NCBI RefSeq assembly: GCF_003254275.1
Contig: NZ_QKZK01000007.1
Location: 62,001 to 126,000, forward strand
Direction of reading: 5' to 3'
Origin: Breznakibacter xylanolyticus
GTDB taxonomy: Bacteria > Bacteroidota > Bacteroidia > Bacteroidales > Marinilabiliaceae
Length of the DNA stretch: 64,000 nt
The position numbers and the translations under genes were made by a program. Positions 1 through 64,000 of this stretch are shown here, in pieces. The notes beneath the pieces are model-generated. The model ran no database searches and was not told the DNA's origin. It saw only the letters and a program-made list of their open reading frames with translations. Numbering within the stretch: the stretch's first letter is position 1; each line of letters starts with the position of its first letter.

Positions 1-420
1 GATGCCCAAAAGAAAGCGCTGGAAGCTTTCCGAGCCAAACACGGATTGGACGAAAACGGCAAACCCATTCAAAACCCCAATCCGAACCCAACCCCAGGGG
101 GCGGTGATGACAAGCTCGCCAAGGAACTTGAAGAGATGCGGAAGCGTCTTGACGGCTATGAAGCAAAGGAGAAAGCAGGTATGCTGCATAACTCTTTGAA
201 GTCGAAACTGGCCGAAAAGAAGATACCGGACACCTTCATCAAGGGACGCACGGTGGAGAGCGAAGAACAAATTGACGCTGTGTTGGCCGAGATTGAAGCC
301 GACTACACCAGCGTAAAGCAACACCTCATTAACGAAGGTGTGGTTGGAGACGCCCCTCGCAACCCCATTGGCAACCCCAGTAACGTGGATGCTGATATTG
401 CATCATGGGCGAAGAGTTAA
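1..420 (+). CDS. Phage scaffold-like/head assembly protein (5' end outside window)
   Basis: The reading frame is open from base 1, so the gene starts before the window; 139 residues are visible. They are strongly charged and predicted helical, with a Pro-Asn repeat and a Gly patch near residues 20-35 of the visible part, then a coiled-coil-like stretch rich in Lys and Glu. A TTG codon at 46 could be taken for a start, but coding character continues upstream of it. Position directly before a decoration-like gene and the major capsid gene, and the charged helical character, suggest a scaffold or a head-maturation protein. There is no recognisable catalytic motif. The scaffold role is inferred from position and composition only. 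Confidence 0.6.
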   Translation, partial: DAQKKALEAFRAKHGLDENGKPIQNPNPNPTPGGGDDKLAKELEEMRKRLDGYEAKEKAGMLHNSLKSKLAEKKIPDTFIKGRTVESEEQIDAVLAEIEADYTSVKQHLINEGVVGDAPRNPIGNPSNVDADIASWAKS

Positions 421-441
421 TCATTTTAAACACGTATCAAA

Positions 442-972
442 ATGGCAATCGGATTTAAAAAAGTCTATTCCACAGAGGGAACGCCTGTTTTCCAAAAAGT
501 ATTGGAGAATGCACAGGGTGGTTTCACCCTCGACATGACCGGATTGACCTCGGGAGAGGAAATCCCCAAAGGCGCACTATTCATCTATGATGAATCGACC
601 CGCAAAGCAACCTATGTACGAACAGCAAAAGTGCATGAAACGGTTGCAGCACAAATAGCAGTGAAAGTAAGCAAAGGGCATAAAGTAAAAGTTGGTGATT
701 CACTGGATGGGGTGGCCGTGAACGCCATCAATACCGCCAATGCCGACTACGACACCCTGACCATGGCCTCCAATGTTTCGGCAGATGCCGGAGATATTTT
801 GGCCACTCATGCCACAACAGGTAAAACCACTGGGTTAGGATTTGATGCTATAACAGCTGAAGAAAATGCAACCCTCTCGGTTGTGATTCGCGGCACTGCT
901 TACGCACGTCGTATCCCTCCAGTGGCACAGGAACAACTTCCTGCAACTCTCATTTTGTCAAACTCTTATTAA
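442..972 (+). CDS. Probable phage head decoration / head fiber protein
   Basis: This is a 176-residue protein with no signal peptide or membrane segment, rich in Ala, Thr and Val, as expected of a beta-rich virion protein. It sits immediately before the major capsid gene (8-bp gap), where lambda-like phages carry the head decoration gene. The middle part (about residues 70-130) has short alternating beta-type stretches such as KVKVGDSLDGVAV. The C-terminus (residues 148-170) has an RGTAYARRIPPV stretch. No enzyme motif is visible. The decoration role follows from gene order and composition; a head fiber protein would look the same. Confidence 0.55.
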   Translation: MAIGFKKVYSTEGTPVFQKVLENAQGGFTLDMTGLTSGEEIPKGALFIYDESTRKATYVRTAKVHETVAAQIAVKVSKGHKVKVGDSLDGVAVNAINTANADYDTLTMASNVSADAGDILATHATTGKTTGLGFDAITAEENATLSVVIRGTAYARRIPPVAQEQLPATLILSNSY

Positions 973-979
973 TTAAACA

Positions 980-2068
980 ATGGCAGATAGAATTAAATCC
1001 ATTTTCGGTCCCTATTCCGAGAAAATGCAGGTGATGATCGACACCGCGAAAGACAAGTTCGCGCCCGTGTGGTTCACCAAATATTTAGATTGGGGCACAC
1101 CAAAAACCACCCTAACCTTTGAAACAGCCATTGGTCGTTCAAGAATCGAAGCCGCTGCTTCTGTGGTTGATCGCAGCGCCTCTGCCCCGCTCCGTGGCCG
1201 TCCCGGATTGGAGAAACTTCGCGGTGAAGTACCAGCCATCAAGGAGAAATTCGCCATGACCGAGAGCGACTACCGTGACTGGGAAATGCTTAAAGCCATG
1301 AGCGTAAACGATGGCACCAAGCTCAAAGCGTTGCTCGACCTGTTGTTCAACGACGTGAAAAAGGTGGGTGATGCATCTCTGAAACGCCTTGACTTCATGG
1401 TACTGCAAGGGATTTCAACAGGGAAAATCAACCTTTCGTTGACCAACAACCCCGATGGGATTGTGACCGGAGAAATTGACCTGCTGATGCCTGCCGAAAA
1501 CAAACGCAGCGTCAGTGAAAAGTGGTCCGTTTCAGCAACCGCCACGCCAGTTACCGACATTAAAAATGCCGTGGACGCAGCCGAGGAAAGAGGAATTGCG
1601 TTTGAGAAAATCTTGATGACTCGCAATACATTCTGGAAGTTCCAGAAGTGCGATGAAACCATCAAGATGCTGAACGGCTTCTTCAGGTTGAACACCAACC
1701 AAAAGCTGCTGCCCACCTTTGCTCAGGTGAACGAATACCTTCAGGCCAACTTGCTCCCAACCATTGAATTGGTTAATGAAGCCATTGGTATTGAGAAAGA
1801 CGGAAAGATCAGTGTGCAACGTCCGTTCGAGGATACAGCTGCCGTTCTTATCCCGTCAGGTAAATTGGGCATTGTGCATAATGCGGTTTGCATCGAGGAA
1901 ATGAAGCCTGTGGCAGGTGTGTCGTATGCCAAATACGAACGGTCGTTAATTTCCAAGTGGTCGCAAAACGACCCATTTGGCGAATACACAGCCGTGGAGC
2001 TGAACGCCTTCCCAGGCATCGAGGCCATTGATTCCATCTTTATCCTCAACACCGAAACCAAAGCCTGA
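980..2068 (+). CDS. Major capsid protein, phage lambda E type
   Basis: A 362-residue protein that forms the icosahedral head shell. Length and pattern fit the lambda gpE family of major capsid proteins: an N-terminal part with an Arg-Ser-rich segment (residues 55-75), then RPGLEKLRGEVPAIKEKF (residues 74-91), where gpE proteins carry a conserved stretch on metal-independent subunit packing, and a C-terminal part ending in a hydrophobic strand. It follows the decoration-like gene and is followed by a strong hairpin (2075-2096), which fits a highly expressed structural gene. The ATG at 980 has an A-rich upstream region, as is usual in this phylum. The family call rests on my reading of the protein, not on an alignment. 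Confidence 0.75.
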   Translation: MADRIKSIFGPYSEKMQVMIDTAKDKFAPVWFTKYLDWGTPKTTLTFETAIGRSRIEAAASVVDRSASAPLRGRPGLEKLRGEVPAIKEKFAMTESDYRDWEMLKAMSVNDGTKLKALLDLLFNDVKKVGDASLKRLDFMVLQGISTGKINLSLTNNPDGIVTGEIDLLMPAENKRSVSEKWSVSATATPVTDIKNAVDAAEERGIAFEKILMTRNTFWKFQKCDETIKMLNGFFRLNTNQKLLPTFAQVNEYLQANLLPTIELVNEAIGIEKDGKISVQRPFEDTAAVLIPSGKLGIVHNAVCIEEMKPVAGVSYAKYERSLISKWSQNDPFGEYTAVELNAFPGIEAIDSIFILNTETKA

Positions 2069-2074
2069 CCCAAC

Positions 2075-2105
2075 GGGCAGGGATAACACCCTGCCCTTAC
2101 CTTTT
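2075..2105 (+). terminator. Hairpin terminator after the major capsid gene
   Basis: GGGCAGGG (2075-2082) pairs with CCCTGCCC (2089-2096) around a 6-base loop, and is followed by a T-rich stretch (TTACCTTTT). It begins 6 bases after the capsid stop codon. It may partly end transcription or protect the capsid message. Confidence 0.65.
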
Positions 2106-2110
2106 GAGCC

Positions 2111-2431
2111 ATGACGAACCTTGAAGCCTTAAAATCGAAAGTTGCCGGTTATCCATTATCGGAGAACACATTTTTAACCGCATTGACCGACAGAGCCATT
2201 CAGCCAACGGAGGAATATAGCGGGAAGAACCGAAATTTTGAACTGGCCATGGCCGATGTGTATATCGTGCTAGCCACTTCGGTAAACGTGTCCGAGGGAG
2301 GGTATCAACTAAGCATCACCGATAAAACCAATTTCGTGAAGATTGCGGGCAAGATTTACGGAGTTTACGGGGAGCCAAACCCACTCAAAGACGATGAGCC
2401 AGCCATTTCAAATGCATCCAACCTATGGTAG
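2111..2431 (+). CDS. Phage head-tail connector-like protein
   Basis: A 106-residue protein placed directly after the capsid gene, where head completion proteins are usual. It is mainly helical in its first two thirds (residues 5-85), with no signal peptide and no catalytic motif. The 3' end overlaps the next gene by 7 bases. I do not recognise a named family with certainty; a gp6-like connector is the most likely role from order and size. Confidence 0.6.
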   Translation: MTNLEALKSKVAGYPLSENTFLTALTDRAIQPTEEYSGKNRNFELAMADVYIVLATSVNVSEGGYQLSITDKTNFVKIAGKIYGVYGEPNPLKDDEPAISNASNLW

Positions 2432-2745
2432 TAATGCAATACCCCCATTCTATCACCATCACAGCAAAGGGAGCAACCGGCATAGATGGGGATGGAAATC
2501 CAACAGAAGGCGCGACAACGGTAGTTTTCACCGGAACGTGCCGAGCCGAAGCCAACGGCACTGGGCAACTGCTGAGAGGTGACGATGGCAGTGAAATGAA
2601 TTACTCATTCACAGTATATCTACCCAAGATGGAAACGGATATTTCGGCCAACTCAGAAGCCGAAATCATCATTGGCAACATGACCATTAAAGGCAGTGTG
2701 AAACGTCACAGCAATGGACAGCTAAACTCACGGTTATGGGTATAA
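2425..2745 (+). CDS. Probable phage head closure protein
   Basis: A 106-residue, beta-rich protein with alternating Thr/Val/Ile strands (for example SITITAKGATG near the N-terminus and SEAEIIIGNMTIKGSV near residues 78-93). The size and small-barrel look fit head closure or stopper proteins of siphoviruses, which lie between the connector and the tail completion gene. Two start codons are possible, 2425 (overlapping the previous gene) and 2434; the second gives a start at MQYPHSI. The end overlaps the next gene by 10 bases. Function is inferred from order and fold type. Confidence 0.55.
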   Translation: MVVMQYPHSITITAKGATGIDGDGNPTEGATTVVFTGTCRAEANGTGQLLRGDDGSEMNYSFTVYLPKMETDISANSEAEIIIGNMTIKGSVKRHSNGQLNSRLWV

Positions 2746-3230
2746 GGGGAAGTTTTAGGTATTCAGATATCGAGAAAGCATTAAAGAGCGACCTAATTGC
2801 CATTGAAGCGAACATCATCCGCATTATGAAGCGATGTGGAAATGAATTTGTGACCGATGCAAAAAATGGCCTTAACATCTCATCTTCTGCTTTCCCTAAA
2901 GGAGACTACAAAGATCAGACTGCCAATCTTAGAAGCTCAATAGGCTATGTTATCATGAGAGATAATGAAGTGATTGAGCAGAACATTGATGGAACAGGAC
3001 AAGGAATGTCGGCGGGTCTTGCAGCTCTAAGAGCCAGGCAAAGTGGAACAGGATATCGGTTGATTGGTGTTGCAGGGATGGAATATGCTTCGGCTTTGGA
3101 ATCGAAAGGATATAACGTGATTTCATCGCAAAAGGAAACAACCCTTATAAACCTCAGTGATAGATTGAAAAAATTCAGCAAACAACTGGGGAAGAAGGGG
3201 ATGAACATTGATTTTGACACCAATTTTTGA
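2736..3230 (+). CDS. HK97 gp10-like tail completion / minor capsid protein
   Basis: A 164-residue protein with a basic helical N-terminus and a middle part with a Gly-rich turn (residues 88-112). The segment GMEYASALESKGYNVIS (residues 114-130) resembles the part of HK97 gp10-type proteins where a Tyr-Ala-x-x-Val/Leu-Glu pattern is typical. These proteins sit on the neck and join head to tail. It overlaps the gene before by 10 bases and is followed by the tail terminator candidate, the standard order. Confidence in the family is moderate because the resemblance was judged by eye. Confidence 0.6.
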   Translation: MGIRGSFRYSDIEKALKSDLIAIEANIIRIMKRCGNEFVTDAKNGLNISSSAFPKGDYKDQTANLRSSIGYVIMRDNEVIEQNIDGTGQGMSAGLAALRARQSGTGYRLIGVAGMEYASALESKGYNVISSQKETTLINLSDRLKKFSKQLGKKGMNIDFDTNF

Positions 3231-3232
3231 CA

Positions 3233-3610
3233 ATGAGAACCACATTCGAAGTCATACAGCGGGTTTACGACCTGGTTAAAACCGGGGCACTACCAGTTTT
3301 CAAGTTGAACAAACTGGGGACTCATAGCGAATATGTGGTGGTGAACGCGATGCCCATGACAGGGGTGGAACTCAAAAAATGCTTTGTCAATGTCAACATC
3401 CATGTTGCTGACATCAAAATCTCAGACGGAACCACGGTTGCCAACACAAAACGGTTGGAAGAACTGAGCACTCAGTATGCGGGCATGCTCGAAGAGATTG
3501 ACACCAACGACATGGCACTATACTACGTTTCGCAGGGCATTGAGCGCGAAGAAGCCCTGAAAGAACATTACGCAAACATCAAATTAATGTGCAAACTAAT
3601 TGATTTATAA
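3233..3610 (+). CDS. Probable tail terminator protein
   Basis: 125 residues from the ATG at 3233; a TTG at 3227 would add two residues and overlap the previous stop. Mixed alpha-beta protein between the gp10-like gene and the tail tube gene, the place where tail terminator (gpU-like) proteins are found. It has strands at residues 30-60 and a long C-terminal helix at about 80-120. It ends two bases before the tail tube start, so the two are co-translated. No sequence motif proves the role. Confidence 0.55.
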   Translation: MRTTFEVIQRVYDLVKTGALPVFKLNKLGTHSEYVVVNAMPMTGVELKKCFVNVNIHVADIKISDGTTVANTKRLEELSTQYAGMLEEIDTNDMALYYVSQGIEREEALKEHYANIKLMCKLIDL

Positions 3611-3612
3611 CA

Positions 3613-4116
3613 ATGGCAAAATATTCATTTGGACTGAAGACGGTAAAATTCGGCACCCCTACGGGAACGGTTGCCATGCCTGCTGTATTGGAACAATTCG
3701 CGATGACGGTGAAAGGCTCATTGAAGCTGAGCGAATCAGAAGCATCGCTCAAAGAGTTTTATGTGGAGGAACAATCGGCACCTGTTGAGCAGGTGATTGC
3801 CGAAGACTCCCAATTAACAGCAGAATGGCAATGCTACGACATTGCACCTGCCATCATCACCAAGGTAAAAGGAGGAACGGTTACGGCAGGGGAAACCTCC
3901 GACACCTGGGCAGCCCCAGGGAGTTCATCCATCATTAAACTGGCTGTTGAGCTGGAAACGGCCAGCGGTGTAAAGGTGCTCATCCCCAAAGCCTCTGTTG
4001 TAGCTCGCTTTGACGGGGCAATGGGTAAAGAGGAATTGTTGATGATGAGCATTAAACTAACCGCTCTTGACCCGGGCGATGGCGGTTCGCCATACTCAAT
4101 CGTCATTCCCGATTAA
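3613..4116 (+). CDS. Major tail tube protein
   Basis: A 167-residue beta-rich protein with many Thr, Val and Ser residues, ending in PYSIVIPD. Size, composition and place before the tape measure module fit the protein that polymerises into the tail tube. The N-terminal part holds alternating strands (residues 2-40). A Gly-Thr-Val loop at 86-100 could be the inter-ring loop. A strong hairpin follows at 4137-4156, as after the capsid gene, which suggests high expression. Function is inferred from order and character. Confidence 0.7.
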   Translation: MAKYSFGLKTVKFGTPTGTVAMPAVLEQFAMTVKGSLKLSESEASLKEFYVEEQSAPVEQVIAEDSQLTAEWQCYDIAPAIITKVKGGTVTAGETSDTWAAPGSSSIIKLAVELETASGVKVLIPKASVVARFDGAMGKEELLMMSIKLTALDPGDGGSPYSIVIPD

Positions 4117-4136
4117 CGGCAACAATCCTTAACCCT

Positions 4137-4165
4137 GCCCCGGCTCTGTCCGGGGCTTTAAATTA
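4137..4165 (+). terminator. Hairpin terminator after the tail tube gene
   Basis: GCCCCGG (4137-4143) pairs with CCGGGGC (4150-4156) around a 6-base loop and is followed by TTTAAATT. It stands in the only sizeable gap between 2745 and 5868, and separates the tail tube gene from the lysis genes. Confidence 0.6.
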
Positions 4166-4172
4166 AAACACC

Positions 4173-4559
4173 ATGAACATGGAATTTATCAGCCTATTGT
4201 TGAATCTCGTATTTGGAGGAGGTTTTTTGGTTTCTCTCTTAACAATGAGATCGACACGAAAAAAAGCTGAAGCGGATGCAAAGACATCTGAGTTAGATAA
4301 CGTGCAAGAAGCGGTGAAGATATGGAGAGAGATGTGTGAGTCGTTGAAGTCCGAATTGGAGGACTACAAGACCTATCAAGGCGAGATGAATGCCCAAATG
4401 GAGATGTTACGCCGAGAGGTGGCGCGACTGACAGCGATCAACCATAAGATTGTGCTACTACTGGACAAAATCACACCAGAAAACATGGAACAAATGATAG
4501 ATCAGATAAAAACAGTTCACGGACATCTAATCCTAAAACCAAATGAGATCAATCAATAA
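4173..4559 (+). CDS. Membrane-anchored coiled-coil protein, possible lysis accessory protein
   Basis: 128 residues (a second ATG at 4179 would remove two). Residues 3-24 form one hydrophobic membrane segment, followed by basic residues (RSTRKK) and a long heptad-rich helix at about 29-100. This N-in, periplasmic or cytoplasmic coiled-coil layout resembles inner-membrane spanin subunits or holin-like accessory proteins. Its 3' end overlaps the endolysin gene by 17 bases, so a role in lysis is plausible. No known holin signature is visible. A tail-module role cannot be excluded because both neighbours outside the pair are tail genes. Confidence 0.55.
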   Translation: MNMEFISLLLNLVFGGGFLVSLLTMRSTRKKAEADAKTSELDNVQEAVKIWREMCESLKSELEDYKTYQGEMNAQMEMLRREVARLTAINHKIVLLLDKITPENMEQMIDQIKTVHGHLILKPNEINQ

Positions 4560-4944
4560 GATTATCATCCACTGTTCAGCAACCCCGGATGGGCGCGTCG
4601 TTTCTGCTGCTGAAATTGACAAATGGCACCGGCAAAGAGGCTTCGCCATGATAGGGTATCACTATGTAATCGGCCTCGATGGCAGTGTGGAAAAAGGACG
4701 TGATGAAACCCAAGTAGGTGCGCATTGTGAAGGACAGAACAGCATCAGCATTGGCATCTGCTATATAGGAGGACTGGATCACAACGGAAAACCAATGGAC
4801 ACACGCACCACTAAACAAATATCGGCCATGCACCTATTGATAAGAGAGCTTAAAAAGAAATACCCTCAAGCAACAATTCACGGGCACAACGAATTTGCAA
4901 GGAAAGCATGTCCTTGTTTTAACGTTAAAAACGAGTTTAAATGA
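4543..4944 (+). CDS. Endolysin, N-acetylmuramoyl-L-alanine amidase (Amidase_2)
   Basis: A 133-residue single-domain zinc amidase that cuts the bond between N-acetylmuramic acid and L-alanine of peptidoglycan at the end of the phage cycle. The zinc ligands of the T7 lysozyme family can be seen: His10 in IIHCSATP, His115 in HGHNEF and a Cys in KACPCF (123 or 125). A Tyr-His pair (GYHYVIG, residues 38-44) matches the conserved core. There is no signal peptide and no separate wall-binding domain. The start overlaps the coiled-coil gene, and the stop overlaps the chaperone start as ATGA. The placement inside the tail module is unusual. Confidence 0.9.
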   Translation: MRSINKIIIHCSATPDGRVVSAAEIDKWHRQRGFAMIGYHYVIGLDGSVEKGRDETQVGAHCEGQNSISIGICYIGGLDHNGKPMDTRTTKQISAMHLLIRELKKKYPQATIHGHNEFARKACPCFNVKNEFK

Positions 4945-5411
4945 ACACCACCGAAACTAAAGCCGGCCGCACCCTCACGGAGCAGCCGGTGCGGTTTTCC
5001 GTCAACGGGAAGCCGTTTGAAATTACCGGGCTGACGCTTGGGACGATTATACGCATGAGCACCATTTCGGCGGGGTTTGCCCATATCGATGGGAATCAGG
5101 CTGTGGTTCCGGCCATGCTTGGCAATAGCGGCAACATGAAACCCTTGTGCCGATTGCTGGCCATTGGCATTACCAACGCCCGACCGGCGTGGTGGAACCT
5201 GTTGGCACGATGGAAGGAGTGGCGATTGAGTTACTTCCTGCTGTGGCACCTCAACGCAGGGGAGATATTTCAACTCACATCGGTACTGGTAAAGCAGATG
5301 AACACGGAGGCTTTTTTTTTCACTATGCAGTTGATAAGCGGAGCGAACATCCTGAGAAGCACAAAGGCAGCCGGGGAGGAAAAACCATCTGGGGAAGCAT
5401 TGCCGGAATAG
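4941..5411 (+). CDS. Tail assembly chaperone, short (G-like) product
   Basis: 156 residues. It lies between the tail tube and tape measure genes, where siphoviruses encode a pair of chaperones that coat the tape measure protein before tube assembly. Translation overlaps the endolysin stop (ATGA). The frame runs through GCT TTT TTT TTC at 5310-5321, a T9 run that can slip back by one base into the frame that ends at 5587. Without slippage it ends at 5411. Residues 20-130 have the Val/Leu-rich mixed fold usual for these chaperones, with a Trp-rich patch (PAWWNLLARWKEW) near residues 82-94. The chaperone role rests on position and on the frameshift arrangement. Confidence 0.7.
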   Translation: MNTTETKAGRTLTEQPVRFSVNGKPFEITGLTLGTIIRMSTISAGFAHIDGNQAVVPAMLGNSGNMKPLCRLLAIGITNARPAWWNLLARWKEWRLSYFLLWHLNAGEIFQLTSVLVKQMNTEAFFFTMQLISGANILRSTKAAGEEKPSGEALPE

Positions 5412-5587
5412 CTAAAAGTTTCGGCTACACGGTGGACTATATTTTATGGCAAGTGAGCTGGGTAAACCTGCAAATGATGATGAGCGACATGCCGTGGTAT
5501 GACTACGACAAGACCAATGACGACGTGGTGGAGGTCGCCCCGGAAGACGAGATTAACATGCTAAAGAAATTCGCAAAACAGAAATGA
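5312..5587 (+). CDS. Tail assembly chaperone, T-like extension made by -1 frameshift
   Basis: This frame is one base behind that of the preceding gene and stays open from before the T9 run to 5587. Read from the slippery run it adds about 88 residues, including TIWGSIAGIAKSFGYTVDYI and WQVSWVNLQMMMSDMPWYD, which resembles the T part of phage tail chaperones (Trp-rich, ending in a Tyr-Asp segment). No good start codon lies close to this conserved part; the ATG at 5147 would add residues that are shadow sequence. The full G-T product would be about 214 residues. The end overlaps the next gene by 4 bases. Confidence 0.65.
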   Translation, partial: FFFHYAVDKRSEHPEKHKGSRGGKTIWGSIAGIAKSFGYTVDYILWQVSWVNLQMMMSDMPWYDYDKTNDDVVEVAPEDEINMLKKFAKQK

Positions 5588-5856
5588 ACATGACCAATCC
5601 GGATATCAGCCAATCCATTGTCAGAGCCACGCTAATAGCCGAAGCGGAACGCCTGAGTGCTAAAACCGTTGCTTTTATTGCTTCGCGCATAGATGCAGAC
5701 TGGCACGAAAGGTTAAAACAACACGACTTAAAGCCAATTCGGGACAGATACCCCGAATTAACGGATCACATCAACGCACTCATTCAACTGCATAACAACG
5801 TGGCGATGGCCAAAACCATGAACCTGCCATCTTTCCCAATCGTGTCGAACAATTAA
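5584..5856 (+). CDS. Small phage protein of unknown function before the tape measure gene
   Basis: 90 residues from 5584 (ATG in the ATGA overlap with the chaperone extension; a second ATG at 5590). Mostly helical, with a Glu/Arg/Lys-rich stretch at residues 18-60 and a neutral tail. There is no membrane segment or motif. It sits 11 bases before the tape measure gene, so it may be another chaperone or a minor tail component. I do not recognise its family. Confidence 0.6.
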   Translation: MNMTNPDISQSIVRATLIAEAERLSAKTVAFIASRIDADWHERLKQHDLKPIRDRYPELTDHINALIQLHNNVAMAKTMNLPSFPIVSNN

Positions 5857-5867
5857 AACAGCCAATT

Positions 5868-8800
5868 ATGTCAAGCCTGCAATTTGAAGCCCACATAGAC
5901 ATCAGCCAAATAAGAAGAGAACTCGCCGAAATGGAAGCGCGCTTTCAAAGGACTACTCAATCAGCATCATCGAGTGGGCAAGAAATGGATGCCACATTTA
6001 AAAAGATTGGTGCAGCCATGGCCGGCTATTTCACATTGACGGCCGCCAAAGGATTCCTGGACCAGGTGATTGCCGTGCGGGGCGAATTTCAACAGCTCGA
6101 CATCGCCCTGCAAACCATGCTTGGCAATAAGGAGCAAGCAGACAAGCTAATGGCTAATGTGGTTCAACTGGCCGCTAAAACGCCATTCTCACTCACCGAA
6201 CTAGGGCAGGGTGCCAAACAGTTATTGGCGTTTAAAACACCAGCTGAGCAAATCCCCGATACGTTGCGCCGCATTGGTGATGTGGCCGCCGGGGTATCGG
6301 TGCCTGTTGGCGATTTGATATCGGCTTATGGCAAGGTATCGGCAAAAGGCAAGATGCAGGCTGAAGAGCTGAATCAGTTTGCCGAGCGCGGTGTTCCCAT
6401 CATCAGCGAACTGGCGAAAGTGATTGGCACCACCGACGATGCCATTTATAAGATGGCCGAACAGGGCAAGATTGGCTTTGGCGAACTGCAACAGGCCATC
6501 GTGAACATGACCAACGAGGGCGGCCAGTTTGCCAACATGATGGAGAAACAGGCTGAATCGCTCACCGGGCAGCTGTCGAACCTTGGTGATGCTTGGGATA
6601 GGATGTTGAATGATGTCGGGACATCCAGTCAAGGCATGATTTCGGGTGGCATTTCAGGGTTAACATCGTTGGTTGAGAATTATGAAGTGGTTCTAAAAAT
6701 TCTGGGGCTGATTATAACCGCCTATGGCACATACAAAGGTGCAATAGTAGCAGTTGCGATGGCTGAAAAGGCAAAACTGGTAGCTACACAAGTGCAAGAG
6801 TACATCAAGATGGCACGAGCTTTAGGTGTGGCCACAGCCAACCAAATTGCTTTTAATAGAGCAACATTAATCAATCCATATGTTGCAGTCGCAACCGCAA
6901 TTACGGGATTGGTAGCAGCAATGATATTCCTCAATAAAACAACGAAGGAATCCATTGGTGTTAGTGCTGATTTTAAGCGAAACCTAGACGACGAACTAAA
7001 ATCCGTTGAAGGCAACTTTAAAGCGCTCAAAGGAACCGCAGAAGGAACAGAAGCAAGACGCATCGCTATTGAGAATATCAACAGCAAGTATGGGGAATAT
7101 TTAGGAAATCTTTTGACTGAAAAATCCTCGTTAGAAGATATCCAGAAAGCACAAGAAGCCGCGACGGTTGCCATTGCGAAAAACATGGCGCTTAAATCGC
7201 AGGAAAAGGAATTAACCAGCTATAAGGATGCTGTAAAAGAAGCAGAAGAATCATATTCAAAGTCGCTCAAAAAGATTTTCGATAAGACATCTGCGTCAAG
7301 TGCAGCAAAAGGGGCGGCATCTGCTGCCATAGATGCATATATTGAGGAGTTATCAAAGACAAACATTGGAGCAGGGGCGCGTTTCGATTTTGAATCAATA
7401 TGGGGGAAATTAGGTCAAAATGGCATAAACATAGCAGGGTCAGATCGAGCCGTGATTGACCTGGGGTATGCTGTTACCGAAACAATCAATGCGCGGCAGT
7501 CAGAGCAAAAGGCTATGGAAGACCTGAATGCCACTTATGATGCCTATTTAAAAAAAATTGGCATCATTGACAAAACGGAACCCCCAAAGGTGGAAGACGG
7601 CAAAACGGGAGGTGAAGATAAGGACAATGCCTACGACGGCGACAAGTACCGCAAGACATTGGCCGAGCAAAAGAAAGCCTACGACGACTACGTGGAGGCG
7701 ATGAAAAACGCCCGCCCCGAGGACGAAAAGGCACTTGAAAAATACTATGCCAACTTAAAGAAGCAGGGGGATGATTACAAAGCATACCTCAACAAACAGC
7801 TACAGGTACACAAAGGGAATGTAGATGCCACAGCCGCCATTTACCAGGCAGCCGCCAAAGGAGGCGTCATCCTCAATGGGAAGGAAGACTTTAAATCAAT
7901 GTCCGGCAACACCGACACATCAAAAGTGAAGGTGACGGATATCAAGAGAAGCGCCGCTGTGCCGCTTGAGTTTAAGAAGCTCGCCGACTACTCAGAGAAA
8001 GCAAAGCTGAACGCAGAGAAGTTGCGGAAAGAAATGGGTATGCTGAGTAAGGCCGAAATTGGTGCCGGTCTCATCGAAGGCGCCAACGCAATGAGCGAGA
8101 TGGCTCGCTATGCCGGTCAGATGGATGAAGAACTGGGGAAGGCCTTGCAATCGACCGCCGATATTGTGGGAAATGTGGGGAATGTGGTGGCAGGAATGGC
8201 AAGTGGAGATTACTTAGGGGCAGCCGTTGGAGCTGTAGGAGTGATGGCCACAGTGAGTTCACTGTTTGACGACTCAGCCGCCAAACAGGCCGAAGCTGCC
8301 CGACGAGCCGAGAACACACGACAACAATACGAGCTTCAAAACAGAGCGTTGGAATATCAGATTGAACTGATGAACACACTCTCGGGCACTGACAGGACGC
8401 AGGCGCAGGTAGACACACAGAATCTAATAGAAGAACAGATTGCCAACTTAGATGCAAAGGCAAAAGCAACACAGATTAAGTTTGGCGAACTAGGGCAATA
8501 TCAAGTATCCGTCAAAGGAGCCGAAGACTTGATCAGATTAATGGAAGGACGAGGTAAGTACAATACGGAGGATCTGACGGGTAGTAACATGTTTGCCATT
8601 GGTATCAATCAGATTAAGAAGAATATTGACGAGTACAACTCTGTGGAGCAAATGGTCAACCATGGTCTCAATGTTAAGAATCTGGAAGACATACAAAATC
8701 TCATCGACGAATATACAGCCAAGAAAAAACAACTTGCCGAGTTCTACGAAGAAGCCTCCGGAACCACAACCGATGCCATCACCGATTCCATCGTTGAGGG

Positions 8801-9383
8801 ATTCCGAAACGGCCAATCGGCAGCCGACAGCTTGGCCGAGCACACCAAGGACTCGATGAAGAACGCATTGATTGAATCGTTCAAAAACACATATGTCACG
8901 GCAGCGGCAGCCAATATAGTGACGAAGATAGGCGAAGCGATGACTGACGGGCTGGTAACACAGGACGAACAGGACGACATTAATGCAGCGACACAAACGG
9001 CAGCCGAAGCAGCTGAAAAGGGGATGAAAATCTACACCGATGCTTTCCGCAACATGTACGGAGAGGATTTATTCAGCTCCGACACCGACTCCACCGAAAG
9101 CGGCTTGGCCGGAGGCATCCGCAAGGAGATGACCGAGGAAACCGCTTCGCGATTGGCCGGGCTGTTCAACGTGATGAGCCTCGACACCCGCAGCATCCGC
9201 GACAACATGCAGCTAAACCTTGCCAACAACGTGCAGCAGTTGAATCAGATGATCGCCATAGAGCTCAACACGGGACGGACAGCCGTGGCGACAGAAGCGA
9301 CGGTGGCAGCGCTCAACAATGCGATAACAGAATTGAGGTCGATTAAAACCAACACATCAAACAACCGGAGGGGCGAAGGATGA
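5868..9383 (+). CDS. Tail tape measure protein
   Basis: 1171 residues; sets the length of the tail and is ejected with the DNA. Residues about 75-255 match the tape-measure N-terminal domain: [18 protein letters not shown], then [20 protein letters not shown] and the [20 protein letters not shown] segment. Hydrophobic helices follow at about 275-300 and 330-352, with another near 780-810. The rest is long, helical and rich in Ala, Lys and Glu, with a Lys/Asp/Glu-rich stretch near 570-650. The 3' end overlaps the distal tail gene by 4 bases. Length predicts a tail of roughly 170 nm by the usual 1.5 angstrom per residue rule. Confidence 0.92.
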
Positions 9384-10159
9384 TCACGATCAACACACAT
9401 CCCCTCACCTACTGGGGGTTGAAACCGATACGGTGGGATGACACGCTAAGCGTGAAAGGCATCTTTGACATGCCAAAACGCAAAGGCGACACGGAGCGCA
9501 GTTGGGGCACGAGCATCGAAGCCTTTACCGATGCTGCCGACATCGTGTTTGACGGGCGAACCATCACCATCAGGGCACTGGCCACGGGGTCAATTAAAAC
9601 CGTTGTGGATGCGTTTGCGAGTTACCTCAAGACAAATACGCTCACGCTTGGCACCGACTTTTCGAGCTTTAGCGTCATCCTGAAGGACGACATCAAGGTG
9701 ACGAAAGTCAACGCCCAGGCGGCGACCGTGGAAGTGAATCTGTGGCAGGAAACGGTACTGTTTGGCACACCATCGGGCGCCACAGGGGGCACGGGCTGGA
9801 GGATTGACGGTTACAACTTCAAGGACTTTGGGTTGAGCGCCTTGAAATCATCTGATTATCTCGACACACCTAAGCGAATCGAGGTCAACACGACGGCTTT
9901 CTACACCATCACCACCTATCGAGAAGCACGAGAATTGACCATTGAATGCCTGTTGAGAGGCACCGCAAAAGCCGATTTCTGGAACAAGCTGCAAAAGCTT
10001 TACGGCTTACTGGCCGGTGCCGGCACAAGAACGGTGACATTCCCCGACTCTTCTATTTTTAAAGGATACGTGCGAGACGGGGTGAACTGCAAGCGGGTGA
10101 ACATCATCAACGGGAAGGTGTTTGCCGAACTCACACTTAAATTCAGGGAGGTACAATGA
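9380..10159 (+). CDS. Distal tail protein (Dit-like)
   Basis: 259 residues, between the tape measure and the tail-tip genes and overlapping both by 4 bases. This is the place of distal tail proteins, which form the hexameric hub at the end of the tube. It starts with a beta-rich part ([19 protein letters not shown]) and ends with [20 protein letters not shown], similar to the second domain of Dit proteins, where a ring is built from strands. No enzyme motif is present. The call rests on order, size and fold type. Confidence 0.65.
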
Positions 10160-13100
10160 ACATCAACATATACAGAGCCGGCAGTGTGGTGACCACCCTC
10201 CCGGTGGCCGACAATGCCGAGTGCAAGCGCAACATGCAGGGGGTTGATGAAATCACCATGGAGGTGGTGCAAACCACAGGCAGTATGCCGGTGCAGATTG
10301 GGGACTACATCATCTTCGAGAATCGAAACTACTACCTCAACCAACCTGCCACACTTGAGAAACGCAGTGAGGTGGAGTATCAATTCAGGCTCGTGTTTGA
10401 AGCCAACATCTACACCCTGCTCAATAAGTTGTTTCAACAACCAGTGACGGGTCGTGGTGACTTTGCCCTTGTTGACGACCTGAACGGGTTTGTGGATGTG
10501 TTGCTGGAAAACATCAACGGCATTGACAGCGGGTGGACGAAGGGGAGCATCCCCACCACCGAGCGCAAATTGATGACCTTTGACGGCGAGACATGCCGGG
10601 CGGTAATGAATCGACTGGCCGATGATTTTGACGTGGAGTTTGTGGTCATCGGTAAGCAAATCGCCTTTTACGACATCTACGAAACCGCCACGTCGTTGGT
10701 ATTCGAGCACGGCAAAGGGAAAGGGTTGTACCAGCTTACCCGCGAGAATGTGGACAGCGACAACACCGTGACACGTGGCTGGTTTTGGGGATCGACAAAG
10801 AACATCGACTACACCTACCGCAACGGTGAAACCCGCCTGATGTTTACCAACCCTGCCACAGGCACGAACCGCATTGACAACTTTGGGGAATTTGCCAAAG
10901 TGGTGGAGAAGCAGGTGATTTTTGAGGATGTGTGGCCGCACTTCACAGGTACGATCGCCACGGTGAGCAACAACACGACTACCCGCACCCACTCTTTTAC
11001 CTGCCCGCAGATTGACTTTGACGTGGAACTTCAGTTGATGGAGGGGATCACAGGTAAGGTGTTCTTTAAGTCGGGCGATCTGCAATCGCAGGAATTTGAG
11101 ATTAAGAGTTACGACCACGCCACTCGCACCATCACACTCATTACTTACACCGATGAGTTTGGCGGGGTGTGGCCGAATGCGAGCTTCATGCCCCGTGTGG
11201 GTGACCAGTTCACGTTTATCGACATCATGATGCCGTCGGCTTACGTGGCAGCGGCCGAAGCCGAACTGGCAGCCAAGGCAGCCGACTGGATGGCTTACTA
11301 CTCGAAGCTGCGGGTGAAGTACCGCCTTGACCTCGACCCTCGATATTTGCGCAACAATGCCATCACGCTCAACCTGGGCGATGTGGTGCGCATAATTGAC
11401 TCGGCGCTGGGCATCGACCGCCAGATTCGCATCACGTCAATTGAGAAGGACATTGCGAACCCCTACCGGGTGAAGTGCGAAATAAGCAACATCCTCGAAG
11501 AGCGCTGGGATAAGAAGATATCGAAGAAGGTGCAGGAAGCCATCAACACGGCCAAGTCGGCAACGGAGAAATCGTCGTCGATAGCCGGAAGTGCGGCGAG
11601 TGCGTTTTTCAGGCAATATTTTGAAATCAAGGGAACCGCAGGTGTCGAACGCATTGAACCGAAACTCACCTTCAGAGGACAACTCCATGCCCCCACATCC
11701 ATTGCCTATCCCGGCATCGCCATCAGCAACGACAGCGGCACTGTGTTATCACGCCTTTACCGCAGTAACACCAACGGGGTGTGGTACATCGACGGTAATC
11801 AAATCATGACCGGTGCTAATATTCTCAATGCCCTATTAACCGGTTATGTGGTTGGCACCGATGTCGCAGTTGTGGCATCCGATACGATACTGGCAGCCAT
11901 TCAAAAAATTCAAGGTCAGATTAATAACAGACCTAAGTACAATGAGAACGCAACTATAACTGGGGCATGGACATTCAATCAGTGTGTTACAATTCCTGTC
12001 AATGGGGGTAAGTTTCTCCAAGGCGGTGATGATGTAGGGTTATATGATGTCAATGTGCCCAACACCCTTGGGGTATATGGTGAACAGAATCAAACGGTTG
12101 GTGCTATCCAATTAGGTAGTCAAGGCGTTAGTATTATGGGGGATGCTGGTAATCTGTTGGTAGGTGGCGGTATCGGGATTGCAAAAACAAATAGTAATAG
12201 CCCCGTTGGAATCAGTCTATGGGATGGTTATAGCAACGTAAATGGAATTATAAATTATGGAATGTTCTTCGCAAACACCAATGTACTTGGTGGCCATGGC
12301 CACATTCCAACAGCGTCCGATAAACATGCAACCTATCTAACCATGAACAACGATGGCACGGCATGGGGTTGGATATTCGCCAATCGTGCTAACGGTCAGA
12401 ACGTTGCATCACTCACAACCGATGGACGATTGGTGACAAAAAACACAATAACAGCAGGTGACGGGGCAAGTGGCGTTGTTTTGAATAATAGTGGTGGAAT
12501 TGAAATATACCATGCATCAACCCCTTACATTGATTTCCATTACGGAAATAATGCAGGAGACTTCACCAGCCGTATAATTGAATCTGGTCTGGGGCAAATA
12601 GACTTCCTTCACAAGTCAAGATTTCAAAATAATCTATCAAGCATATCGTATTCAAGTGGTTTCGCTGGTATGGGTTGGCAGCTTGAATACGGCAATACTG
12701 CCCAAGCCACACTAACCGTTGATAATCTCTATGTGAGAGGTTCAATGAATGTATATGAATTGGTTGTAAATCAGGTTAGAGCAACGAACGGGTCACTATG
12801 GGTGAGTGATTCATGCAAGGCGATTTATGTAAAATCAGGTAGTTTCTACGATTTTACATTTGATGACGATGGAGGTCGTTCACCACGTCCGTTCAGAGAA
12901 GGTGATATTGTTCAATGTCAAGTTTTTGATGGGAAAAATGTAAAGAAATTGGTAGGTATCGTTAAAGACTTGAGTGGTTATGCTAATTCAGGCTTCGGCC
13001 TTCAAAAACCACTATTAGAAGGTGATAGTCAGTTAGTTGCTGGACAAGTCTATGATTTTGTCAGAATCTCATCTGTATCAGATACTAATAGACAAGGCGC

Positions 13101-14883
13101 ATTATACTTGACAAGCTCAGACCAATCAGCACCATTTATGGATGTAATTGATGGTGACTATACAACAATTAACGCACCCAACAAGATAAGATATATTCGT
13201 GATTGGATGTGTGGTAATAGCATTGATGGCGGTAATCACTGGATAGAGATTCAAGCAATTGATTATAATGGAGTTAATCAAGCCTATCAAAAACCAGCAT
13301 GGGGAAGTAATACACTAACTAATCCATCCAATTTAACCAATAACTCACTCAATTGGGAGGCTTGCGGTACACAATCACTTGGTGGTGATGAGTATGTTGT
13401 TGTTGATTTGCAAGTAGAATATGATATTGAAAAGGTTAAAGTATGGCATTATTACTATGACAATCGCACCTACCACCATACTAAAACAGAAGTATCCGCA
13501 GATGGCGTTAACTGGTACTGTATCCACAACTACATCATCCACGGTGAGTACGTTGAGACATATGACGGTCGTACATATGTACTTGGTAATAAGCGGACAA
13601 AGGCACGATTGGGACAACTCAGCGGGATTGTTGATGCTAATTATGGACAACTCAGCGGCTTTGGGTTATATGCCGAAAACGCATATTTAACGGGTGGTAT
13701 TGTCGCCAAATATGGTCGAATAGCTAATTTCACAATCAAAGATGATTGGATGCTGGGTGGCGATGAATCATTTCTCAACAACATCTCTAATGGTCAAGGT
13801 GTTGCGATAGGGAAAGAATCATACAATGACTTTCCTGGGATGTATGCAGCGTGGAATAATGGTGCTGGTGTATATGGTAATGTGTCAATGGGAAAGATAC
13901 TTAGACACGGTGTGGCGTGGGATAGTAAGATAGGTTTTAATTTCTTTCACAATAATCAAACACTGTTCGAGATATCAAAAAATACAAGTAGCGGTGAAAT
14001 AATAGCACTGATCGCAGGGTTCAATTTCTCGGCAACCCGTCTATGGGCTGGTGCTGACTGGGGTGCTGGTGCCGGTCTTGGGTTGTATAATGAAGGCAAT
14101 TATAAGATGTTTCACGCCTACAAGGACACGTCAAACTATGTCAGAATGGGTTATGGAATTGATGGTGATAGTGACTGGGGGTTGAATGGTGTGGTGAGTG
14201 GTAGTAGTGTGTTCAAGTTAGGATTAACCAATCAGATTGCAGGGTTCACGTTCACAAACAATAAGTTATCAAGTAATGTGTTCGAGATTACATCAAATAC
14301 GGATAACTCATGGATTTCATTCTTTCAGAGTTCCGCAAAATATGAGAGTAGTAGTGGAATCAAGTTCTTCCGTGATGGAGAGCAGGTTGCAACAATAGCA
14401 ACAGGTGGAGGGAATACAGGCCGAAAGTGGGTTCGGTTTGGGAATAATAATTCAGGAATCTCTGTTGATACCAGTGATTCTACATTGAAGAAACAAGTTG
14501 AATTGTATGGTGCTGTTAAAATTAACGGTGCTATGATGGTTGGATATGCTGACCCCACTATCACTACCACATCATATACATTGGGTGTGGATTACCTTAA
14601 ATTCTCCATCATTGATGTTAAGTGCACAAATTATGATTCAAAAATATCCCTGCCACAAAGCGGAGACATATATGATTACTTTGGAACAGTAAGTTCGGGA
14701 AAGGGTACTATTATAACGCTTAGAAATCACCATGAATCAACATGTAACCCCTATTTCTATTGGTTTTATGACAATAATGGAACATGGATTAATTTTTCAA
14801 ATGCTCAGCAAGTTGGTAAGGGGGATTCAATGACGTTCGTTTGGGACGGAAGTTATTGGTTATTAATTAATAGACAGCACTAA
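10156..14883 (+). CDS. Giant tail-tip protein with receptor-binding C-terminal part
   Basis: 1575 residues. Residues 1-440 look like the tail hub/Tal-type N-terminus, starting right after the distal tail gene and containing strand-rich blocks such as [20 protein letters not shown]. After a Lys/Ala/Ser-rich hinge (about 450-480) come repeated beta-rich units. Residues about 1040-1145 ([46 protein letters not shown]) have the pattern of a discoidin/F5-8 type C carbohydrate-binding domain. The C-terminal 400 residues are Gly/Asn/Ser-rich and fibre-like. The first third uses GC-rich codons and the rest from about base 11,900 is clearly AT-richer, which suggests that the receptor-binding part was acquired separately. 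Confidence 0.8.
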
Positions 14884-14887
14884 TTAT

Positions 14888-14918
14888 TAAGGGGGTGGTT
14901 AATTCCACCCCTTAAAAA
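14888..14918 (+). terminator. Hairpin terminator after the tail-tip gene
   Basis: TTAAGGGGGTGG (14888-14899) pairs with CCACCCCTTAA (14904-14914) with one bulged G and a short loop; an A run follows, which reads as a T run for transcripts of the other strand. It is the third such hairpin in the phage late genes. Confidence 0.5.
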
Positions 14919-14933
14919 AAAGACAATCATAAT

Positions 14934-15332
14934 ATGAATCAAACAAGCATCAACAATCTCTTCCGTGCTTTAGAAGCGAAGGAATCAGACGGTACCCCGA
15001 CGATACAGGGGGACAACAAGGCAGAGGTGATTAGTAAATTGCTGGCCCGCCTGAGTGAATACACGCCCGCCGACGTACAAGATTCGTTGGGTTATCATGT
15101 GCGCGCACTGGGGTTGCACAACGAGCAAGGCAAAATCATCACGGGGAGTGAGCGAGAGCAGATGATCGCATCCCACGTGTCGGTGTTGACCTCCACGTGG
15201 AATAACACCGACATACAAGCGGCGGCCATCCTTGACTCGCTGACCCTGAACGACAGTTTTAACCCCGAAATCCGCACCATCGAGGGAACCAACAGAAAAA
15301 CACTGAAAACCAAATTAATCGAATTGTTATGA
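14934..15332 (+). CDS. Unknown phage protein
   Basis: 132 residues, soluble and mainly helical (residues 1-60 and 85-130), without Cys and without a signal peptide. It is preceded by a hairpin and a 50-base gap, so it may start a new transcript. The end overlaps the next gene by 4 bases (ATGA). The sequence contains STWNNTDIQAAAIL near residues 80-100. I do not recognise the family. Its place between the tail tip and the spanin candidate suggests a lysis-related or accessory role, which is only inference. Confidence 0.6.
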   Translation: MNQTSINNLFRALEAKESDGTPTIQGDNKAEVISKLLARLSEYTPADVQDSLGYHVRALGLHNEQGKIITGSEREQMIASHVSVLTSTWNNTDIQAAAILDSLTLNDSFNPEIRTIEGTNRKTLKTKLIELL

Positions 15333-15655
15333 GCAAAAAAAACACCACCATCGAATTGAGCGTGTTAGAACGCATTCAATTCCTACAATTGTTACCCGAA
15401 CAAGGAAATTTCACCGACTTACTGCATGCCAAAAATTGCATGAAAAAAGTAGAAATTGGAAGCGAGGAAGCCGGCCGCCTGGCCATCCGCTCCGAAGGAG
15501 ATAAAGTGCGATGGAACACGGAAGAGGAAAAACCTCTTACTGTATCACTCACCCCCGTAGAGCTCGAAGTGATCCGCAAACAAATCGACAAGCTCGACAA
15601 GGAGGAGCGCATCCATATCTCGATGTTTGATTTGATCGAAAAATTGACGGTATGA
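15329..15655 (+). CDS. Unknown small phage protein
   Basis: 108 residues; translation overlaps the genes on both sides by 4 bases. It is rich in Lys and Glu, with a helix at 1-40 and a C-terminal helix at 72-108 containing EVIRKQIDKLDKEERIHIS. No membrane segment, no catalytic motif. The tight coupling with the spanin candidate downstream suggests a shared transcript, and perhaps a shared role at the end of infection. Family not recognised. Confidence 0.6.
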   Translation: MSKKNTTIELSVLERIQFLQLLPEQGNFTDLLHAKNCMKKVEIGSEEAGRLAIRSEGDKVRWNTEEEKPLTVSLTPVELEVIRKQIDKLDKEERIHISMFDLIEKLTV

Positions 15656-16200
15656 AACAACTCCTCTCCTTAACCCTCTTGCTCATCGTCGCCCTTATGC
15701 TGCTGTGCCTTTGCGGGTGCAGGAGCAAAAAGGAGATGAGCGGAGCATCCAGCACAGAAACAGATCATTCGTCGTCGAGCGAGACCGAACGCTCAACGAC
15801 GGACGTCAACACTGGCAGCATCACACAGCATGCATCTGGCTCTGAAACCATCAATGAGACAACGACGAAGTTCCGAACCGAACGCGATGCAGAGGGGAAT
15901 CCGGTTCCTGTCCCAACCGAAACAACCACGCGAACGACCACGCGAAATGCGGCATCCTCATCTCACGAAGAATTCGACAACCAATCAACATCAGCCGAAA
16001 AATCGTCATCAACTGAAAATTCCAAAGCCGCAAACACGAACCGATATGAATCATCAAAAGCGGTCAAATCATCGCCATTGATTCGGTGGTGGGTGTGGTT
16101 AATTGTCGGTGGCGTTTTCGGGATGATTGCATGGATTAAGTTGAAACCTCCTAATTGGTTGAGAACGGGTTTGAGTTTTTTTCGTAAGTTAGGGTCGTGA
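15652..16200 (+). CDS. Probable unimolecular spanin (lipoprotein with C-terminal membrane segment)
   Basis: 182 residues. The N-terminus (residues 1-23) is a lipoprotein signal with hydrophobic core and the ending LCGC, so Cys23 would be lipidated and carried to the outer membrane. Residues 25-140 are an extended linker of Ser, Thr, Glu and Asn. Residues about 143-162 (IRWWVWLIVGGVFGMIAWI) form a C-terminal inner-membrane segment followed by a basic tail. An outer-membrane lipid anchor joined by a periplasmic linker to an inner-membrane segment is the layout of T1-type u-spanins, which fuse the two membranes at lysis. It is the last gene before the attachment site. Confidence 0.7.
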   Translation: MKQLLSLTLLLIVALMLLCLCGCRSKKEMSGASSTETDHSSSSETERSTTDVNTGSITQHASGSETINETTTKFRTERDAEGNPVPVPTETTTRTTTRNAASSSHEEFDNQSTSAEKSSSTENSKAANTNRYESSKAVKSSPLIRWWVWLIVGGVFGMIAWIKLKPPNWLRTGLSFFRKLGS

Positions 16201-16281
16201 ATTTGTGAGTAATGACAAGAGATAAAAAATCGACATCGTTTTACGATAGTTGCACGAGATCTTAAACAAACAACACAATAG

Positions 16282-16299
16282 ATTGTATCATAATACAAT
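16282..16299. repeat. Short perfect inverted repeat near the prophage end
   Basis: ATTGTAT (16282-16288) and ATACAAT (16293-16299) with a 4-base centre, 12 bases before the attachment site. It might be an arm-type site for the integrase or excisionase, but AT-rich palindromes of this size also occur by chance. Confidence 0.35.
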
Positions 16300-16310
16300 A
16301 CAAACCAAAA

Positions 16311-16360
16311 GCGACTGTTTCGTAAACAGCAGGCCGGGGGTTCGAGTCCCCCTATTGGCT
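16311..16360 (+). other. Attachment site: 3' half of tRNA-Thr(CGU)
   Basis: From 16314 the sequence folds as the anticodon arm (stem CTGT/ACAG, loop TTCGTAA with anticodon CGT at 16321-16323), the variable loop AGGCC, the T arm (GGGGG, TTCGAGT, CCCCC) and the 3' acceptor strand TATTGGC with discriminator T at 16360. No D arm or 5' acceptor strand precedes it; phage non-coding sequence does. This is the typical remnant left at one end when a tyrosine-recombinase phage integrates in a tRNA gene. A14-C30 of the fragment (16314 and 16330) do not pair, as if the outermost base pair came from two different parents. Confidence 0.85.
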
Positions 16361-16363
16361 CAA

Positions 16364-16415
16364 AAAAACAACAAACCCCGAATGTTATAAAAAACCTTCG
16401 GGGTTTGTTGTTTTT
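16364..16415. terminator. Bidirectional terminator between tRNA-Thr and hemE
   Basis: Arms of 19 bases (16364-16382 and 16397-16415) pair perfectly around a 14-base loop; the GC core is ACCCCG/CGGGGT and both outer ends are A/T runs. It serves the original tRNA-Thr gene from the left and hemE from the right, and therefore belongs to the host. Confidence 0.9.
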
Positions 16416-16422
16416 ATCTTTT

Positions 16423-17460
16423 TTACCGATTCCATGAAGCCTGCTTCACCCAATCGACCACAAATTTGACATTCTCAAACGGGATGTCGGGCAACAAGCC
16501 GTGACCCAGATTAAAAATCCAATCGTGATGAATTCGGCCAAAGGCCAGATATTTTTCAAGTTCCTTTTCGATGACCGGTTGCGAAGCATAAAGCAGTCGA
16601 GGATCGAGGTTGCCCTGCAGTCCAATAGCCGGGTGTACCAACTGACGAGCTGTGGCAAGCGGCATGTGCCAGTCGATGCTCACAAAGTCAGTCATTTCGG
16701 GCGTAATGGCAGTAATGCCATAACCCAAATCCTTGGGCAAATAAATGGTCTTCACCCCTGCCCCACGCACAGCCTGCAAAATTCGCGCGGCACGCGGCAA
16801 AATCAGATCCACGTATAAATCCTGAGGAATGAGCCCGCCGTACGTCTCGAACAATTGAAACGCATCGACGCCATGCTTCACCTGATTGAGGGCATACTCA
16901 ATGGACATATCAGTGAGGGCATCGAGGATGATTTCAGCCTGATGTCGCTCTTTGTACAAAAATTCGATGGCATGCTTAAACGTAATGTCCCGCACATTGT
17001 CGCGAAACATAAAGCAAAACACCGTGAGCGGCGCACCGCAAAACCCAATGAGCGGCGTGTTAGGGTTGCGCGTGGCCACAATGCGGTCGATGGCACGATA
17101 CACATGCTCAAGCTTTGAAGCATCGGCCTTGAGCCCGGCCAGCGGATTTGCCGCCCGATGCAACGGCGTCCCAAACACAGGGCCGTGATCGGTAAAATCG
17201 AGTTGCATGCCCAAGGCCTGAGGTACCACCAAAATGTCAGAAAACAAAATGGCAGCATCCACACCCAAATCATCAATGGGCAACAGCGTAACGCGGGCAG
17301 CCAGGTCGGCATCTTCCAACAACCCGGCAAACGTATGATTGGCCTTAAGCTTTAAGTAGTTGGGCAACACCCGACCGGCCTGCCGCATGAACCACACGGG
17401 CGGCCGCATAGCCGACTGGCCGTTGAGCGTGGCGATAAAGGGATTTTGGAATGATGTCAT
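16423..17460 (-). CDS. hemE: Uroporphyrinogen decarboxylase
   Basis: 345 residues from the ATG at 17460; a longer frame upstream lacks family character. The enzyme removes four carboxyl groups from uroporphyrinogen III to give coproporphyrinogen III in the cytosol. The signature RPPVWFMRQAGR (residues 19-30) carries the substrate-binding arginines; GFCGAPLTVFCFM lies near the middle and the C-terminal GHGLLPDIPFENV is the typical ending. Last gene of the hem cluster, separated from hemB by 125 bases that contain a dispersed repeat, so it could have its own promoter. Confidence 0.97.
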   Translation of the reverse strand: MTSFQNPFIATLNGQSAMRPPVWFMRQAGRVLPNYLKLKANHTFAGLLEDADLAARVTLLPIDDLGVDAAILFSDILVVPQALGMQLDFTDHGPVFGTPLHRAANPLAGLKADASKLEHVYRAIDRIVATRNPNTPLIGFCGAPLTVFCFMFRDNVRDITFKHAIEFLYKERHQAEIILDALTDMSIEYALNQVKHGVDAFQLFETYGGLIPQDLYVDLILPRAARILQAVRGAGVKTIYLPKDLGYGITAITPEMTDFVSIDWHMPLATARQLVHPAIGLQGNLDPRLLYASQPVIEKELEKYLAFGRIHHDWIFNLGHGLLPDIPFENVKFVVDWVKQASWNR

Positions 17461-17477
17461 ATAAATATGATTGTATG

Positions 17478-17581
17478 GAGTATCAAGATGAAAGACGCAA
17501 GACAAAAAAAGGACACCAATCAACGATAATTAATTATTTCTTTCTTAAGTCTTGATACTTACATCTTGATACTTGTGTCTT
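17478..17581. repeat. Dispersed repeat with palindromic layout between hemE and hemB
   Basis: GTATCAAGATGAAAGACGCA (17480-17499 region) on one side and two copies of TCTTGATACTT on the other (17550-17575) face each other. Relatives of the same words occur at about 36270, 36757 and 39262. Confidence 0.55.
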
Positions 17582-17585
17582 TTCT

Positions 17586-18572
17586 CTACTTGATAACCTG
17601 ACCATTTATCACATCAGCCGCATCCAGCGCATGATAAGTGATGATAATGTCGGCACCGGCACGCTTGATGGAGAGCAGAATTTCCATCATCACGCGTCGC
17701 TCGTCAATCCAGTCATTAGCCCCTGCGGCTTTCACCATCGAAAATTCACCGCTCACGTTGTAGGCAGCCACCGGCATTTTGAATTCGTTTTTCACCCGAT
17801 AGATGATATCAAGATAACTCAACGCCGGCTTCACCATCACAATGTCAGCCCCTTCGGCAATGTCCTCAGCCACCTCGCGAATGGCTTCGTTGCTGTTGGC
17901 CGGGTTCATTTGGTACGTGCTGCGGTCGCCAAACTTGGGCGCACTCTCGGCAGCATCGCGAAAAGGGCCATAAAAACCAGAAGCGTACTTGGCGGCATAC
18001 GACATCACCGGGATTTTCTCAAACCCGGCATCATCAAGTGCCTGCCTGATGCGTCCCACCCTGCCGTCCATCATGTCGCTGGGGGCAATCATGTCGGCAC
18101 CGGCCTGGGCCAGCGACACCGACTGCGCAGCCAGGGTCTCGATGGTGAGGTCGTTGTGCACATCGCCATCCACAATGGTTCCGCAATGACCGTGCGAAGT
18201 ATATTCACAGTTGCAAACGTCGGCAATGAGATAGATGTCGCTGATTTCGGCCTTGATGGCACGAATGGCGCGCTGCACAATGCCATTGTGCTCGCAGGCC
18301 ACATGCCCATGCTCATCTTTGTGCTCGGGAATTCCAAACAGCAGAATGCTCTTCACTCCTTTAGCCACCGCACGTCGGCACTCTTCAACCAACACGTCCA
18401 CCGACATCTGATAATTGCCCGGCATTGAACGAATGGGATTCTTTACGCCCGTACCCGGGCACACAAACAAGGGGTAAACAAGGTCATCGACACGCAGATG
18501 CGTCTCGGTCACCATGCCTCGCAAAATAGGATTGTAGCGCAAACGGCGCAAACGGGTTTGTGGATATGACAT
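17586..18572 (-). CDS. hemB: Delta-aminolevulinic acid dehydratase (porphobilinogen synthase)
   Basis: 328 residues from the ATG at 18572 (an upstream start at 18605 would add eleven unlikely residues). It condenses two 5-aminolevulinate molecules to porphobilinogen. The active-site lysines lie in [12 protein letters not shown] and in [11 protein letters not shown]. The metal-site loop reads [12 protein letters not shown], the Cys-rich form that binds zinc. Neighbours are hemD upstream and hemE downstream, all of one pathway and on one strand. Confidence 0.97.
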
Positions 18573-18663
18573 ACGAATATTTAAAAGAACATCTAAAGCC
18601 CCCAAAGAGAGAGCTAAAGAGGAAATTTAACGTTTGATTCAAAAAAAAGCGTCTCGAATCAAC

Positions 18664-19422
18664 CTACCTCACATTTAGCATCTTCTTCGATGACAAGACC
18701 GTGATTTGCTTCAATAACTCTTCGTAGGTTGAGGGATTGGTTGTCACCAACGGTTTAAAACCCAATTGATTTAAAGCAACAGTCGTGACCGGCCCAATGC
18801 TGACAGAAGGCAATGATGCAGAAAACAATCCCTCATAATTTTGAGCAAAACTCCTCACGGCCGATGCACTGGTAAAACACACCAGCGGAGGATTTGTTTG
18901 CTCCAAAGCCTGAATTGTGAAGGGATTGGATGATTTAACATCAATGGTTTGATAAATGTCCACACGCGAAAACTCACAAATCTGATGCAAGGCCTGGTGA
19001 AGCGTCGGCTCAGCCAACTGTCCCACAACGGCAGTCACCTTTTTGCCATGCACCAATTTATTGCGCAACAATTCATCACACATTTGATTGGCAGTTTGCC
19101 CCTGTGGCAACCAATTGGCACGGACGCCGGCATTTAATAATTCCTGAGCTGTTTTAGTACCAATACAAATAATGAAACGACCTTGCAGGCGATCGGCTCC
19201 ACACTGTCCAATGAGTTCGGCAGCCCCTCGTTTACTGGTCAGAATCAACACTTCAGCATCATCAATCAGCTTAAAATCAGCAGACGAGAGCTGCATGGGG
19301 ATGGTATCAATCATGGGATCTTCAATCACATTCAAACCCAGTTTAAATAAACCCTCCTTTAAAATAGAACCACTATCACTGGGATGGGTTAAAATAACTG
19401 TTTTGAATGGCTGAATTTTCAT
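18664..19422 (-). CDS. hemD: Uroporphyrinogen-III synthase
   Basis: 252 residues. It closes hydroxymethylbilane to uroporphyrinogen III with inversion of ring D. The family is poorly conserved, but the two-domain pattern is visible: TVILTHPSDSGSILKEGLF at the start, ILTSKRGAAELIGQCG near residues 58-74 and VCFTSASAVRSFAQNY near 178-193, where these enzymes carry Thr/Ser-Ser-x-x-Ala/Gly patterns. Its position between hemC and hemB supports the call. Confidence 0.92.
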   Translation of the reverse strand: MKIQPFKTVILTHPSDSGSILKEGLFKLGLNVIEDPMIDTIPMQLSSADFKLIDDAEVLILTSKRGAAELIGQCGADRLQGRFIICIGTKTAQELLNAGVRANWLPQGQTANQMCDELLRNKLVHGKKVTAVVGQLAEPTLHQALHQICEFSRVDIYQTIDVKSSNPFTIQALEQTNPPLVCFTSASAVRSFAQNYEGLFSASLPSVSIGPVTTVALNQLGFKPLVTTNPSTYEELLKQITVLSSKKMLNVR

Positions 19423-19586
19423 ACGATTATGTTTTTATTTTTCTCAACGGATAACATTAACTCATCAACAATCATCCTCGTGTGTGAGAGTCAAAGATCT
19501 GCACAGCAAAAGGTTACAAATAACACAGCTCATGTATTTTCCTCTTTCGGAGGGATGCAATACAGTGCGGCACCAAGCAAGTAAAA

Positions 19587-20507
19587 CTACTCAATATTTA
19601 GAAGATCATCACCACCTTGTTGTTTTATTCGTTGCGCCAAATCTCGCCCAAGCAATTCAGCCTCTTCAACGGAGCCTGTCACCAGGTCTCTCAACACGAC
19701 CGAACCATCAATTGCTGCAACCATACCATATAGCGTGATGAGGTCATGATTCATCACTGCATGACTTCCAATCGGTACGTGGCAACCTCCCTGTAATTCA
19801 TTAAGGAACGCACGTTCAGCCATAACCATCGACGCGGTAGCGGAACAGTGCAAGGGGGCAATCAATTGCATCACATCAAAAGCACCATCCAATAACTCGA
19901 TAGCCACAGCCCCCTGTCCCGGAGCCGGCACAAAGCTGACAGGTTCCATGAGCATATGAATTTCATGGTCGTACCCCAGACGGATGAGCCCGGCACCGGC
20001 CATCATCATGGCATGGCAATAGCCATCGTGCATCTTACGCAAACGAGTGTCCACATTGCCGCGAATGTCCACCACCTGCACCTTGGGGTTGATGGCTTTG
20101 ATTTGTGCCCGTCGTCGCAAACTGGATGTGGCAATGGTGTGCTCCTCGGTCATCTGCTCCAATGACAACCCCACACGCGACACCAAAGCATCGCGATACT
20201 CGCCCCGCGAGAGGATGGCGCCCACCCGGGTACCTTGTGGCATCACCGTGGGCAAATCCTTGAGACTGTGCACGGCCATGTGAATATGACCATCAAACAA
20301 TTGATCCTCAAGCTCACGGGTAAACAAGCCTTTATCGCCGATTTTCGACAAAGCCACATCCAGCACCCGGTCGCCTTTGGTGCTGATGATTTTTAATTCG
20401 AAACACAGCTGCGGATGAGTCGTTTCAAGCAATGCCTTAACATGATTGGCTTGCCACAACGCCAATTTGCTGCCTCTGGTGCCGATGTATATGATTGAAG
20501 ATGACAT
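19587..20507 (-). CDS. hemC: Porphobilinogen deaminase (hydroxymethylbilane synthase)
   Basis: 306 residues from the ATG at 20507, giving the family start IIYIGTRGSKLALWQA. The enzyme joins four porphobilinogens on a dipyrromethane cofactor. Cys242 in LQGGCHVPIG holds the cofactor; the catalytic Asp lies in HSLKDLPT (residues 80-87); the arginine track is seen in SSLRRRAQI and RGNVDTRLRK. A gap of 164 bases separates it from hemD, without a clear terminator. The upstream gap to hemA is 81 bases. Confidence 0.97.
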   Translation of the reverse strand: MSSSIIYIGTRGSKLALWQANHVKALLETTHPQLCFELKIISTKGDRVLDVALSKIGDKGLFTRELEDQLFDGHIHMAVHSLKDLPTVMPQGTRVGAILSRGEYRDALVSRVGLSLEQMTEEHTIATSSLRRRAQIKAINPKVQVVDIRGNVDTRLRKMHDGYCHAMMMAGAGLIRLGYDHEIHMLMEPVSFVPAPGQGAVAIELLDGAFDVMQLIAPLHCSATASMVMAERAFLNELQGGCHVPIGSHAVMNHDLITLYGMVAAIDGSVVLRDLVTGSVEEAELLGRDLAQRIKQQGGDDLLNIE

Positions 20508-20588
20508 AACCTTGATAATAACGGGTGTAAACAAGAAGATATAAAAAAAACGACAGATTGCACTGCACCAAACGGGCAACGCAGGTGA

Positions 20589-21860
20589 TCAAACCTGCTT
20601 TTCAAAATCGCGAAACATCTCCTCAAGCAGCTTCACTTTTTCGATGTCGCGACCGTCGCGGGTAATGTCGCGCATTTGCTTAATAAACAGACGGGTAAAT
20701 TTACCGCTCAGGTAATCGCCATAATCTTTCACAGCCTCAGTGGCAAGAATCTCATTGCCCGGATGGGTATAATTGGATGCCAGATGATGATGCACACGCT
20801 TCAAAGCCCCCGAAAGCGACGTGATGGTTCCGCTCAATGCCCGAAAACCGAGCCAATCTTCAAAATCGAGCGCCTGTTGCTCAATGATGTAACCGGCCAC
20901 TTCCAGTTCACCTTTCCGACGATCGAAATTGGTACGCACCTCATTTTCCAAATGGTCGAGGTCGACCAGGGTAACCCCGGGCAACTTGACCACATCGGGC
21001 TGTATGTTACGTGGCACGCACAAATCGATGAGTAACAACGGACGACCCTGGCGTTGCTGCAGGATGGGCTCCAGCAAGGCAGCCGTGAGCAACGGCTCGC
21101 GTGATCCGGTGGTGTAAATGGCCACATCCACCTGTGCTAAATATTCATTCAACCGATTGAAATCAACGGCCGCAGCTCCTGTTCGCATCGCCAGAGTCTC
21201 GGCCTTGGCAAGGGTGCGATTGGAGATATAAAGCTGCTTGCATTTTTTCTTTTTCAGGTTCAAAGCCACCACAGTACCGGTTTCTCCGGCCCCTACGGTC
21301 AGAGCCCTGGCGCTTTTAAAACACCCCAGCTTTTGACCAACCAAGGCCACGGCAGCCGAACTCACCGACACAAAGCCGCGGTTGATGACGGTTTGGGTAC
21401 GCACTTTCTTGCTGGTTTCGAAGGCCTTTTGAATCAAACGAGAAAGCACCGGCCCCATGATGCCGTCGTTATGCATCTGAGCAAAGGCCAGCTTAATTTG
21501 TGAAGCAATTTGATATTCACCCAAAATCATGGAATCGAGCCCCGTGGCAACCATAAAAAGGTGCCGAATGACCTCACCATCTTCTTTCAAATAAAGATGA
21601 GAAGCCAAATGAGATGCCTGATAATATTGAAGAAACAAATCACGAACGGTCAGCAAAATACGCTCATCCGTCCCCTCGGCCATGGCTTTTTCGACATAAA
21701 GCTCGGTGCGGTTGCAGGTGCTCAACACAAAAATCCCATCGAGCGGGCAACGGCTGTTGATGTACTGATACAAATGGGGTGCGGTGTCGGGATTGATAAA
21801 GAATTGCTCCCTTATCTCGACCAATGCTGTATGATGACTAATCCCTATTAAACCTATCAT
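20589..21860 (-). CDS. hemA: Glutamyl-tRNA reductase
   Basis: 423 residues from the ATG at 21860 (the frame is open further upstream but the family starts at IGLIGISHHTA). It reduces Glu-tRNA to glutamate-1-semialdehyde, the first step of the C5 route. The nucleophile is Cys49 in VLSTCNRTELY. The NADPH domain is seen around TVGAGETGTVVALNL, and the C-terminal helical dimerisation domain ends the protein. It leads the cluster hemA-C-D-B-E. The partner hemL is not in the window. Confidence 0.97.
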   Translation of the reverse strand: MIGLIGISHHTALVEIREQFFINPDTAPHLYQYINSRCPLDGIFVLSTCNRTELYVEKAMAEGTDERILLTVRDLFLQYYQASHLASHLYLKEDGEVIRHLFMVATGLDSMILGEYQIASQIKLAFAQMHNDGIMGPVLSRLIQKAFETSKKVRTQTVINRGFVSVSSAAVALVGQKLGCFKSARALTVGAGETGTVVALNLKKKKCKQLYISNRTLAKAETLAMRTGAAAVDFNRLNEYLAQVDVAIYTTGSREPLLTAALLEPILQQRQGRPLLLIDLCVPRNIQPDVVKLPGVTLVDLDHLENEVRTNFDRRKGELEVAGYIIEQQALDFEDWLGFRALSGTITSLSGALKRVHHHLASNYTHPGNEILATEAVKDYGDYLSGKFTRLFIKQMRDITRDGRDIEKVKLLEEMFRDFEKQV

Positions 21861-21901
21861 TACGGATAATCTATGGCGCAACCGCTGTGTGAATTGAACT
21901 G

Positions 21902-21909
21902 CAAAAATA
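21902..21909 (-). promoter_or_regulatory. Possible -7 element of the hemA promoter
   Basis: TATTTTTG on the minus strand (21909 to 21902) fits the TAnnTTTG element of Bacteroidota promoters, 41 bases before hemA. No TTTG is seen at the right distance upstream, so support is partial. The rest of the gap to base 22176 holds nothing that I can name. Confidence 0.35.
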
Positions 21910-22176
21910 GCCATTCAGAATGGAATTGGCACGTATTTTAGTTTTAAATAAGGATAAAATTCCTCATTCAGAAGAGGGATTGGGGTTTATAGTTTCATGC
22001 TTAAAGATTAGATTTGGGAGTTTCAATTATATAACCATGGGAGTGACAAAATGTTTAATCCTCTCAAAAAACAGAGTTTTAACATTGACGATTGAAGATA
22101 ATAAAACAGACACTAATCTAACAAAAAAGGAATAGAGACAACATATTAGACAAAGAGAGTGTAAAAAAAGACAAAT

Positions 22177-22926
22177 TCACCACCCCATGGCCTTGAGCCA
22201 CTCCCGGGCAATGAGTTCGTGCCCTGCCGGCATGGGATGAATGCCATCCCAAATCCAATTGGCCACAGGCGCCTTCTTCAATGCCTCATCAAAAGGGTGT
22301 TGCAAAGGCACAAACACAGCGCCATATTCATTGGCCAACGCACGCACCACCATGCGGCGCGATTTCGTTTCACGCTGCCACACCTCGGGATTGGCATCCA
22401 CACGGCTGCCGGGCAATAAAAAGGGCTCACACATGACGATGCATGCCTGTGGCAGCGCCGCCCGGGTGCTGTCGAGAACCGCCCGGTAGGTGGCCTCAAA
22501 CTCATCGATGGATTGTGAAAGATAACCATTGGCAATGCCATGCACATCGTTGATGCCCACCAGAATGCTCACCACATCGGGCTTCAGGTCGATGCAGTCG
22601 GTTTGCCACCGCGCGGCCAGGTCGGCAATGGTGTTGCCGCTGATGCCACGGTTATAAAACATGGCAAAGCGCCCGGGCTGCTCAAACCATAGTCGGGCGG
22701 CCAGCATTTGCGCGTAGCCGTGACCCATCACATGATTCCAGTCATTATCGCGCGTGCGGTTGCCGTCGGTGATGCTGTCGCCGATGAACAATACGGTGAG
22801 CGGCGATGAAGATGACTGCTTGGTCTGTTTTTTTGATGAACGCGATTGTGCCGATACAGGCATCATCAATAAAGCACTTAACAACAGAGCAATCATGCGC
22901 TTCCAAAAGGGAAAGATGGAATTCAT
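22177..22926 (-). CDS. Secreted SGNH/GDSL-family hydrolase
   Basis: 249 residues from the ATG at 22926 (others at 22938 and 22977). A signal peptide runs to VSAQS (about residue 27). The four SGNH blocks are all present: the Ser in FIGDSITDGN, the Gly in NRGISGNTIAD, the Asn in VGINDVHG and the Asp-His pair in WIWDGIHPMPAGH. Such enzymes are secreted or periplasmic esterases that often remove acetyl groups from polysaccharides; the true substrate cannot be told. It stands alone, divergent from the OmpA-type gene. Confidence 0.9.
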   Translation of the reverse strand: MNSIFPFWKRMIALLLSALLMMPVSAQSRSSKKQTKQSSSSPLTVLFIGDSITDGNRTRDNDWNHVMGHGYAQMLAARLWFEQPGRFAMFYNRGISGNTIADLAARWQTDCIDLKPDVVSILVGINDVHGIANGYLSQSIDEFEATYRAVLDSTRAALPQACIVMCEPFLLPGSRVDANPEVWQRETKSRRMVVRALANEYGAVFVPLQHPFDEALKKAPVANWIWDGIHPMPAGHELIAREWLKAMGW

Positions 22927-23043
22927 AGCTGTTTGCATGGGGTATAATTGGAATTTTGGTGTCCCGAAAATAGTCATAAATCAACAAACAGCATCCACAT
23001 CAAAAAAAAGCTCCACTTCCCCACCCAACTTAACAAATACCAT

Positions 23044-23051
23044 TACTTTTG
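23044..23051 (+). promoter_or_regulatory. Possible -7 element upstream of the OmpA-domain gene
   Basis: TACTTTTG fits TAnnTTTG and lies 35 bases before the ATG at 23086. A clear -33 element is missing. Confidence 0.3.
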
Positions 23052-23085
23052 AAAATCATTCATACAACATTGTTATCCAAACCAA

Positions 23086-25152
23086 ATGCAACAACCACTT
23101 TTTACTCTGATTCACAAAAGGCGTCACCATTGGCTGGCCACAGTGATGCTGGTGTGCAGTATGGCCTTGAGCCGGGCTCAGGAAATCCTGCCCCAAACCG
23201 TTGGCTCATGGCCGGGCCTGCAATCGTTCGCCATTAGCGAAGACGAACAGACGCTGCTGCTCATCATCCGCGAAGGCGGCAACCACAAATTCGTCGAAAC
23301 GCGCCAAACACCCAACGGATGGAGCACCCCCACCCCCATCGAAACACTCAACCAGGCGACCGGTGGCAGCCCCACCGTTGGGGGACTCAAACTGAGTTAC
23401 AACGGCGAACGTCTGCTTTTTCACGCTGCATTGCCCGACAGCAAAGGCGGCACCGACCTGTACCTGTGCGAAAAACAAAATGGCCATTGGGGATCCCCCA
23501 TTAACCTGGGCGCCCCCGTCAACACAGCAGCCGATGAGCAGTACGGTTGCATGAGTGCGGGGCTCAATCGCCTCTTTTTCGCCAGAGGCGTCGCGAGCAG
23601 CACCTTCAAAAAACCCAACGACACCCCCGACTGCCAAACCCTAATGGTGGCCGTGCGCGACACAAAAAACCAATGGAGCACCCCCACGCAGCTCCTCGAC
23701 ATGATTAACCGCGGTTGTGCCCAAAGCCCCTCCCTGGCAATTGACGGGCAAACGCTCTTATTTGCAGCCATCGACCCCGACAACGACAAAACCGGCTTCG
23801 ACATCTGGTTTACCAAAGAAATTATGGAAGATGTGTGGTATCTGCCCACCGTGGTGACCGAAACCACCTCAAAAGAGACCGACTTTGCCCCCCAAACGGC
23901 CGGTAAGCAGCTCTATTTCATCCGACAGGTCATCAAGAAAAAAGAGGCCATCAACACCCTCATGAAAGTGGCTCTGCCCACGGCCGCTCTCCCCTCGCCC
24001 ATCCGACCCATCAAAGGAAACATCACAGCATTGCCAGGGCACACACCTCAGGAAGCCACCCTCAGCGTGTTCAACCCCACCACACTGGAAGCGCTGGGAA
24101 CCTACCACAGCAACGCGAGCACAGGCACGTTTGAACTGCCGCTACTCAGCGGGCGCAACTATCTGGTAGAGGTTCGTCAGCCCGGCTTTTCGTTCGCCTC
24201 ATTCACGATCGACCTGCGCGACACATCAGCCAACACCGCCCCCCGCCACATTGAACTGTTCAAACAAATAGAGTTGGAATTATCGGTCTTCGACAACGAG
24301 ATATTCCGGCCACTGAAAGCCGATGTGACGATTGCCGATGCGGCACTACCATCGCAAACCATTGCCCCGCAGACTCGCCAGGAGGGGCGTTACGCCTTTA
24401 CGCTGCCATTGGGACGCGAATACGTGGTGGCGGCGCAATGTCCGGGATTCGAAAGCAACTCATTTCGCTTCAACCTTACGGGCGATGTGGTGTTTGAAGA
24501 ATTCAAACGCAACATGCCCCTGGTGCCGCTCAAACATCCCTTTGAAGTGTTTATTTGCGATGCACAAACACGTCAACCCGTGCCGGCCGACCTAAAAATA
24601 CAGAATCTGAGCCGCGAAGAATCGTTTCGTATTCCGGCAGCCGAGGTCATCGATGGCCGCATTCAACTGCATCTTCGACACAACGACCGATACGAATTTA
24701 CGGTGCAGGGCGTGCAAGGCTACTCGTTCTTTAACCGCGTGGTCGATTTGAGTCGCGAAAACATCTTTAACCTCACCGCCGAACTCATTTCACTGAGGGA
24801 AGAAGCGGCCATTCGCCTCAACAACATCCTCTTTGGCACCAACTCATCGGTGCTCGCGGCCGAGTCGTTTCCGGAACTCGACCGGGTGATACAACTCCTG
24901 CGCGACAACCCCGGCATGAAAATCGAAATTGCGGCTCACACCGACAACGTGGGCAACGCGGCCTTTAACATACTGCTGAGCGACCGCCGCGCGCAATCGG
25001 TGGTGAGCTACCTCACCGACAACGGCATTGCCCCCGACCGACTCATTGCCAAAGGTTACGGACTGTCGGTTCCGTTGGTGCCCAACACCAGCGATGCCAA
25101 CCGCGCCCAAAACCGTCGCGTCGAATTTAAAATCATTGGCCTTAACCATTAA
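23086..25152 (+). CDS. OmpA-domain protein with beta-propeller-like and carboxypeptidase-regulatory-like parts
   Basis: 688 residues. A signal peptide or N-terminal anchor runs to about residue 31 (SRAQ). Residues 35-300 are a repeated beta pattern of the PD40/WD40 type, for example FAISEDEQTLLLII and PSLAIDGQTLLFAA. Residues 305-580 hold about three related beta-sandwich units that begin near KGNITALPGHTPQEATLSVF, similar to carboxypeptidase regulatory-like domains. The C-terminal 110 residues are an OmpA/MotB peptidoglycan-binding domain: LNNILFGTNSSVL, HTDNVGNAAFN, LSDRRAQSVVSYL, NRRVEFKI. This order resembles PorE of the type IX secretion system, but the TPR part of PorE is missing. The next gene follows after 12 bases. 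Confidence 0.8.
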   Translation: MQQPLFTLIHKRRHHWLATVMLVCSMALSRAQEILPQTVGSWPGLQSFAISEDEQTLLLIIREGGNHKFVETRQTPNGWSTPTPIETLNQATGGSPTVGGLKLSYNGERLLFHAALPDSKGGTDLYLCEKQNGHWGSPINLGAPVNTAADEQYGCMSAGLNRLFFARGVASSTFKKPNDTPDCQTLMVAVRDTKNQWSTPTQLLDMINRGCAQSPSLAIDGQTLLFAAIDPDNDKTGFDIWFTKEIMEDVWYLPTVVTETTSKETDFAPQTAGKQLYFIRQVIKKKEAINTLMKVALPTAALPSPIRPIKGNITALPGHTPQEATLSVFNPTTLEALGTYHSNASTGTFELPLLSGRNYLVEVRQPGFSFASFTIDLRDTSANTAPRHIELFKQIELELSVFDNEIFRPLKADVTIADAALPSQTIAPQTRQEGRYAFTLPLGREYVVAAQCPGFESNSFRFNLTGDVVFEEFKRNMPLVPLKHPFEVFICDAQTRQPVPADLKIQNLSREESFRIPAAEVIDGRIQLHLRHNDRYEFTVQGVQGYSFFNRVVDLSRENIFNLTAELISLREEAAIRLNNILFGTNSSVLAAESFPELDRVIQLLRDNPGMKIEIAAHTDNVGNAAFNILLSDRRAQSVVSYLTDNGIAPDRLIAKGYGLSVPLVPNTSDANRAQNRRVEFKIIGLNH

Positions 25153-25164
25153 TCGACATTATCT

Positions 25165-27321
25165 ATGAATATTCGATTTTTAAAGATGCACACGTGCTCC
25201 GCCATCGCCATTATCAGCCTGATGATCGCCCATGGTTGGATGGGAACAACATCGGCACAAATCACCAAATACGACGAAACCCTGCAATCGATGGCCAATG
25301 CCTCGCCCAAGCAGCGTTATTATCGTTTTTTTCAGTTGCAAAAACAGGACAACCAGTTTGCCAACACATACATTCATCTGGCCGATGCCTGTGAAAGAAT
25401 TGCCGTCAGCCTTGACCCGCTGCGCCAATACGACCGCATCAACCATTGGATGGGCAACGCCAAGGTGTATTATCAGGTATTTCCCATTTATTTGAACGAT
25501 AACGAAGTACGTAAAACAGAGGAATATTATGCACGCTTTGGCATCACCCCGTCGGAAAAACGGCTCAACAACCCCGATGTGCTGACCTACGTGAACAAAC
25601 ATGCCACGTTTTGCAATCACTTTCAGGATTCTCTCAAAATGGTGTTCAACACACTGGAACAATCCAAAGAGCATTACAACCGGGCGCTGGCCATCTTCAC
25701 CAACCTGTGCAGCCGTTACGAAAATCTCAACGAAGCGCTGCTACAAACCACCCCCGCGCTTCTACAAAGCTTAGATGAGATGGACAAGGAATTCAACCAG
25801 TCCACGACCTTGTTTACAGCCTATCAACAGCTGATTGCCAAATTTCCCATTGGCAACTACAAACAGCAATACACCCTTCGCCCCATCGAAACGTTCAGGC
25901 TGGATGGCCTTACCGCCAGCGATTTCCTATCCAACCAGTTCACCCTGTGGAATTACACCGACTGGACGACCCGGTTTCGCGAAGTGTACCAAACAGACAT
26001 TGAACCGCTGCGCGACGAAATAGTGGCGCTGCATCGCATGTTCGATGCCAACCGGCGCCAAATTGCGCCACGCGACACCATTGACGAATCGACCCGACTG
26101 AGCCGCGCCGACGACCTGTTCTTTTTCAGGTTGGGCAAGTACGACCAGAACTCGCTGGTGCGCGAACTCTTTCGTTATGAAAATGCCTTGCAGGAAATGC
26201 TCCTGCTGGCCAAATCGCCCCTCAATCAGATTACCGACAGCACTCTAGCCGTATATAACCGCAAGATGCGTTACACCTACCGTTTGGCGATGCAAACAGG
26301 AAAGACCCGGCAACGCCTCAACGACCTGCAACAAAACATCACCCCCGAACGCATTCGACGGTTTAATGACTTTTTCAATTCGGAATTGAATGGCGAAGCG
26401 GGAGTTAAACAATATTGCATTGAACAAACGGCGCAACTATCGCAAACCTTCGACCAGGCGTTGCTGCAATTGAACCGTTATCTGCTGAGCGAAGAAACCA
26501 CCCGCTCCCTCACCCCTGCCACAGGCTCAAAAGCCGGAACACTGGCCATGACCATCGGTGGCACCAACAAAGCAGGCAGCCATGAAACCTCGCAAGCAGC
26601 CATCCATCAGGGACAGGTGCGCTACCTTTCGGGGCAAAGCAACGGCGGGGGCAAACGCACTGCCTTTGTGGCGCGCGTGGGCATCACCGGAAAGGTGGAA
26701 TGGTTGAAAGAATACGAAATGAAAAACGTGGCCGACAACCGTTGCCCTGCGCTCACTGCCTTCGACGAAGGGTGCATGGCCTTGATTACCGGGAGCAACG
26801 GGACCCAACGCACCAACCAGTTGGTGCGTCTCTCCAACGCCGGCAAAGAAATCTACCGTCAAAACCTTCCCGTCACCGCCACGCCGGAATTCATCACCTA
26901 CGACGACATCAACAAACTCAGCCTGATGGCCTTTAACGATGCCACCGAAACCATCACCCTTTGCCAGGCCGACTCGATGGGCAACACCCTTTGGCAGACG
27001 CCACTTCCGGTCACCGGAAAAGTGGTGAGCGTGATCAAGCCCGACTCGATGTACGTGGCATTTATCAACTTCAGCAAGCAACAACTCACCACGGCCGCAT
27101 CCACCTCATTGGGACTGCTGGCAGTCACCATCGACCCGTCCGGTAAAGTAATCAAGGCAACACCCCTCACCAGTTCATCACCATTGGTATTTGAACGGGT
27201 ATTCCCCATCTCGGGCAGTGAAATCAGCCTCCTGGGCTATCGGGGAACCCCATCGCAACGCATCCCCGCCTACCTGGTGATGAAACCCGATGGTGAGGTG
27301 GTATTTAAAAACTTTGACTAA
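25165..27321 (+). CDS. Secreted protein of unknown function linked to the OmpA-domain gene
   Basis: 718 residues with a signal peptide to about residue 32 (TTSAQI). Residues 35-450 are helical and TPR-like, with long amphipathic helices (for example YRFFQLQKQDNQFANTYIHL, residues 50-70, and SLDEMDKEFNQSTTLF). Residues 470-718 are beta-rich and repetitive, with phrases such as VEWLKEYEMKN, TNQLVRLSNAGKEIY and GNTLWQTPLPVTG that look like blades of a beta-propeller (PQQ or WD40-like). No enzyme motif. It is 12 bases behind the OmpA-domain gene, so both probably act together at the periplasm or outer membrane. Family not recognised. Confidence 0.75.
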   Translation: MNIRFLKMHTCSAIAIISLMIAHGWMGTTSAQITKYDETLQSMANASPKQRYYRFFQLQKQDNQFANTYIHLADACERIAVSLDPLRQYDRINHWMGNAKVYYQVFPIYLNDNEVRKTEEYYARFGITPSEKRLNNPDVLTYVNKHATFCNHFQDSLKMVFNTLEQSKEHYNRALAIFTNLCSRYENLNEALLQTTPALLQSLDEMDKEFNQSTTLFTAYQQLIAKFPIGNYKQQYTLRPIETFRLDGLTASDFLSNQFTLWNYTDWTTRFREVYQTDIEPLRDEIVALHRMFDANRRQIAPRDTIDESTRLSRADDLFFFRLGKYDQNSLVRELFRYENALQEMLLLAKSPLNQITDSTLAVYNRKMRYTYRLAMQTGKTRQRLNDLQQNITPERIRRFNDFFNSELNGEAGVKQYCIEQTAQLSQTFDQALLQLNRYLLSEETTRSLTPATGSKAGTLAMTIGGTNKAGSHETSQAAIHQGQVRYLSGQSNGGGKRTAFVARVGITGKVEWLKEYEMKNVADNRCPALTAFDEGCMALITGSNGTQRTNQLVRLSNAGKEIYRQNLPVTATPEFITYDDINKLSLMAFNDATETITLCQADSMGNTLWQTPLPVTGKVVSVIKPDSMYVAFINFSKQQLTTAASTSLGLLAVTIDPSGKVIKATPLTSSSPLVFERVFPISGSEISLLGYRGTPSQRIPAYLVMKPDGEVVFKNFD

Positions 27322-27538
27322 AGATTCAATGTCGTTTGGTTAATGTTATTCAAGCGCAAGACAAGAAGACAATTAGACATCAGACAGAAAAGAGTTATGA
27401 AACCACACGACCTCGTCTGAAAAACTGCGTCAACTCACCATCTTTCCCTTCGTATTAAAGCGCTTCTTCTCATCACGAAACAACATTGATCTAAAATTCT
27501 GAATTCATTACACGTGACGTCTCAATTCCACACCATTT

Positions 27539-29548
27539 ATGAAAAAAAAATTCCTCACCTTCTCAGCCATCCTTTGGCTTACCGCCACACTTGCGGCACA
27601 AACTCACAGCAACACCTTCGAAATTCGTGAGCCCGACTACCAACGGAGTCCCTTGTCGGGGATGACACGGCAGCACTGGATGGATGCCGCCCATTACGTG
27701 CTCGAGGGAGCCTTTTCGTACATCCACACCATGGATGATGCCATGAAGTTCCCCAAGCAGCACGCCATCACATACCCCCATCGCGACAACCAGGTGCCCA
27801 CCGAGAAACTCGAGGGACTGTGCCGCACCCTCTTCGTGGCCGTGCCGTTACTCAAAGAGAATCCCGACTTGACGCTCAACGGCATTCGCGTGGCCGATTA
27901 CTACCGCCACCAAATAGGGCTACTCATCGACACGGCCAGCCAATCGTTCATCACCCCGCGCGCCCCCTCGGGCGGCCCCAACCAAAACCTGGTGGAGTTT
28001 GGCGCCCTGGCCATCTCGCTCATGAGCGCCCCCGAAGTGCTGTGGCATCCCCTGGCCGCCGACCAAAAAGAGGCGCTCGCCCGCGTGATGCTCAGTTATG
28101 GCGATGGCCCCACCGTGCCTTCCAACTGGAAGTTCTTCAACATCTTTATCATGAGCTTCTTTAAGAGCCAGGGCTATGCCATCAACGAAACACTGCTCAC
28201 CGAATACCTCGACAAGTCGCTGGCCGACTACCGTGGTCAGGGCTGGTACAACGACAACCCGGCTTACGACTACTACAGCATGTGGGCCTACCAAATGTAT
28301 GGCATGACCTGGGCGCATTTGTTCGGCAAGCAACACTACCCCCAATATGCCGAACGCTTAGTGGCCAACTTCAACGACTTGCAGGGCAACTACCCCTACC
28401 TGTTCGACCGTCAGGGACGCATGATCATGTGGGGGCGCAGCATCAGTTATCGCTTTGGCGCCATCGTGCCCTTCCCGCTCATGGGATTCGAGAACCGACC
28501 CGAAATCAACTACGGCTGGATGCGTCGCATCGCCACGGGAACCCTGTTGCAGTTTTTACAGCACCCCGATTTTATGCAAGAAGGGGTGCCCACGCTGGGA
28601 TTTTACGGTCCCTTTGAGCCCGCCGTGCAGATGTACAGTTGCCGAGGAAGCGTGTACTGGGGTGGCAAGGCCTTTTTAGGATTGTTGGTTCCGGCCGACA
28701 GCCCCTTTTGGACATCTACCGAAAACAATGGCGCCTGGGACGATGAACTCAAGCCCGGCAACGTGTACAACCACTTTCAGCAAGCCAGCAACATTCTTAT
28801 CACCAACTACCCCAATTTGGGCGCTTCGGAAGTGCGGGCGTGGTGTCACGAACGGGTAGCCAAAGACTGGCAGAAATTCCGCTCGACCGAGAACTACAAC
28901 CGTCTGGCATACAACAGTGCCTTTCCCTGGCAGGCCGACGGCGCCAATGGCGAAGTGGCCATGAACTACCGTGTAAAAAACGATGCCGGACAGTGGGAAG
29001 CCCTGCGCCTGTTTACCTTCACCGGTTTCAACAACGGCGTTTACACCCGCCGGGCTGTGCTCGAAACCAACGAGAAAGTCTCCTTTAACCTGGCCGATGT
29101 GCCCTTGCCCAATGGCATTTTGCGCGTGGATCAATACACGGGTACTGTTCCCGCAGAGTTTCGCCTGGGGCACTACGCTTTGCCCAAACTCGACAAACCC
29201 ATTACCCGCGAGACCCGAAAAATTAAAGGCACTTCGGTAAGCATCATCAACAATGGGCAATACCAACTGGCACTGGTGCTCGTGAGCGGATGGAGCGACG
29301 CACTCACGGCCGACGCCACCGGCCTGCACCCGCAAAGCAACCACAGCACTGTGCAGATGGTCACCGACCGTTGCAACGCCGATGCCGCATTGCCCAAAAC
29401 TTACGTCACCCTCATGCTTTGGAAAGATGCCAACCAATCGTTTTCCAAGGATGAGTTGATGCCCGTGCGCCACATTCAACACGATGCGAACACAAAACTG
29501 GTCGTCATCACCCTGAAAAATAAACAGGTGGTGAAGGTGGCTTACTAA
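27539..29548 (+). CDS. DUF2264 protein, secreted
   Basis: 669 residues with a signal peptide (residues 1-20, ending TLAAQ). The body has the DUF2264 pattern: SPLSGMTRQHWMDAAHYVLE, DAMKFPKQHAITYPHRDNQ, PTEKLEGLCRTLFVAVPLL and NGIRVADYYRHQIG. The family has an (alpha/alpha)6-barrel look with a C-terminal beta domain, similar to enzymes that handle uronic acid-containing polysaccharides, but its reaction is unknown to me. It stands alone, 217 bases after the preceding gene, and ends 9 bases before a hairpin (29558-29590). Confidence 0.85.
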   Translation: MKKKFLTFSAILWLTATLAAQTHSNTFEIREPDYQRSPLSGMTRQHWMDAAHYVLEGAFSYIHTMDDAMKFPKQHAITYPHRDNQVPTEKLEGLCRTLFVAVPLLKENPDLTLNGIRVADYYRHQIGLLIDTASQSFITPRAPSGGPNQNLVEFGALAISLMSAPEVLWHPLAADQKEALARVMLSYGDGPTVPSNWKFFNIFIMSFFKSQGYAINETLLTEYLDKSLADYRGQGWYNDNPAYDYYSMWAYQMYGMTWAHLFGKQHYPQYAERLVANFNDLQGNYPYLFDRQGRMIMWGRSISYRFGAIVPFPLMGFENRPEINYGWMRRIATGTLLQFLQHPDFMQEGVPTLGFYGPFEPAVQMYSCRGSVYWGGKAFLGLLVPADSPFWTSTENNGAWDDELKPGNVYNHFQQASNILITNYPNLGASEVRAWCHERVAKDWQKFRSTENYNRLAYNSAFPWQADGANGEVAMNYRVKNDAGQWEALRLFTFTGFNNGVYTRRAVLETNEKVSFNLADVPLPNGILRVDQYTGTVPAEFRLGHYALPKLDKPITRETRKIKGTSVSIINNGQYQLALVLVSGWSDALTADATGLHPQSNHSTVQMVTDRCNADAALPKTYVTLMLWKDANQSFSKDELMPVRHIQHDANTKLVVITLKNKQVVKVAY

Positions 29549-29557
29549 TATCCCCCA

Positions 29558-29590
29558 AACCCCTCAAGGCTTTAAAAACCTTGAGGGGTT
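29558..29590. repeat. Palindromic repeat, copy 1 (terminator-like)
   Basis: AACCCCTCAAGG (29558-29569) pairs with CCTTGAGGGGTT (29579-29590). It is close to the repeat at 31736-31768 and bounds the restriction-modification genes. It can also end the DUF2264 transcript. Confidence 0.7.
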
Positions 29591-29650
29591 AAAAAATCCC
29601 ACCATTGCAATCCAATCAAATTTCAATTTTAGAGAAAAGCAAAGCCATTC

Positions 29651-30367
29651 ATGAAAACTAAACAAGCATTAATCGACAGTATTGTTGAATATTTTCGAGT
29701 AAAGATTTTTGAACAGCATATTCAAACGGCATTGACAGTTCACTCCAAACTAAAGAGTTATAACATCAACCCGATCGTTGCGAAGTATCTGTCGGTGGTC
29801 ATTGAAGGAAATTACACACCGGAAGGGATCGCGAAAGCTCTGTATTACCCGAGAGTACTGGGAACGTCGATCAACACATCTTTCGGCACACGCATTCAGG
29901 ATATGTTTGTGGAATTGGGAATCGCTAAAGGCTCCATGATTAAAGGGATGGACATCGAATTCATTGACAAAACCGACAACCGTCAAAAATGGTGTCAGTT
30001 AAAATCCGGACCCAATACCATTAACTCCGAAGATGTAACTCCTTTGATTAAGAAATTCACCGATACCATCAACTTAGCTCGAACCAACAAAGCGCTTGCC
30101 GGCATCAACAATACCGATTTTATTGTTGGGGTTTTATATGGCGATAAGTCGGAATTAAGCATGCACTACAAAAGAATTGATGCTCAACATCCCGTCATTG
30201 TGGGCACAGACTTTTGGCATCGTGTTACCGGCCATACTGACTTCTACAACCAATTGGTTTCAGCACTTCACGACACAATTCTTGCGCTTGACACAAAGGA
30301 TTTGTTGAACAAAGGATGTGAGCAACTGGCAAATGAAATAAGAACATCACCCTTATTTCATTTTTAA
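29651..30367 (+). CDS. Type II restriction endonuclease (Eco47II/PmeII-like)
   Basis: 238 residues. The catalytic core is visible as Asp101 in GMDIEFIDKTDN and QLK at 116-118 in WCQLKSGPN, a variant of the PD-(D/E)xK site. TSFGTRIQDMFVELGIA and VGVLYGDKSELS are patterns I associate with this endonuclease type, which may cut GGNCC-like sites, but the target cannot be read from the sequence. Its 3' end overlaps the methyltransferase end by 15 bases on the other strand, so the two are convergent. That layout differs from most R-M pairs and limits read-through. Confidence 0.8.
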   Translation: MKTKQALIDSIVEYFRVKIFEQHIQTALTVHSKLKSYNINPIVAKYLSVVIEGNYTPEGIAKALYYPRVLGTSINTSFGTRIQDMFVELGIAKGSMIKGMDIEFIDKTDNRQKWCQLKSGPNTINSEDVTPLIKKFTDTINLARTNKALAGINNTDFIVGVLYGDKSELSMHYKRIDAQHPVIVGTDFWHRVTGHTDFYNQLVSALHDTILALDTKDLLNKGCEQLANEIRTSPLFHF

Positions 30368-31597
30368 TTCGCCATAGTGATCATTTAAAAACTTAACAAT
30401 CGAATAACCGACTTCCCGTCCCAGATTAACAGGCACAGCATTACCTATTTGCTTATACTGCTGCGCCACAGACCCTGAAAATTGCCAATCATCCGGGAAG
30501 GTTTGGATTCGGGCATATTCACGAACAGTAAAAGGGCGAGTCTCCTCAGGATGACAGCGCTCAGTTTGCTTTTGAGCCGGACTGCAAGTGAGTGTCAGAC
30601 AGGGTTCATCCCACCCGATTCGTCTGGCCATGCCGGTTTTTCCGCCTCCCAAATAAAAACTTTGCCCCATAAATTCCTTCTGCAAATCGATGGGCAAATC
30701 TCTCCAATATCCCTTTTGAGGAACTAACTCTAAAATCTCCCTCTTACGCTTGGGATATTTTGCACCCTCTGATGGAGGCACATCATCATCAAAAAGTTCA
30801 CCCTTTTTAAGAGCATCACTCAAATTATAGATCTTGCTTGAAGGCTGGGGATATTCATAGATTGTGGAAATATCTTTTCGAATGCCGACCAAAATCAAAC
30901 GCTCTCGTTTTTGTGGAACCTTATAATTGATGGCTTTTAGAACCTGAATGGGAACCACCCGATACCCTATTTCATCCAATATTGAGATCATGCCCTGGAG
31001 TGTTCTGCCATTTTCATGACTCAGAAGCCCCCTGACATTTTCACCAATACAAAGAATGGGATTGACCTCTTTGACAACTCTCGCAAATTCATAGAATAAC
31101 GTCCCACGGGCATCATTCAGCCCCAGCTTTTTCCCGGCATAACTAAAGGCCTGACAAGGAAATCCTCCGGTGACCACATCAACCTGATCCCGGTATTCTG
31201 AAAAATCGAAGTTTTTGATATCACCCTCTAAAACATTCCAGTGGGGACGGTTTTGACGAAGTGTTGCACAGGCCCATTTGTCGATTTCATTTAAGGCGAT
31301 GCATTTTAACCCCGCTTTCTCTAAGCCCACGGCCAATCCGCCCGCTCCTGCAAATAGCTCCAACACACGATACTCACGATCAGCAACCACAGCATTTGAC
31401 ACTTCAGGGATTTCTTTGGATGCAAAAAAATCATCAAACAAACTTAGAACCTGTTCCTTTTTATAAACCCGATAATTACTCATCGGCTCCCTCACGGCGG
31501 TGAGTTTTCCATCCCGATCCCAGCGTCTTAACGTTTCTTTGCTTTTTCCGATTAGCTCAGACGCTTCTGCTAATGTCAAATATTCTTGTGTAACCAT
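30353..31597 (-). CDS. DNA cytosine-5 methyltransferase with N-terminal helix-turn-helix
   Basis: 414 residues from the ATG at 31597. Residues 3-50 (EYLTLAEASELIGKSKETLR, then RVYKKEQV) are a MerR/excisionase-like helix-turn-helix fused in front of the enzyme. The m5C motifs follow: motif I LFAGAGG (81-87), motif IV GGFPCQAFS with Cys148, motif VI ENV (186-188), and the C-terminal motifs PCLTLTCSPAQ, TVREYARIQTFPDDW and GNAVPVNL. It protects the host from the convergent endonuclease. The fused DNA-binding domain may also control its own promoter, as known for other m5C enzymes with such domains. Confidence 0.93.
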   Translation of the reverse strand: MVTQEYLTLAEASELIGKSKETLRRWDRDGKLTAVREPMSNYRVYKKEQVLSLFDDFFASKEIPEVSNAVVADREYRVLELFAGAGGLAVGLEKAGLKCIALNEIDKWACATLRQNRPHWNVLEGDIKNFDFSEYRDQVDVVTGGFPCQAFSYAGKKLGLNDARGTLFYEFARVVKEVNPILCIGENVRGLLSHENGRTLQGMISILDEIGYRVVPIQVLKAINYKVPQKRERLILVGIRKDISTIYEYPQPSSKIYNLSDALKKGELFDDDVPPSEGAKYPKRKREILELVPQKGYWRDLPIDLQKEFMGQSFYLGGGKTGMARRIGWDEPCLTLTCSPAQKQTERCHPEETRPFTVREYARIQTFPDDWQFSGSVAQQYKQIGNAVPVNLGREVGYSIVKFLNDHYGELKMK

Positions 31598-31630
31598 ATC
31601 GTGCAACCTTATACATTGGTTACAAATATA
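31590..31630 (-). promoter_or_regulatory. Methyltransferase promoter with possible operator
   Basis: TATATTTG on the minus strand (31630 to 31623) fits the -7 element TAnnTTTG. Between it and the start codon, GTAACCA (31590-31596) and TGGTTAC (31617-31623) form a perfect 7-base inverted repeat that spans the start codon region. A dimeric regulator bound here would block transcription or translation. Confidence 0.5.
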
Positions 31631-31735
31631 CAATGACGAAAGTTTAAAAAAAGGGCTTCACCCATTTTTAATTCTGCACTCTAGCAATCTCTTATTAATC
31701 GACTGATTTTAAGTTACGAAAACAGCCGACATCCC

Positions 31736-31768
31736 AAACCCTCAAGGTTTTTGAAACCTTGAGGGTTT
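31736..31768. repeat. Palindromic repeat, copy 2
   Basis: AAACCCTCAAGGTTT (31736-31750) pairs without mismatch with AAACCTTGAGGGTTT (31754-31768) around a 3-base loop. It closely resembles the copy at 29558-29590. Confidence 0.75.
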
Positions 31769-31855
31769 AAAAACTCCCCCCCCTGCGAAGGATTTTCATC
31801 AAAAGAGGGTCTAATGGGCTATATCAAAACCGACAACACATATCCCACCCACTGC

Positions 31856-34684
31856 ATGAAACCCTACGTACTACTTGCACTATTGCTGTTCATGGCCGCT
31901 AACACCTTTGCCCAACAAGGGCAACTCACCGGGCAAGTCATCGACAGCCAAACGCGCCAGCCCCTGCCCGGCGCCAACATCATTGCCACCAACGAGCGCG
32001 ACTCGCTCGACAAACGTTTTACCACCACCGACACCGAGGGGCAGTTCGTCCTCAAAGGCGTGCGCGATGCCTCGTACCGTCTGGCGGTATCGTTTTTGGG
32101 TTACCAAAAGGCGTCACAGAGCGTGCGCGCCACCGGCCGCCAGCAACAGCTCCCTCCCATTGCCATGGAAGCCCAAAGCGAGAAGCTGGGCGATGTGACC
32201 GTCACCGGCACCACCCCGGCGGCCACCCTGCGCGGCGACACCACTGAATACAACGCCAATGCCTACAAAATGAACCCCGACGCCAACGTCGAAGATCTGG
32301 TGAAGAAGATGCCCGGCGTGACCGTGGAGAACGGCACCGTGAAAGCCCAGGGCGAAGATGTGAAGAAGGTATTGGTCGATGGCAAACCCTTTTTTGGCGA
32401 CGACCCCTCAGTAGCCCTCAAAAACCTGCCGGCCGAAATCATTGAACGCGTGCAAATATTCGATCAGCAAAGCGAACAGTCGCAACTCACCGGCTTTAAC
32501 GACGGGCAGACCTCCAAAACCATGAACATTGTTACCCGCCCCGACCGGCGCAACGGCCGCTTTGGCAACATGATGGCCGGCTATGGCACCGACGACCGTT
32601 ACATCGGCGCAGCCAACCTCAACCAGTTTAACGGCAATCAACGCCTCTCGGCCGTGCTGATGAGCAACAACATCAACCGACAAAACTTTGGCACCCAAGA
32701 TTTCCTGGGCGCCATGGGCGGCACCAGCAACTTTGGCAGCCGTGGCGGACGCGGCGGCGGCGGGGGCGGATCGCAAAGCGGCATCACCACCATACACTCC
32801 ATGGGACTCAATTACAGCAACGAATTCGAAAACAAGCTGAAACTCTCGGGCAGCTACTTCTACAACATCACCAACACCGAAAATGCCCAAACCTCCAGTA
32901 CCGAGTTCATCCTCAACCCCGACTCGAGCCGCATCGAAGAGAACCAAAACAGCTCGGAGGTGGATAATCACAACCACCGCATCAACGTGCGCGCCGAGTG
33001 GGACATCGACTCGATGAACACCCTCATCATTGTTCCCTCGCTCAACTTTCAGGACAACACCTCACTGTCGGGCAACGCCGAAACCCAAGGCTTCCGCATT
33101 GGCGGCATCGATGAACTCCGCAACCGCTCGACCTATCGCAGCGATGCCGAAACCTCGGGCTACAACCTCAACAACCGCATCACCTATCGGCACAAGTTCA
33201 CTAAAAAGGGGCGCACCCTGTCGGCCGACGTCAACACCTCGCTCAGCCGACGCGAGCCACTGAGCAGTTCGCTGAGCGACATCACCTACCTCACCACCGG
33301 CCTCACCCGCCTCACCGACCGCCGCACCATCACCACCAACGACGGCCTCACCCTGACCACCAACCTGGCCTATTCCGAACCCTTGGGCGAGAAGAGCATG
33401 TTGCAGCTCAACTTGGGCAACAGCACCACCCACAACGAGGCATTCCGCCAAACCAACGATTTGGACGACCCAACGCATCAATACCTGCAAATTGACTCCC
33501 TCTCCAACAAATACAAAAACCGTTTCATCACCAACAAAGCCGGGCTTACCTATCGGTTTAAAACCAAAAAAGTGAACCTTTCGGCCGGCGTGGAGCTGCA
33601 AAACGCCAACCTGAGTGGCGACCAAACCTATCCGCAAGCGGCACAAACCGACAAGCAGTTCACCAACCTGCTGCCCAACGCCTACGCCAACATCCGACTG
33701 ACCGACATGCAGCGCATCACCATCAATTACAACACCTCCACGGCGCCCCCCAGCATCACGCAGTTGCAAAACGTGTCGGAATACTCCTCGAACCTCACCC
33801 GCGTCACCAAGGGAAATCCCGACCTGGAGCCCCAGTACCGACACAACATCACCTCGCGGCTGATGCACGTGAACAAGGAAACACGATCGAACTTTTTTGT
33901 GCTCTTTGGCGGCTCCATCCTGCAAAACAGCATTGGCAACGCCACCATTTACCTCGACACCATTCAAATTGTCACCCCCGTAAACAAGGGTACCGGCTAC
34001 ACCCTGCGGTCGATGGCCAACTATGGCCGCCCCAACAATGCCATCAAATGCAACATCAACCTGTCGGGCGGCTACAACTACGGGCGCACGCCGGGCTTTG
34101 TAAACGGCAACGCCAACACAGCCACCACCAACGCGTTTAGCCTGGGCGGCGTGGTGAGCAGCAACATCAGCGATAAAATCGACTTCACCCTCTCGTCAAA
34201 CGCCACCTACAACGTGGTGCACAACACCGTGAGCAGCCAAACCAACAACGAGTACTACTCACAAACCTCATCGTTTCGTTTCAACTGGATGTTTTGGAAA
34301 AACTTCACCCTCCAGAACGATGTGGCCAACACCCTTTACCGCGGTCTCTCGTCGAGCTTCAACCAAAAAATCACCGTGGTGAACCTGGGCATTGGCAAAA
34401 AGATGTTTAAAAACAACGCCGGCGAACTGCGGGTGACGGCCTACGACTTGTTTAACAACAACACCTCCATTTCGCGCACCATCACCGGCAACCAAATCAC
34501 CGACCAGCAAAGCACCACCCTCAACCGCTACGTGATGGCCACCTTTACCTACACGCTTCGCAACTTTAAGCGAGGCGAGATGCCCGAAAACCCCGGACGC
34601 GATGGCGGACGCTTCCGTCCCGAGGGGATGCCTCCCGGAGGCAGAGGGGGCATGGGCCCCATGGGGCCGCCGCCGGGCATGTGA
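31856..34684 (+). CDS. Outer-membrane beta-barrel protein, TonB-receptor-like, with carboxypeptidase-regulatory domain
   Basis: 942 residues from the ATG at 31856, which begins a clean signal peptide (MKPYVLLALLLF to NTFAQQ); the frame is open 14 codons further. Residues 25-105 are a carboxypeptidase-regulatory-like domain (GQLTGQVIDSQTRQPLPGAN). Residues 110-215 look like a plug (MPGVTVENGTVKAQGEDVKK, VLVDGKPFFGDDPSVALKNL). The rest is a beta-barrel of the outer_membrane_beta-barrel_3 type. A Gly-rich loop (about residues 297-312) and a Gly/Pro/Met-rich tail ending MGPPPGM are unusual. No SusD-like partner follows, so it is not a classical Sus pair. Confidence 0.85.
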   Translation: MKPYVLLALLLFMAANTFAQQGQLTGQVIDSQTRQPLPGANIIATNERDSLDKRFTTTDTEGQFVLKGVRDASYRLAVSFLGYQKASQSVRATGRQQQLPPIAMEAQSEKLGDVTVTGTTPAATLRGDTTEYNANAYKMNPDANVEDLVKKMPGVTVENGTVKAQGEDVKKVLVDGKPFFGDDPSVALKNLPAEIIERVQIFDQQSEQSQLTGFNDGQTSKTMNIVTRPDRRNGRFGNMMAGYGTDDRYIGAANLNQFNGNQRLSAVLMSNNINRQNFGTQDFLGAMGGTSNFGSRGGRGGGGGGSQSGITTIHSMGLNYSNEFENKLKLSGSYFYNITNTENAQTSSTEFILNPDSSRIEENQNSSEVDNHNHRINVRAEWDIDSMNTLIIVPSLNFQDNTSLSGNAETQGFRIGGIDELRNRSTYRSDAETSGYNLNNRITYRHKFTKKGRTLSADVNTSLSRREPLSSSLSDITYLTTGLTRLTDRRTITTNDGLTLTTNLAYSEPLGEKSMLQLNLGNSTTHNEAFRQTNDLDDPTHQYLQIDSLSNKYKNRFITNKAGLTYRFKTKKVNLSAGVELQNANLSGDQTYPQAAQTDKQFTNLLPNAYANIRLTDMQRITINYNTSTAPPSITQLQNVSEYSSNLTRVTKGNPDLEPQYRHNITSRLMHVNKETRSNFFVLFGGSILQNSIGNATIYLDTIQIVTPVNKGTGYTLRSMANYGRPNNAIKCNINLSGGYNYGRTPGFVNGNANTATTNAFSLGGVVSSNISDKIDFTLSSNATYNVVHNTVSSQTNNEYYSQTSSFRFNWMFWKNFTLQNDVANTLYRGLSSSFNQKITVVNLGIGKKMFKNNAGELRVTAYDLFNNNTSISRTITGNQITDQQSTTLNRYVMATFTYTLRNFKRGEMPENPGRDGGRFRPEGMPPGGRGGMGPMGPPPGM

Positions 34685-34703
34685 AACGCCTCATCAACAA
34701 ACA

Positions 34704-34738
34704 AAAACCGCCGGAAGCCATTCAGCTCCGGCGGTTTT
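34704..34738 (+). terminator. Terminator after the barrel gene
   Basis: AAAACCGCCGGA (34704-34715) pairs perfectly with TCCGGCGGTTTT (34727-34738); a T-rich stretch follows. It can also stop the convergent gene at 34786. Confidence 0.85.
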
Positions 34739-34785
34739 GTTGTTTGTTAATTTGACCTTCACGGCAAACTTATCGCATTGACGAT

Positions 34786-36108
34786 TTATTGGATCACAAT
34801 TTTCGTCGATGATGTTTGACCACCATCAACAATCACAGCGATGTAAATGCCTTTATGACCCGACAAGTCGATGGGGGTTAAGCCGTCAATAAGACGTTTA
34901 CCCACGACTGTTTTGCCCGAAACGTCAATAATTTGCACCGTGGCATCATTGCCCAAGTCGTCGCTAAAATAAATAAGTCCTGATGTAGGATTTGGATAAA
35001 TCATGTTTTGACTAACAGTATTGCTGCCAATTCGGGTTGAAGTACCAAATTCGTAAGCCCCCATATCAATAACCCCTCCGACCACTCGGGCATTACCGGC
35101 CATATCCGAGGATAACACGGTAATATTCGTCGAAGTACCCGCATTAATACACGCAGTTCCCTGTACCAGAGCCAATGGATATTTACCCACACCAGCAAAT
35201 GGCGAAGCCGACAAACCAATATTTCCATTGCTACCAACCAGTGCATGACCTGTTTCGAATGCACAGTTTTTAAATGTACCGATACCATTATAATCTATAC
35301 TCTTCACATTATTGACAGCTCCTTTGGCAGTGTTACCGAATACAATACAATTAACGATCAAAGAAGAAGATGCACACAAAATCCCACCACCATCATTTTC
35401 CTCTGTACATTGATTTTGTGTGAAAGTACAATTAAAGAAATTGGCCTCGCCTTCGATGTCGGCACCTCCTCCATGCTTGGCACTGTTACCCGAAAACAAA
35501 CAATTAATAAATGTCCCGCCAAGTGCTAACACGCCCCCTCCCGAGTTGGCATAAGCAGAACCGGTAACATTGTTGTTTAAAAACTGACAGTTCTTAAACA
35601 ATCCACCATCACAACGCACGGCTCCACCTTGCCCGTCACTGTTCGAGTAGGCAATATTATCTCGAAAAATACACTGATCGAATTCGGCAACTCCGCCAAA
35701 TGAACCAATATACAAATAAACTGCCCCTCCCCAACCAATACCAATGCCTCCATCTTTTGACGCTTTACCATTCTGCAGAATAAGGTTCTTGAAATAATTG
35801 TTGGTTGAACGTTTGTATTGCGTAACATTAAAAATTCGTCCCAAAGCACCTCCGTCAATAATCACATTACCCCTGTCGCTCCCATCAATGGTAATACTTT
35901 TGTCTGATAAAGAAATCTCACCGGCAAGATCCACTCTATCGACCGCAAATTTGATAACATCACCGGAAGCTGCATTCTTAATGCAATATCTCAACATTCC
36001 AGCCGTGGGAGTTGACACGTTATCGGTCGTCTCGGTCACCGTAACAGTTGCAGCCATGGCAACCGAAGCCACCATGCCTGCCAAAAGAAAGAATAGTAAT
36101 TTTTTCAG
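34786..36108 (-). CDS. Secreted right-handed beta-helix protein with type IX sorting domain
   Basis: A protein of the choice-of-anchor Q type. Residues of the body repeat short beta-helix turns such as GGAVYLYIGSFGGVAEFDQC, NCQFLNN and NCLFSGNSAKHGGGAD. The C-terminal 75 residues (IYPNPTSGLIYFSDDLGN to TKIVIQ) are a type A sorting domain, so the protein is exported by the type IX system and probably fixed on the cell surface. The start is a problem: TTG at 36084 gives too short a signal peptide. Reading on gives LKKLLFFLLAGMVASVAMA, a perfect signal sequence whose first codon is CTG (36106-36108), after an in-frame TAA 12 bases upstream. I chose CTG; 36084 is the fallback. Confidence 0.75.
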   Translation of the reverse strand: MKKLLFFLLAGMVASVAMAATVTVTETTDNVSTPTAGMLRYCIKNAASGDVIKFAVDRVDLAGEISLSDKSITIDGSDRGNVIIDGGALGRIFNVTQYKRSTNNYFKNLILQNGKASKDGGIGIGWGGAVYLYIGSFGGVAEFDQCIFRDNIAYSNSDGQGGAVRCDGGLFKNCQFLNNNVTGSAYANSGGGVLALGGTFINCLFSGNSAKHGGGADIEGEANFFNCTFTQNQCTEENDGGGILCASSSLIVNCIVFGNTAKGAVNNVKSIDYNGIGTFKNCAFETGHALVGSNGNIGLSASPFAGVGKYPLALVQGTACINAGTSTNITVLSSDMAGNARVVGGVIDMGAYEFGTSTRIGSNTVSQNMIYPNPTSGLIYFSDDLGNDATVQIIDVSGKTVVGKRLIDGLTPIDLSGHKGIYIAVIVDGGQTSSTKIVIQ

Positions 36109-36309
36109 ACAAATAATGTTTTAATGGTTTTTATCGAATACAAAACAAATCAAATAAACGCTGAGACTCGCAAAGGCGCTGAGTTATTTTGTTACGCCTT
36201 GCGTTTAAATAACAAATCACATCACTCAAAAGAGTTATATAGCAGCCTTACAAAAGCATCAGATGTGAGTCTCAAGATACAAGACATGTTTCAACAAGAC
36301 AGATTCAGG
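36109..36309. other. Gap with relics of dispersed repeats
   Basis: The stretch holds AACGCTGAGACTCGCAAAGG (about 36159-36178), a member of the gctgag-type repeat family seen again at 37272 and 39329, and TCTCAAGATACAAGACATG (about 36271-36289), a member of the caagaca-type family. No gene is supported here. Confidence 0.5.
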
Positions 36310-36535
36310 TCAAACAGCCGCTGTTTAGGCTCAAGTAAAAATGATTGAGCTCAAACGGCCGCGGTTTAGACTCAAGTAAAAATGATTGAGCTCAAACGGC
36401 CGCGGTTTAGACTCAAGTAAAAACGATTGAGATCAAACGGCCGCGGTTTAGCCCCAAGTAAAAACGATTGAGATCAAACGGCCGCGGTTTAGCCTCAAGT
36501 AAAAATGATTGGGCTCAAACGGCCGCGGTTTGAGC
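36310..36535. repeat. Tandem array, 41-bp unit, 5.5 copies
   Basis: Units start at 36310, 36351, 36392, 36433, 36474 and a partial one at 36515. Each holds TCAAACGGCCGCGGTTTA and CTCAAGTAAAAATGATTGAG; the second part can fold as CTCAA/TTGAG. The first unit is the most diverged (CAGCCGCTG), while the inner units differ by one to three bases. It lies between the type IX cargo gene and a decayed gene. Confidence 0.9.
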
Positions 36536-36558
36536 CGACACAGATAATCAACACTAAA

Positions 36559-36737
36559 TGCGATTGTCCCATCAGTTTCAAACACCACGGCCGTGTTGTG
36601 ATAAAGCCCCGGTGCCCGTCGTTCAAAGAGGGATGTCACCAACACTATTTTCAATTCGACAGCCAATGCCCCATAAAACCGGGTCGATGGCTCCCGGATG
36701 GGACTTGTTTTACCAATCCGACTTTTAAGGTTTTCAT
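36559..36737 (-). pseudogene. Remnant of an N-carbamoylputrescine amidase gene
   Basis: The minus strand from 36737 reads MKTLKVGLVKQ, the usual start of this nitrilase-family enzyme. In another frame it goes on with FYGALAVELKIVLVTSLFE and then PGLYHNTAVVFETDGTIA (to about 36559), which is the middle part of the same enzyme with the region around the catalytic Lys and Cys missing. So an internal deletion with a frame change joined the start to the middle, and the 3' half is gone, replaced by the tandem array. About 60 of some 290 codons remain. The homology was read by eye and is strong in the two blocks. Confidence 0.7.
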
Positions 36738-36868
36738 GTGTAAAAAAGCATTAAGACATGAGAATCAAGACGCAAGACATGAGGATTTTAAATCATTGGC
36801 TACGCCAATCTCCATGGCCCGAACAAATCATTATCTTTGCCCCAATCCATAAAAAAACAGAATCGCCC

Positions 36869-37258
36869 ATGGCACTCAAAGACTTCAAAACCCGCATTAA
36901 AATAAAAGCCGAACCGCAAGACGTGTACGCGGCTCTCACCAACCCTTTCACCATCGAGTTGTGGTCGGGCTACCCCGCCCAAATGAGCGAAGAACCCGGC
37001 TTTGAGTTTTCGATGTGGGAGGGCGACATCGAAGGCAAAATCCTCGAAACCATTCCCAACCAAAAAGTGGTGCAACAATGGTACTTTGGCGATCAGGAAG
37101 AAGCCTCGGTGGCCACCATCAAGCTGTTTGCCGACGGCCCCCAAACACAGGTGGAACTGGTGCACACCAACATTCCCGCCGACGATTTCGACGACATCAC
37201 CCAGGGCTGGAAGGAGTTTTACCTGGGCGCCATCAAAGAGTTTCTGGAGATTGAGTAG
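36869..37258 (+). CDS. SRPBCC (AHSA1/START-like) domain protein
   Basis: 129 residues from the ATG at 36869; the frame is open upstream but without family character. Residues 3-125 have the pattern of the AHSA1-type lipid-binding fold: FKTRIKIKAEPQDVYAALTN, then ELWSGYPAQMS, EGDIEGKILETIPNQKVVQQW and TQVELVHTNIP, ending with a helix (QGWKEFYLGAIKEFLEIE). Function unknown; related small proteins bind hydrophobic ligands. It stands alone between two repeat-rich gaps. Confidence 0.88.
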   Translation: MALKDFKTRIKIKAEPQDVYAALTNPFTIELWSGYPAQMSEEPGFEFSMWEGDIEGKILETIPNQKVVQQWYFGDQEEASVATIKLFADGPQTQVELVHTNIPADDFDDITQGWKEFYLGAIKEFLEIE

Positions 37259-37271
37259 ACATCCACAAACG

Positions 37272-37530
37272 AAAATAAACGCTGAGGCAAAATAAACGCT
37301 GAGGCGCGAAGGCGCTGAGTTGGTTTGATGAATAGATTGCGTTTAAATATGAAAGCAGATAACTCAGCATTTAATCATCGTCCGCTACTTAACAAACTAA
37401 GAACTAACGCTGAGTTGCAGTGAGATAAGATGAGAACCAGTGAGGAAAAGAAGCCTCAGTGCCACTCGGTAAAAGAATTATACGGTAGACGCCAAGGCAC
37501 AGAGCATCAAACTCTGCGTCTTGGCGTCTT
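37272..37530. repeat. Repeat-rich gap with a hairpin, downstream of the GH3 gene
   Basis: AAATAAACGCTGAGGC occurs twice in a row at about 37274-37305. Bases 37397-37470 are the inverted counterpart of 39372-39447 on the other side of the GH3 gene. AGACGCCAAGGCACAGAG (37487-37504) and CTCTGCGTCTTGGCGTCT (37512-37529) form a hairpin with one wobble and one mismatch that may end the GH3 transcript. No gene is seen here. Confidence 0.75.
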
Positions 37531-37565
37531 GACGTTTATCTCTACCCCCGCGATCGCCCCAAGCC

Positions 37566-39257
37566 TCACTTCCCCTGGCCGCACCGCCAAAGGTTGCTCA
37601 CCGTCACCGGCAAGCGCCCCACGGGCGTCAGCTGCCCGCTCAAATAAAGGGCAGCGGCCTGAAAAGCTTCGGGCACGGCCTCGTACACCAGCACCACTTC
37701 GCGGGCACGTTCAATGTTTTTAAGTTGATGCAGGCGATAGGGCGAATCGGCCACCACCACCCTCACGCCGTTGTGCTGCCACAGCCAACGCCAAAGCGGC
37801 GCCAGGGCGGCATCGTTCCACACCTTGCGGGCATCGGCAAAGCCTCCGGTGCAGATGACCACCTGGGCATGACGCCCCAACTGCTGACGAATCACCTCTC
37901 CCTTGGCTCCCACCACCAGATTGAGCCGTTTGGCGGGTCGATGCGCCGCAATGCTGTCGGCCAGCGCCTTGCCCCCGGGCATTACCAACAGCAGCACTTC
38001 GGTCGAATCGGGCGTCAGCGCCACGGTATCGGCCGCGCCGGGCAACACGGTGAGCGCGGCACGATAAAGATCGGGCAGCAGCGTGGCATCCATGCCACTG
38101 TTGATGCGCGTCACCAGACTGTCGTTGGGCTCGGGCAACGGAGCGCCACAGCCGGCCCACAGTTTCAGGGCAAGCGCCTTTCGGCATTTGCGTTCAATGT
38201 CGCACCAGGTGAGTTCCCCGGCATCGATGGCCTGCTTCACCGAAGTGATGGCCGCCCCAAGGTCCTCGGTGCTCTCTACAATGTCGTTGCCGGCCGCCAG
38301 CGCCAACGCATCCACACGGCCGGGCTGTCCGGCCTTTTTCACCCCCTTCATGTTCATGGCATCGGTAATCACCACACCCTGAAAGCCCATGCCATGGCAC
38401 AACAAATCGGTGAGCATGGGCTTGGAAAGCGATGCGGGCAACCCCCGGGTGGTGTCGAGGGCGTTCACCTCGAGGTGCGCCGACATCACGCCCATCACGC
38501 CATTTTTTATCATCGCATCAAAGGGCACCAGCTCCACCGTATCGAGTCGGGCGCGGGTGTGCCCGATCACAGGGAGAGCCAAATGCGAGTCGACATCCGT
38601 ATCGCCATGCCCGGGAAAATGCTTGGCCACGGCCACCACCCCGCCATCCTGCATCCCGTGCATCAAAGCCACCGCACGACGCGCCACCTCATGAGGATCT
38701 TCGCCAAACGACCGGATGCCAATCACCGGATTGGCCGCGTTGACGTTCACATCGGCCACCGGCGCAAAGTTGACATGAATGCCCAAGCCGCGCAACTGAC
38801 GCGCCGCCTCATCGCCCGCACGATACAACAGGCGCTCGTCGGCAATGGCGCCCAGGGTCATGGCCTTGGGCAATGCCCGGATGCCCTTCACGCGCATGGC
38901 AGCCCCCGTTTCGCCATCGATGGAATAGATGAGGGGCACGCGGCTCACGGCCGATGCCTGTGCCGAAAAACGCACGATGTCGGCCGCCGTATTTCGCATG
39001 TAAAGCAGTCCGCCGGGCTGAAAGGTCTGCACCAGCGACATCACGCGCTGCACCGACTTGGGGTCGTGCAAATTCTCAGTCATCAGCCAAAACAACTGGG
39101 CAATGCGCTCGTCGGGCGTCAAATGATGGTAGATGGAATCGACCCGGGGGTCATTCACATACCTTAAAAAATCATTGCGCTCACCCAATGCCTGCGCCCG
39201 GGCCATCCATCCCACACACAGCATGACAGCCAACAGGGGTATCCGAAATAAATTCAT
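37566..39257 (-). CDS. Glycoside hydrolase family 3, beta-N-acetylhexosaminidase (NagZ-like)
   Basis: 563 residues from the ATG at 39257 with a signal peptide (to ARAQA, residue 23), so exported. Residues 40-330 are the GH3 TIM barrel: KHFPGHGDTDVDSH (212-225) is the hallmark of the NagZ type with its catalytic Asp-His pair, and Asp299 in VVITDAMNM is the nucleophile. The C-terminal 200 residues form the GH3 second domain. It would release N-acetylglucosamine from peptidoglycan fragments. It is followed upstream by the NamZ-type gene on the same strand, so both act on the same sugar chain. Repeats flank it on both sides. Confidence 0.93.
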   Translation of the reverse strand: MNLFRIPLLAVMLCVGWMARAQALGERNDFLRYVNDPRVDSIYHHLTPDERIAQLFWLMTENLHDPKSVQRVMSLVQTFQPGGLLYMRNTAADIVRFSAQASAVSRVPLIYSIDGETGAAMRVKGIRALPKAMTLGAIADERLLYRAGDEAARQLRGLGIHVNFAPVADVNVNAANPVIGIRSFGEDPHEVARRAVALMHGMQDGGVVAVAKHFPGHGDTDVDSHLALPVIGHTRARLDTVELVPFDAMIKNGVMGVMSAHLEVNALDTTRGLPASLSKPMLTDLLCHGMGFQGVVITDAMNMKGVKKAGQPGRVDALALAAGNDIVESTEDLGAAITSVKQAIDAGELTWCDIERKCRKALALKLWAGCGAPLPEPNDSLVTRINSGMDATLLPDLYRAALTVLPGAADTVALTPDSTEVLLLVMPGGKALADSIAAHRPAKRLNLVVGAKGEVIRQQLGRHAQVVICTGGFADARKVWNDAALAPLWRWLWQHNGVRVVVADSPYRLHQLKNIERAREVVLVYEAVPEAFQAAALYLSGQLTPVGRLPVTVSNLWRCGQGK

Positions 39258-39261
39258 TTGG

Positions 39262-39481
39262 TAAAGTATCAAGATGTGAGTATCAAGACGCAAGACAGGA
39301 ACGTTATTAAAGCTCATTTAAAAGAAAGCTCAGCGTCAGTTCTTTTGGTTACGCTGAGAAAGATGAGTTCACACTGAGTTACACTGAGGTTTCCTTCTCC
39401 TCACCGTTTCTCATCTTATCTCAGCGCTACTCAGCGTCAGTTCTTAGAAAGTCACGCCGAGGAAGATGAGTTAACACGGAG
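39262..39481. repeat. Repeat-rich gap between the GH3 and NamZ genes
   Basis: GTATCAAGATGTGAGTATCA (39264-39283) belongs to the caagaca family. CTCAGCGTCAGTTCTT occurs at 39329-39344 and again at 39430-39445. Bases 39372-39447 are the inverted copy of 37397-37470, about 76 bases long with roughly a fifth of positions changed. Confidence 0.75.
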
Positions 39482-40696
39482 TCACGGCCGATACAACAAA
39501 TACTTCTCCCGCAACGCCCGGTAAACCTCCAGTTTCGGTTGCCACGATGCCCTGATTTGCGCCTCACTCATCCCGGCATCAATTTGCTTTAACAGCGCAT
39601 CGGTGCCGGCCAGGAGGGTAAAAAAGTCGGGGCGATTGACAAAAGGGGAGACAGCCGTCCATCGGGAACGAAAATCGAGCAGAATCTTCAGCGTAAAAGG
39701 CGGAATGGGGTCGGCCGCACGCAAATCGATGCCATAACACGTTTTGCCCTTGTGCAACGGATTACTGTCCATGCCGGCAATGGCCTGGGGCGTGAAGGTA
39801 AATGCCCCCATGGCCGGGTCGGGATATCCGGCCACCTGAAAGGGAAACGCCGTGCCCCGTCCCACGCTCACCGGCGTGGCTTCAAAAAAACACAACGAGG
39901 GATACCATCTTATGGAGGCATAATTGGGCAGGTTGGGCGATGGTTTTACCGGCGGCTCGTAACGCAATTGGTGGTCATACCCCGTCATAGGTACCACGGT
40001 GAGGCTGCACGCGCGTTCACCGGCCAGCCATTTCTCGCCATTCACCATGCCGGCCAGCTCGCCCACCGTAAGCCCGTGCACCACCGGAATGGGATGCATC
40101 CCCACAAACGAACGGTGTTTGAGGTCGAGCACCGGCCCATCCACATAGTCGCCGTTGGGGTTGGGACGATCCAGCACCATCACCCCCACCCCGTTTTCGG
40201 CACAGGCCTCCATCAGGTAGTGCAACGACGAGATGTAGGTATAAAACCGCACCCCCACGTCCTGAATGTCAAACACCACACAGTCGATGCCCCTGAGCTG
40301 CTCGGGGGTGGGCTTTTTGCGACTGCCGTACAGCGACACCACGGGCAGCCCGGTGGCCTCGTCACGGCCGCCATCCACCTTGGCACCCGCATCGGCATCG
40401 CCCCTGAAACCATGCTCGGGCGAAAAGATGCTCACCACCTTCACCCCGCGTCGCAACAAGGTGTCGGCCAAATGAACATTCTTCACCATCGAGGTATGAT
40501 TCACCAGCAAAGCCACTCGTTTGCCATCGAGCTTGGGCAGATACACGTCCATGCGTTCCGCGCCCAACACCAACGGCTCTCTCTGGATAGATGCTGTGGT
40601 GGCAGGCACACGGGGCGACTGCGCACATCCCGCGTGAAAAGCAGTCACACAGCAGGCCACCAGCAACGTTGGACGTAAAAAATATGGTATTCTCAT
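39482..40696 (-). CDS. Exo-beta-N-acetylmuramidase, NamZ/DUF1343 (GH171) family
   Basis: 404 residues. A hydrophobic start ends at HAGC (Cys24), a weak lipobox, so it may be a lipoprotein. The family pattern is clear: RVALLVNHTSMV, FSPEHGFRGDADAGAKVD, PVVSLYGSRKKPTPEQL, DIQDVGVRFYTYIS, LDRPNPNG and VSVGRGTAFPFQVAG. NamZ proteins cut N-acetylmuramic acid from the end of peptidoglycan chains. Together with the GH3 enzyme next to it this makes the two sugars of the wall available for recycling. Start ATG at 40696. Confidence 0.9.
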   Translation of the reverse strand: MRIPYFLRPTLLVACCVTAFHAGCAQSPRVPATTASIQREPLVLGAERMDVYLPKLDGKRVALLVNHTSMVKNVHLADTLLRRGVKVVSIFSPEHGFRGDADAGAKVDGGRDEATGLPVVSLYGSRKKPTPEQLRGIDCVVFDIQDVGVRFYTYISSLHYLMEACAENGVGVMVLDRPNPNGDYVDGPVLDLKHRSFVGMHPIPVVHGLTVGELAGMVNGEKWLAGERACSLTVVPMTGYDHQLRYEPPVKPSPNLPNYASIRWYPSLCFFEATPVSVGRGTAFPFQVAGYPDPAMGAFTFTPQAIAGMDSNPLHKGKTCYGIDLRAADPIPPFTLKILLDFRSRWTAVSPFVNRPDFFTLLAGTDALLKQIDAGMSEAQIRASWQPKLEVYRALREKYLLYRP

Positions 40697-40708
40697 GCTA
40701 CGCCAGTG

Positions 40709-41020
40709 TTATGCCTGTGCCGTTGGCCCGCCAAAAGGCATGGGCATTGAGCCGCCGGGTTCGCTGTTCTTGATGGGGCCATGCACGGCCTCATACTTGG
40801 CCACATTGTCTTTGAGGGCCATCATCAGGCGCTTGGCGTGCTCAAGCGTGAGAATGATGCGCGACTGCACTTTGGCCTTGGGCATACCTGGCATCATGCG
40901 AATAAAATCGACCACAAACTCGGCCGGGCTGTGTGTGATGATGGCCAAATTGGAGTAGATGCCTTGTGCCACGTCGTCGGTTAACTCAATATTGATTTGT
41001 CCGTTTGCTTGCTTTTCCAT
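40709..41020 (-). CDS. DUF3467 protein
   Basis: 103 residues from the ATG at 41020. Two helix-strand units with NIELTDDVAQGIYSNLAII, SPAEFVVDFIRMMPG and RIILTLEHAKRLMMALKDNVAKYE, the DUF3467 pattern. Pro/Met/Gly-rich tail. It lies downstream of rpoC behind a terminator, a place where I recall it in other Bacteroidota. Function unknown. Confidence 0.88.
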   Translation of the reverse strand: MEKQANGQINIELTDDVAQGIYSNLAIITHSPAEFVVDFIRMMPGMPKAKVQSRIILTLEHAKRLMMALKDNVAKYEAVHGPIKNSEPGGSMPMPFGGPTAQA

Positions 41021-41079
41021 ATTGCTTAGATATTTTAGTTTCAATCCGGGCTAAATTAACACATTCGCCCGACACCATA

Positions 41080-41111
41080 AAAAAAGAGCCACCCTTGGGC
41101 AGCTCTTTTTT
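41080..41111. terminator. Terminator of the rpoBC operon
   Basis: AAAAAAGAGC (41080-41089) pairs with GCTCTTTTTT (41102-41111); the loop has a further CCC/GGG pairing. On the minus strand it is followed by a T run, 19 bases after rpoC. Confidence 0.9.
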
Positions 41112-41129
41112 AGTATATCAGGGAAAAAA

Positions 41130-44100
41130 TTAATCTTCCACCACTTGTTTTCCGCTCACGCGATCCATTTCTTCCTGCGAACCGACAATGATTTTGTCGA
41201 AAATACGCTGGCCTGTACCGGCCGGAATCAAGTGACCGCAAATCACGTTCTCTTTCAAACCGTCGAGGTGATCAATCTTGCCCTGGATAGCGGCTTCGTT
41301 AAGCACCTTGGTGGTTTCCTGGAACGAAGCTGCCGACATGAAGCTCTTGGTTTGAAGGGCCGCACGGGTAATCCCCTGCAACACCTGGCTCGAAGTGGCC
41401 GCAACGGCATCACGGGCTTCAATCAACTTCTGGTCGCGACGTTTCAACTGAGAGTTTTCGTCACGCAAACGACGGGCGGTAATCACCATACCCGGACGCA
41501 ATTGAGAATCGCCGGATTCAACCACGATTTTCTTGCCCCAAATATTGTCGTTCTCTTCCATGAACTCGATTTTGTCCACCACTTCTTTCTCAAGGAAACG
41601 GGTATCACCCGGATCGTCAATCTCAACCTTACGCATCATCTGACGCACAATGATTTCGAAGTGTTTATCGTTGATTTTCACACCCTGCAGGCGATACACA
41701 TCCTGTACTTCGTTCACAATATACTCCTGAACGGCAGTAGGTCCTTGGATGGCCAGAATGTCTGAAGGCGTTGTGGCACCATCCGACAATGGAATACCGG
41801 CACGCACATAGTCGTTCTCCTGAACCAGAATTTGCTTAGAAAGTGGCACCAAGTAACGTTTCACTTCACCGTTCTTCGATGTGACCACCACTTCACGGTT
41901 ACCACGTTTCACTTTACCAAAGCTCACTTCACCATCAATTTCAGAAACCACAGCCGGGTTCGATGGGTTACGCGCCTCGAACAACTCGGTAATACGTGGC
42001 AGACCCCCGGTGATATCACCGGTTTTACCCACCGCACGTGGAATCTTGGCCAGAATTTGCCCCTGTTTCACTTGCTCTCCATCTTCAACAGAGATGTGGG
42101 CGCCCACGGGCAAGTTGTAGGTTCGCATCACTTCGCCATTGCTGTCCAAAATCTGCATCGCAGGGTTTTTGGTCTTATCGCGGCTTTCAATGATCACCTT
42201 CTCACGGAAACCTGTCTGCTCATCCGATTCCTCCTTGTAAGTCACCCCTTCGGCAAGACTGTCAAAACGGATTTTACCGGTTTTTTCGGTAATGATCAGC
42301 GCGTTATATGGATCCCATTCGCAAATCACGTCACCTTTCTTCACTTCGGCACCGTTTTTCACAAACAATTTGGCACCATAAACGATCGGGTGAGTAATCA
42401 GCGTGATTTTGGTATTCTTGTCGATGATGCGCAACTCGGCCAAACGACCAATTACCACATCTACTTCGCTGCCATCTTCCTGAACGGACGATACTGTACG
42501 AAGCTCTTCAATCTCAACAATACCATCGTATTTGGTAATAATGCTGTTTTCAGAAGTAATGTTCGAAGCAGTACCCCCCACGTGGAACGTACGCAGTGTC
42601 AACTGTGTACCCGGCTCACCAATCGACTGTGCGGCAATCACACCCACAGCTTCACCCATCTGCACCATTTGACCGGTAGCCAAGTTTCGACCGTAGCATT
42701 TCGCACAAACACCTTTTTTCGATTCGCAAGTCAATACCGAACGAATCTCAACTCGTTCGATGGGCGACGCTTCGATGGTTTTACATGCTTCTTCAGTAAT
42801 TTCATCACCGGCTTTCACAATAATGTTTCCGGTCAACGGATGATACACATCATGAACCGACACGCGCCCCAGGATACGCTCCGAAAGTGTGGCAACAATT
42901 TCCTCATTGTCCTTAATGGCAGCTGCACTCAAACCGCGCAAAGTACCACAATCCACTTCGTTGATGATCACATCCTGCGAAACATCCACCAAACGACGAG
43001 TCAAATAACCCGCATCGGCAGTTTTAAGAGCCGTATCCGCCAAACCTTTACGAGCACCGTGGGTAGAGATAAAGTACTCCAATACCGACAGACCCTCTTT
43101 AAAGTTCGACAAGATTGGGTTTTCGATAATCTGACTGCCTTCGGCGCCAGACTTTTGAGGCTTAGCCATCAAACCACGCATCCCGGAGAGCTGACGAATC
43201 TGCTCTTTAGAACCCCGTGCTCCCGAATCCAACATCATGTACACCGAGTTGAATCCCTGACGGTCGCTGCTCAATTGCTTCATCACCGTTTGTGTCAATC
43301 GTGCGTTCACATGCGTCCAGATATCGATAATCTGGTTGTAACGCTCGTTGTTGGTGATAAAACCCATGTTATAGTTATTGATCACCTCTTCAACCTCGGC
43401 ATAACCTTCGTCCACGAGGGTTTGTTTTTCGGCAGGAATGATCACATCATCAAGGTTAAACGACAAACCACCCTCGAATGCCATGCGGTAACCAAGGTTT
43501 TTGATATCGTCGAGGAACGCTGCCGTACGGGGCGTACCACACACTTTATGTACATTACCAATGATGTCACGAAGCGATTTCTTGGTCAACAATTCGTTGA
43601 TAAATCCAACTTCGCGTGGAACGAACTCATTGAACAAGATTCGACCAACGGTACTTTCAACCATCATCAGTTCAGGCTCACGATTTTCGTTCAAATCGTA
43701 AGTTTTCACCTTCACGTTGGCGTGCAACTCCACTTTTCCTTCGTTAAAGGCAATCTTCACCTCTTCAGGCGAATAAAAAATCAAACCTTCACCTTTCGCG
43801 CCGGCACGTGGCTTGGTCATGTAATACAGACCCAACACCATGTCCTGCGAAGGAACGGTAATAGGAGCACCGTTAGCTGGGTTCAAAATATTTTGCGATG
43901 CAAGCATCAACATCTGTGCTTCCAAAATTGCAGCATTGCCAAGGGGCAAATGCACAGCCATCTGGTCACCATCAAAGTCGGCGTTGAATGCCGTACACGA
44001 AAGCGGGTGCAACTGAATTGCCTTTCCCTCGATCAACTTAGGCTGGAAGGCCTGAATACCCAATCGGTGAAGTGTTGGAGCTCGGTTCAAAAGAACGGGG

Positions 44101-45392
44101 TGACCTTTCAACACATTTTCAAGGATATCCCAAACCACCGGATCTTTTCGGTCAACAATTTTCTTGGCCGACTTCACGGTCTTTACAATACCGCGCTCAA
44201 TCAACTTGCGGATAATAAATGGCTTATACAGCTCTGCAGCCATCCCTTTGGGGAGACCACATTCGTGCATGCCCAATTCAGGGCCAACCACAATTACCGA
44301 ACGAGCCGAATAGTCAACCCGCTTACCCAAAAGGTTTTGACGGAAACGACCTTGCTTACCTTTCAAGCTATCGCTCAGCGACTTTAAAGGACGGTTCGAA
44401 TCTGTTTTCACCGCATTGGCTTTGCGCGAGTTATCGAACAACGAATCCACAGCTTCCTGCAACATCCGTTTTTCATTACGCAAAATCACTTCGGGAGCTT
44501 TAATCTCAATCAAACGTTTCAAACGATTGTTGCGAATAATCACCCGGCGGTACAAATCGTTCAAATCGGAGGTAGCAAAACGACCACCATCCAAGGGCAC
44601 CAAAGGACGTAATTCGGGTGGAATCACGGGCACCACCTTCACCACCATCCACTCAGGCTTGTTAATCCCTTGTGATTCGCGGAAACTCTCAACGACCTGC
44701 AAACGCTTCAAAGCCTCATTTTTACGCTGTTGTGAGGTCTCAACGCCGGCACGGTGACGCAAATCATACGACAACTCATCCAGATTGATGCGCGACAACA
44801 ACATTTCGAGAGCATCAGCCCCCATTTTGGCAATAAATTTATTGGGATCAGTATCGTCGAGGTGAATATTTTCTTTGGGCAAAGAATCTAAAATATCCAA
44901 ATATTCCTCTTCCGTTAGAAAATCGAGCTGTTTCACACCATCCGATGCTTTCACACCTGGCTGAACCACCACATAACGCTCGTAATAAATAATAGAATCG
45001 AGTTTTTTAGAGGGTAACCCTAACAAATATCCGATTTTATTAGGCAACGAACGGAAATACCAAATATGAGCTACCGGTACGACCAGTGAAATGTGCCCCA
45101 TGCGCTCGCGGCGAACCTTTTTCTCGGTCACTTCCACACCGCATCGGTCACAAACAATCCCTCGGTAACGAATACGCTTATATTTTCCGCAATGACACTC
45201 ATAATCCTTCACCGGGCCGAAGATGCGTTCGCAAAACAAACCATCGCGTTCAGGTTTATAAGTACGGTAGTTAATTGTCTCAGGCTTCAACACCTCACCA
45301 CTCGAAAGTTCCAACACTTCCTCGGGAGACGCTAAACCGATAGAGATTTTCGTAAAATTGCTTTTACTTTTGTGATCTCTTCTGAATGCCAT
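41130..45392 (-). CDS. rpoC: RNA polymerase subunit beta'
   Basis: 1420 residues from the ATG at 45392 ([13 protein letters not shown]). It forms the RNA polymerase clamp and active site. The zinc-binding cysteines [20 protein letters not shown] lie near the N-terminus, the metal-binding [15 protein letters not shown] (Asp triad) in the middle, and the second zinc site [16 protein letters not shown] further on. Length is normal for the phylum. It is the last gene of the operon and separated from rpoB by a 79-base gap that carries a hairpin. Confidence 0.99.
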
Positions 45393-45428
45393 ATAATTGA
45401 CTGTTAATTTTTTATAATTCAAATACCA

Positions 45429-45463
45429 ATTGGTGAAAACTGTTCTTCACAGCTTTCACCAAT
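45429..45463 (-). promoter_or_regulatory. RNA hairpin in the rpoB-rpoC gap
   Basis: Arms 45429-45443 and 45449-45463 (15 bases each, 5-base loop) pair at every position in minus-strand RNA if one G-U pair is allowed; on the plus strand the same pair would be an A-C mismatch. No U run follows, so a role in RNA processing or stability is more likely than termination. Confidence 0.7.
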
Positions 45464-45471
45464 GTAATGGC

Positions 45472-48400
45472 TTATTCAAACGTAATACTCAAACCTAAAC
45501 CGCGCATTTCGTGCAGCAATACATTGAGTGACTCAGGTATACCAGGCTGTGGAAGTGGATCGCCTTTCACAATCGCTTCGTATGCCTTGGCGCGTCCCAT
45601 CACGTCATCAGACTTCACGGTCAGGATCTCCTGAAGAATATTGGCAGCACCAAAAGCTTCGAGTGCCCAAACCTCCATTTCTCCAAAACGCTGCCCCCCG
45701 AACTGAGCCTTACCACCCAACGGCTGCTGGGTAATTAACGAATAAGGACCAATAGAACGTGCGTGCATTTTGTCCTCAACCATGTGTCCCAGCTTCAACA
45801 TATAGATAATCCCTACTGTTGCAGGCTGGTGAAAACGAACACCGGTACCACCATCGTAAAGATAAGTTTTACCCCATGCCGGAATTCCGGCCTTATCGGT
45901 CCATGATTTCAGATCTTCGTTAGATGCACCGTCGAAAATTGGAGTGGCAAATTTCACACCCAACACATCACCGGCCCAAGCCAACACCGTTTCATAAATC
46001 TGACCAAGGTTCATACGCGAAGGCACACCCAATGGGTTCAAAACAATATCTACAGGTGTTCCATCCTCAAGGAATGGCATATCTTCAGCACGAACCACGC
46101 GCGAAACGATACCTTTGTTACCGTGACGTCCGGCCATCTTATCACCCACTGTCAACTTACGTTTTTTGGCAATGTATACCTTGGCCAACTGAACAATCCC
46201 GGCGGGCAGTTCATCACCAATGGTCACATTATACTTTTGACGTTTCTCTTTCGACTCAAACTCACGATACTTATTGACATAGTTATGAATAACCTTAGCA
46301 ATCAAATCATTCTTATCCTTATCGGTCGTCCACTTATGAGGATTCACGCTCAGATAGTCGATATCTTGCAGGATTTTTTGAGTGAACTTGGTCCCTTTGG
46401 CAATCACATCCACGCCCAAATAATCCTTCACACCTTGCGAAGTCTTACCATTAATCAGCGAAAAGAGTTTATCCACCAAACGACCTTTCAGTTCATCAGC
46501 AGCACGCTCTAATTCCCCATCAATTTTAGCCAACAACGCTTTTTCATTGGTGCGCGACTTACGATCCTTCACATTACGTGAAAACAACTTTTTATCAATA
46601 ACAACACCATTAAGCGAGGGAGAAGCCTTTAATGAAGCATCCTTAACATCACCGGCTTTTTCACCGAAAATGGCACGAAGTAATTTCTCTTCAGGCGTAG
46701 GATCACTTTCTCCTTTAGGCGTGATTTTTCCGATAAGGATATCACCGGGTTTCACCAACGCCCCAATACGAATCAAGCCATTCTCATCCAAATCTTTAGT
46801 GGCCTCTTCGCTTACGTTAGGAATATCGGAAGTCAATTCCTCTAATCCACGTTTGGTATCGCGAACCTCAAGCGAATATTCATCGATATGAACCGATGTA
46901 AAGACATCGTTACTCACCAATTTTTCAGAAATTACGATCGCATCCTCAAAGTTGTAACCTTTCCAAGGCATGAAAGCCACTTTTAGGTTACGCCCGAGCG
47001 CCAACTCACCATTTTGAGTCGAATAACCTTCGGTAAGGATTTGTCCTTTAGCCACACGGTCACCCTTCATCACCAACGGCTTTTGATCGATGGTCGTATT
47101 TTGGTTGGTTTTCTGATATTTCAACAATCGATAACGAACCGTTTCAGGCTCAAAGCTGACAAACAACTCATCTTCCGTTTTATCGTATCGAATTACAATC
47201 TCTTCGGCATCCACATATTCAACCACACCGTCACCTTCTGCAACAATATGGGTGCGTGAATCGCGAATCAATTTACCTTCCAGACCAGTCCCCACAATAG
47301 GCGCCTGAGGACGCAACAAAGGCACAGCCTGACGCATCATGTTTGATCCCATCAATGCACGGTTCGCATCATCATGCTCAAGGAACGGAATCAACGAAGC
47401 TGCAACCGAGGCAATTTGGTTAGGTGCCACATCCATCAATTGAACCTCTTCAGGCCCAACCACCGGATAATCGGCTTCCAAACGCGACTTAATACGAGGG
47501 TTCACAAAACGTCCATCATCATGCAATGGGGCATTGGCCTGAGCGATGATTTTATCCTCTTCCTCTTCGGCCGACATAAATATTGTTCCGCCATCAGACA
47601 GATCAACAACACCACTCTCAACCTTACGATAAGGCGTTTCAATAAACCCTAAATCATTAATTTTTGCATAAACACACAACGAAGAAATCAAACCGATGTT
47701 TGGCCCTTCAGGTGTTTCAATGGGACACAAACGCCCATAGTGAGTATAGTGTACGTCACGCACCTCAAAACCGGCACGCTCACGCGACAAACCACCGGGT
47801 CCGAGTGCCGACATACGACGTTTATGAGTAATCTCGGCCAACGGATTGGTTTGATCCATGAACTGAGACAAAGCGTTCGTACCAAAGAAACTGTTGATCA
47901 CAGAAGACATGGTCTTGCTGTTAATCAAGTCAATAGGTGTAAACACCTCATTATCGCGAACATTCATCCGTTCACGAATGGTACGAGCCATCCGCGCCAA
48001 GCCAACACTAAATTGACTGGCCAACTGCTCACCAACGGTTCTTACGCGTCGGTTGCTTAAGTGGTCAATATCATCCACATCAGTTTTTGAGTTTATCAAC
48101 TCAATCAGATACTTAATAATGCTGATGATATCTTCTTTCGTCAGCACCCGGGTGTCCATTGAACTTTCCAGGCCTAACTTTTTATTAATTCGGTAACGAC
48201 CAACTTCACCTAAATCGTAACGTTTATCCGAGAAAAATAACTTATCAATAACGTCACGCGCTGTAGCCTCATCAGGTGGCTCAGCATTCCTTAATTGTCG
48301 ATAGATGTGTAATACTGCTTCTTTTTCTGAGTTACAGGGGTCTTTCTGTAACGTATTGTAGATGATGGCAAAATCAGCAAGATTCTGATTCTCTTTGTGC

Positions 48401-49281
48401 AAAAGAATAGCCTTCGTGCCAGAGTCTACAATTTCATCAACGTGATGATCTTCTAATATCGTCTCACGATCAATAATCACCTCGTTACGCTCAATTGAAA
48501 CCACTTCGCCGGTATCTTCATCCACGAAGTCCTCAATCCAACTCTTCAGCACCCTGGCGGCCAACTTACGACCCACCACTTTTTTGAGTGCCGTTTTGTT
48601 CACTTTGATTTCATCGGCCAAGCCGAAAATTTCCAAAATATCCTTGTCTCCTTCAAATCCGATTGCACGCAACAGGGTGGTCACCGGTAATTTCTTCTTC
48701 CGGTCAATGTAAGCATACATCACACTGTTGATATCGGTCGAGAATTCAATCCAGGAACCTTTAAAAGGAATCACACGGGCTGAATACAACTTACTGCCAT
48801 TGGCATGCACACTCTGACCGAAAAATACACCGGGAGAACGGTGCAACTGAGAAACAACAACGCGCTCAGCACCGTTAATGATAAAACTCCCCTTGGCAGT
48901 CATATACGGGATTGTCCCAAGGTATACATCCTGCACTACTGTATCAAAATCCTCGTGCTCGGGATCAGTACAATAAAGTTTTAACTTGGCCTTCAGTGGT
49001 ACACTGAAAGTCAAACCGCGCTCAATACACTCTTCAATGGTGTATCGGGGCGGGTCAATTGAATAATCGATAAACTCGAGTACAAAATTGTTACGCGTAT
49101 CAGTAATTGGAAAGTTTTCCAAAAACACATCGTACAATCCCTCGTGCTTACGATCTTCGGGGGTAGAACCCAATTGAAAAAATTCTCTGAAAGACTTTAA
49201 TTGAACCTCCAACAAATCAGGATATTCCAACTGATTTTTGATGGAAGCAAAGCTAATCCTTTCGGAAATATTTGGAGTCAT
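45472..49281 (-). CDS. rpoB: RNA polymerase subunit beta
   Basis: 1269 residues from the ATG at 49281. Hallmarks: [21 protein letters not shown], the rifampicin region ([27 protein letters not shown]), [11 protein letters not shown], and the C-terminal [22 protein letters not shown]-type stretch (here [20 protein letters not shown]). The rifampicin-region residues look like those of a sensitive enzyme (Asp, His, Ser present). It is separated from rplL by 101 bases with a hairpin. Confidence 0.99.
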
Positions 49282-49324
49282 CTATCAACAAATTAAGTGA
49301 ACTTAACATTTTAAAGCACAAAAA

Positions 49325-49361
49325 GGTTTAGGAACCCAACTGATGATTGGGTCCCTAAACC
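49325..49361 (-). promoter_or_regulatory. Attenuator-like hairpin between rplL and rpoB
   Basis: Arms 49325-49339 and 49347-49361 pair over 15 positions in minus-strand RNA with one G-U pair, 7-base loop, and are followed by TTTTT. It looks like a partial terminator that could lower rpoBC expression relative to the ribosomal genes, as known between rplL and rpoB in other bacteria. Confidence 0.75.
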
Positions 49362-49382
49362 GTATCCTATCGCAGGAAGGAA

Positions 49383-49760
49383 TTACTTAAGTTCAACTTC
49401 AGCTCCTGCTTCTACTAATTGTGCTTTTAATGCTTCAGCTTCTTCTTTAGATACTTTTTCCTTGATTGCACAAGGAGCTTTATCTACCAATTCTTTAGCT
49501 TCTTTCAGTCCAATACCGGTCATTTCTTTTACCAGTTTAACGATAGCTAATTTAGAGCCACCTGCAGACTTAAGTAATACGTCGAATTCAGTTTGAACGG
49601 CGTCAGCAGCGTCACCTGCACCAGCAGCAGGAGCAGCAACAGCTACAGCAGCAGCTGCAGGCTCGATGCCATATTCATCTTTAAGGATCTGAGCCAGTTC
49701 GTTAACTTCTTTTACAGTTAAATTTACTAATTCTTCTGCAAGCTTCTTGATATCTGCCAT
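49383..49760 (-). CDS. rplL: Ribosomal protein L7/L12
   Basis: 125 residues. The N-terminal dimerisation domain ([20 protein letters not shown]), an Ala-rich hinge ([15 protein letters not shown], residues 35-49) and the C-terminal factor-binding domain with [20 protein letters not shown] are all seen. Four copies sit on L10 in the ribosome stalk and recruit translation factors. It ends before the attenuator-like hairpin and follows rplJ by 41 bases. Confidence 0.99.
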
Positions 49761-49801
49761 TGTTGTATAAATTAAAAAAATGTTTCGAAATTGTTGTTTA
49801 A

Positions 49802-50317
49802 TTATTTATCTCCTAAGGTCTTAAGCAATCCGTGAATTGTAGTACCACCCGATTGAAGAGCAGACACAACATTTTTCATCGGAGACTGCAGCAAACCTAC
49901 TACCTCACCAATCAGTTCCTCACGAGACTTGATGCTCACCAAAGTTTCCAATAAGTTACCGCCAACGTAAACACATTCTTCTACGTAAGCACTCTTGATA
50001 ACTGGTTTCTTTGTTCTTTTGCTAAAATCTTGAATCAATTTAGCAGGTAAATTACCTGTATTGCTAAACATGATTGCAGAGGTTCCTTTCAATGAAGGCA
50101 TTAATTCCTCGTAACTCCCTTCGCATTGTTCTAATGCTTTGCGAAATAAGGTGTTTTTAACAACTACCAATTTCACACCTTGATTAAAACAAGTACGACG
50201 AAGATTACTGGTCATCCCGGCATCCATTCCAAAAGTATCAGTCACATAAAAGTGGCTATACTCTTTAATAGACGCTGATAAATCCTCTATAAGTGTACTT
50301 TTATCTTCCTTTTTCAT
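49802..50317 (-). CDS. rplJ: Ribosomal protein L10
   Basis: 171 residues; holds the L7/L12 stalk and binds the 23S GTPase centre. The start [20 protein letters not shown], the core [13 protein letters not shown] and [17 protein letters not shown] and the C-terminal helix for L7/L12 binding are present. Only 29 bases separate it from rplA, so any L10-binding leader would have to reach into rplA. ATG at 50317. Confidence 0.98.
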
Positions 50318-50346
50318 GATTTTTTAAACGTCTGAAAAATTTAACA

Positions 50347-51042
50347 TTAAGCTTCTACCGATTTGGCGTCGATCCGGATGCCCGGACTCATCGTACTTGA
50401 CAAATAGATGCTCTTGATATAAGTACCTTTTGCAGCAGAGGGCTTTAACTTATGAATCACATTTACGAACTCACGCACGTTTTCTGTGAGTTTTTCGGGA
50501 GTAAATGATACTTTGCCAACTGTAGAGTGAACAATACCGAATTTGTCAACTTTAAAGTCAATTTTACCGGCTTTCACTTCATTAACAGCTTTAGCAATAT
50601 CCATGGTCACTGTACCGCTCTTAGGGTTCGGCATCAAGCCTCGGGGACCGAGCACACGACCCAACTGACCCACTTTAGCCATGATGCTGGGCATGGTGAT
50701 AATCACATCAATATCAGTCCAACCACCTTTGATTTTTTCGATATAATCGTCCAAACCAACATGGTCAGCACCTGCATTGCGAGCCTCTTCCTCCTTGTCG
50801 GGCGTACACAATACCAACACACGAGTTTCTTTACCCGTTCCGTTTGGCAAGGTTACAACGCCACGCACCATTTGGTTGGCTTTACGCGGATCAACCCCTA
50901 ATCGAACGTCAATATCTACCGAGGCATCAAACTTGGTGGTGGTAATTTCCTTCACCAACGCAGCTGCTTCTTCGATAGCATATTGCTTAGTGGCATCAAT
51001 TTTTGCTAATGCTAACTTTTTATTCTTTGTTAGTTTTGCCAT
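50347..51042 (-). CDS. rplA: Ribosomal protein L1
   Basis: 231 residues from the ATG at 51042 ([19 protein letters not shown]); an upstream ATG at 51090 would overlap rplK and is not used by the family. Conserved parts: [35 protein letters not shown] and [13 protein letters not shown]1 binds the mobile stalk of the 50S subunit and, in other bacteria, the leader of its own operon. Confidence 0.98.
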
Positions 51043-51061
51043 TTTTCCAAAAAGGGTTAAA

Positions 51062-51505
51062 TTAATTTTTACCAGGGAATTGACCTTCAACAGTCACACC
51101 CAAACTGCGAGCAGTTCCGGCGATCATGGTCATGGCCGAATCCAATGTAAAACAATTCATGTCAGTCATTTTACCTTCTGCAATGCCTTTCACTTGATCC
51201 CAAGTAATGGAACCAATCTTTTTACGGTTAGGCTCGGGTGATCCACCCTTTGCCTTTACCGCTTCAAGAACTTGAACGGCTGCAGGAGGAGTTTTCACAA
51301 CAAACTCAAAAGATTTGTCAGTGTAAACTGTAATTACTACAGGTAAAACCTTACCAGCTTTTTCCTGAGTCCTGGCATTGAATTGCTTACAAAACTCCAT
51401 GATATTAACCCCTTTAGAACCCAATGCAGGGCCTACCGGTGGTGAAGGGTTTGCTGCCCCTCCTTTTATCTGTAGCTTGATAAAAGTTTGTACTTCTTTA
51501 GCCAT
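51062..51505 (-). CDS. rplK: Ribosomal protein L11
   Basis: 147 residues. The start [32 protein letters not shown] has the Pro-rich hinge next to the thiostrepton site; the C-terminal part [18 protein letters not shown] and [27 protein letters not shown] binds 23S rRNA. It is 20 bases ahead of rplA. The 104-base gap before it (towards nusG) holds only AT-rich short repeats. Confidence 0.99.
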
Positions 51506-51609
51506 TGTAGCAATCCGTAATTGATTATTAATAAATAGGTTAGAATTTCAATTGCCATGTAATAACAAGTAAATTACTTATTATGGAAGCATTCAATACC
51601 ATGAGCCAT

Positions 51610-52149
51610 CTACTCTTTCTCAACCTGTAAAAAACTTAATTCTAATGGAGTCTTACGTCCAAATATCTTCACCATCACCTTCAGCTTGCGCTTCTCATCA
51701 TTAACCTCCTCAATGATACCGCTGAACCCATTGAATGGTCCATCAGTCACTTTCACTGATTCACCAGGATAATAAGGTGTTGTAATAGACTCTTCACTTG
51801 TCGTAAGTTCATCAACCTTACCTAATATCCGATTTACTTCCGACAATCTCATGGGAGTTGGTTCATCACCTCCCAAAAAACCAATCACATTAGGGATATT
51901 ACGCAAGATGTGAGAAATCTCACCAACCAAAGCTGCTTCAACCAGCACATATCCGGGAAGATAAATTCTTTCTTTGCTGACTTTTTTACCGTTGCGTACT
52001 TGAAATACTTTTTCAGTAGGAATCAACACTTGAGATACATAATCAGTCAACTTTAAAGCAGCAATTTCACTTTCAAGGTATTCTTTTACCTTCTTTTCCT
52101 TGCCACCAATTGCTCTGAGGACATACCATTTTTTCTCAACTTCGGCCAT
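51610..52149 (-). CDS. nusG: Transcription elongation factor NusG
   Basis: 179 residues from the ATG at 52149. The NGN domain ([31 protein letters not shown]) binds RNA polymerase; the KOW domain ([19 protein letters not shown]) binds Rho or S10. A short insert between them (residues 100-125) is normal. Near secE, with the usual secE-nusG-rplK order. Confidence 0.98.
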
Positions 52150-52166
52150 TTTGTTGCCCTTCAATA

Positions 52167-52361
52167 TTAATTAAGCAGTTTATAAACCTGTTCAAGGATA
52201 TTTTCAAACCCAAAATCCATTACAAAAACAACTCCTGCAATAATCACAGATGCAACCATCACAATAACAGCACTATTGGTCAATTCAGACCATGTAGGCC
52301 ATGAAGTTTTTGTAACCAGCTCACTACGAACATCCTTGAGATAAGCAACAATTTTATTCAT
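52167..52361 (-). CDS. secE: Preprotein translocase subunit SecE
   Basis: 64 residues with one membrane segment (about 32-52) and the amphipathic N-terminus ended by [12 protein letters not shown], the hallmark of small SecE. It clamps SecY in the translocon. ATG at 52361; it follows tRNA-Trp and precedes nusG by 17 bases. Confidence 0.97.
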
Positions 52362-52466
52362 TGATAGAAATTTTTCCGAGGTAAAAACCTGTGATAATCA
52401 GGTCTTGAATTGGGTCACAAAATTAGCAAATGCACCAACAAAAACAAATCTAAATTGTGCAAAAAG

Positions 52467-52538
52467 CACGGGAGGAGAGATTCGAACTCCCGACAGCTGG
52501 TTTTGGAGACCAGTGCTCTACCGCTGAACTACTCCCGT
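52467..52538 (-). tRNA. tRNA-Trp(CCA)
   Basis: Read on the minus strand: acceptor ACGGGAG/CTCCCGT, D arm GTTCAGCGGTAGAGC, anticodon loop CTCCAAA with CCA, T arm GGGAGTTCGAATCTCC. 72 bases, CCA end not encoded. It lies between tuf and secE. Confidence 0.97.
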
Positions 52539-52541
52539 AGA

Positions 52542-52567
52542 AAAGGTGGAGGAAACCCTCCACCTTT
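52542..52567 (-). terminator. Hairpin between tuf and tRNA-Trp
   Basis: AAAGGTGGAGG (52542-52552) and CCTCCACCTTT (52557-52567) pair perfectly with a 4-base loop; TTTT follows on the minus strand, then the tRNA. It is either a partial terminator or the signal that frees the tRNA from the tuf message. Confidence 0.75.
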
Positions 52568-52580
52568 GAGTTATTGAAAC

Positions 52581-53768
52581 TTATTCAATAATTTCAGTAA
52601 TCTGACCAGCACCTACAGTACGGCCACCTTCGCGAATCGCGAAACGCAAACCTTGGTTCAAGGCAACAGGGTAGATCAACTCTACAGTGATGCTCACGTT
52701 GTCACCAGGCATAACCATTTCAGTACCTTCGGGCAAAGAAATTTCACCGGTGATATCCAAAGTACGCAAATAGAACTGAGGACGATATTTGTTGTGGAAA
52801 GGAGTGTGACGACCACCTTCTTCTTTCTTCAACACATAAATTTCAGCTTTGAATTTAGTGTGAGGCTTGATAGAACCAGACTTACACAATACCATACCGC
52901 GTTTTACGTCAGCTTTGTCGATACCACGAAGCAACAAACCTACGTTGTCACCAGCTTGGCCTTCGTCCAAAATCTTACGGAACATTTCAACACCGGTACA
53001 TACGGTTTTCTTACCTTCAGAACCCAAACCAATCAACTGCATTTCATCGCCAGTGTGAATGATACCAGTTTCAATACGACCAGTAGCCACAGTACCACGA
53101 CCAGTGATTGAGAACACGTCCTCAACAGGCATCAAGAATGGTTTTTCAGTATCACGGGGAGGGAGAGGAATCCACTCATCCACAGCAGCCATCAATTCAA
53201 CTACTTTTTCTTCCCACTCAGCTTCACCATTCAAAGCACCTAAAGCAGAACCACGGATAACAGGAGAATTGTCACCATCGAAGTTATAGAAACTCAAAAG
53301 GTCACGAAGCTCCATTTCAACCAAGTCAAGAAGTTCAGCATCGTCCACCATATCCACTTTGTTCATGAACACAACGATACGAGGAACGTTTACCTGACGA
53401 GCCAAAAGGATGTGCTCACGTGTTTGTGGCATAGGACCGTCAGTAGCAGCACAAACCAAAATTGCACCGTCCATCTGAGCAGCACCGGTAACCATGTTTT
53501 TCACATAGTCAGCGTGACCAGGACAGTCAACGTGAGCATAGTGACGGTTAGCAGTCTGGTACTCAACGTGAGAGGTGTTGATAGTGATACCGCGTTCTTT
53601 CTCTTCAGGAGCGTTGTCGATAGAATCGAAAGATTTTACTTCAGACCAACCTTTTTTCGCTAATACTGTTGTGATAGCAGCAGTAAGAGTGGTTTTACCG
53701 TGGTCAACGTGACCAATGGTACCAATATTCACGTGAGGCTTGTCCCTTTTAAATGTTTCTTTAGCCAT
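52581..53768 (-). CDS. tuf: Elongation factor Tu
   Basis: 395 residues. G1 [10 protein letters not shown], the DCPGHADY motif and NKVDMVD are typical; the switch and aminoacyl-tRNA-binding parts follow, with [20 protein letters not shown] near the end. It brings aminoacyl-tRNA to the ribosome. Only one copy is seen in the window. It is framed by tRNA-Gly upstream and a hairpin plus tRNA-Trp downstream. Confidence 0.99.
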
Positions 53769-53858
53769 AACTCAAATTATTTGACAATTAGATATAAATG
53801 TGAATAAATTCCGTTTTTAAAAAAATGCTTGTTACCAACAAGCCAGGTTTACCCTATG

Positions 53859-53931
53859 AGCGGGAAACGGGGCTCAAACCCGCGACCCTCAGCTTGGAAG
53901 GCTGATGCTCTATCAACTGAGCTACTCCCGC
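53859..53931 (-). tRNA. tRNA-Gly(TCC)
   Basis: Minus strand: acceptor GCGGGAG/TTCCCGC with discriminator T, D arm GCTCAGTTGATAGAGC, anticodon loop CTTCCAA with TCC, T arm GCGGGTTTGAGCCCCGT. 73 bases. Confidence 0.96.
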
Positions 53932-54058
53932 TTATGATGCTTTTAAACATTAAAAATCAGGGCACTAAAGATAAACAATTTCACAATACATCGATTGAAA
54001 AAGTTTAAAAAGATGCCTTGATTACGATATTTATCTATGCAAGCAAAGATAAAAATTG

Positions 54059-54141
54059 TGGGGAGAGGAGGATTCGAACCTCCGAAGTCGTAAGACAACT
54101 GAGTTACAGTCAGTCCCATTTGGCCACTCTGGTATCTCCCC
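54059..54141 (-). tRNA. tRNA-Tyr(GTA)
   Basis: Minus strand: acceptor GGGGAGA/TCTCCCC, anticodon loop CTGTAAC with GTA, a long class II variable arm, and T arm GGAGGTTCGAATCCTCC. 83 bases. It is the first gene of the tRNA-tuf-secE-rpoBC superoperon. Confidence 0.96.
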
Positions 54142-54191
54142 AAAACTTCAGCACCATCTACAAAAAGAGATGGTTCATTCCCTTTTATTCA

Positions 54192-54233
54192 ATTTAATAG
54201 GCTGATCACATTGAGTAAATCAGCCTATTAAAT
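54192..54233 (-). promoter_or_regulatory. Leader hairpin upstream of tRNA-Tyr
   Basis: ATTTAATAGGCTGAT (54192-54206) pairs without mismatch with ATCAGCCTATTAAAT (54219-54233), 12-base loop. It lies between the promoter at 54275-54305 and tRNA-Tyr, so it is transcribed as a leader. No U run follows. Confidence 0.75.
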
Positions 54234-54274
54234 CAAATTTCAAAACAACAAAATGCTATTCTGAAATCGGTGTG

Positions 54275-54305
54275 CAAATGTATGTTTAATTTTTAATCCA
54301 GCAAA
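54275..54305 (-). promoter_or_regulatory. Promoter of the tRNA-Tyr to rpoC superoperon
   Basis: On the minus strand TTTG (54305 to 54302), 19 bases, then TACATTTG (54282 to 54275), a full match to the Bacteroidota consensus TTTG-N19-21-TAnnTTTG. Transcription should start about 7 bases on, near 54268, and read into tRNA-Tyr. Confidence 0.75.
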
Positions 54306-54326
54306 AAAATCTTGCATTTTTTTCAC

Positions 54327-54626
54327 TTAAACTGCACGCACTTTTTCTTTCCATTTAATGAGTTGTTTTCTCAGCGCCTCACAAGCCAAATCAATTGACT
54401 CTTCAAACGACTTCGATTGCTTCTTGGCAAAAAGATCACCGCCTGGAATATTCAGGCTGATTTCGGCGACTTTGTTCTCAGTATCATCCGACTTATCAAG
54501 TCGTAGAATCACCTCTGCGTTCATAATGCCGTCAAAATACTGCTCGAGTTTATTCACTTTTTGATTCACAAACAACTCTAAATGATCGGCAGTTGTAAAG
54601 TGCACAGATTGAATGGTCACGTTCAT
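54327..54626 (-). CDS. hpf: Ribosome hibernation promoting factor
   Basis: 99 residues from the ATG at 54626 (MNVTIQSVHFTTADHLELF). The short HPF/RaiA fold binds the 30S subunit and stalls ribosomes in stationary phase. Conserved are HFTTADHL, KVNKLEQYF and KSFEESIDLACEALRKQL. It lies 18 bases after xerC on the same strand and ends before the superoperon promoter. Confidence 0.93.
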   Translation of the reverse strand: MNVTIQSVHFTTADHLELFVNQKVNKLEQYFDGIMNAEVILRLDKSDDTENKVAEISLNIPGGDLFAKKQSKSFEESIDLACEALRKQLIKWKEKVRAV

Positions 54627-54644
54627 AGTACAATCCTCCATAAT

Positions 54645-55529
54645 TTAAGCTCTTGGATGAGCTTGTTTATAAATAGTGTTAAGCTGTTCAAACGTATTAT
54701 GTGTATATATTTCTGTTGCCGACAAATTGGCATGTCCCATCAATTCTTTAATTGCATTGAGATCGGCGCCGTGATTCAGCAACGTGGTTGCAAATGTATG
54801 CCTCAACACATGAGGACTACGTTTAGCCAAAGTAGTAACCAAGGCAAGGTGTCCTGTGACAACACGGTATATCAACTTATTATATACCGGAGCGCCTTTG
54901 TCTGTTAAAAAAAGATGTTTCCCCACTGAAGAACCAAATGAACTGTTCCTTATCAACAGATAATCTATGATGGAAGCTTTCATACTAGCTGTAAACGGAA
55001 CAATCCGTTGTTTGTTGCGCTTACCTGTTACACGAATGACGCCACCGGAAAGATCAACATCGGGAATGGTCAACGAAGATAATTCAGAAAGACGCATCCC
55101 TGTCAGATAAAACAAATCAATGATTAATTTGTTGCGCACACCGGGATAGTCACTTCCAAATTCAACGTGATCGAGCAGGAGATCCATCTCCTTTTCCTTC
55201 ACGAAAACAGGAAGTCTTTTGGGAATTTTGGGAGCTGAAATTTTATCGGTAGGGCTGGTTTCGAGCACCCCTTCACGAAGCAAAAACCGGAAAAAGGACT
55301 TCAAAGTAGCCACTTTCCGGTTCACAGATCTTGCTGTCACCCCGGCATCTAATAGATTCATCATCCACTGACGGATGTGCCTAAAGGTAACACGAGACCA
55401 ATCAGAAATTTGATTGGACTCTAAAAAATTATAGAATTGCTTTAAATCGCCCTCATAAGCCGTAACGGTATGATGCGATCCTCGCTTTTCGTACTGTATA
55501 TAATTCAGAAATGAGTGAATGAATTGCAT
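54645..55529 (-). CDS. xerC: Site-specific tyrosine recombinase XerC/XerD
   Basis: 294 residues. The SAM-like N-terminal domain (about 1-90) is followed by the catalytic domain with all residues of the set: Arg146 in TGMRLSEL, Lys170, His240 and Arg243 in HVLRHTFAT, His266 in LMGHANLS and Tyr275 in EIYTHN. It resolves chromosome dimers at dif. The near-housekeeping place between rpsU and hpf argues that it is a host Xer protein and not the phage integrase. XerC versus XerD is uncertain. Confidence 0.92.
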   Translation of the reverse strand: MQFIHSFLNYIQYEKRGSHHTVTAYEGDLKQFYNFLESNQISDWSRVTFRHIRQWMMNLLDAGVTARSVNRKVATLKSFFRFLLREGVLETSPTDKISAPKIPKRLPVFVKEKEMDLLLDHVEFGSDYPGVRNKLIIDLFYLTGMRLSELSSLTIPDVDLSGGVIRVTGKRNKQRIVPFTASMKASIIDYLLIRNSSFGSSVGKHLFLTDKGAPVYNKLIYRVVTGHLALVTTLAKRSPHVLRHTFATTLLNHGADLNAIKELMGHANLSATEIYTHNTFEQLNTIYKQAHPRA

Positions 55530-55610
55530 TTACAAAAGGGCTTTAATCGGATGAACCGTTATGACAATATACAAAAAAAAGAGTGATATTGCTCCCATTT
55601 GCAAGGAAAT

Positions 55611-55802
55611 TTATTCTTCTACACGCTGAAGTTGCTCAATGTAAATTGCTTTCTTAATTTGCTCACGACGAACCACAGATGGTTTAGTGAAAGCCTGACG
55701 GTGGCGCAATTCTTTCATGGCACCGGTTTTCTCAAATTTACGTTTAAATTTTTTCAAGGCACGCTCAATGTTTTCGCCTTCTTTGATAGGTACTACGATC
55801 AT
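55611..55802 (-). CDS. rpsU: Ribosomal protein S21
   Basis: 63 residues, basic: MIVVPIKEGENIERALKKFKR opens the typical S21 sequence, and KELRHRQAFTKPSVVRREQ follows. It helps 16S rRNA bind mRNA; in Bacteroidota it is also tied to reduced use of Shine-Dalgarno sequences. Separate promoter not seen. Confidence 0.97.
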   Translation of the reverse strand: MIVVPIKEGENIERALKKFKRKFEKTGAMKELRHRQAFTKPSVVRREQIKKAIYIEQLQRVEE

Positions 55803-55966
55803 AACAGATTCGATTAATATGAAAAATTAATAATTAACAATCATCCAAAAATCAAGACGTTACACAGAGATGATTTGCTTCTGCACGTCAATTTTTGCAG
55901 TTGCAAAGAAAAGGAAGATTCTTGACTACCACAAATTTTACGACATTTTTTTTCACATCCAACACA

Positions 55967-57046
55967 TTACTGCAGGCAGAAGTAATGACTGTACATTTGA
56001 GCATCGACATCGGCAAATACCATTAGACTCATGACGTCGTCGAGATGACGAATTGGCCCGTTTTTTTGTCGTAAATCGACAATGGCTTGCGCCCTGTAAT
56101 ACCCCAACAAGGGGTGCTCCTTCATGCGTCTGAGGGAAGCTTGATTGATGTTTAGTGGAGTGATCAGTGAATTATCCACTTTCAGGAATGGCTTGGCCAG
56201 CTCGACAACGGTGGGAGGCATGCCATAAACCTGTAACAATTGATCGAGATGATAAAACCCACCGAGTTTACGTCGAAATTGCACAATACGTCGTGCAAGC
56301 ACAGGACCAATCCCTTTGATAAGGGTTAATTGGGATGTATCAGCAGCATTAACCTCAACGACAAAATTAGTTTCGGAAGTTCTGGCATGACGAGGAGCTA
56401 GAGCGTTGTGAAAAAAATCGCTAACGCACACACCGATATTTTTCAACTCTCCAAGGGTATATGTTTTCTTAAACCAGTGTGTATTGCGGATTTTCATAAC
56501 AGAATCAGCGACTGCATCATCAATACCAAGCGACTTGAGTCGCGCAGCATTCACTCGGTTCAGATCAATTTCAAAATCGTTTCCTTTAGAATAGCCAACA
56601 GCGACAGGCAACCAAGGCTTCCGAGGGATGACGTCAAACACCATTGAATCGGCCAGCCGAGCTACAAACATGGTATCAATCCCGTAAAGCCGCTTCACAT
56701 CAGTGATATTACGAAAGCACCCCCCGGCTTCGAGGTATTTCTTCCAATTAAGAATTGCATTTCGGCTCAGCCCCATCTCCTCTAATTGTTTTATCGAAAC
56801 CGTATTCGGATTAAACCGTTGCAAAACAGCACCAACATGAGACTTCGGTTGTTCAGACGTTGACGTCAACGTACTATCGGATAATGACAATAAAAGCGCT
56901 GCCGTTTCGCGATAGCGCATCTGATTGGGCATGAGCAATACGAGCACGACCATCACCAGGATGACAATAACCATAAAAAAGCAACGCTGTTCCAACCGGG
57001 AAAGCGTCCAAAAATCTCTCCACATAAGGTATAAAGTTTGGTTCAT
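55967..57046 (-). CDS. Membrane-anchored helix-hairpin-helix protein (ComEA-like)
   Basis: 359 residues from the ATG at 57046. One membrane segment at about 22-42 (FFMVIVILVMVVLVLLM), then at least three helix-hairpin-helix units: FNPNTVSIKQLEEMGLS, VEVNAADTSQLTLIKGIGPV (with GIGPVLARRIVQFR) and PLNINQASLRRMKEHPLLG. Such units bind DNA without sequence preference. Related proteins take part in DNA uptake; here the DNA-binding role is likely and the uptake role is inferred. It follows the symporter gene by 41 bases. Confidence 0.85.
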   Translation of the reverse strand: MNQTLYLMWRDFWTLSRLEQRCFFMVIVILVMVVLVLLMPNQMRYRETAALLLSLSDSTLTSTSEQPKSHVGAVLQRFNPNTVSIKQLEEMGLSRNAILNWKKYLEAGGCFRNITDVKRLYGIDTMFVARLADSMVFDVIPRKPWLPVAVGYSKGNDFEIDLNRVNAARLKSLGIDDAVADSVMKIRNTHWFKKTYTLGELKNIGVCVSDFFHNALAPRHARTSETNFVVEVNAADTSQLTLIKGIGPVLARRIVQFRRKLGGFYHLDQLLQVYGMPPTVVELAKPFLKVDNSLITPLNINQASLRRMKEHPLLGYYRAQAIVDLRQKNGPIRHLDDVMSLMVFADVDAQMYSHYFCLQ

Positions 57047-57087
57047 CAATATAAAAAGAAGAATACAAACCCGCAATCAGTAAACAA

Positions 57088-58416
57088 TTATCCCAACCAC
57101 CCAAGCCCGTTTAAAAAGACCAAAGCAATGGCTAACGGGGCAATAAACTTGATTAACCACCAAAAAACAGGAAAAAACTTCATGGTATTTCCCCCGGCTT
57201 CAAGTTCATTCTTAACCACATGACGTTGAAGCACCCAAACCACAAACAAAACGATAAACATCCCTCCCACTGGCAATAAAATATTAGAAGAGAGAAACTC
57301 GAGTACCGAAAAAAAGGCCGCATATTTGACACAAAAAACCGACATGACAGTCATAACCACTGCAGCGACAAGGGTTGCCACACGCCGTTTCATTTGTAGC
57401 TCCTCAGTAAAATAGGCAACCACGACTTCGAGCAATGAAAATGTTGAGGTGAGTGCAGCAATACTCAGAAGCAGAAAAAATAGCGAGGCAAACAAAAAAC
57501 CACCGCCCATTTTTGCAAAAATGTTGGGTAAAGTCACAAACACCAATCCGGGTCCTGCATCGGGCTTGAGTCCAAAAGCAAATACAGCAGGGAAGATAAC
57601 CAAGCTAGAAAGGACAGCCACCAACGTATCGACCGAGGTTACGGAAATAGCTGTATTTCCCAAACGCTCTTTTTTACTGATATAGGAGCCATAAGTTGCC
57701 ATCACCCCCATTCCTATACTCATACTAAAAAAAACCTGCCCCAAAGCTACCATGACGGTTTTGGCCGTCATTTTGCTGAAATCGGGTTTAAAAAGAAATT
57801 CGACACCCGCCCAAGCCCCATCAAGAGACAAAGAACGAAACATGAGAAAGACAATAATCACAAACAAAAGGGGCATCAAAAACTTAGAATATTTTTCAAT
57901 TCCCCCTTTAACGCCTCCCATCACAATAATGACATTTAAAGCCATAAATAAAAGCGTCCATAGGACGGGACGATAAAAATCGGTCGTGAAATGAAGGTAA
58001 TAATCGTTTAACTGCTCGACCGAAAGCCCTTCGAGGGAACGGGTCATCGAGGCGTAAAAATATTCGATGGTCCAAGCACCCACCACACTGTAAAAAGCCA
58101 TAATCACAAAAGCAGCTCCCACGCCCATCACCCCAACAAGGAACCAAGGACGTCCGGGCGTAAGAAAATGAAAGGCTCCGATGACATTTTTACGCGACAA
58201 ACGTCCAATCAACATTTCGGACATCATAATAGGAATGCCAATAAGAAGAGCGATGAATAAATAAAGTAACAAAAAAGCAGCCCCGCCATTCTCGCCCAGC
58301 AAGTAAGGAAATCGCCAAATATTCCCTAACCCGACAGCCGAACCGGCCGCTGCGGCAATCACGCCAAAGCGGCTTGAAAAACTTTCTCTCTCGAGACCCG
58401 AAGATTTTTTTTGCAT
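57088..58416 (-). CDS. Sodium:neurotransmitter symporter family protein
   Basis: 442 residues from the ATG at 58416; the longer frame upstream is not used. About 11-12 membrane helices are seen. RFGVIAAAAGSAVGLGNIWRFPYLLGENGGAAF is split here by position 16-50 and is the family mark of the first helix, where the sodium and substrate sites lie. Later helices show SMSIGMGVMATYGSYI. The substrate is probably an amino acid; the exact one is unknown. Divergent from fba. Confidence 0.93.
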   Translation of the reverse strand: MQKKSSGLERESFSSRFGVIAAAAGSAVGLGNIWRFPYLLGENGGAAFLLLYLFIALLIGIPIMMSEMLIGRLSRKNVIGAFHFLTPGRPWFLVGVMGVGAAFVIMAFYSVVGAWTIEYFYASMTRSLEGLSVEQLNDYYLHFTTDFYRPVLWTLLFMALNVIIVMGGVKGGIEKYSKFLMPLLFVIIVFLMFRSLSLDGAWAGVEFLFKPDFSKMTAKTVMVALGQVFFSMSIGMGVMATYGSYISKKERLGNTAISVTSVDTLVAVLSSLVIFPAVFAFGLKPDAGPGLVFVTLPNIFAKMGGGFLFASLFFLLLSIAALTSTFSLLEVVVAYFTEELQMKRRVATLVAAVVMTVMSVFCVKYAAFFSVLEFLSSNILLPVGGMFIVLFVVWVLQRHVVKNELEAGGNTMKFFPVFWWLIKFIAPLAIALVFLNGLGWLG

Positions 58417-58576
58417 ATAGAGTGTTTTGCAATGAACAGAAATGAATGTAGAATGGTTTAATGCATGAGAGTAATCATCTCCCCCCAACACACATGCACC
58501 TCAATCTGAAAAATTCCTACGCAAAGTTAAATGATCCTTACAAAAAGGCAATTTACCTTTTGAATTATAGTAAAAA

Positions 58577-58607
58577 TTGTAAAAGTTCTTTGCAATCATT
58601 ATTTTTG
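58577..58607 (+). promoter_or_regulatory. Promoter of the aldolase gene
   Basis: TTG (58577-58579), 20 bases, then TATTTTTG (58600-58607), a good match to the Bacteroidota consensus. The start codon is at 58671. Confidence 0.6.
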
Positions 58608-58670
58608 GGGCGGATTTCCCGAATGAGAAGTCAATGCAATTGAATTACACAAACATAAACAATTAAACAA

Positions 58671-59666
58671 ATGGCTGTTAATTACAAAGAATTGGGCCTG
58701 GTAAACACGAAAGAACTGTTTGCCAAAGCAATTGCCGGTGGCTATGCCATCCCGGCTTACAACTTCAATAACCTGGAGCAGCTTCAGGCAATTTTGCAAG
58801 CATGCGTTGCAACCAAATCGCCCGTTATCCTCCAGGTCTCTTCGGGTGCCCGCAAATATGCCAACGCAACCCTTTTGCGCAACATGGCTAAAGGTGCTAC
58901 CGAATATGTGAAAGAATTGGGTTATGATATTCCGGTTGTATTACACTTAGATCATGGCGACAGCTTTGAAATTTGTAAAGAATGTATCGACAATGGTTTT
59001 TCATCGGTGATGATTGATGGTTCACACCACTCATACGAAGAAAACATTGCCCTTACCAAAAAAGTAGTTGAGTACGCACACGCACACGGTGTAACCGTAG
59101 AAGGTGAATTGGGTGTATTGGCAGGAGTAGAAGACGACGTGGTTGCAGAGCACTCAACCTACACACGTCCCGAAGAAGTAGAAGACTTTGTGAAACGCAC
59201 CGGCGTGGATTCACTGGCTATTTCAATCGGCACATCACACGGAGCGCACAAATTTACGCCAGCACAATGTACTCGTAACGCTGAAGGCGTGTTGGTTCCT
59301 CCCCCGCTGAAATTCGAAATCCTGGATGAAATTGAAAAACGAATTCCCGGATTCCCCATCGTTCTTCACGGAGCTTCTTCAGTTCCTCAAGAGCATGTTG
59401 CAACCATCAACAAATTCGGTGGTGCGATGAAAGAAGCAGTAGGTATTCCAGAAGAGCAACTGCGTCGTGCAGCGAAATCGGCTGTATGCAAAATCAACAT
59501 CGACTCAGACGGACGTTTGGCCATGACTGCTGCCATCCGCAAAGTATTGGCTGAAAACCCAGGCGAATTTGACCCTCGCAAATATTTGGGTCCTGCACGT
59601 GACGTGTTGAAAGCACTTTACATGCACAAGAACGAAAACGTATTGGGTTCTGCAGGAAAAGCATAA
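58671..59666 (+). CDS. fba: Fructose-bisphosphate aldolase, class II
   Basis: 331 residues. Zinc-dependent cleavage of fructose-1,6-bisphosphate to the two triose phosphates. The zinc and catalytic residues are in VLHLDHGDSFE (Asp94, His95) and further His residues follow in DGSHHSYEENI and IGTSHGAHKF. The Gly-rich C-terminal loop of the phosphate site is KINIDSDGRLAMT. A strong terminator follows. Confidence 0.98.
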   Translation: MAVNYKELGLVNTKELFAKAIAGGYAIPAYNFNNLEQLQAILQACVATKSPVILQVSSGARKYANATLLRNMAKGATEYVKELGYDIPVVLHLDHGDSFEICKECIDNGFSSVMIDGSHHSYEENIALTKKVVEYAHAHGVTVEGELGVLAGVEDDVVAEHSTYTRPEEVEDFVKRTGVDSLAISIGTSHGAHKFTPAQCTRNAEGVLVPPPLKFEILDEIEKRIPGFPIVLHGASSVPQEHVATINKFGGAMKEAVGIPEEQLRRAAKSAVCKINIDSDGRLAMTAAIRKVLAENPGEFDPRKYLGPARDVLKALYMHKNENVLGSAGKA

Positions 59667-59689
59667 TCGAATCACGATTTTACCACTAT

Positions 59690-59721
59690 AAAAAAGGCTG
59701 CCCTATCCGGCAGCCTTTTTT
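59690..59721 (+). terminator. Terminator after the aldolase gene
   Basis: AAAAAAGGCTGCC (59690-59702) pairs with GGCAGCCTTTTTT (59709-59721), 6-base loop. It faces the convergent tamL gene and can serve both. Confidence 0.9.
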
Positions 59722-59750
59722 CATCCCCCAAGGGATGGATAATTCGTTCA

Positions 59751-62063
59751 TCAAAACGGATAACCAATGGCAAAGTTAAAGGTCAAATCGTTCCAACCAA
59801 ACGGCTGATTGGCCAGCACCCAGCGTTTCCCAACAGGCTGTATGGGATCCCGAGCCTTAACTCCGGCATCCATCCGAAAAAGAAAATAATTAAAATCCAA
59901 CCGAATGCCGGCTCCAACACCAATTGCAATCTCTTTATAAAACTCATCAAATTCAAACAGCCCCCCCGGCAAACTGGCATCCGAACGAATTCCCCAAATA
60001 TTACCGGCGTCGGCAAACAAAGCACCTTCGAGCACCCAAAACATTTTAAAACGATATTCGGCATTCAGTTCTAATTTGATATCGGCCGTTTGATTATAAA
60101 AAGCAGAAACAGTATCGACAAAAGTTCCCGGCCCCACCCCACGCACCGGCCAAGCCCGAAGGCTGTTGGCTCCACCTGAGAAATACCTTTTTTCAAAAGG
60201 GAGCACTTTGGTGTTACCATAAGGGTATCCGACCCCTGCAAACAGGCGATAAGCAAAAGTATTGGCCCGGTTGATGGCATGATGATAACGCACGTCCACA
60301 TCACCCTTGACATACTGCGAGAACTGAATATCCATCACCCGGTAATGACCATTTTCATCAGGTTTTTCCCATAGCGAAACCAACGAGCGAAGGAAATTGC
60401 CGGCACCTTCCATATTAATGCGAGCAAACCAATATTCGGTTTGACGAGTTCGGGACTGATTATTGAACTGAAAAGCATAGGATGAATTGAGGATAAAGTG
60501 ATCTTCGTAGCTATACCTCAAAAAAGTGCCACTGATATATTTCCAAAAATCATCGTTGACATAAGGCAACCACACCAAGTTAAACTCAGCAGGATTAAAG
60601 GTATGGGTCACATAGCGCGATGAACGCCAATTATAGCCATATCTCAAATTCGCAATGGTACGGGTATAATCAGGACGATGCTGATAACTATATACAGCCT
60701 GAATATTGGTTTTAGGTGTAAACCGTTTACGAAATCCCTCAAACTCAAAAGGCAACCAAAACTTGGGCACTTCCAGTCCAACTTCCACACCATATTCAGA
60801 AGTATTGAACACATCGGTGGTATTGCGCACAAATTGACGCTCCTGCGACATTCGAAAACCGACATCCAGCACTTCGGCACCCCGCCACAAATTGCGATGC
60901 TGATATCGCAAGTTACCTCCAGCCCCCAAGTTACCCGAAGAATTAGTCCCTTCAACCTCCACCGAGAATACTTGTTTACGCGCAGGCACCATTTGAATGT
61001 AACAATCGAGCCACCCATTTTCGTCATCCGGAGTCGTTACATCCTTATATCGAATGTCGACATATCGGAAATAAGCCAATCCCGAGAGCAACATCTGCGT
61101 TCGATCGGCATAAAAGGCATTAAACCGCTCCCCCGGAGACAAATAGCTGGAGCTAATCAATACCGTAGGATGAACCTCAATATTTTTTTCAAACAGAAAC
61201 ACATTCCCCTCATAGGACAACGTATCAAATCCCTGAAAGCCACCTTCAAGCAAAGCCCGCTGAGGGGTTTCACTAATGATGTAATACACATTGCGGTAAT
61301 AATAGCGACGATGCGTCCCATTAGGATTGGATGCACCATCGGGCAATGGACAAGAAAGAATGAGGGAATCGACGACAGCATACCTTCCCAGTGCACTATC
61401 GACAGAGAACGAGATGTAATCTTTATTAAACGCGTAATAGCCCTGGTTTCGCAACCGCGAGGTAATGCGATCGCGTTCTTCATCGTGCAACGCGGCATCA
61501 AACGGTCGGCCGCGCCTTAACAACGAACGGGAAGTATCGGCCAACACATAGGCACGCATCGAATCGTCATCCACGCGGTAGCCCATTTGGTCGATGCGAT
61601 AACGCCGGGAGGGGTGAATGGTATACACCACCTTCACCTTTTTCTTTCCGGTTGGGATAACGGTATCGGTCACCAATGCGGTGAAAAAGCCCTTGGAGTG
61701 CATCAGGCGTTGTAACTGGTCGCGCGACATTCGGGTCAGGACTTCGTCATATAACACCGGCTCCTCACCAATGCGGCGCAACACCTTATTGACCCATTTG
61801 GATGTATCGGCACCCGAAAGGTTATAAATGCCCAGATGAGCCTTCCAAAAACCCAATATTTTCACATTTTCACGCTGACGCAGATAACTTTTCATCTCCA
61901 GCATGGAGATATCACGAATGGGAGAATGAATCATTGTGCGTGCCAGCATCTGCTCACCATCGGGCACATAACGAGTGGTACGGCATCCTGACAAAAGAGA
62001 GACCCCTACCACAATCAGTACTAACCAAAAGCCGTTGGAAAAACAGAAAAAACGATATCGCAC
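59751..62063 (-). CDS. TamL, lipidated BamA/TamA-family outer-membrane protein
   Basis: 770 residues. GTG start at 62063 (no ATG fits in frame between the previous TAA and the signal peptide). The lipobox VSLLSGC makes it a lipoprotein, as in the TamL type of Bacteroidota. POTRA-like domains lie between residues 30 and 400, and the C-terminal barrel shows the family ending (FAIGYPF) with FSGGANSLRAWPVRGVGPGT, the loop that corresponds to the conserved VRGY-type motif. It should work with TamB, whose gene is not seen here. Divergent from the RNA methyltransferase gene. Confidence 0.92.
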   Translation of the reverse strand: MRYRFFCFSNGFWLVLIVVGVSLLSGCRTTRYVPDGEQMLARTMIHSPIRDISMLEMKSYLRQRENVKILGFWKAHLGIYNLSGADTSKWVNKVLRRIGEEPVLYDEVLTRMSRDQLQRLMHSKGFFTALVTDTVIPTGKKKVKVVYTIHPSRRYRIDQMGYRVDDDSMRAYVLADTSRSLLRRGRPFDAALHDEERDRITSRLRNQGYYAFNKDYISFSVDSALGRYAVVDSLILSCPLPDGASNPNGTHRRYYYRNVYYIISETPQRALLEGGFQGFDTLSYEGNVFLFEKNIEVHPTVLISSSYLSPGERFNAFYADRTQMLLSGLAYFRYVDIRYKDVTTPDDENGWLDCYIQMVPARKQVFSVEVEGTNSSGNLGAGGNLRYQHRNLWRGAEVLDVGFRMSQERQFVRNTTDVFNTSEYGVEVGLEVPKFWLPFEFEGFRKRFTPKTNIQAVYSYQHRPDYTRTIANLRYGYNWRSSRYVTHTFNPAEFNLVWLPYVNDDFWKYISGTFLRYSYEDHFILNSSYAFQFNNQSRTRQTEYWFARINMEGAGNFLRSLVSLWEKPDENGHYRVMDIQFSQYVKGDVDVRYHHAINRANTFAYRLFAGVGYPYGNTKVLPFEKRYFSGGANSLRAWPVRGVGPGTFVDTVSAFYNQTADIKLELNAEYRFKMFWVLEGALFADAGNIWGIRSDASLPGGLFEFDEFYKEIAIGVGAGIRLDFNYFLFRMDAGVKARDPIQPVGKRWVLANQPFGWNDLTFNFAIGYPF

Positions 62064-62132
62064 AACGAAGAACTCTACTTGTTACCCTTCAAACGGAAAG
62101 CGTGTAAAGATATTGAAATCCATTTAATAAAT

Positions 62133-62140
62133 TATTTTTG
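62133..62140 (+). promoter_or_regulatory. Possible -7 element for the RNA methyltransferase gene
   Basis: TATTTTTG fits TAnnTTTG, 19 bases before the ATG at 62159. A TTG at 62113-62115 is 17 bases upstream, slightly closer than usual. Confidence 0.45.
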
Positions 62141-62158
62141 CACCCAAATGAATTTGGG

Positions 62159-62923
62159 ATGCTAAGCAAGAACAAGATTAAACTCATCAACTCACTCACC
62201 CACTCGAAATATCGACAACAGGAAGGGCTTTACATTGCCGAAGGCACTAAACTGACCGAGACGTTGCTGGATGCGCAACGCCCCATTGCCACCATTATTG
62301 CGACACCACAATGGTTGTCAGCACACACACTCCCCCCTTCCATCGAAATAGTGGAAGCAGATGAGAGTGAAATGAAAAAAATCACCCAACTGAGCACCCC
62401 CTCCCCGGTGATGGCACTGGCTCGAATCCCAACCAACCAGTCCACGCCCAACACGCCCGAAGGACAACTATGGCTGGGGCTCGACAACATTCGCGACCCG
62501 GGCAATATGGGCACCATCATCCGTTTGGCACAATGGTTTGGCATCGATGCCATTATATGCAACAAAGGAACTGTGGACTGCTACAACCCCAAAGTGGTGC
62601 AGGCCACCATGGGTGCCATCGCACATGTCAACATCCACTACACGGCACTCAACGCGTTTATTGCCACACATCAATCGGAACAATGGCCCGTGTATGGTAC
62701 TTTTTTAGAAGGGAGAAATCTGTTTCAAGAGTCGCTCTCAGCCAGTGGCATGATTGTGCTGGGCAACGAAGGACAAGGCATCAGCGATGAAGTCGCCAAA
62801 GAAATCAACAAAAAAATCCTCATCCCCGACTTTTCCGGAGAAGGCCAAAAACCGGAATCCCTCAATGTTTCGGTGGCAGCAGCCATCGTGTGTGCCGAAT
62901 TTCGGCGCAGAACACTTGGCTAA
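62159..62923 (+). CDS. TrmH/SpoU-family RNA methyltransferase
   Basis: 254 residues from the ATG at 62159. The N-terminal substrate-binding domain (LSKNKIKLINSLTHSKYRQQEGLYIAEG) and the SPOUT knot are clear: LDNIRDPGNMGTIIRLAQW, VLGNEGQGIS and the C-terminal LNVSVAAAIVCAEFRRR. It methylates 2'-O of rRNA or tRNA; the target is not known. Its stop codon overlaps the end of the oxidoreductase gene by 4 bases on the other strand. Confidence 0.93.
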   Translation: MLSKNKIKLINSLTHSKYRQQEGLYIAEGTKLTETLLDAQRPIATIIATPQWLSAHTLPPSIEIVEADESEMKKITQLSTPSPVMALARIPTNQSTPNTPEGQLWLGLDNIRDPGNMGTIIRLAQWFGIDAIICNKGTVDCYNPKVVQATMGAIAHVNIHYTALNAFIATHQSEQWPVYGTFLEGRNLFQESLSASGMIVLGNEGQGISDEVAKEINKKILIPDFSGEGQKPESLNVSVAAAIVCAEFRRRTLG

Positions 62924-63999
62924 GCTTCGGAGATCTCTTTATGAAAGATGATGGCCGCCAAACGTTCGGCACACTTTTCACCATCGATGGCACTCGATGC
63001 TATGCCCCCCGCATAACCGGCACCTTCACCACAAGGAAACAGACCGTTGACATGGATGTGCTGCAATGTATCGGCATTGCGGGGAATGCGTACCGGAGCA
63101 GAAGTGCGGCTTTCGGTACCCACCACAAGGGCATCGTTGGTCAAAAAACCATCGGCCCACTTGCCAAATTGCTTGAACCCGTCGCGCAGGCGGAGCGCCA
63201 TGTTATCGGGCAAAATGAAGTGCAAGGGCGATGCAACCAACCCGGGCACGTATGAGCAATCGGGCAAATCGAACGAGAGACGCCCTTTTACAAAATCACC
63301 CAGACGTTGAGCCGGCGCAATGACCCCGTTTCCACCATTGATATAGCACAACCGCTCAACGTGTTGCTGAAACATCAATCCGCCCATAACCCCATGATTT
63401 TGGAACTCACCAATATCCTCGGGACGAATTTCGACCACCATGCCCGAATTGGCAAAAGGCGAATTACGACGCGAAGCCGACATACCATTGACCACCATTT
63501 CGTCGGGACCGGTCATGGCCGGCACGATGAAACCGCCCGGGCACATGCAAAACGAATAAACCCCGCGCTCCTGCACCTGAGTGGTAAAACTGTAGCTGGC
63601 AGCCGGCAAATAAGAGCCACGCCCCTGATTGGTATGATATTGAATATTGTCGATCAATTCCTGCGGATGCTCCACCCTCACGCCCATGGCCCACGTTTTA
63701 GCCTCCAGAGCCACCCCTTTGCGGTGAAGCAGATGGTACACATCGCGAGCCGAATGACCGGTAGCCAGGATAACGGCCTGTGCCTCGATGCGGTCGCCGG
63801 TTGCGGTTACCACCCCTTGCACGGTATTGTCATCGATGAGTAAATCATCCATCCGGGTGTTGAACAAAACCTGTCCTCCGGCATCAAGAATGGTTTGCCG
63901 GATGTTTTTAATCACGGCAGGTAATTTATCCGTTCCCACGTGAGGATGGGTGTCCACAAGGATGTCGCCATCGGCACCATGAAAACAAAGCACCTGCAA
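62920..63999 (-). CDS. FAD-dependent oxidoreductase, C-terminal part (5' end outside window)
   Basis: 359 residues are visible and the frame runs into the window edge. The FAD-binding domain in this part is seen as EAQAVILATGHSARDVY, and the C-terminal GLFPCGEGAGYAGGIASSAIDGEK is the ending of a family of uncharacterised NAD(P)/FAD proteins. It has a YSFCMCPGGFIVPAM stretch typical of that family. Substrate unknown. The N-terminal nucleotide-binding motif GxGxxG is outside the window. Confidence 0.85.
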   Translation of the reverse strand: MQVLCFHGADGDILVDTHPHVGTDKLPAVIKNIRQTILDAGGQVLFNTRMDDLLIDDNTVQGVVTATGDRIEAQAVILATGHSARDVYHLLHRKGVALEAKTWAMGVRVEHPQELIDNIQYHTNQGRGSYLPAASYSFTTQVQERGVYSFCMCPGGFIVPAMTGPDEMVVNGMSASRRNSPFANSGMVVEIRPEDIGEFQNHGVMGGLMFQQHVERLCYINGGNGVIAPAQRLGDFVKGRLSFDLPDCSYVPGLVASPLHFILPDNMALRLRDGFKQFGKWADGFLTNDALVVGTESRTSAPVRIPRNADTLQHIHVNGLFPCGEGAGYAGGIASSAIDGEKCAERLAAIIFHKEISEA

Positions 64000-64000
64000 A

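Follow-up and report, generated by a model that had tools for sequence, protein, structure and literature searches.

An unnamed pair of propeller proteins with a peptidoglycan-binding end is conserved in Bacteroidales and often lies beside genes for signalling enzymes

The window, a stretch of 64,000 nucleotides of contig NZ_QKZK01000007.1 of Breznakibacter xylanolyticus, carries two genes on the forward strand that encode the exported proteins P1 and P2 (Table 1). They are separated by 12 bp, as a sequence-only reading of this DNA had stated, and are flanked by genes for a GDSL hydrolase (divergent) and a DUF2264 protein (downstream). No signalling gene adjoins the pair at this locus.

Table 1. 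Genes of the pair and their domains in the window
Feature	Residues	Position	Strand	Evidence
P1, exported protein, 688 aa		23086..25152	+	ORF list, Pfam, AlphaFold2 model
P1 propeller, TolB/GH43-type	37-296 (approximate)	23194..23973	+	model, fold comparison
P1 CarboxypepD_reg-like beta-sandwiches, three	about 305-555	23998..24750	+	Pfam (first), model
P1 OmpA-type peptidoglycan-binding domain	580-683	24823..25134	+	Pfam, alignment, structure
P2, exported helical-propeller protein, 718 aa, no known family		25165..27321	+	ORF list, profile searches, model
P2 long-helix domain, conserved FRLDGLTxSDF at 244-254	36-446	25270..26502	+	model, homologue comparison
P2 propeller	452-715	26518..27309	+	model, fold searches

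The composition of P1 that the sequence-only reading had proposed, a propeller followed by about three sandwich domains and an OmpA domain, agrees with both Pfam and an AlphaFold2 model (mean pLDDT 86.2, pTM 0.67). Pfam places the OmpA domain at residues 582-677 (2.4e-18; PF00691 scores 66.7 bits versus a gathering score of 27.2), and the corresponding fold is present in the model. Two residues of this domain, D620 and R635, are invariant in an alignment of 24 sequences, and we take this Asp and Arg to be the peptidoglycan contacts of OmpA-type domains. The CarboxypepD_reg match (4.7e-8, residues 309-381) covers the first sandwich; the limits of the three, about 305-385, 388-480 and 483-555, are our own reading of the strand list of the model. 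In VIA comparisons, the propeller matches GH43 enzymes (3akf, Z 19.4) as well as TolB (1crz, Z 17.6, rmsd 3.5, 215 aligned). A TPR match at E<=1 was not obtained for P1, in which the modeled propeller begins already at residue 37. By pattern test rather than experiment, neither P1 nor P2 of the window has a lipobox; among 46 homologues of P1 the pattern turns up in two, neither of them convincing, and some starts in this set are cut or placed too early.

In the case of P2, profile searches, which had been suggested for every domain and recovered the OmpA and CarboxypepD_reg domains of P1, returned no family, with nothing above cut-off in Pfam or NCBIfam. No convincing sequence relative was found in the PDB, where the P2 profile gave a single match at E 0.95. 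The predicted division into a helical and a propeller half is borne out by the model (mean pLDDT 86.5, pTM 0.70), with helices up to residue 446 and the propeller thereafter. The label "TPR-like" for the first half is too loose: no TPR model matches the P2 of the window at E<=1, the 23 Pfam families matched at E<=0.1 by at least one of 24 homologues of P2 do not include TPR, and the helices are long, reaching 49 residues in the model. A TonB_C domain is present in one relative of P2. Since the matches listed by Foldseek and VIA mainly concern the propeller and scarcely probe the helical domain, we do not claim a new fold for the latter.

The two genes form a real unit, because P1 lies directly upstream of P2 on the same strand at 47 of 50 loci, window included, and in the remaining three P1 is found elsewhere or split. 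In genomes G126 (582 bits) and G029 (509 bits) a separate contig carries the P1 homologue, and in G107 it is split within the gene row that holds P2. In a second set of loci the same order occurs in 23 of 23, 16 of them, judged by length, on contigs already counted. Both genes are thus kept together in relatives, instead of only one being conserved, and the pair is not a chance arrangement of reading frames. An apparent gene fusion in G104 (an ORF of 1319 aa) was rejected: the reading frame of P1 ends ahead of P2, and the first part of the long ORF is P1 read in a shadow frame. Within the order the pair is accessory, with strong P2 matches in 37 of the 393 genomes drawn. We recognised no published description of it among titles and abstract starts of the openly licensed literature. 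The evidence supports a conserved two-protein unit with a peptidoglycan-binding end that so far has no name; this much of the unnamed envelope complex envisaged by the sequence-only reading stands, while its service to a type IX machine is not supported.

At 54 loci, the 103 genes immediately beside the pair were compared with 135 controls taken four to five positions off. SpoIIE proteins account for 17 of the neighbours versus 3 of the controls, CHAT proteins for 6 versus none, cyclase-HD proteins for 5 versus none and response regulators for 5 versus one. Pooled, these signalling classes reach 33/103 versus 4/135 (Fisher p 4e-10, uncorrected for kinship), or versus 5/135 (p 2e-9) when the single caspase control gene is added; the p-values are overstated, because the classes were picked after the neighbours had been seen, neighbours also supplied the sequences for the SpoIIE and CHAT models, and the loci are related by descent. 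Counted by locus, Reg_prop/Y_Y_Y-SpoIIE phosphatases adjoin the pair at 17 loci, in nine families of the order, exported TPR-CHAT proteases at 6 and cyclase-HD proteins at 5, and at least one signalling neighbour is present at 29. This enrichment of signalling enzymes beside the pair is the novel observation here. Of 14 genomes searched, 8 also encode full-length SpoIIE relatives at sites apart from the pair. The caspase profile matches none of the 103 neighbours and one of the 135 controls; the caspase cases either lie one gene further away (L079, L080) or are a fusion, as in G107, where a caspase domain is attached to the propeller and sandwiches of P1, and the OmpA domain belongs to another protein, with WD40, encoded in the gene row of P2. 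The CHAT and caspase proteins have His and Cys motifs and, judged by eye, signal-peptide-like starts. A TPR-caspase gene of G125 (L067), some 5 kb distant from the pair, does not enter the counts. A defence system was considered and rejected: PADLOC matched the OmpA domain of P1 to the MotB-like ZorB, gave no match for P2, matched the G107 fusion to a caspase, and had other, weak matches in the WD40-OmpA and SpoIIE proteins.

The data demonstrate the domain make-up of the two proteins, their joint conservation and the enriched neighbourhood; a periplasmic location, binding of P1 to P2 and to peptidoglycan, and a role in signalling are our inference. Tentatively, we favour a peptidoglycan-anchored periplasmic sensing scaffold that is coupled to signalling enzymes. 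P1 and P2 would be the halves of a single non-lipidated complex. The OmpA-type domain would hold P1 on peptidoglycan, with the TolB-like propeller placed on a stalk of three sandwiches, and P2 would dock to P1, adding another propeller and a helical scaffold. Such a complex could relay the state of the envelope to an enzyme, which in many relatives would be the Reg_prop/Y_Y_Y-SpoIIE phosphatase, assumed to span the inner membrane; elsewhere its place would be taken by a cyclase-HD protein or by an exported protease of the TPR-CHAT or caspase type. Against this reading, the locus of the window has no such neighbour, the enzyme varies by lineage and 25 of the 54 loci have none. In the genome of the window, none of the matches listed spans the full SpoIIE-protein model (1085), the best reaching 474 bits over 4-835. 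Two long ORFs on contigs C19 (1166 aa) and C14 (1066 aa) match this model only at 678-1084 and may be divergent members.

It is rather unlikely that the pair instead assists the type IX secretion or gliding machinery as an accessory scaffold, with P1 fastening a motor or outer-membrane component to peptidoglycan and P2 serving as the adaptor, in the way PorE does for PorP. P1 does share the architecture of PorE and CHU_0125. PorE of Porphyromonas gingivalis likewise combines a propeller, a CRD-like sandwich and a C-terminal OmpA peptidoglycan-binding domain (PMC7192894), yet it is a lipoprotein with an N-terminal TPR and one CRD, whereas P1 has no lipobox, no TPR and three sandwiches. All 37 genomes with a strong P2 have a GldM match (E<=0.001; in G717 and G784 only about 1e-33 and 1e-32), so that a pair without type IX secretion did not turn up in this draw, and none of the 36 genomes without a GldM match has a strong P2 (hypergeometric p 0.024, uncorrected). 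However, a GldM match is found in 357 of the 393 genomes overall, and only 37 of these 357 possess a strong P2, while a typical type IX component would be expected in most. In the two P2-bearing relatives where SprA gave no match, GldM and PorP-like genes are both present. The genes run in the order GldL, GldM, SpoIIE protein, P2 in G126, but this is the only one of seven genomes in which GldM shares the contig of the pair; in the other six it lies on another contig. In B. xylanolyticus itself, SprA (C1), GldM (C15), a PorE-like gene (C32) and the pair (C7) are all on different contigs.

The sequence-only reading had seen in the pair the pieces of PorE spread over two proteins. This is rejected on the grounds of the missing lipobox, the lack of TPR in P2, the score of P1 with the PorE model NF052230 (130.3 bits versus a curated cut-off of 600) and the presence of the PorE-like lipoprotein as a separate gene; PorE also scores above cut-off alongside the pair in three of four genomes tested. 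We also considered whether the pair substitutes for the OmpA domain missing from the PorE of the host. Within its family this fits: of the 33 genomes in which the PorE match ends before the OmpA domain, 14 have P2, versus one of 32 with a full-length match (Fisher p 2e-4, uncorrected), but the other 19 of the 33 have no P2. Outside the family, 11 of 13 P2-bearing relatives have a full-length PorE match, and the pair is therefore no PorE replacement. The PorP-like/PorE-like/type B CTD cassettes of Flavobacterium also combine a PorE-like protein with a small conserved gene set, according to PMC9143113 and PMC12618676. In contrast to these cassettes, a PorP-like gene was found on the contig of the pair in none of seven genomes, some of these contigs being only 16-20 kb, which leaves such an assignment unsupported.

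Decidedly unlikely is a purely structural role, in which the pair would tie peptidoglycan to a lipoprotein or outer-membrane protein, keeping the outer membrane intact, and have no part in signalling. The best NCBIfam match of P1 is CHU_0125_OmpA (NF053607), also matched by all 24 aligned homologues and likewise built from a propeller and a C-terminal OmpA domain; P1 reaches 157.4 bits, far under the cut-off of 620, and has neither lipobox nor TPR. According to PMC5891637, deletion of CHU_0125 impaired outer-membrane integrity in Cytophaga hutchinsonii, and the protein, with TPR and PD40 and annotated as a Pal lipoprotein, differs from P1. A tether alone leaves P2 and the signalling neighbours unexplained. 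The TolB-type propeller and the Pal-type OmpA domain of the TolB-Pal system are joined in P1 in one chain, and we know of no counterpart in that system of the P1 sandwiches or of P2. A role in handling a polysaccharide or protein, secreted or at the surface, as substrate, with ligand-binding propellers and incidental neighbours, is very improbable: GH43 glycosidases are the nearest fold of the P1 propeller and the window has the GDSL and DUF2264 genes beside the pair, but a propeller fold tells little about the ligand and both families are absent from the best 25 of 100 listed for 86 neighbours in relatives.

The sensing scaffold that we prefer can be extended to a bolder proposal, itself unlikely: the pair may be the core of an unnamed Bacteroidales signalling system, in which a peptidoglycan-bound periplasmic scaffold would control interchangeable enzymes, namely periplasmic caspase-clan proteases (TPR-CHAT, caspase) and SpoIIE-type phosphatases across the inner membrane, as a cell-wall checkpoint resembling an activation platform. 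Not every propeller-OmpA protein in the phylum should be taken as a part of type IX secretion. If true, our reading would open a way to study cell-wall sensing in Bacteroidales, and would tie caspase-like proteases that are exported to a platform anchored on peptidoglycan.

The two ORFs proposed by the sequence-only reading are present at the positions it gave, on the same strand and 12 bases apart. A GDSL hydrolase gene lies upstream in divergent orientation; on the other side of the pair, a DUF2264 gene begins after 217 bases. According to Pfam and a structure model (pLDDT 86.2), the upstream protein P1 is composed of a signal-like N-terminal helix, a propeller (residues 37-296), three beta-sandwich domains, the first of which matches CarboxypepD_reg (4.7e-8), and a domain matching Pfam OmpA (2.4e-18). 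By fold, the propeller belongs with GH43 enzymes and TolB (VIA Z 19.4 against 3akf; 17.6 against TolB 1crz, rmsd 3.5, 215 aligned). In the OmpA domain, D620 and R635 occupy invariant columns (alignment n=24) and are presumably peptidoglycan contacts. In the downstream protein P2, a long-helix domain reaches residue 446 and is followed by a propeller at 452-715 (pLDDT 86.5); residues 244-254 form the highly conserved motif FRLDGLTxSDF. No Pfam or NCBIfam model exceeds its cut-off for P2, whose sequence falls in no family named there at those cut-offs, and a PDB sequence search gave no convincing relative. One P2 relative (1/24 members; 907 aa) carries an additional C-terminal TonB_C domain (Pfam 1.4e-19). 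A lipobox pattern occurs in 2/46 P1 and 2/52 P2 homologues, all doubtful, some starts being cut or placed too early, and in neither protein of the window. Elsewhere in the window, phage-tail-like genes match a tape measure protein and a prophage tail endopeptidase, and a C5 cytosine methyltransferase-like ORF adjoins a 238-aa ORF (translation, by eye), possibly forming a restriction pair.

Coordinates of the P1-P2 pair and of related or neighbouring features
Feature	Position	Strand	Description
P1	23086-25152	+	688 aa ORF
P2	25165-27321	+	718 aa ORF
Phage-tail-like genes	5868-14883		window
Methyltransferase-like ORF	29651-31633	-	window
Host PorE-like lipoprotein	G000:C32:26039-27526 (L209)		best PorE match of the host
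Caspase-fused P1 row	L039:11150-15424		genome G107
GldL-GldM-SpoIIE-P2 row	L055:2745-11388		genome G126
P2 relative with TonB_C	L076:3040-5763

A search of 149 relatives identified P2 homologues in 29, counting the window's genome itself. In a draw from the order, 76/393 genomes pass E 0.001, of which 37 are strong (>=155 bits) and the remaining 39 are weak, partial and mostly limited to the propeller; in a phylum draw 16/395 pass, and the only strong ones are the own genome and three from a single other family within the same class. These three (L114, L115, L116) match over the helical half, in ORFs of about 600 aa adjoined by no P1-like gene. Within the order, P1 lies directly upstream of P2 on the same strand in 47 of 50 loci, a count that takes in the window and a few truncated or short loci. 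G126 and G029 have a P1 homologue on another contig, and in G107 P1 is split within the same gene row. P1 likewise adjoins P2 in 23/23 named loci, 16 of whose contigs overlap the former count. Because P1 is adjacent in nearly all loci, and otherwise elsewhere or split, the pair is a conserved two-gene unit; conservation of one gene alone, named beforehand as one outcome that would speak against an envelope complex of the two proteins, is not observed.

Co-occurrence of the pair with type IX secretion genes had been suggested as a check. Such co-occurrence is nearly uninformative, since SprA is present in 144/149 relatives and GldM matches in 357/393 order-draw genomes (346 over its cut-off). 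GldM is matched in all 37 strong-P2 genomes (weakly in G717 and G784; hypergeometric p 0.024, uncorrected), and in G065 and G067, which show no match to SprA, both GldM and PorP-like genes are present. The pair is thus nested within type IX-bearing genomes, but about 90% of these genomes lack it. An accessory role in type IX secretion is a less likely alternative. In the host, C7 carries the pair, C1 SprA, C15 GldM and C32 the PorE-like gene, with eleven PorP-like genes located on other contigs. Across seven genomes, with several of these contigs short, the pair's contig carries a PorP-like gene in none and GldM in one; in G126, the one exception, consecutive genes encode GldL, GldM, a Reg_prop-SpoIIE protein and P2. 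Host PorE-like paralogues adjoin PorP-like genes on C41 and C27, which is the cassette described for Flavobacterium (PMC9143113, PMC12618676).

The best PorE match of the host is an ORF of 514 aa whose start, judged by eye, resembles that of a lipoprotein; it stops after the sandwich domain (CRD) and contains no OmpA peptidoglycan-binding domain. Among the matches listed for the 71 genomes of the host's family, PorE is short in 33, full-length in 32 and unresolved in 6, with P2 in 14, 1 and 1 of these, respectively; 31 short matches end at model position 502-526 and two (G033, G048) at about 430, of 648. Since, among the matches listed, PorE is full-length in 11 of 13 P2-bearing relatives outside the family (unresolved in G113 and G135), the pair is not a general replacement of PorE's cell-wall domain.

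The genes flanking the pair at 54 loci (one each side, 103 genes) were compared with the fourth and fifth gene each side (135 controls). Reg_prop + Y_Y_Y + SpoIIE proteins account for 17 neighbours versus 3 controls, CHAT proteins for 6 versus 0, cyclase-HD proteins for 5 versus 0 and response regulators for 5 versus 1; the models used for SpoIIE and CHAT derive from the neighbours themselves. The sum, 33/103 versus 4/135 (Fisher p 4e-10), refers to classes picked after the neighbours were seen and to loci related by descent; the caspase profile matches no neighbour and one control, with which it becomes 33/103 versus 5/135 (p 2e-9). At least one such neighbour occurs in 29/54 loci and none in 25/54. 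A Pfam scan is consistent with the SpoIIE counts (9 in 86 neighbours and 8 among 17 others scanned); in a scan covering 110 of the 135 controls, SpoIIE does not appear among the 25 families that head the list of 200, each of these 25 having two or more members.

Pair-adjoining SpoIIE proteins occur in nine families of the order, with 41% mean column identity and, in their SpoIIE part, numerous invariant Asp and Gly residues, presumably the metal ligands; among the matches listed, full-length relatives also lie away from the pair in 8/14 genomes searched. The CHAT neighbours are TPR-CHAT proteins with signal-peptide-like starts and the motifs ATHGF and SACETG, encoded divergently from P1 (L075, L086, L146, L148) or upstream and co-directionally (L066, L156). 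At locus L076, where P1 is broken into two ORFs, a TPR relative of this protein, cut off by the contig end, takes this place. A TPR-caspase gene precedes the pair, with one gene between, at L079 and L080, and in G107 a single protein joins the P1 propeller and sandwiches to a caspase domain, with a WD40-OmpA protein and P2 encoded next. The cyclase-HD neighbours come from a single genus of the host's family, in which five genomes carry them. Small exported proteins are also encoded upstream of P1 in two families (L061, L062, L152, L157, L161, L162); DUF6702, matched by six of 86 scanned neighbours, was equated with them by eye.

P1 varies the PorE/CHU_0125 architecture in a new way, and no description of the P1-P2 combination was recognised in a literature search. 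A plain tether resembling CHU_0125 (PMC5891637) is another less likely alternative. The OmpA domain and its conserved motif support P1 as the anchoring end. No signalling enzyme adjoins the pair in the window. Among the matches listed, the host lacks a match to the whole SpoIIE-protein model; two of its ORFs (1066 and 1166 aa) match the Y_Y_Y-to-SpoIIE part and may be divergent relatives. Co-conservation supports a partnership of P1 and P2, and only the neighbours point to signalling. As the preferred reading, we tentatively propose that both proteins form a scaffold, which would be held at the cell wall in the periplasm, sense the state of the envelope and relay it to an enzyme whose identity varies between lineages.
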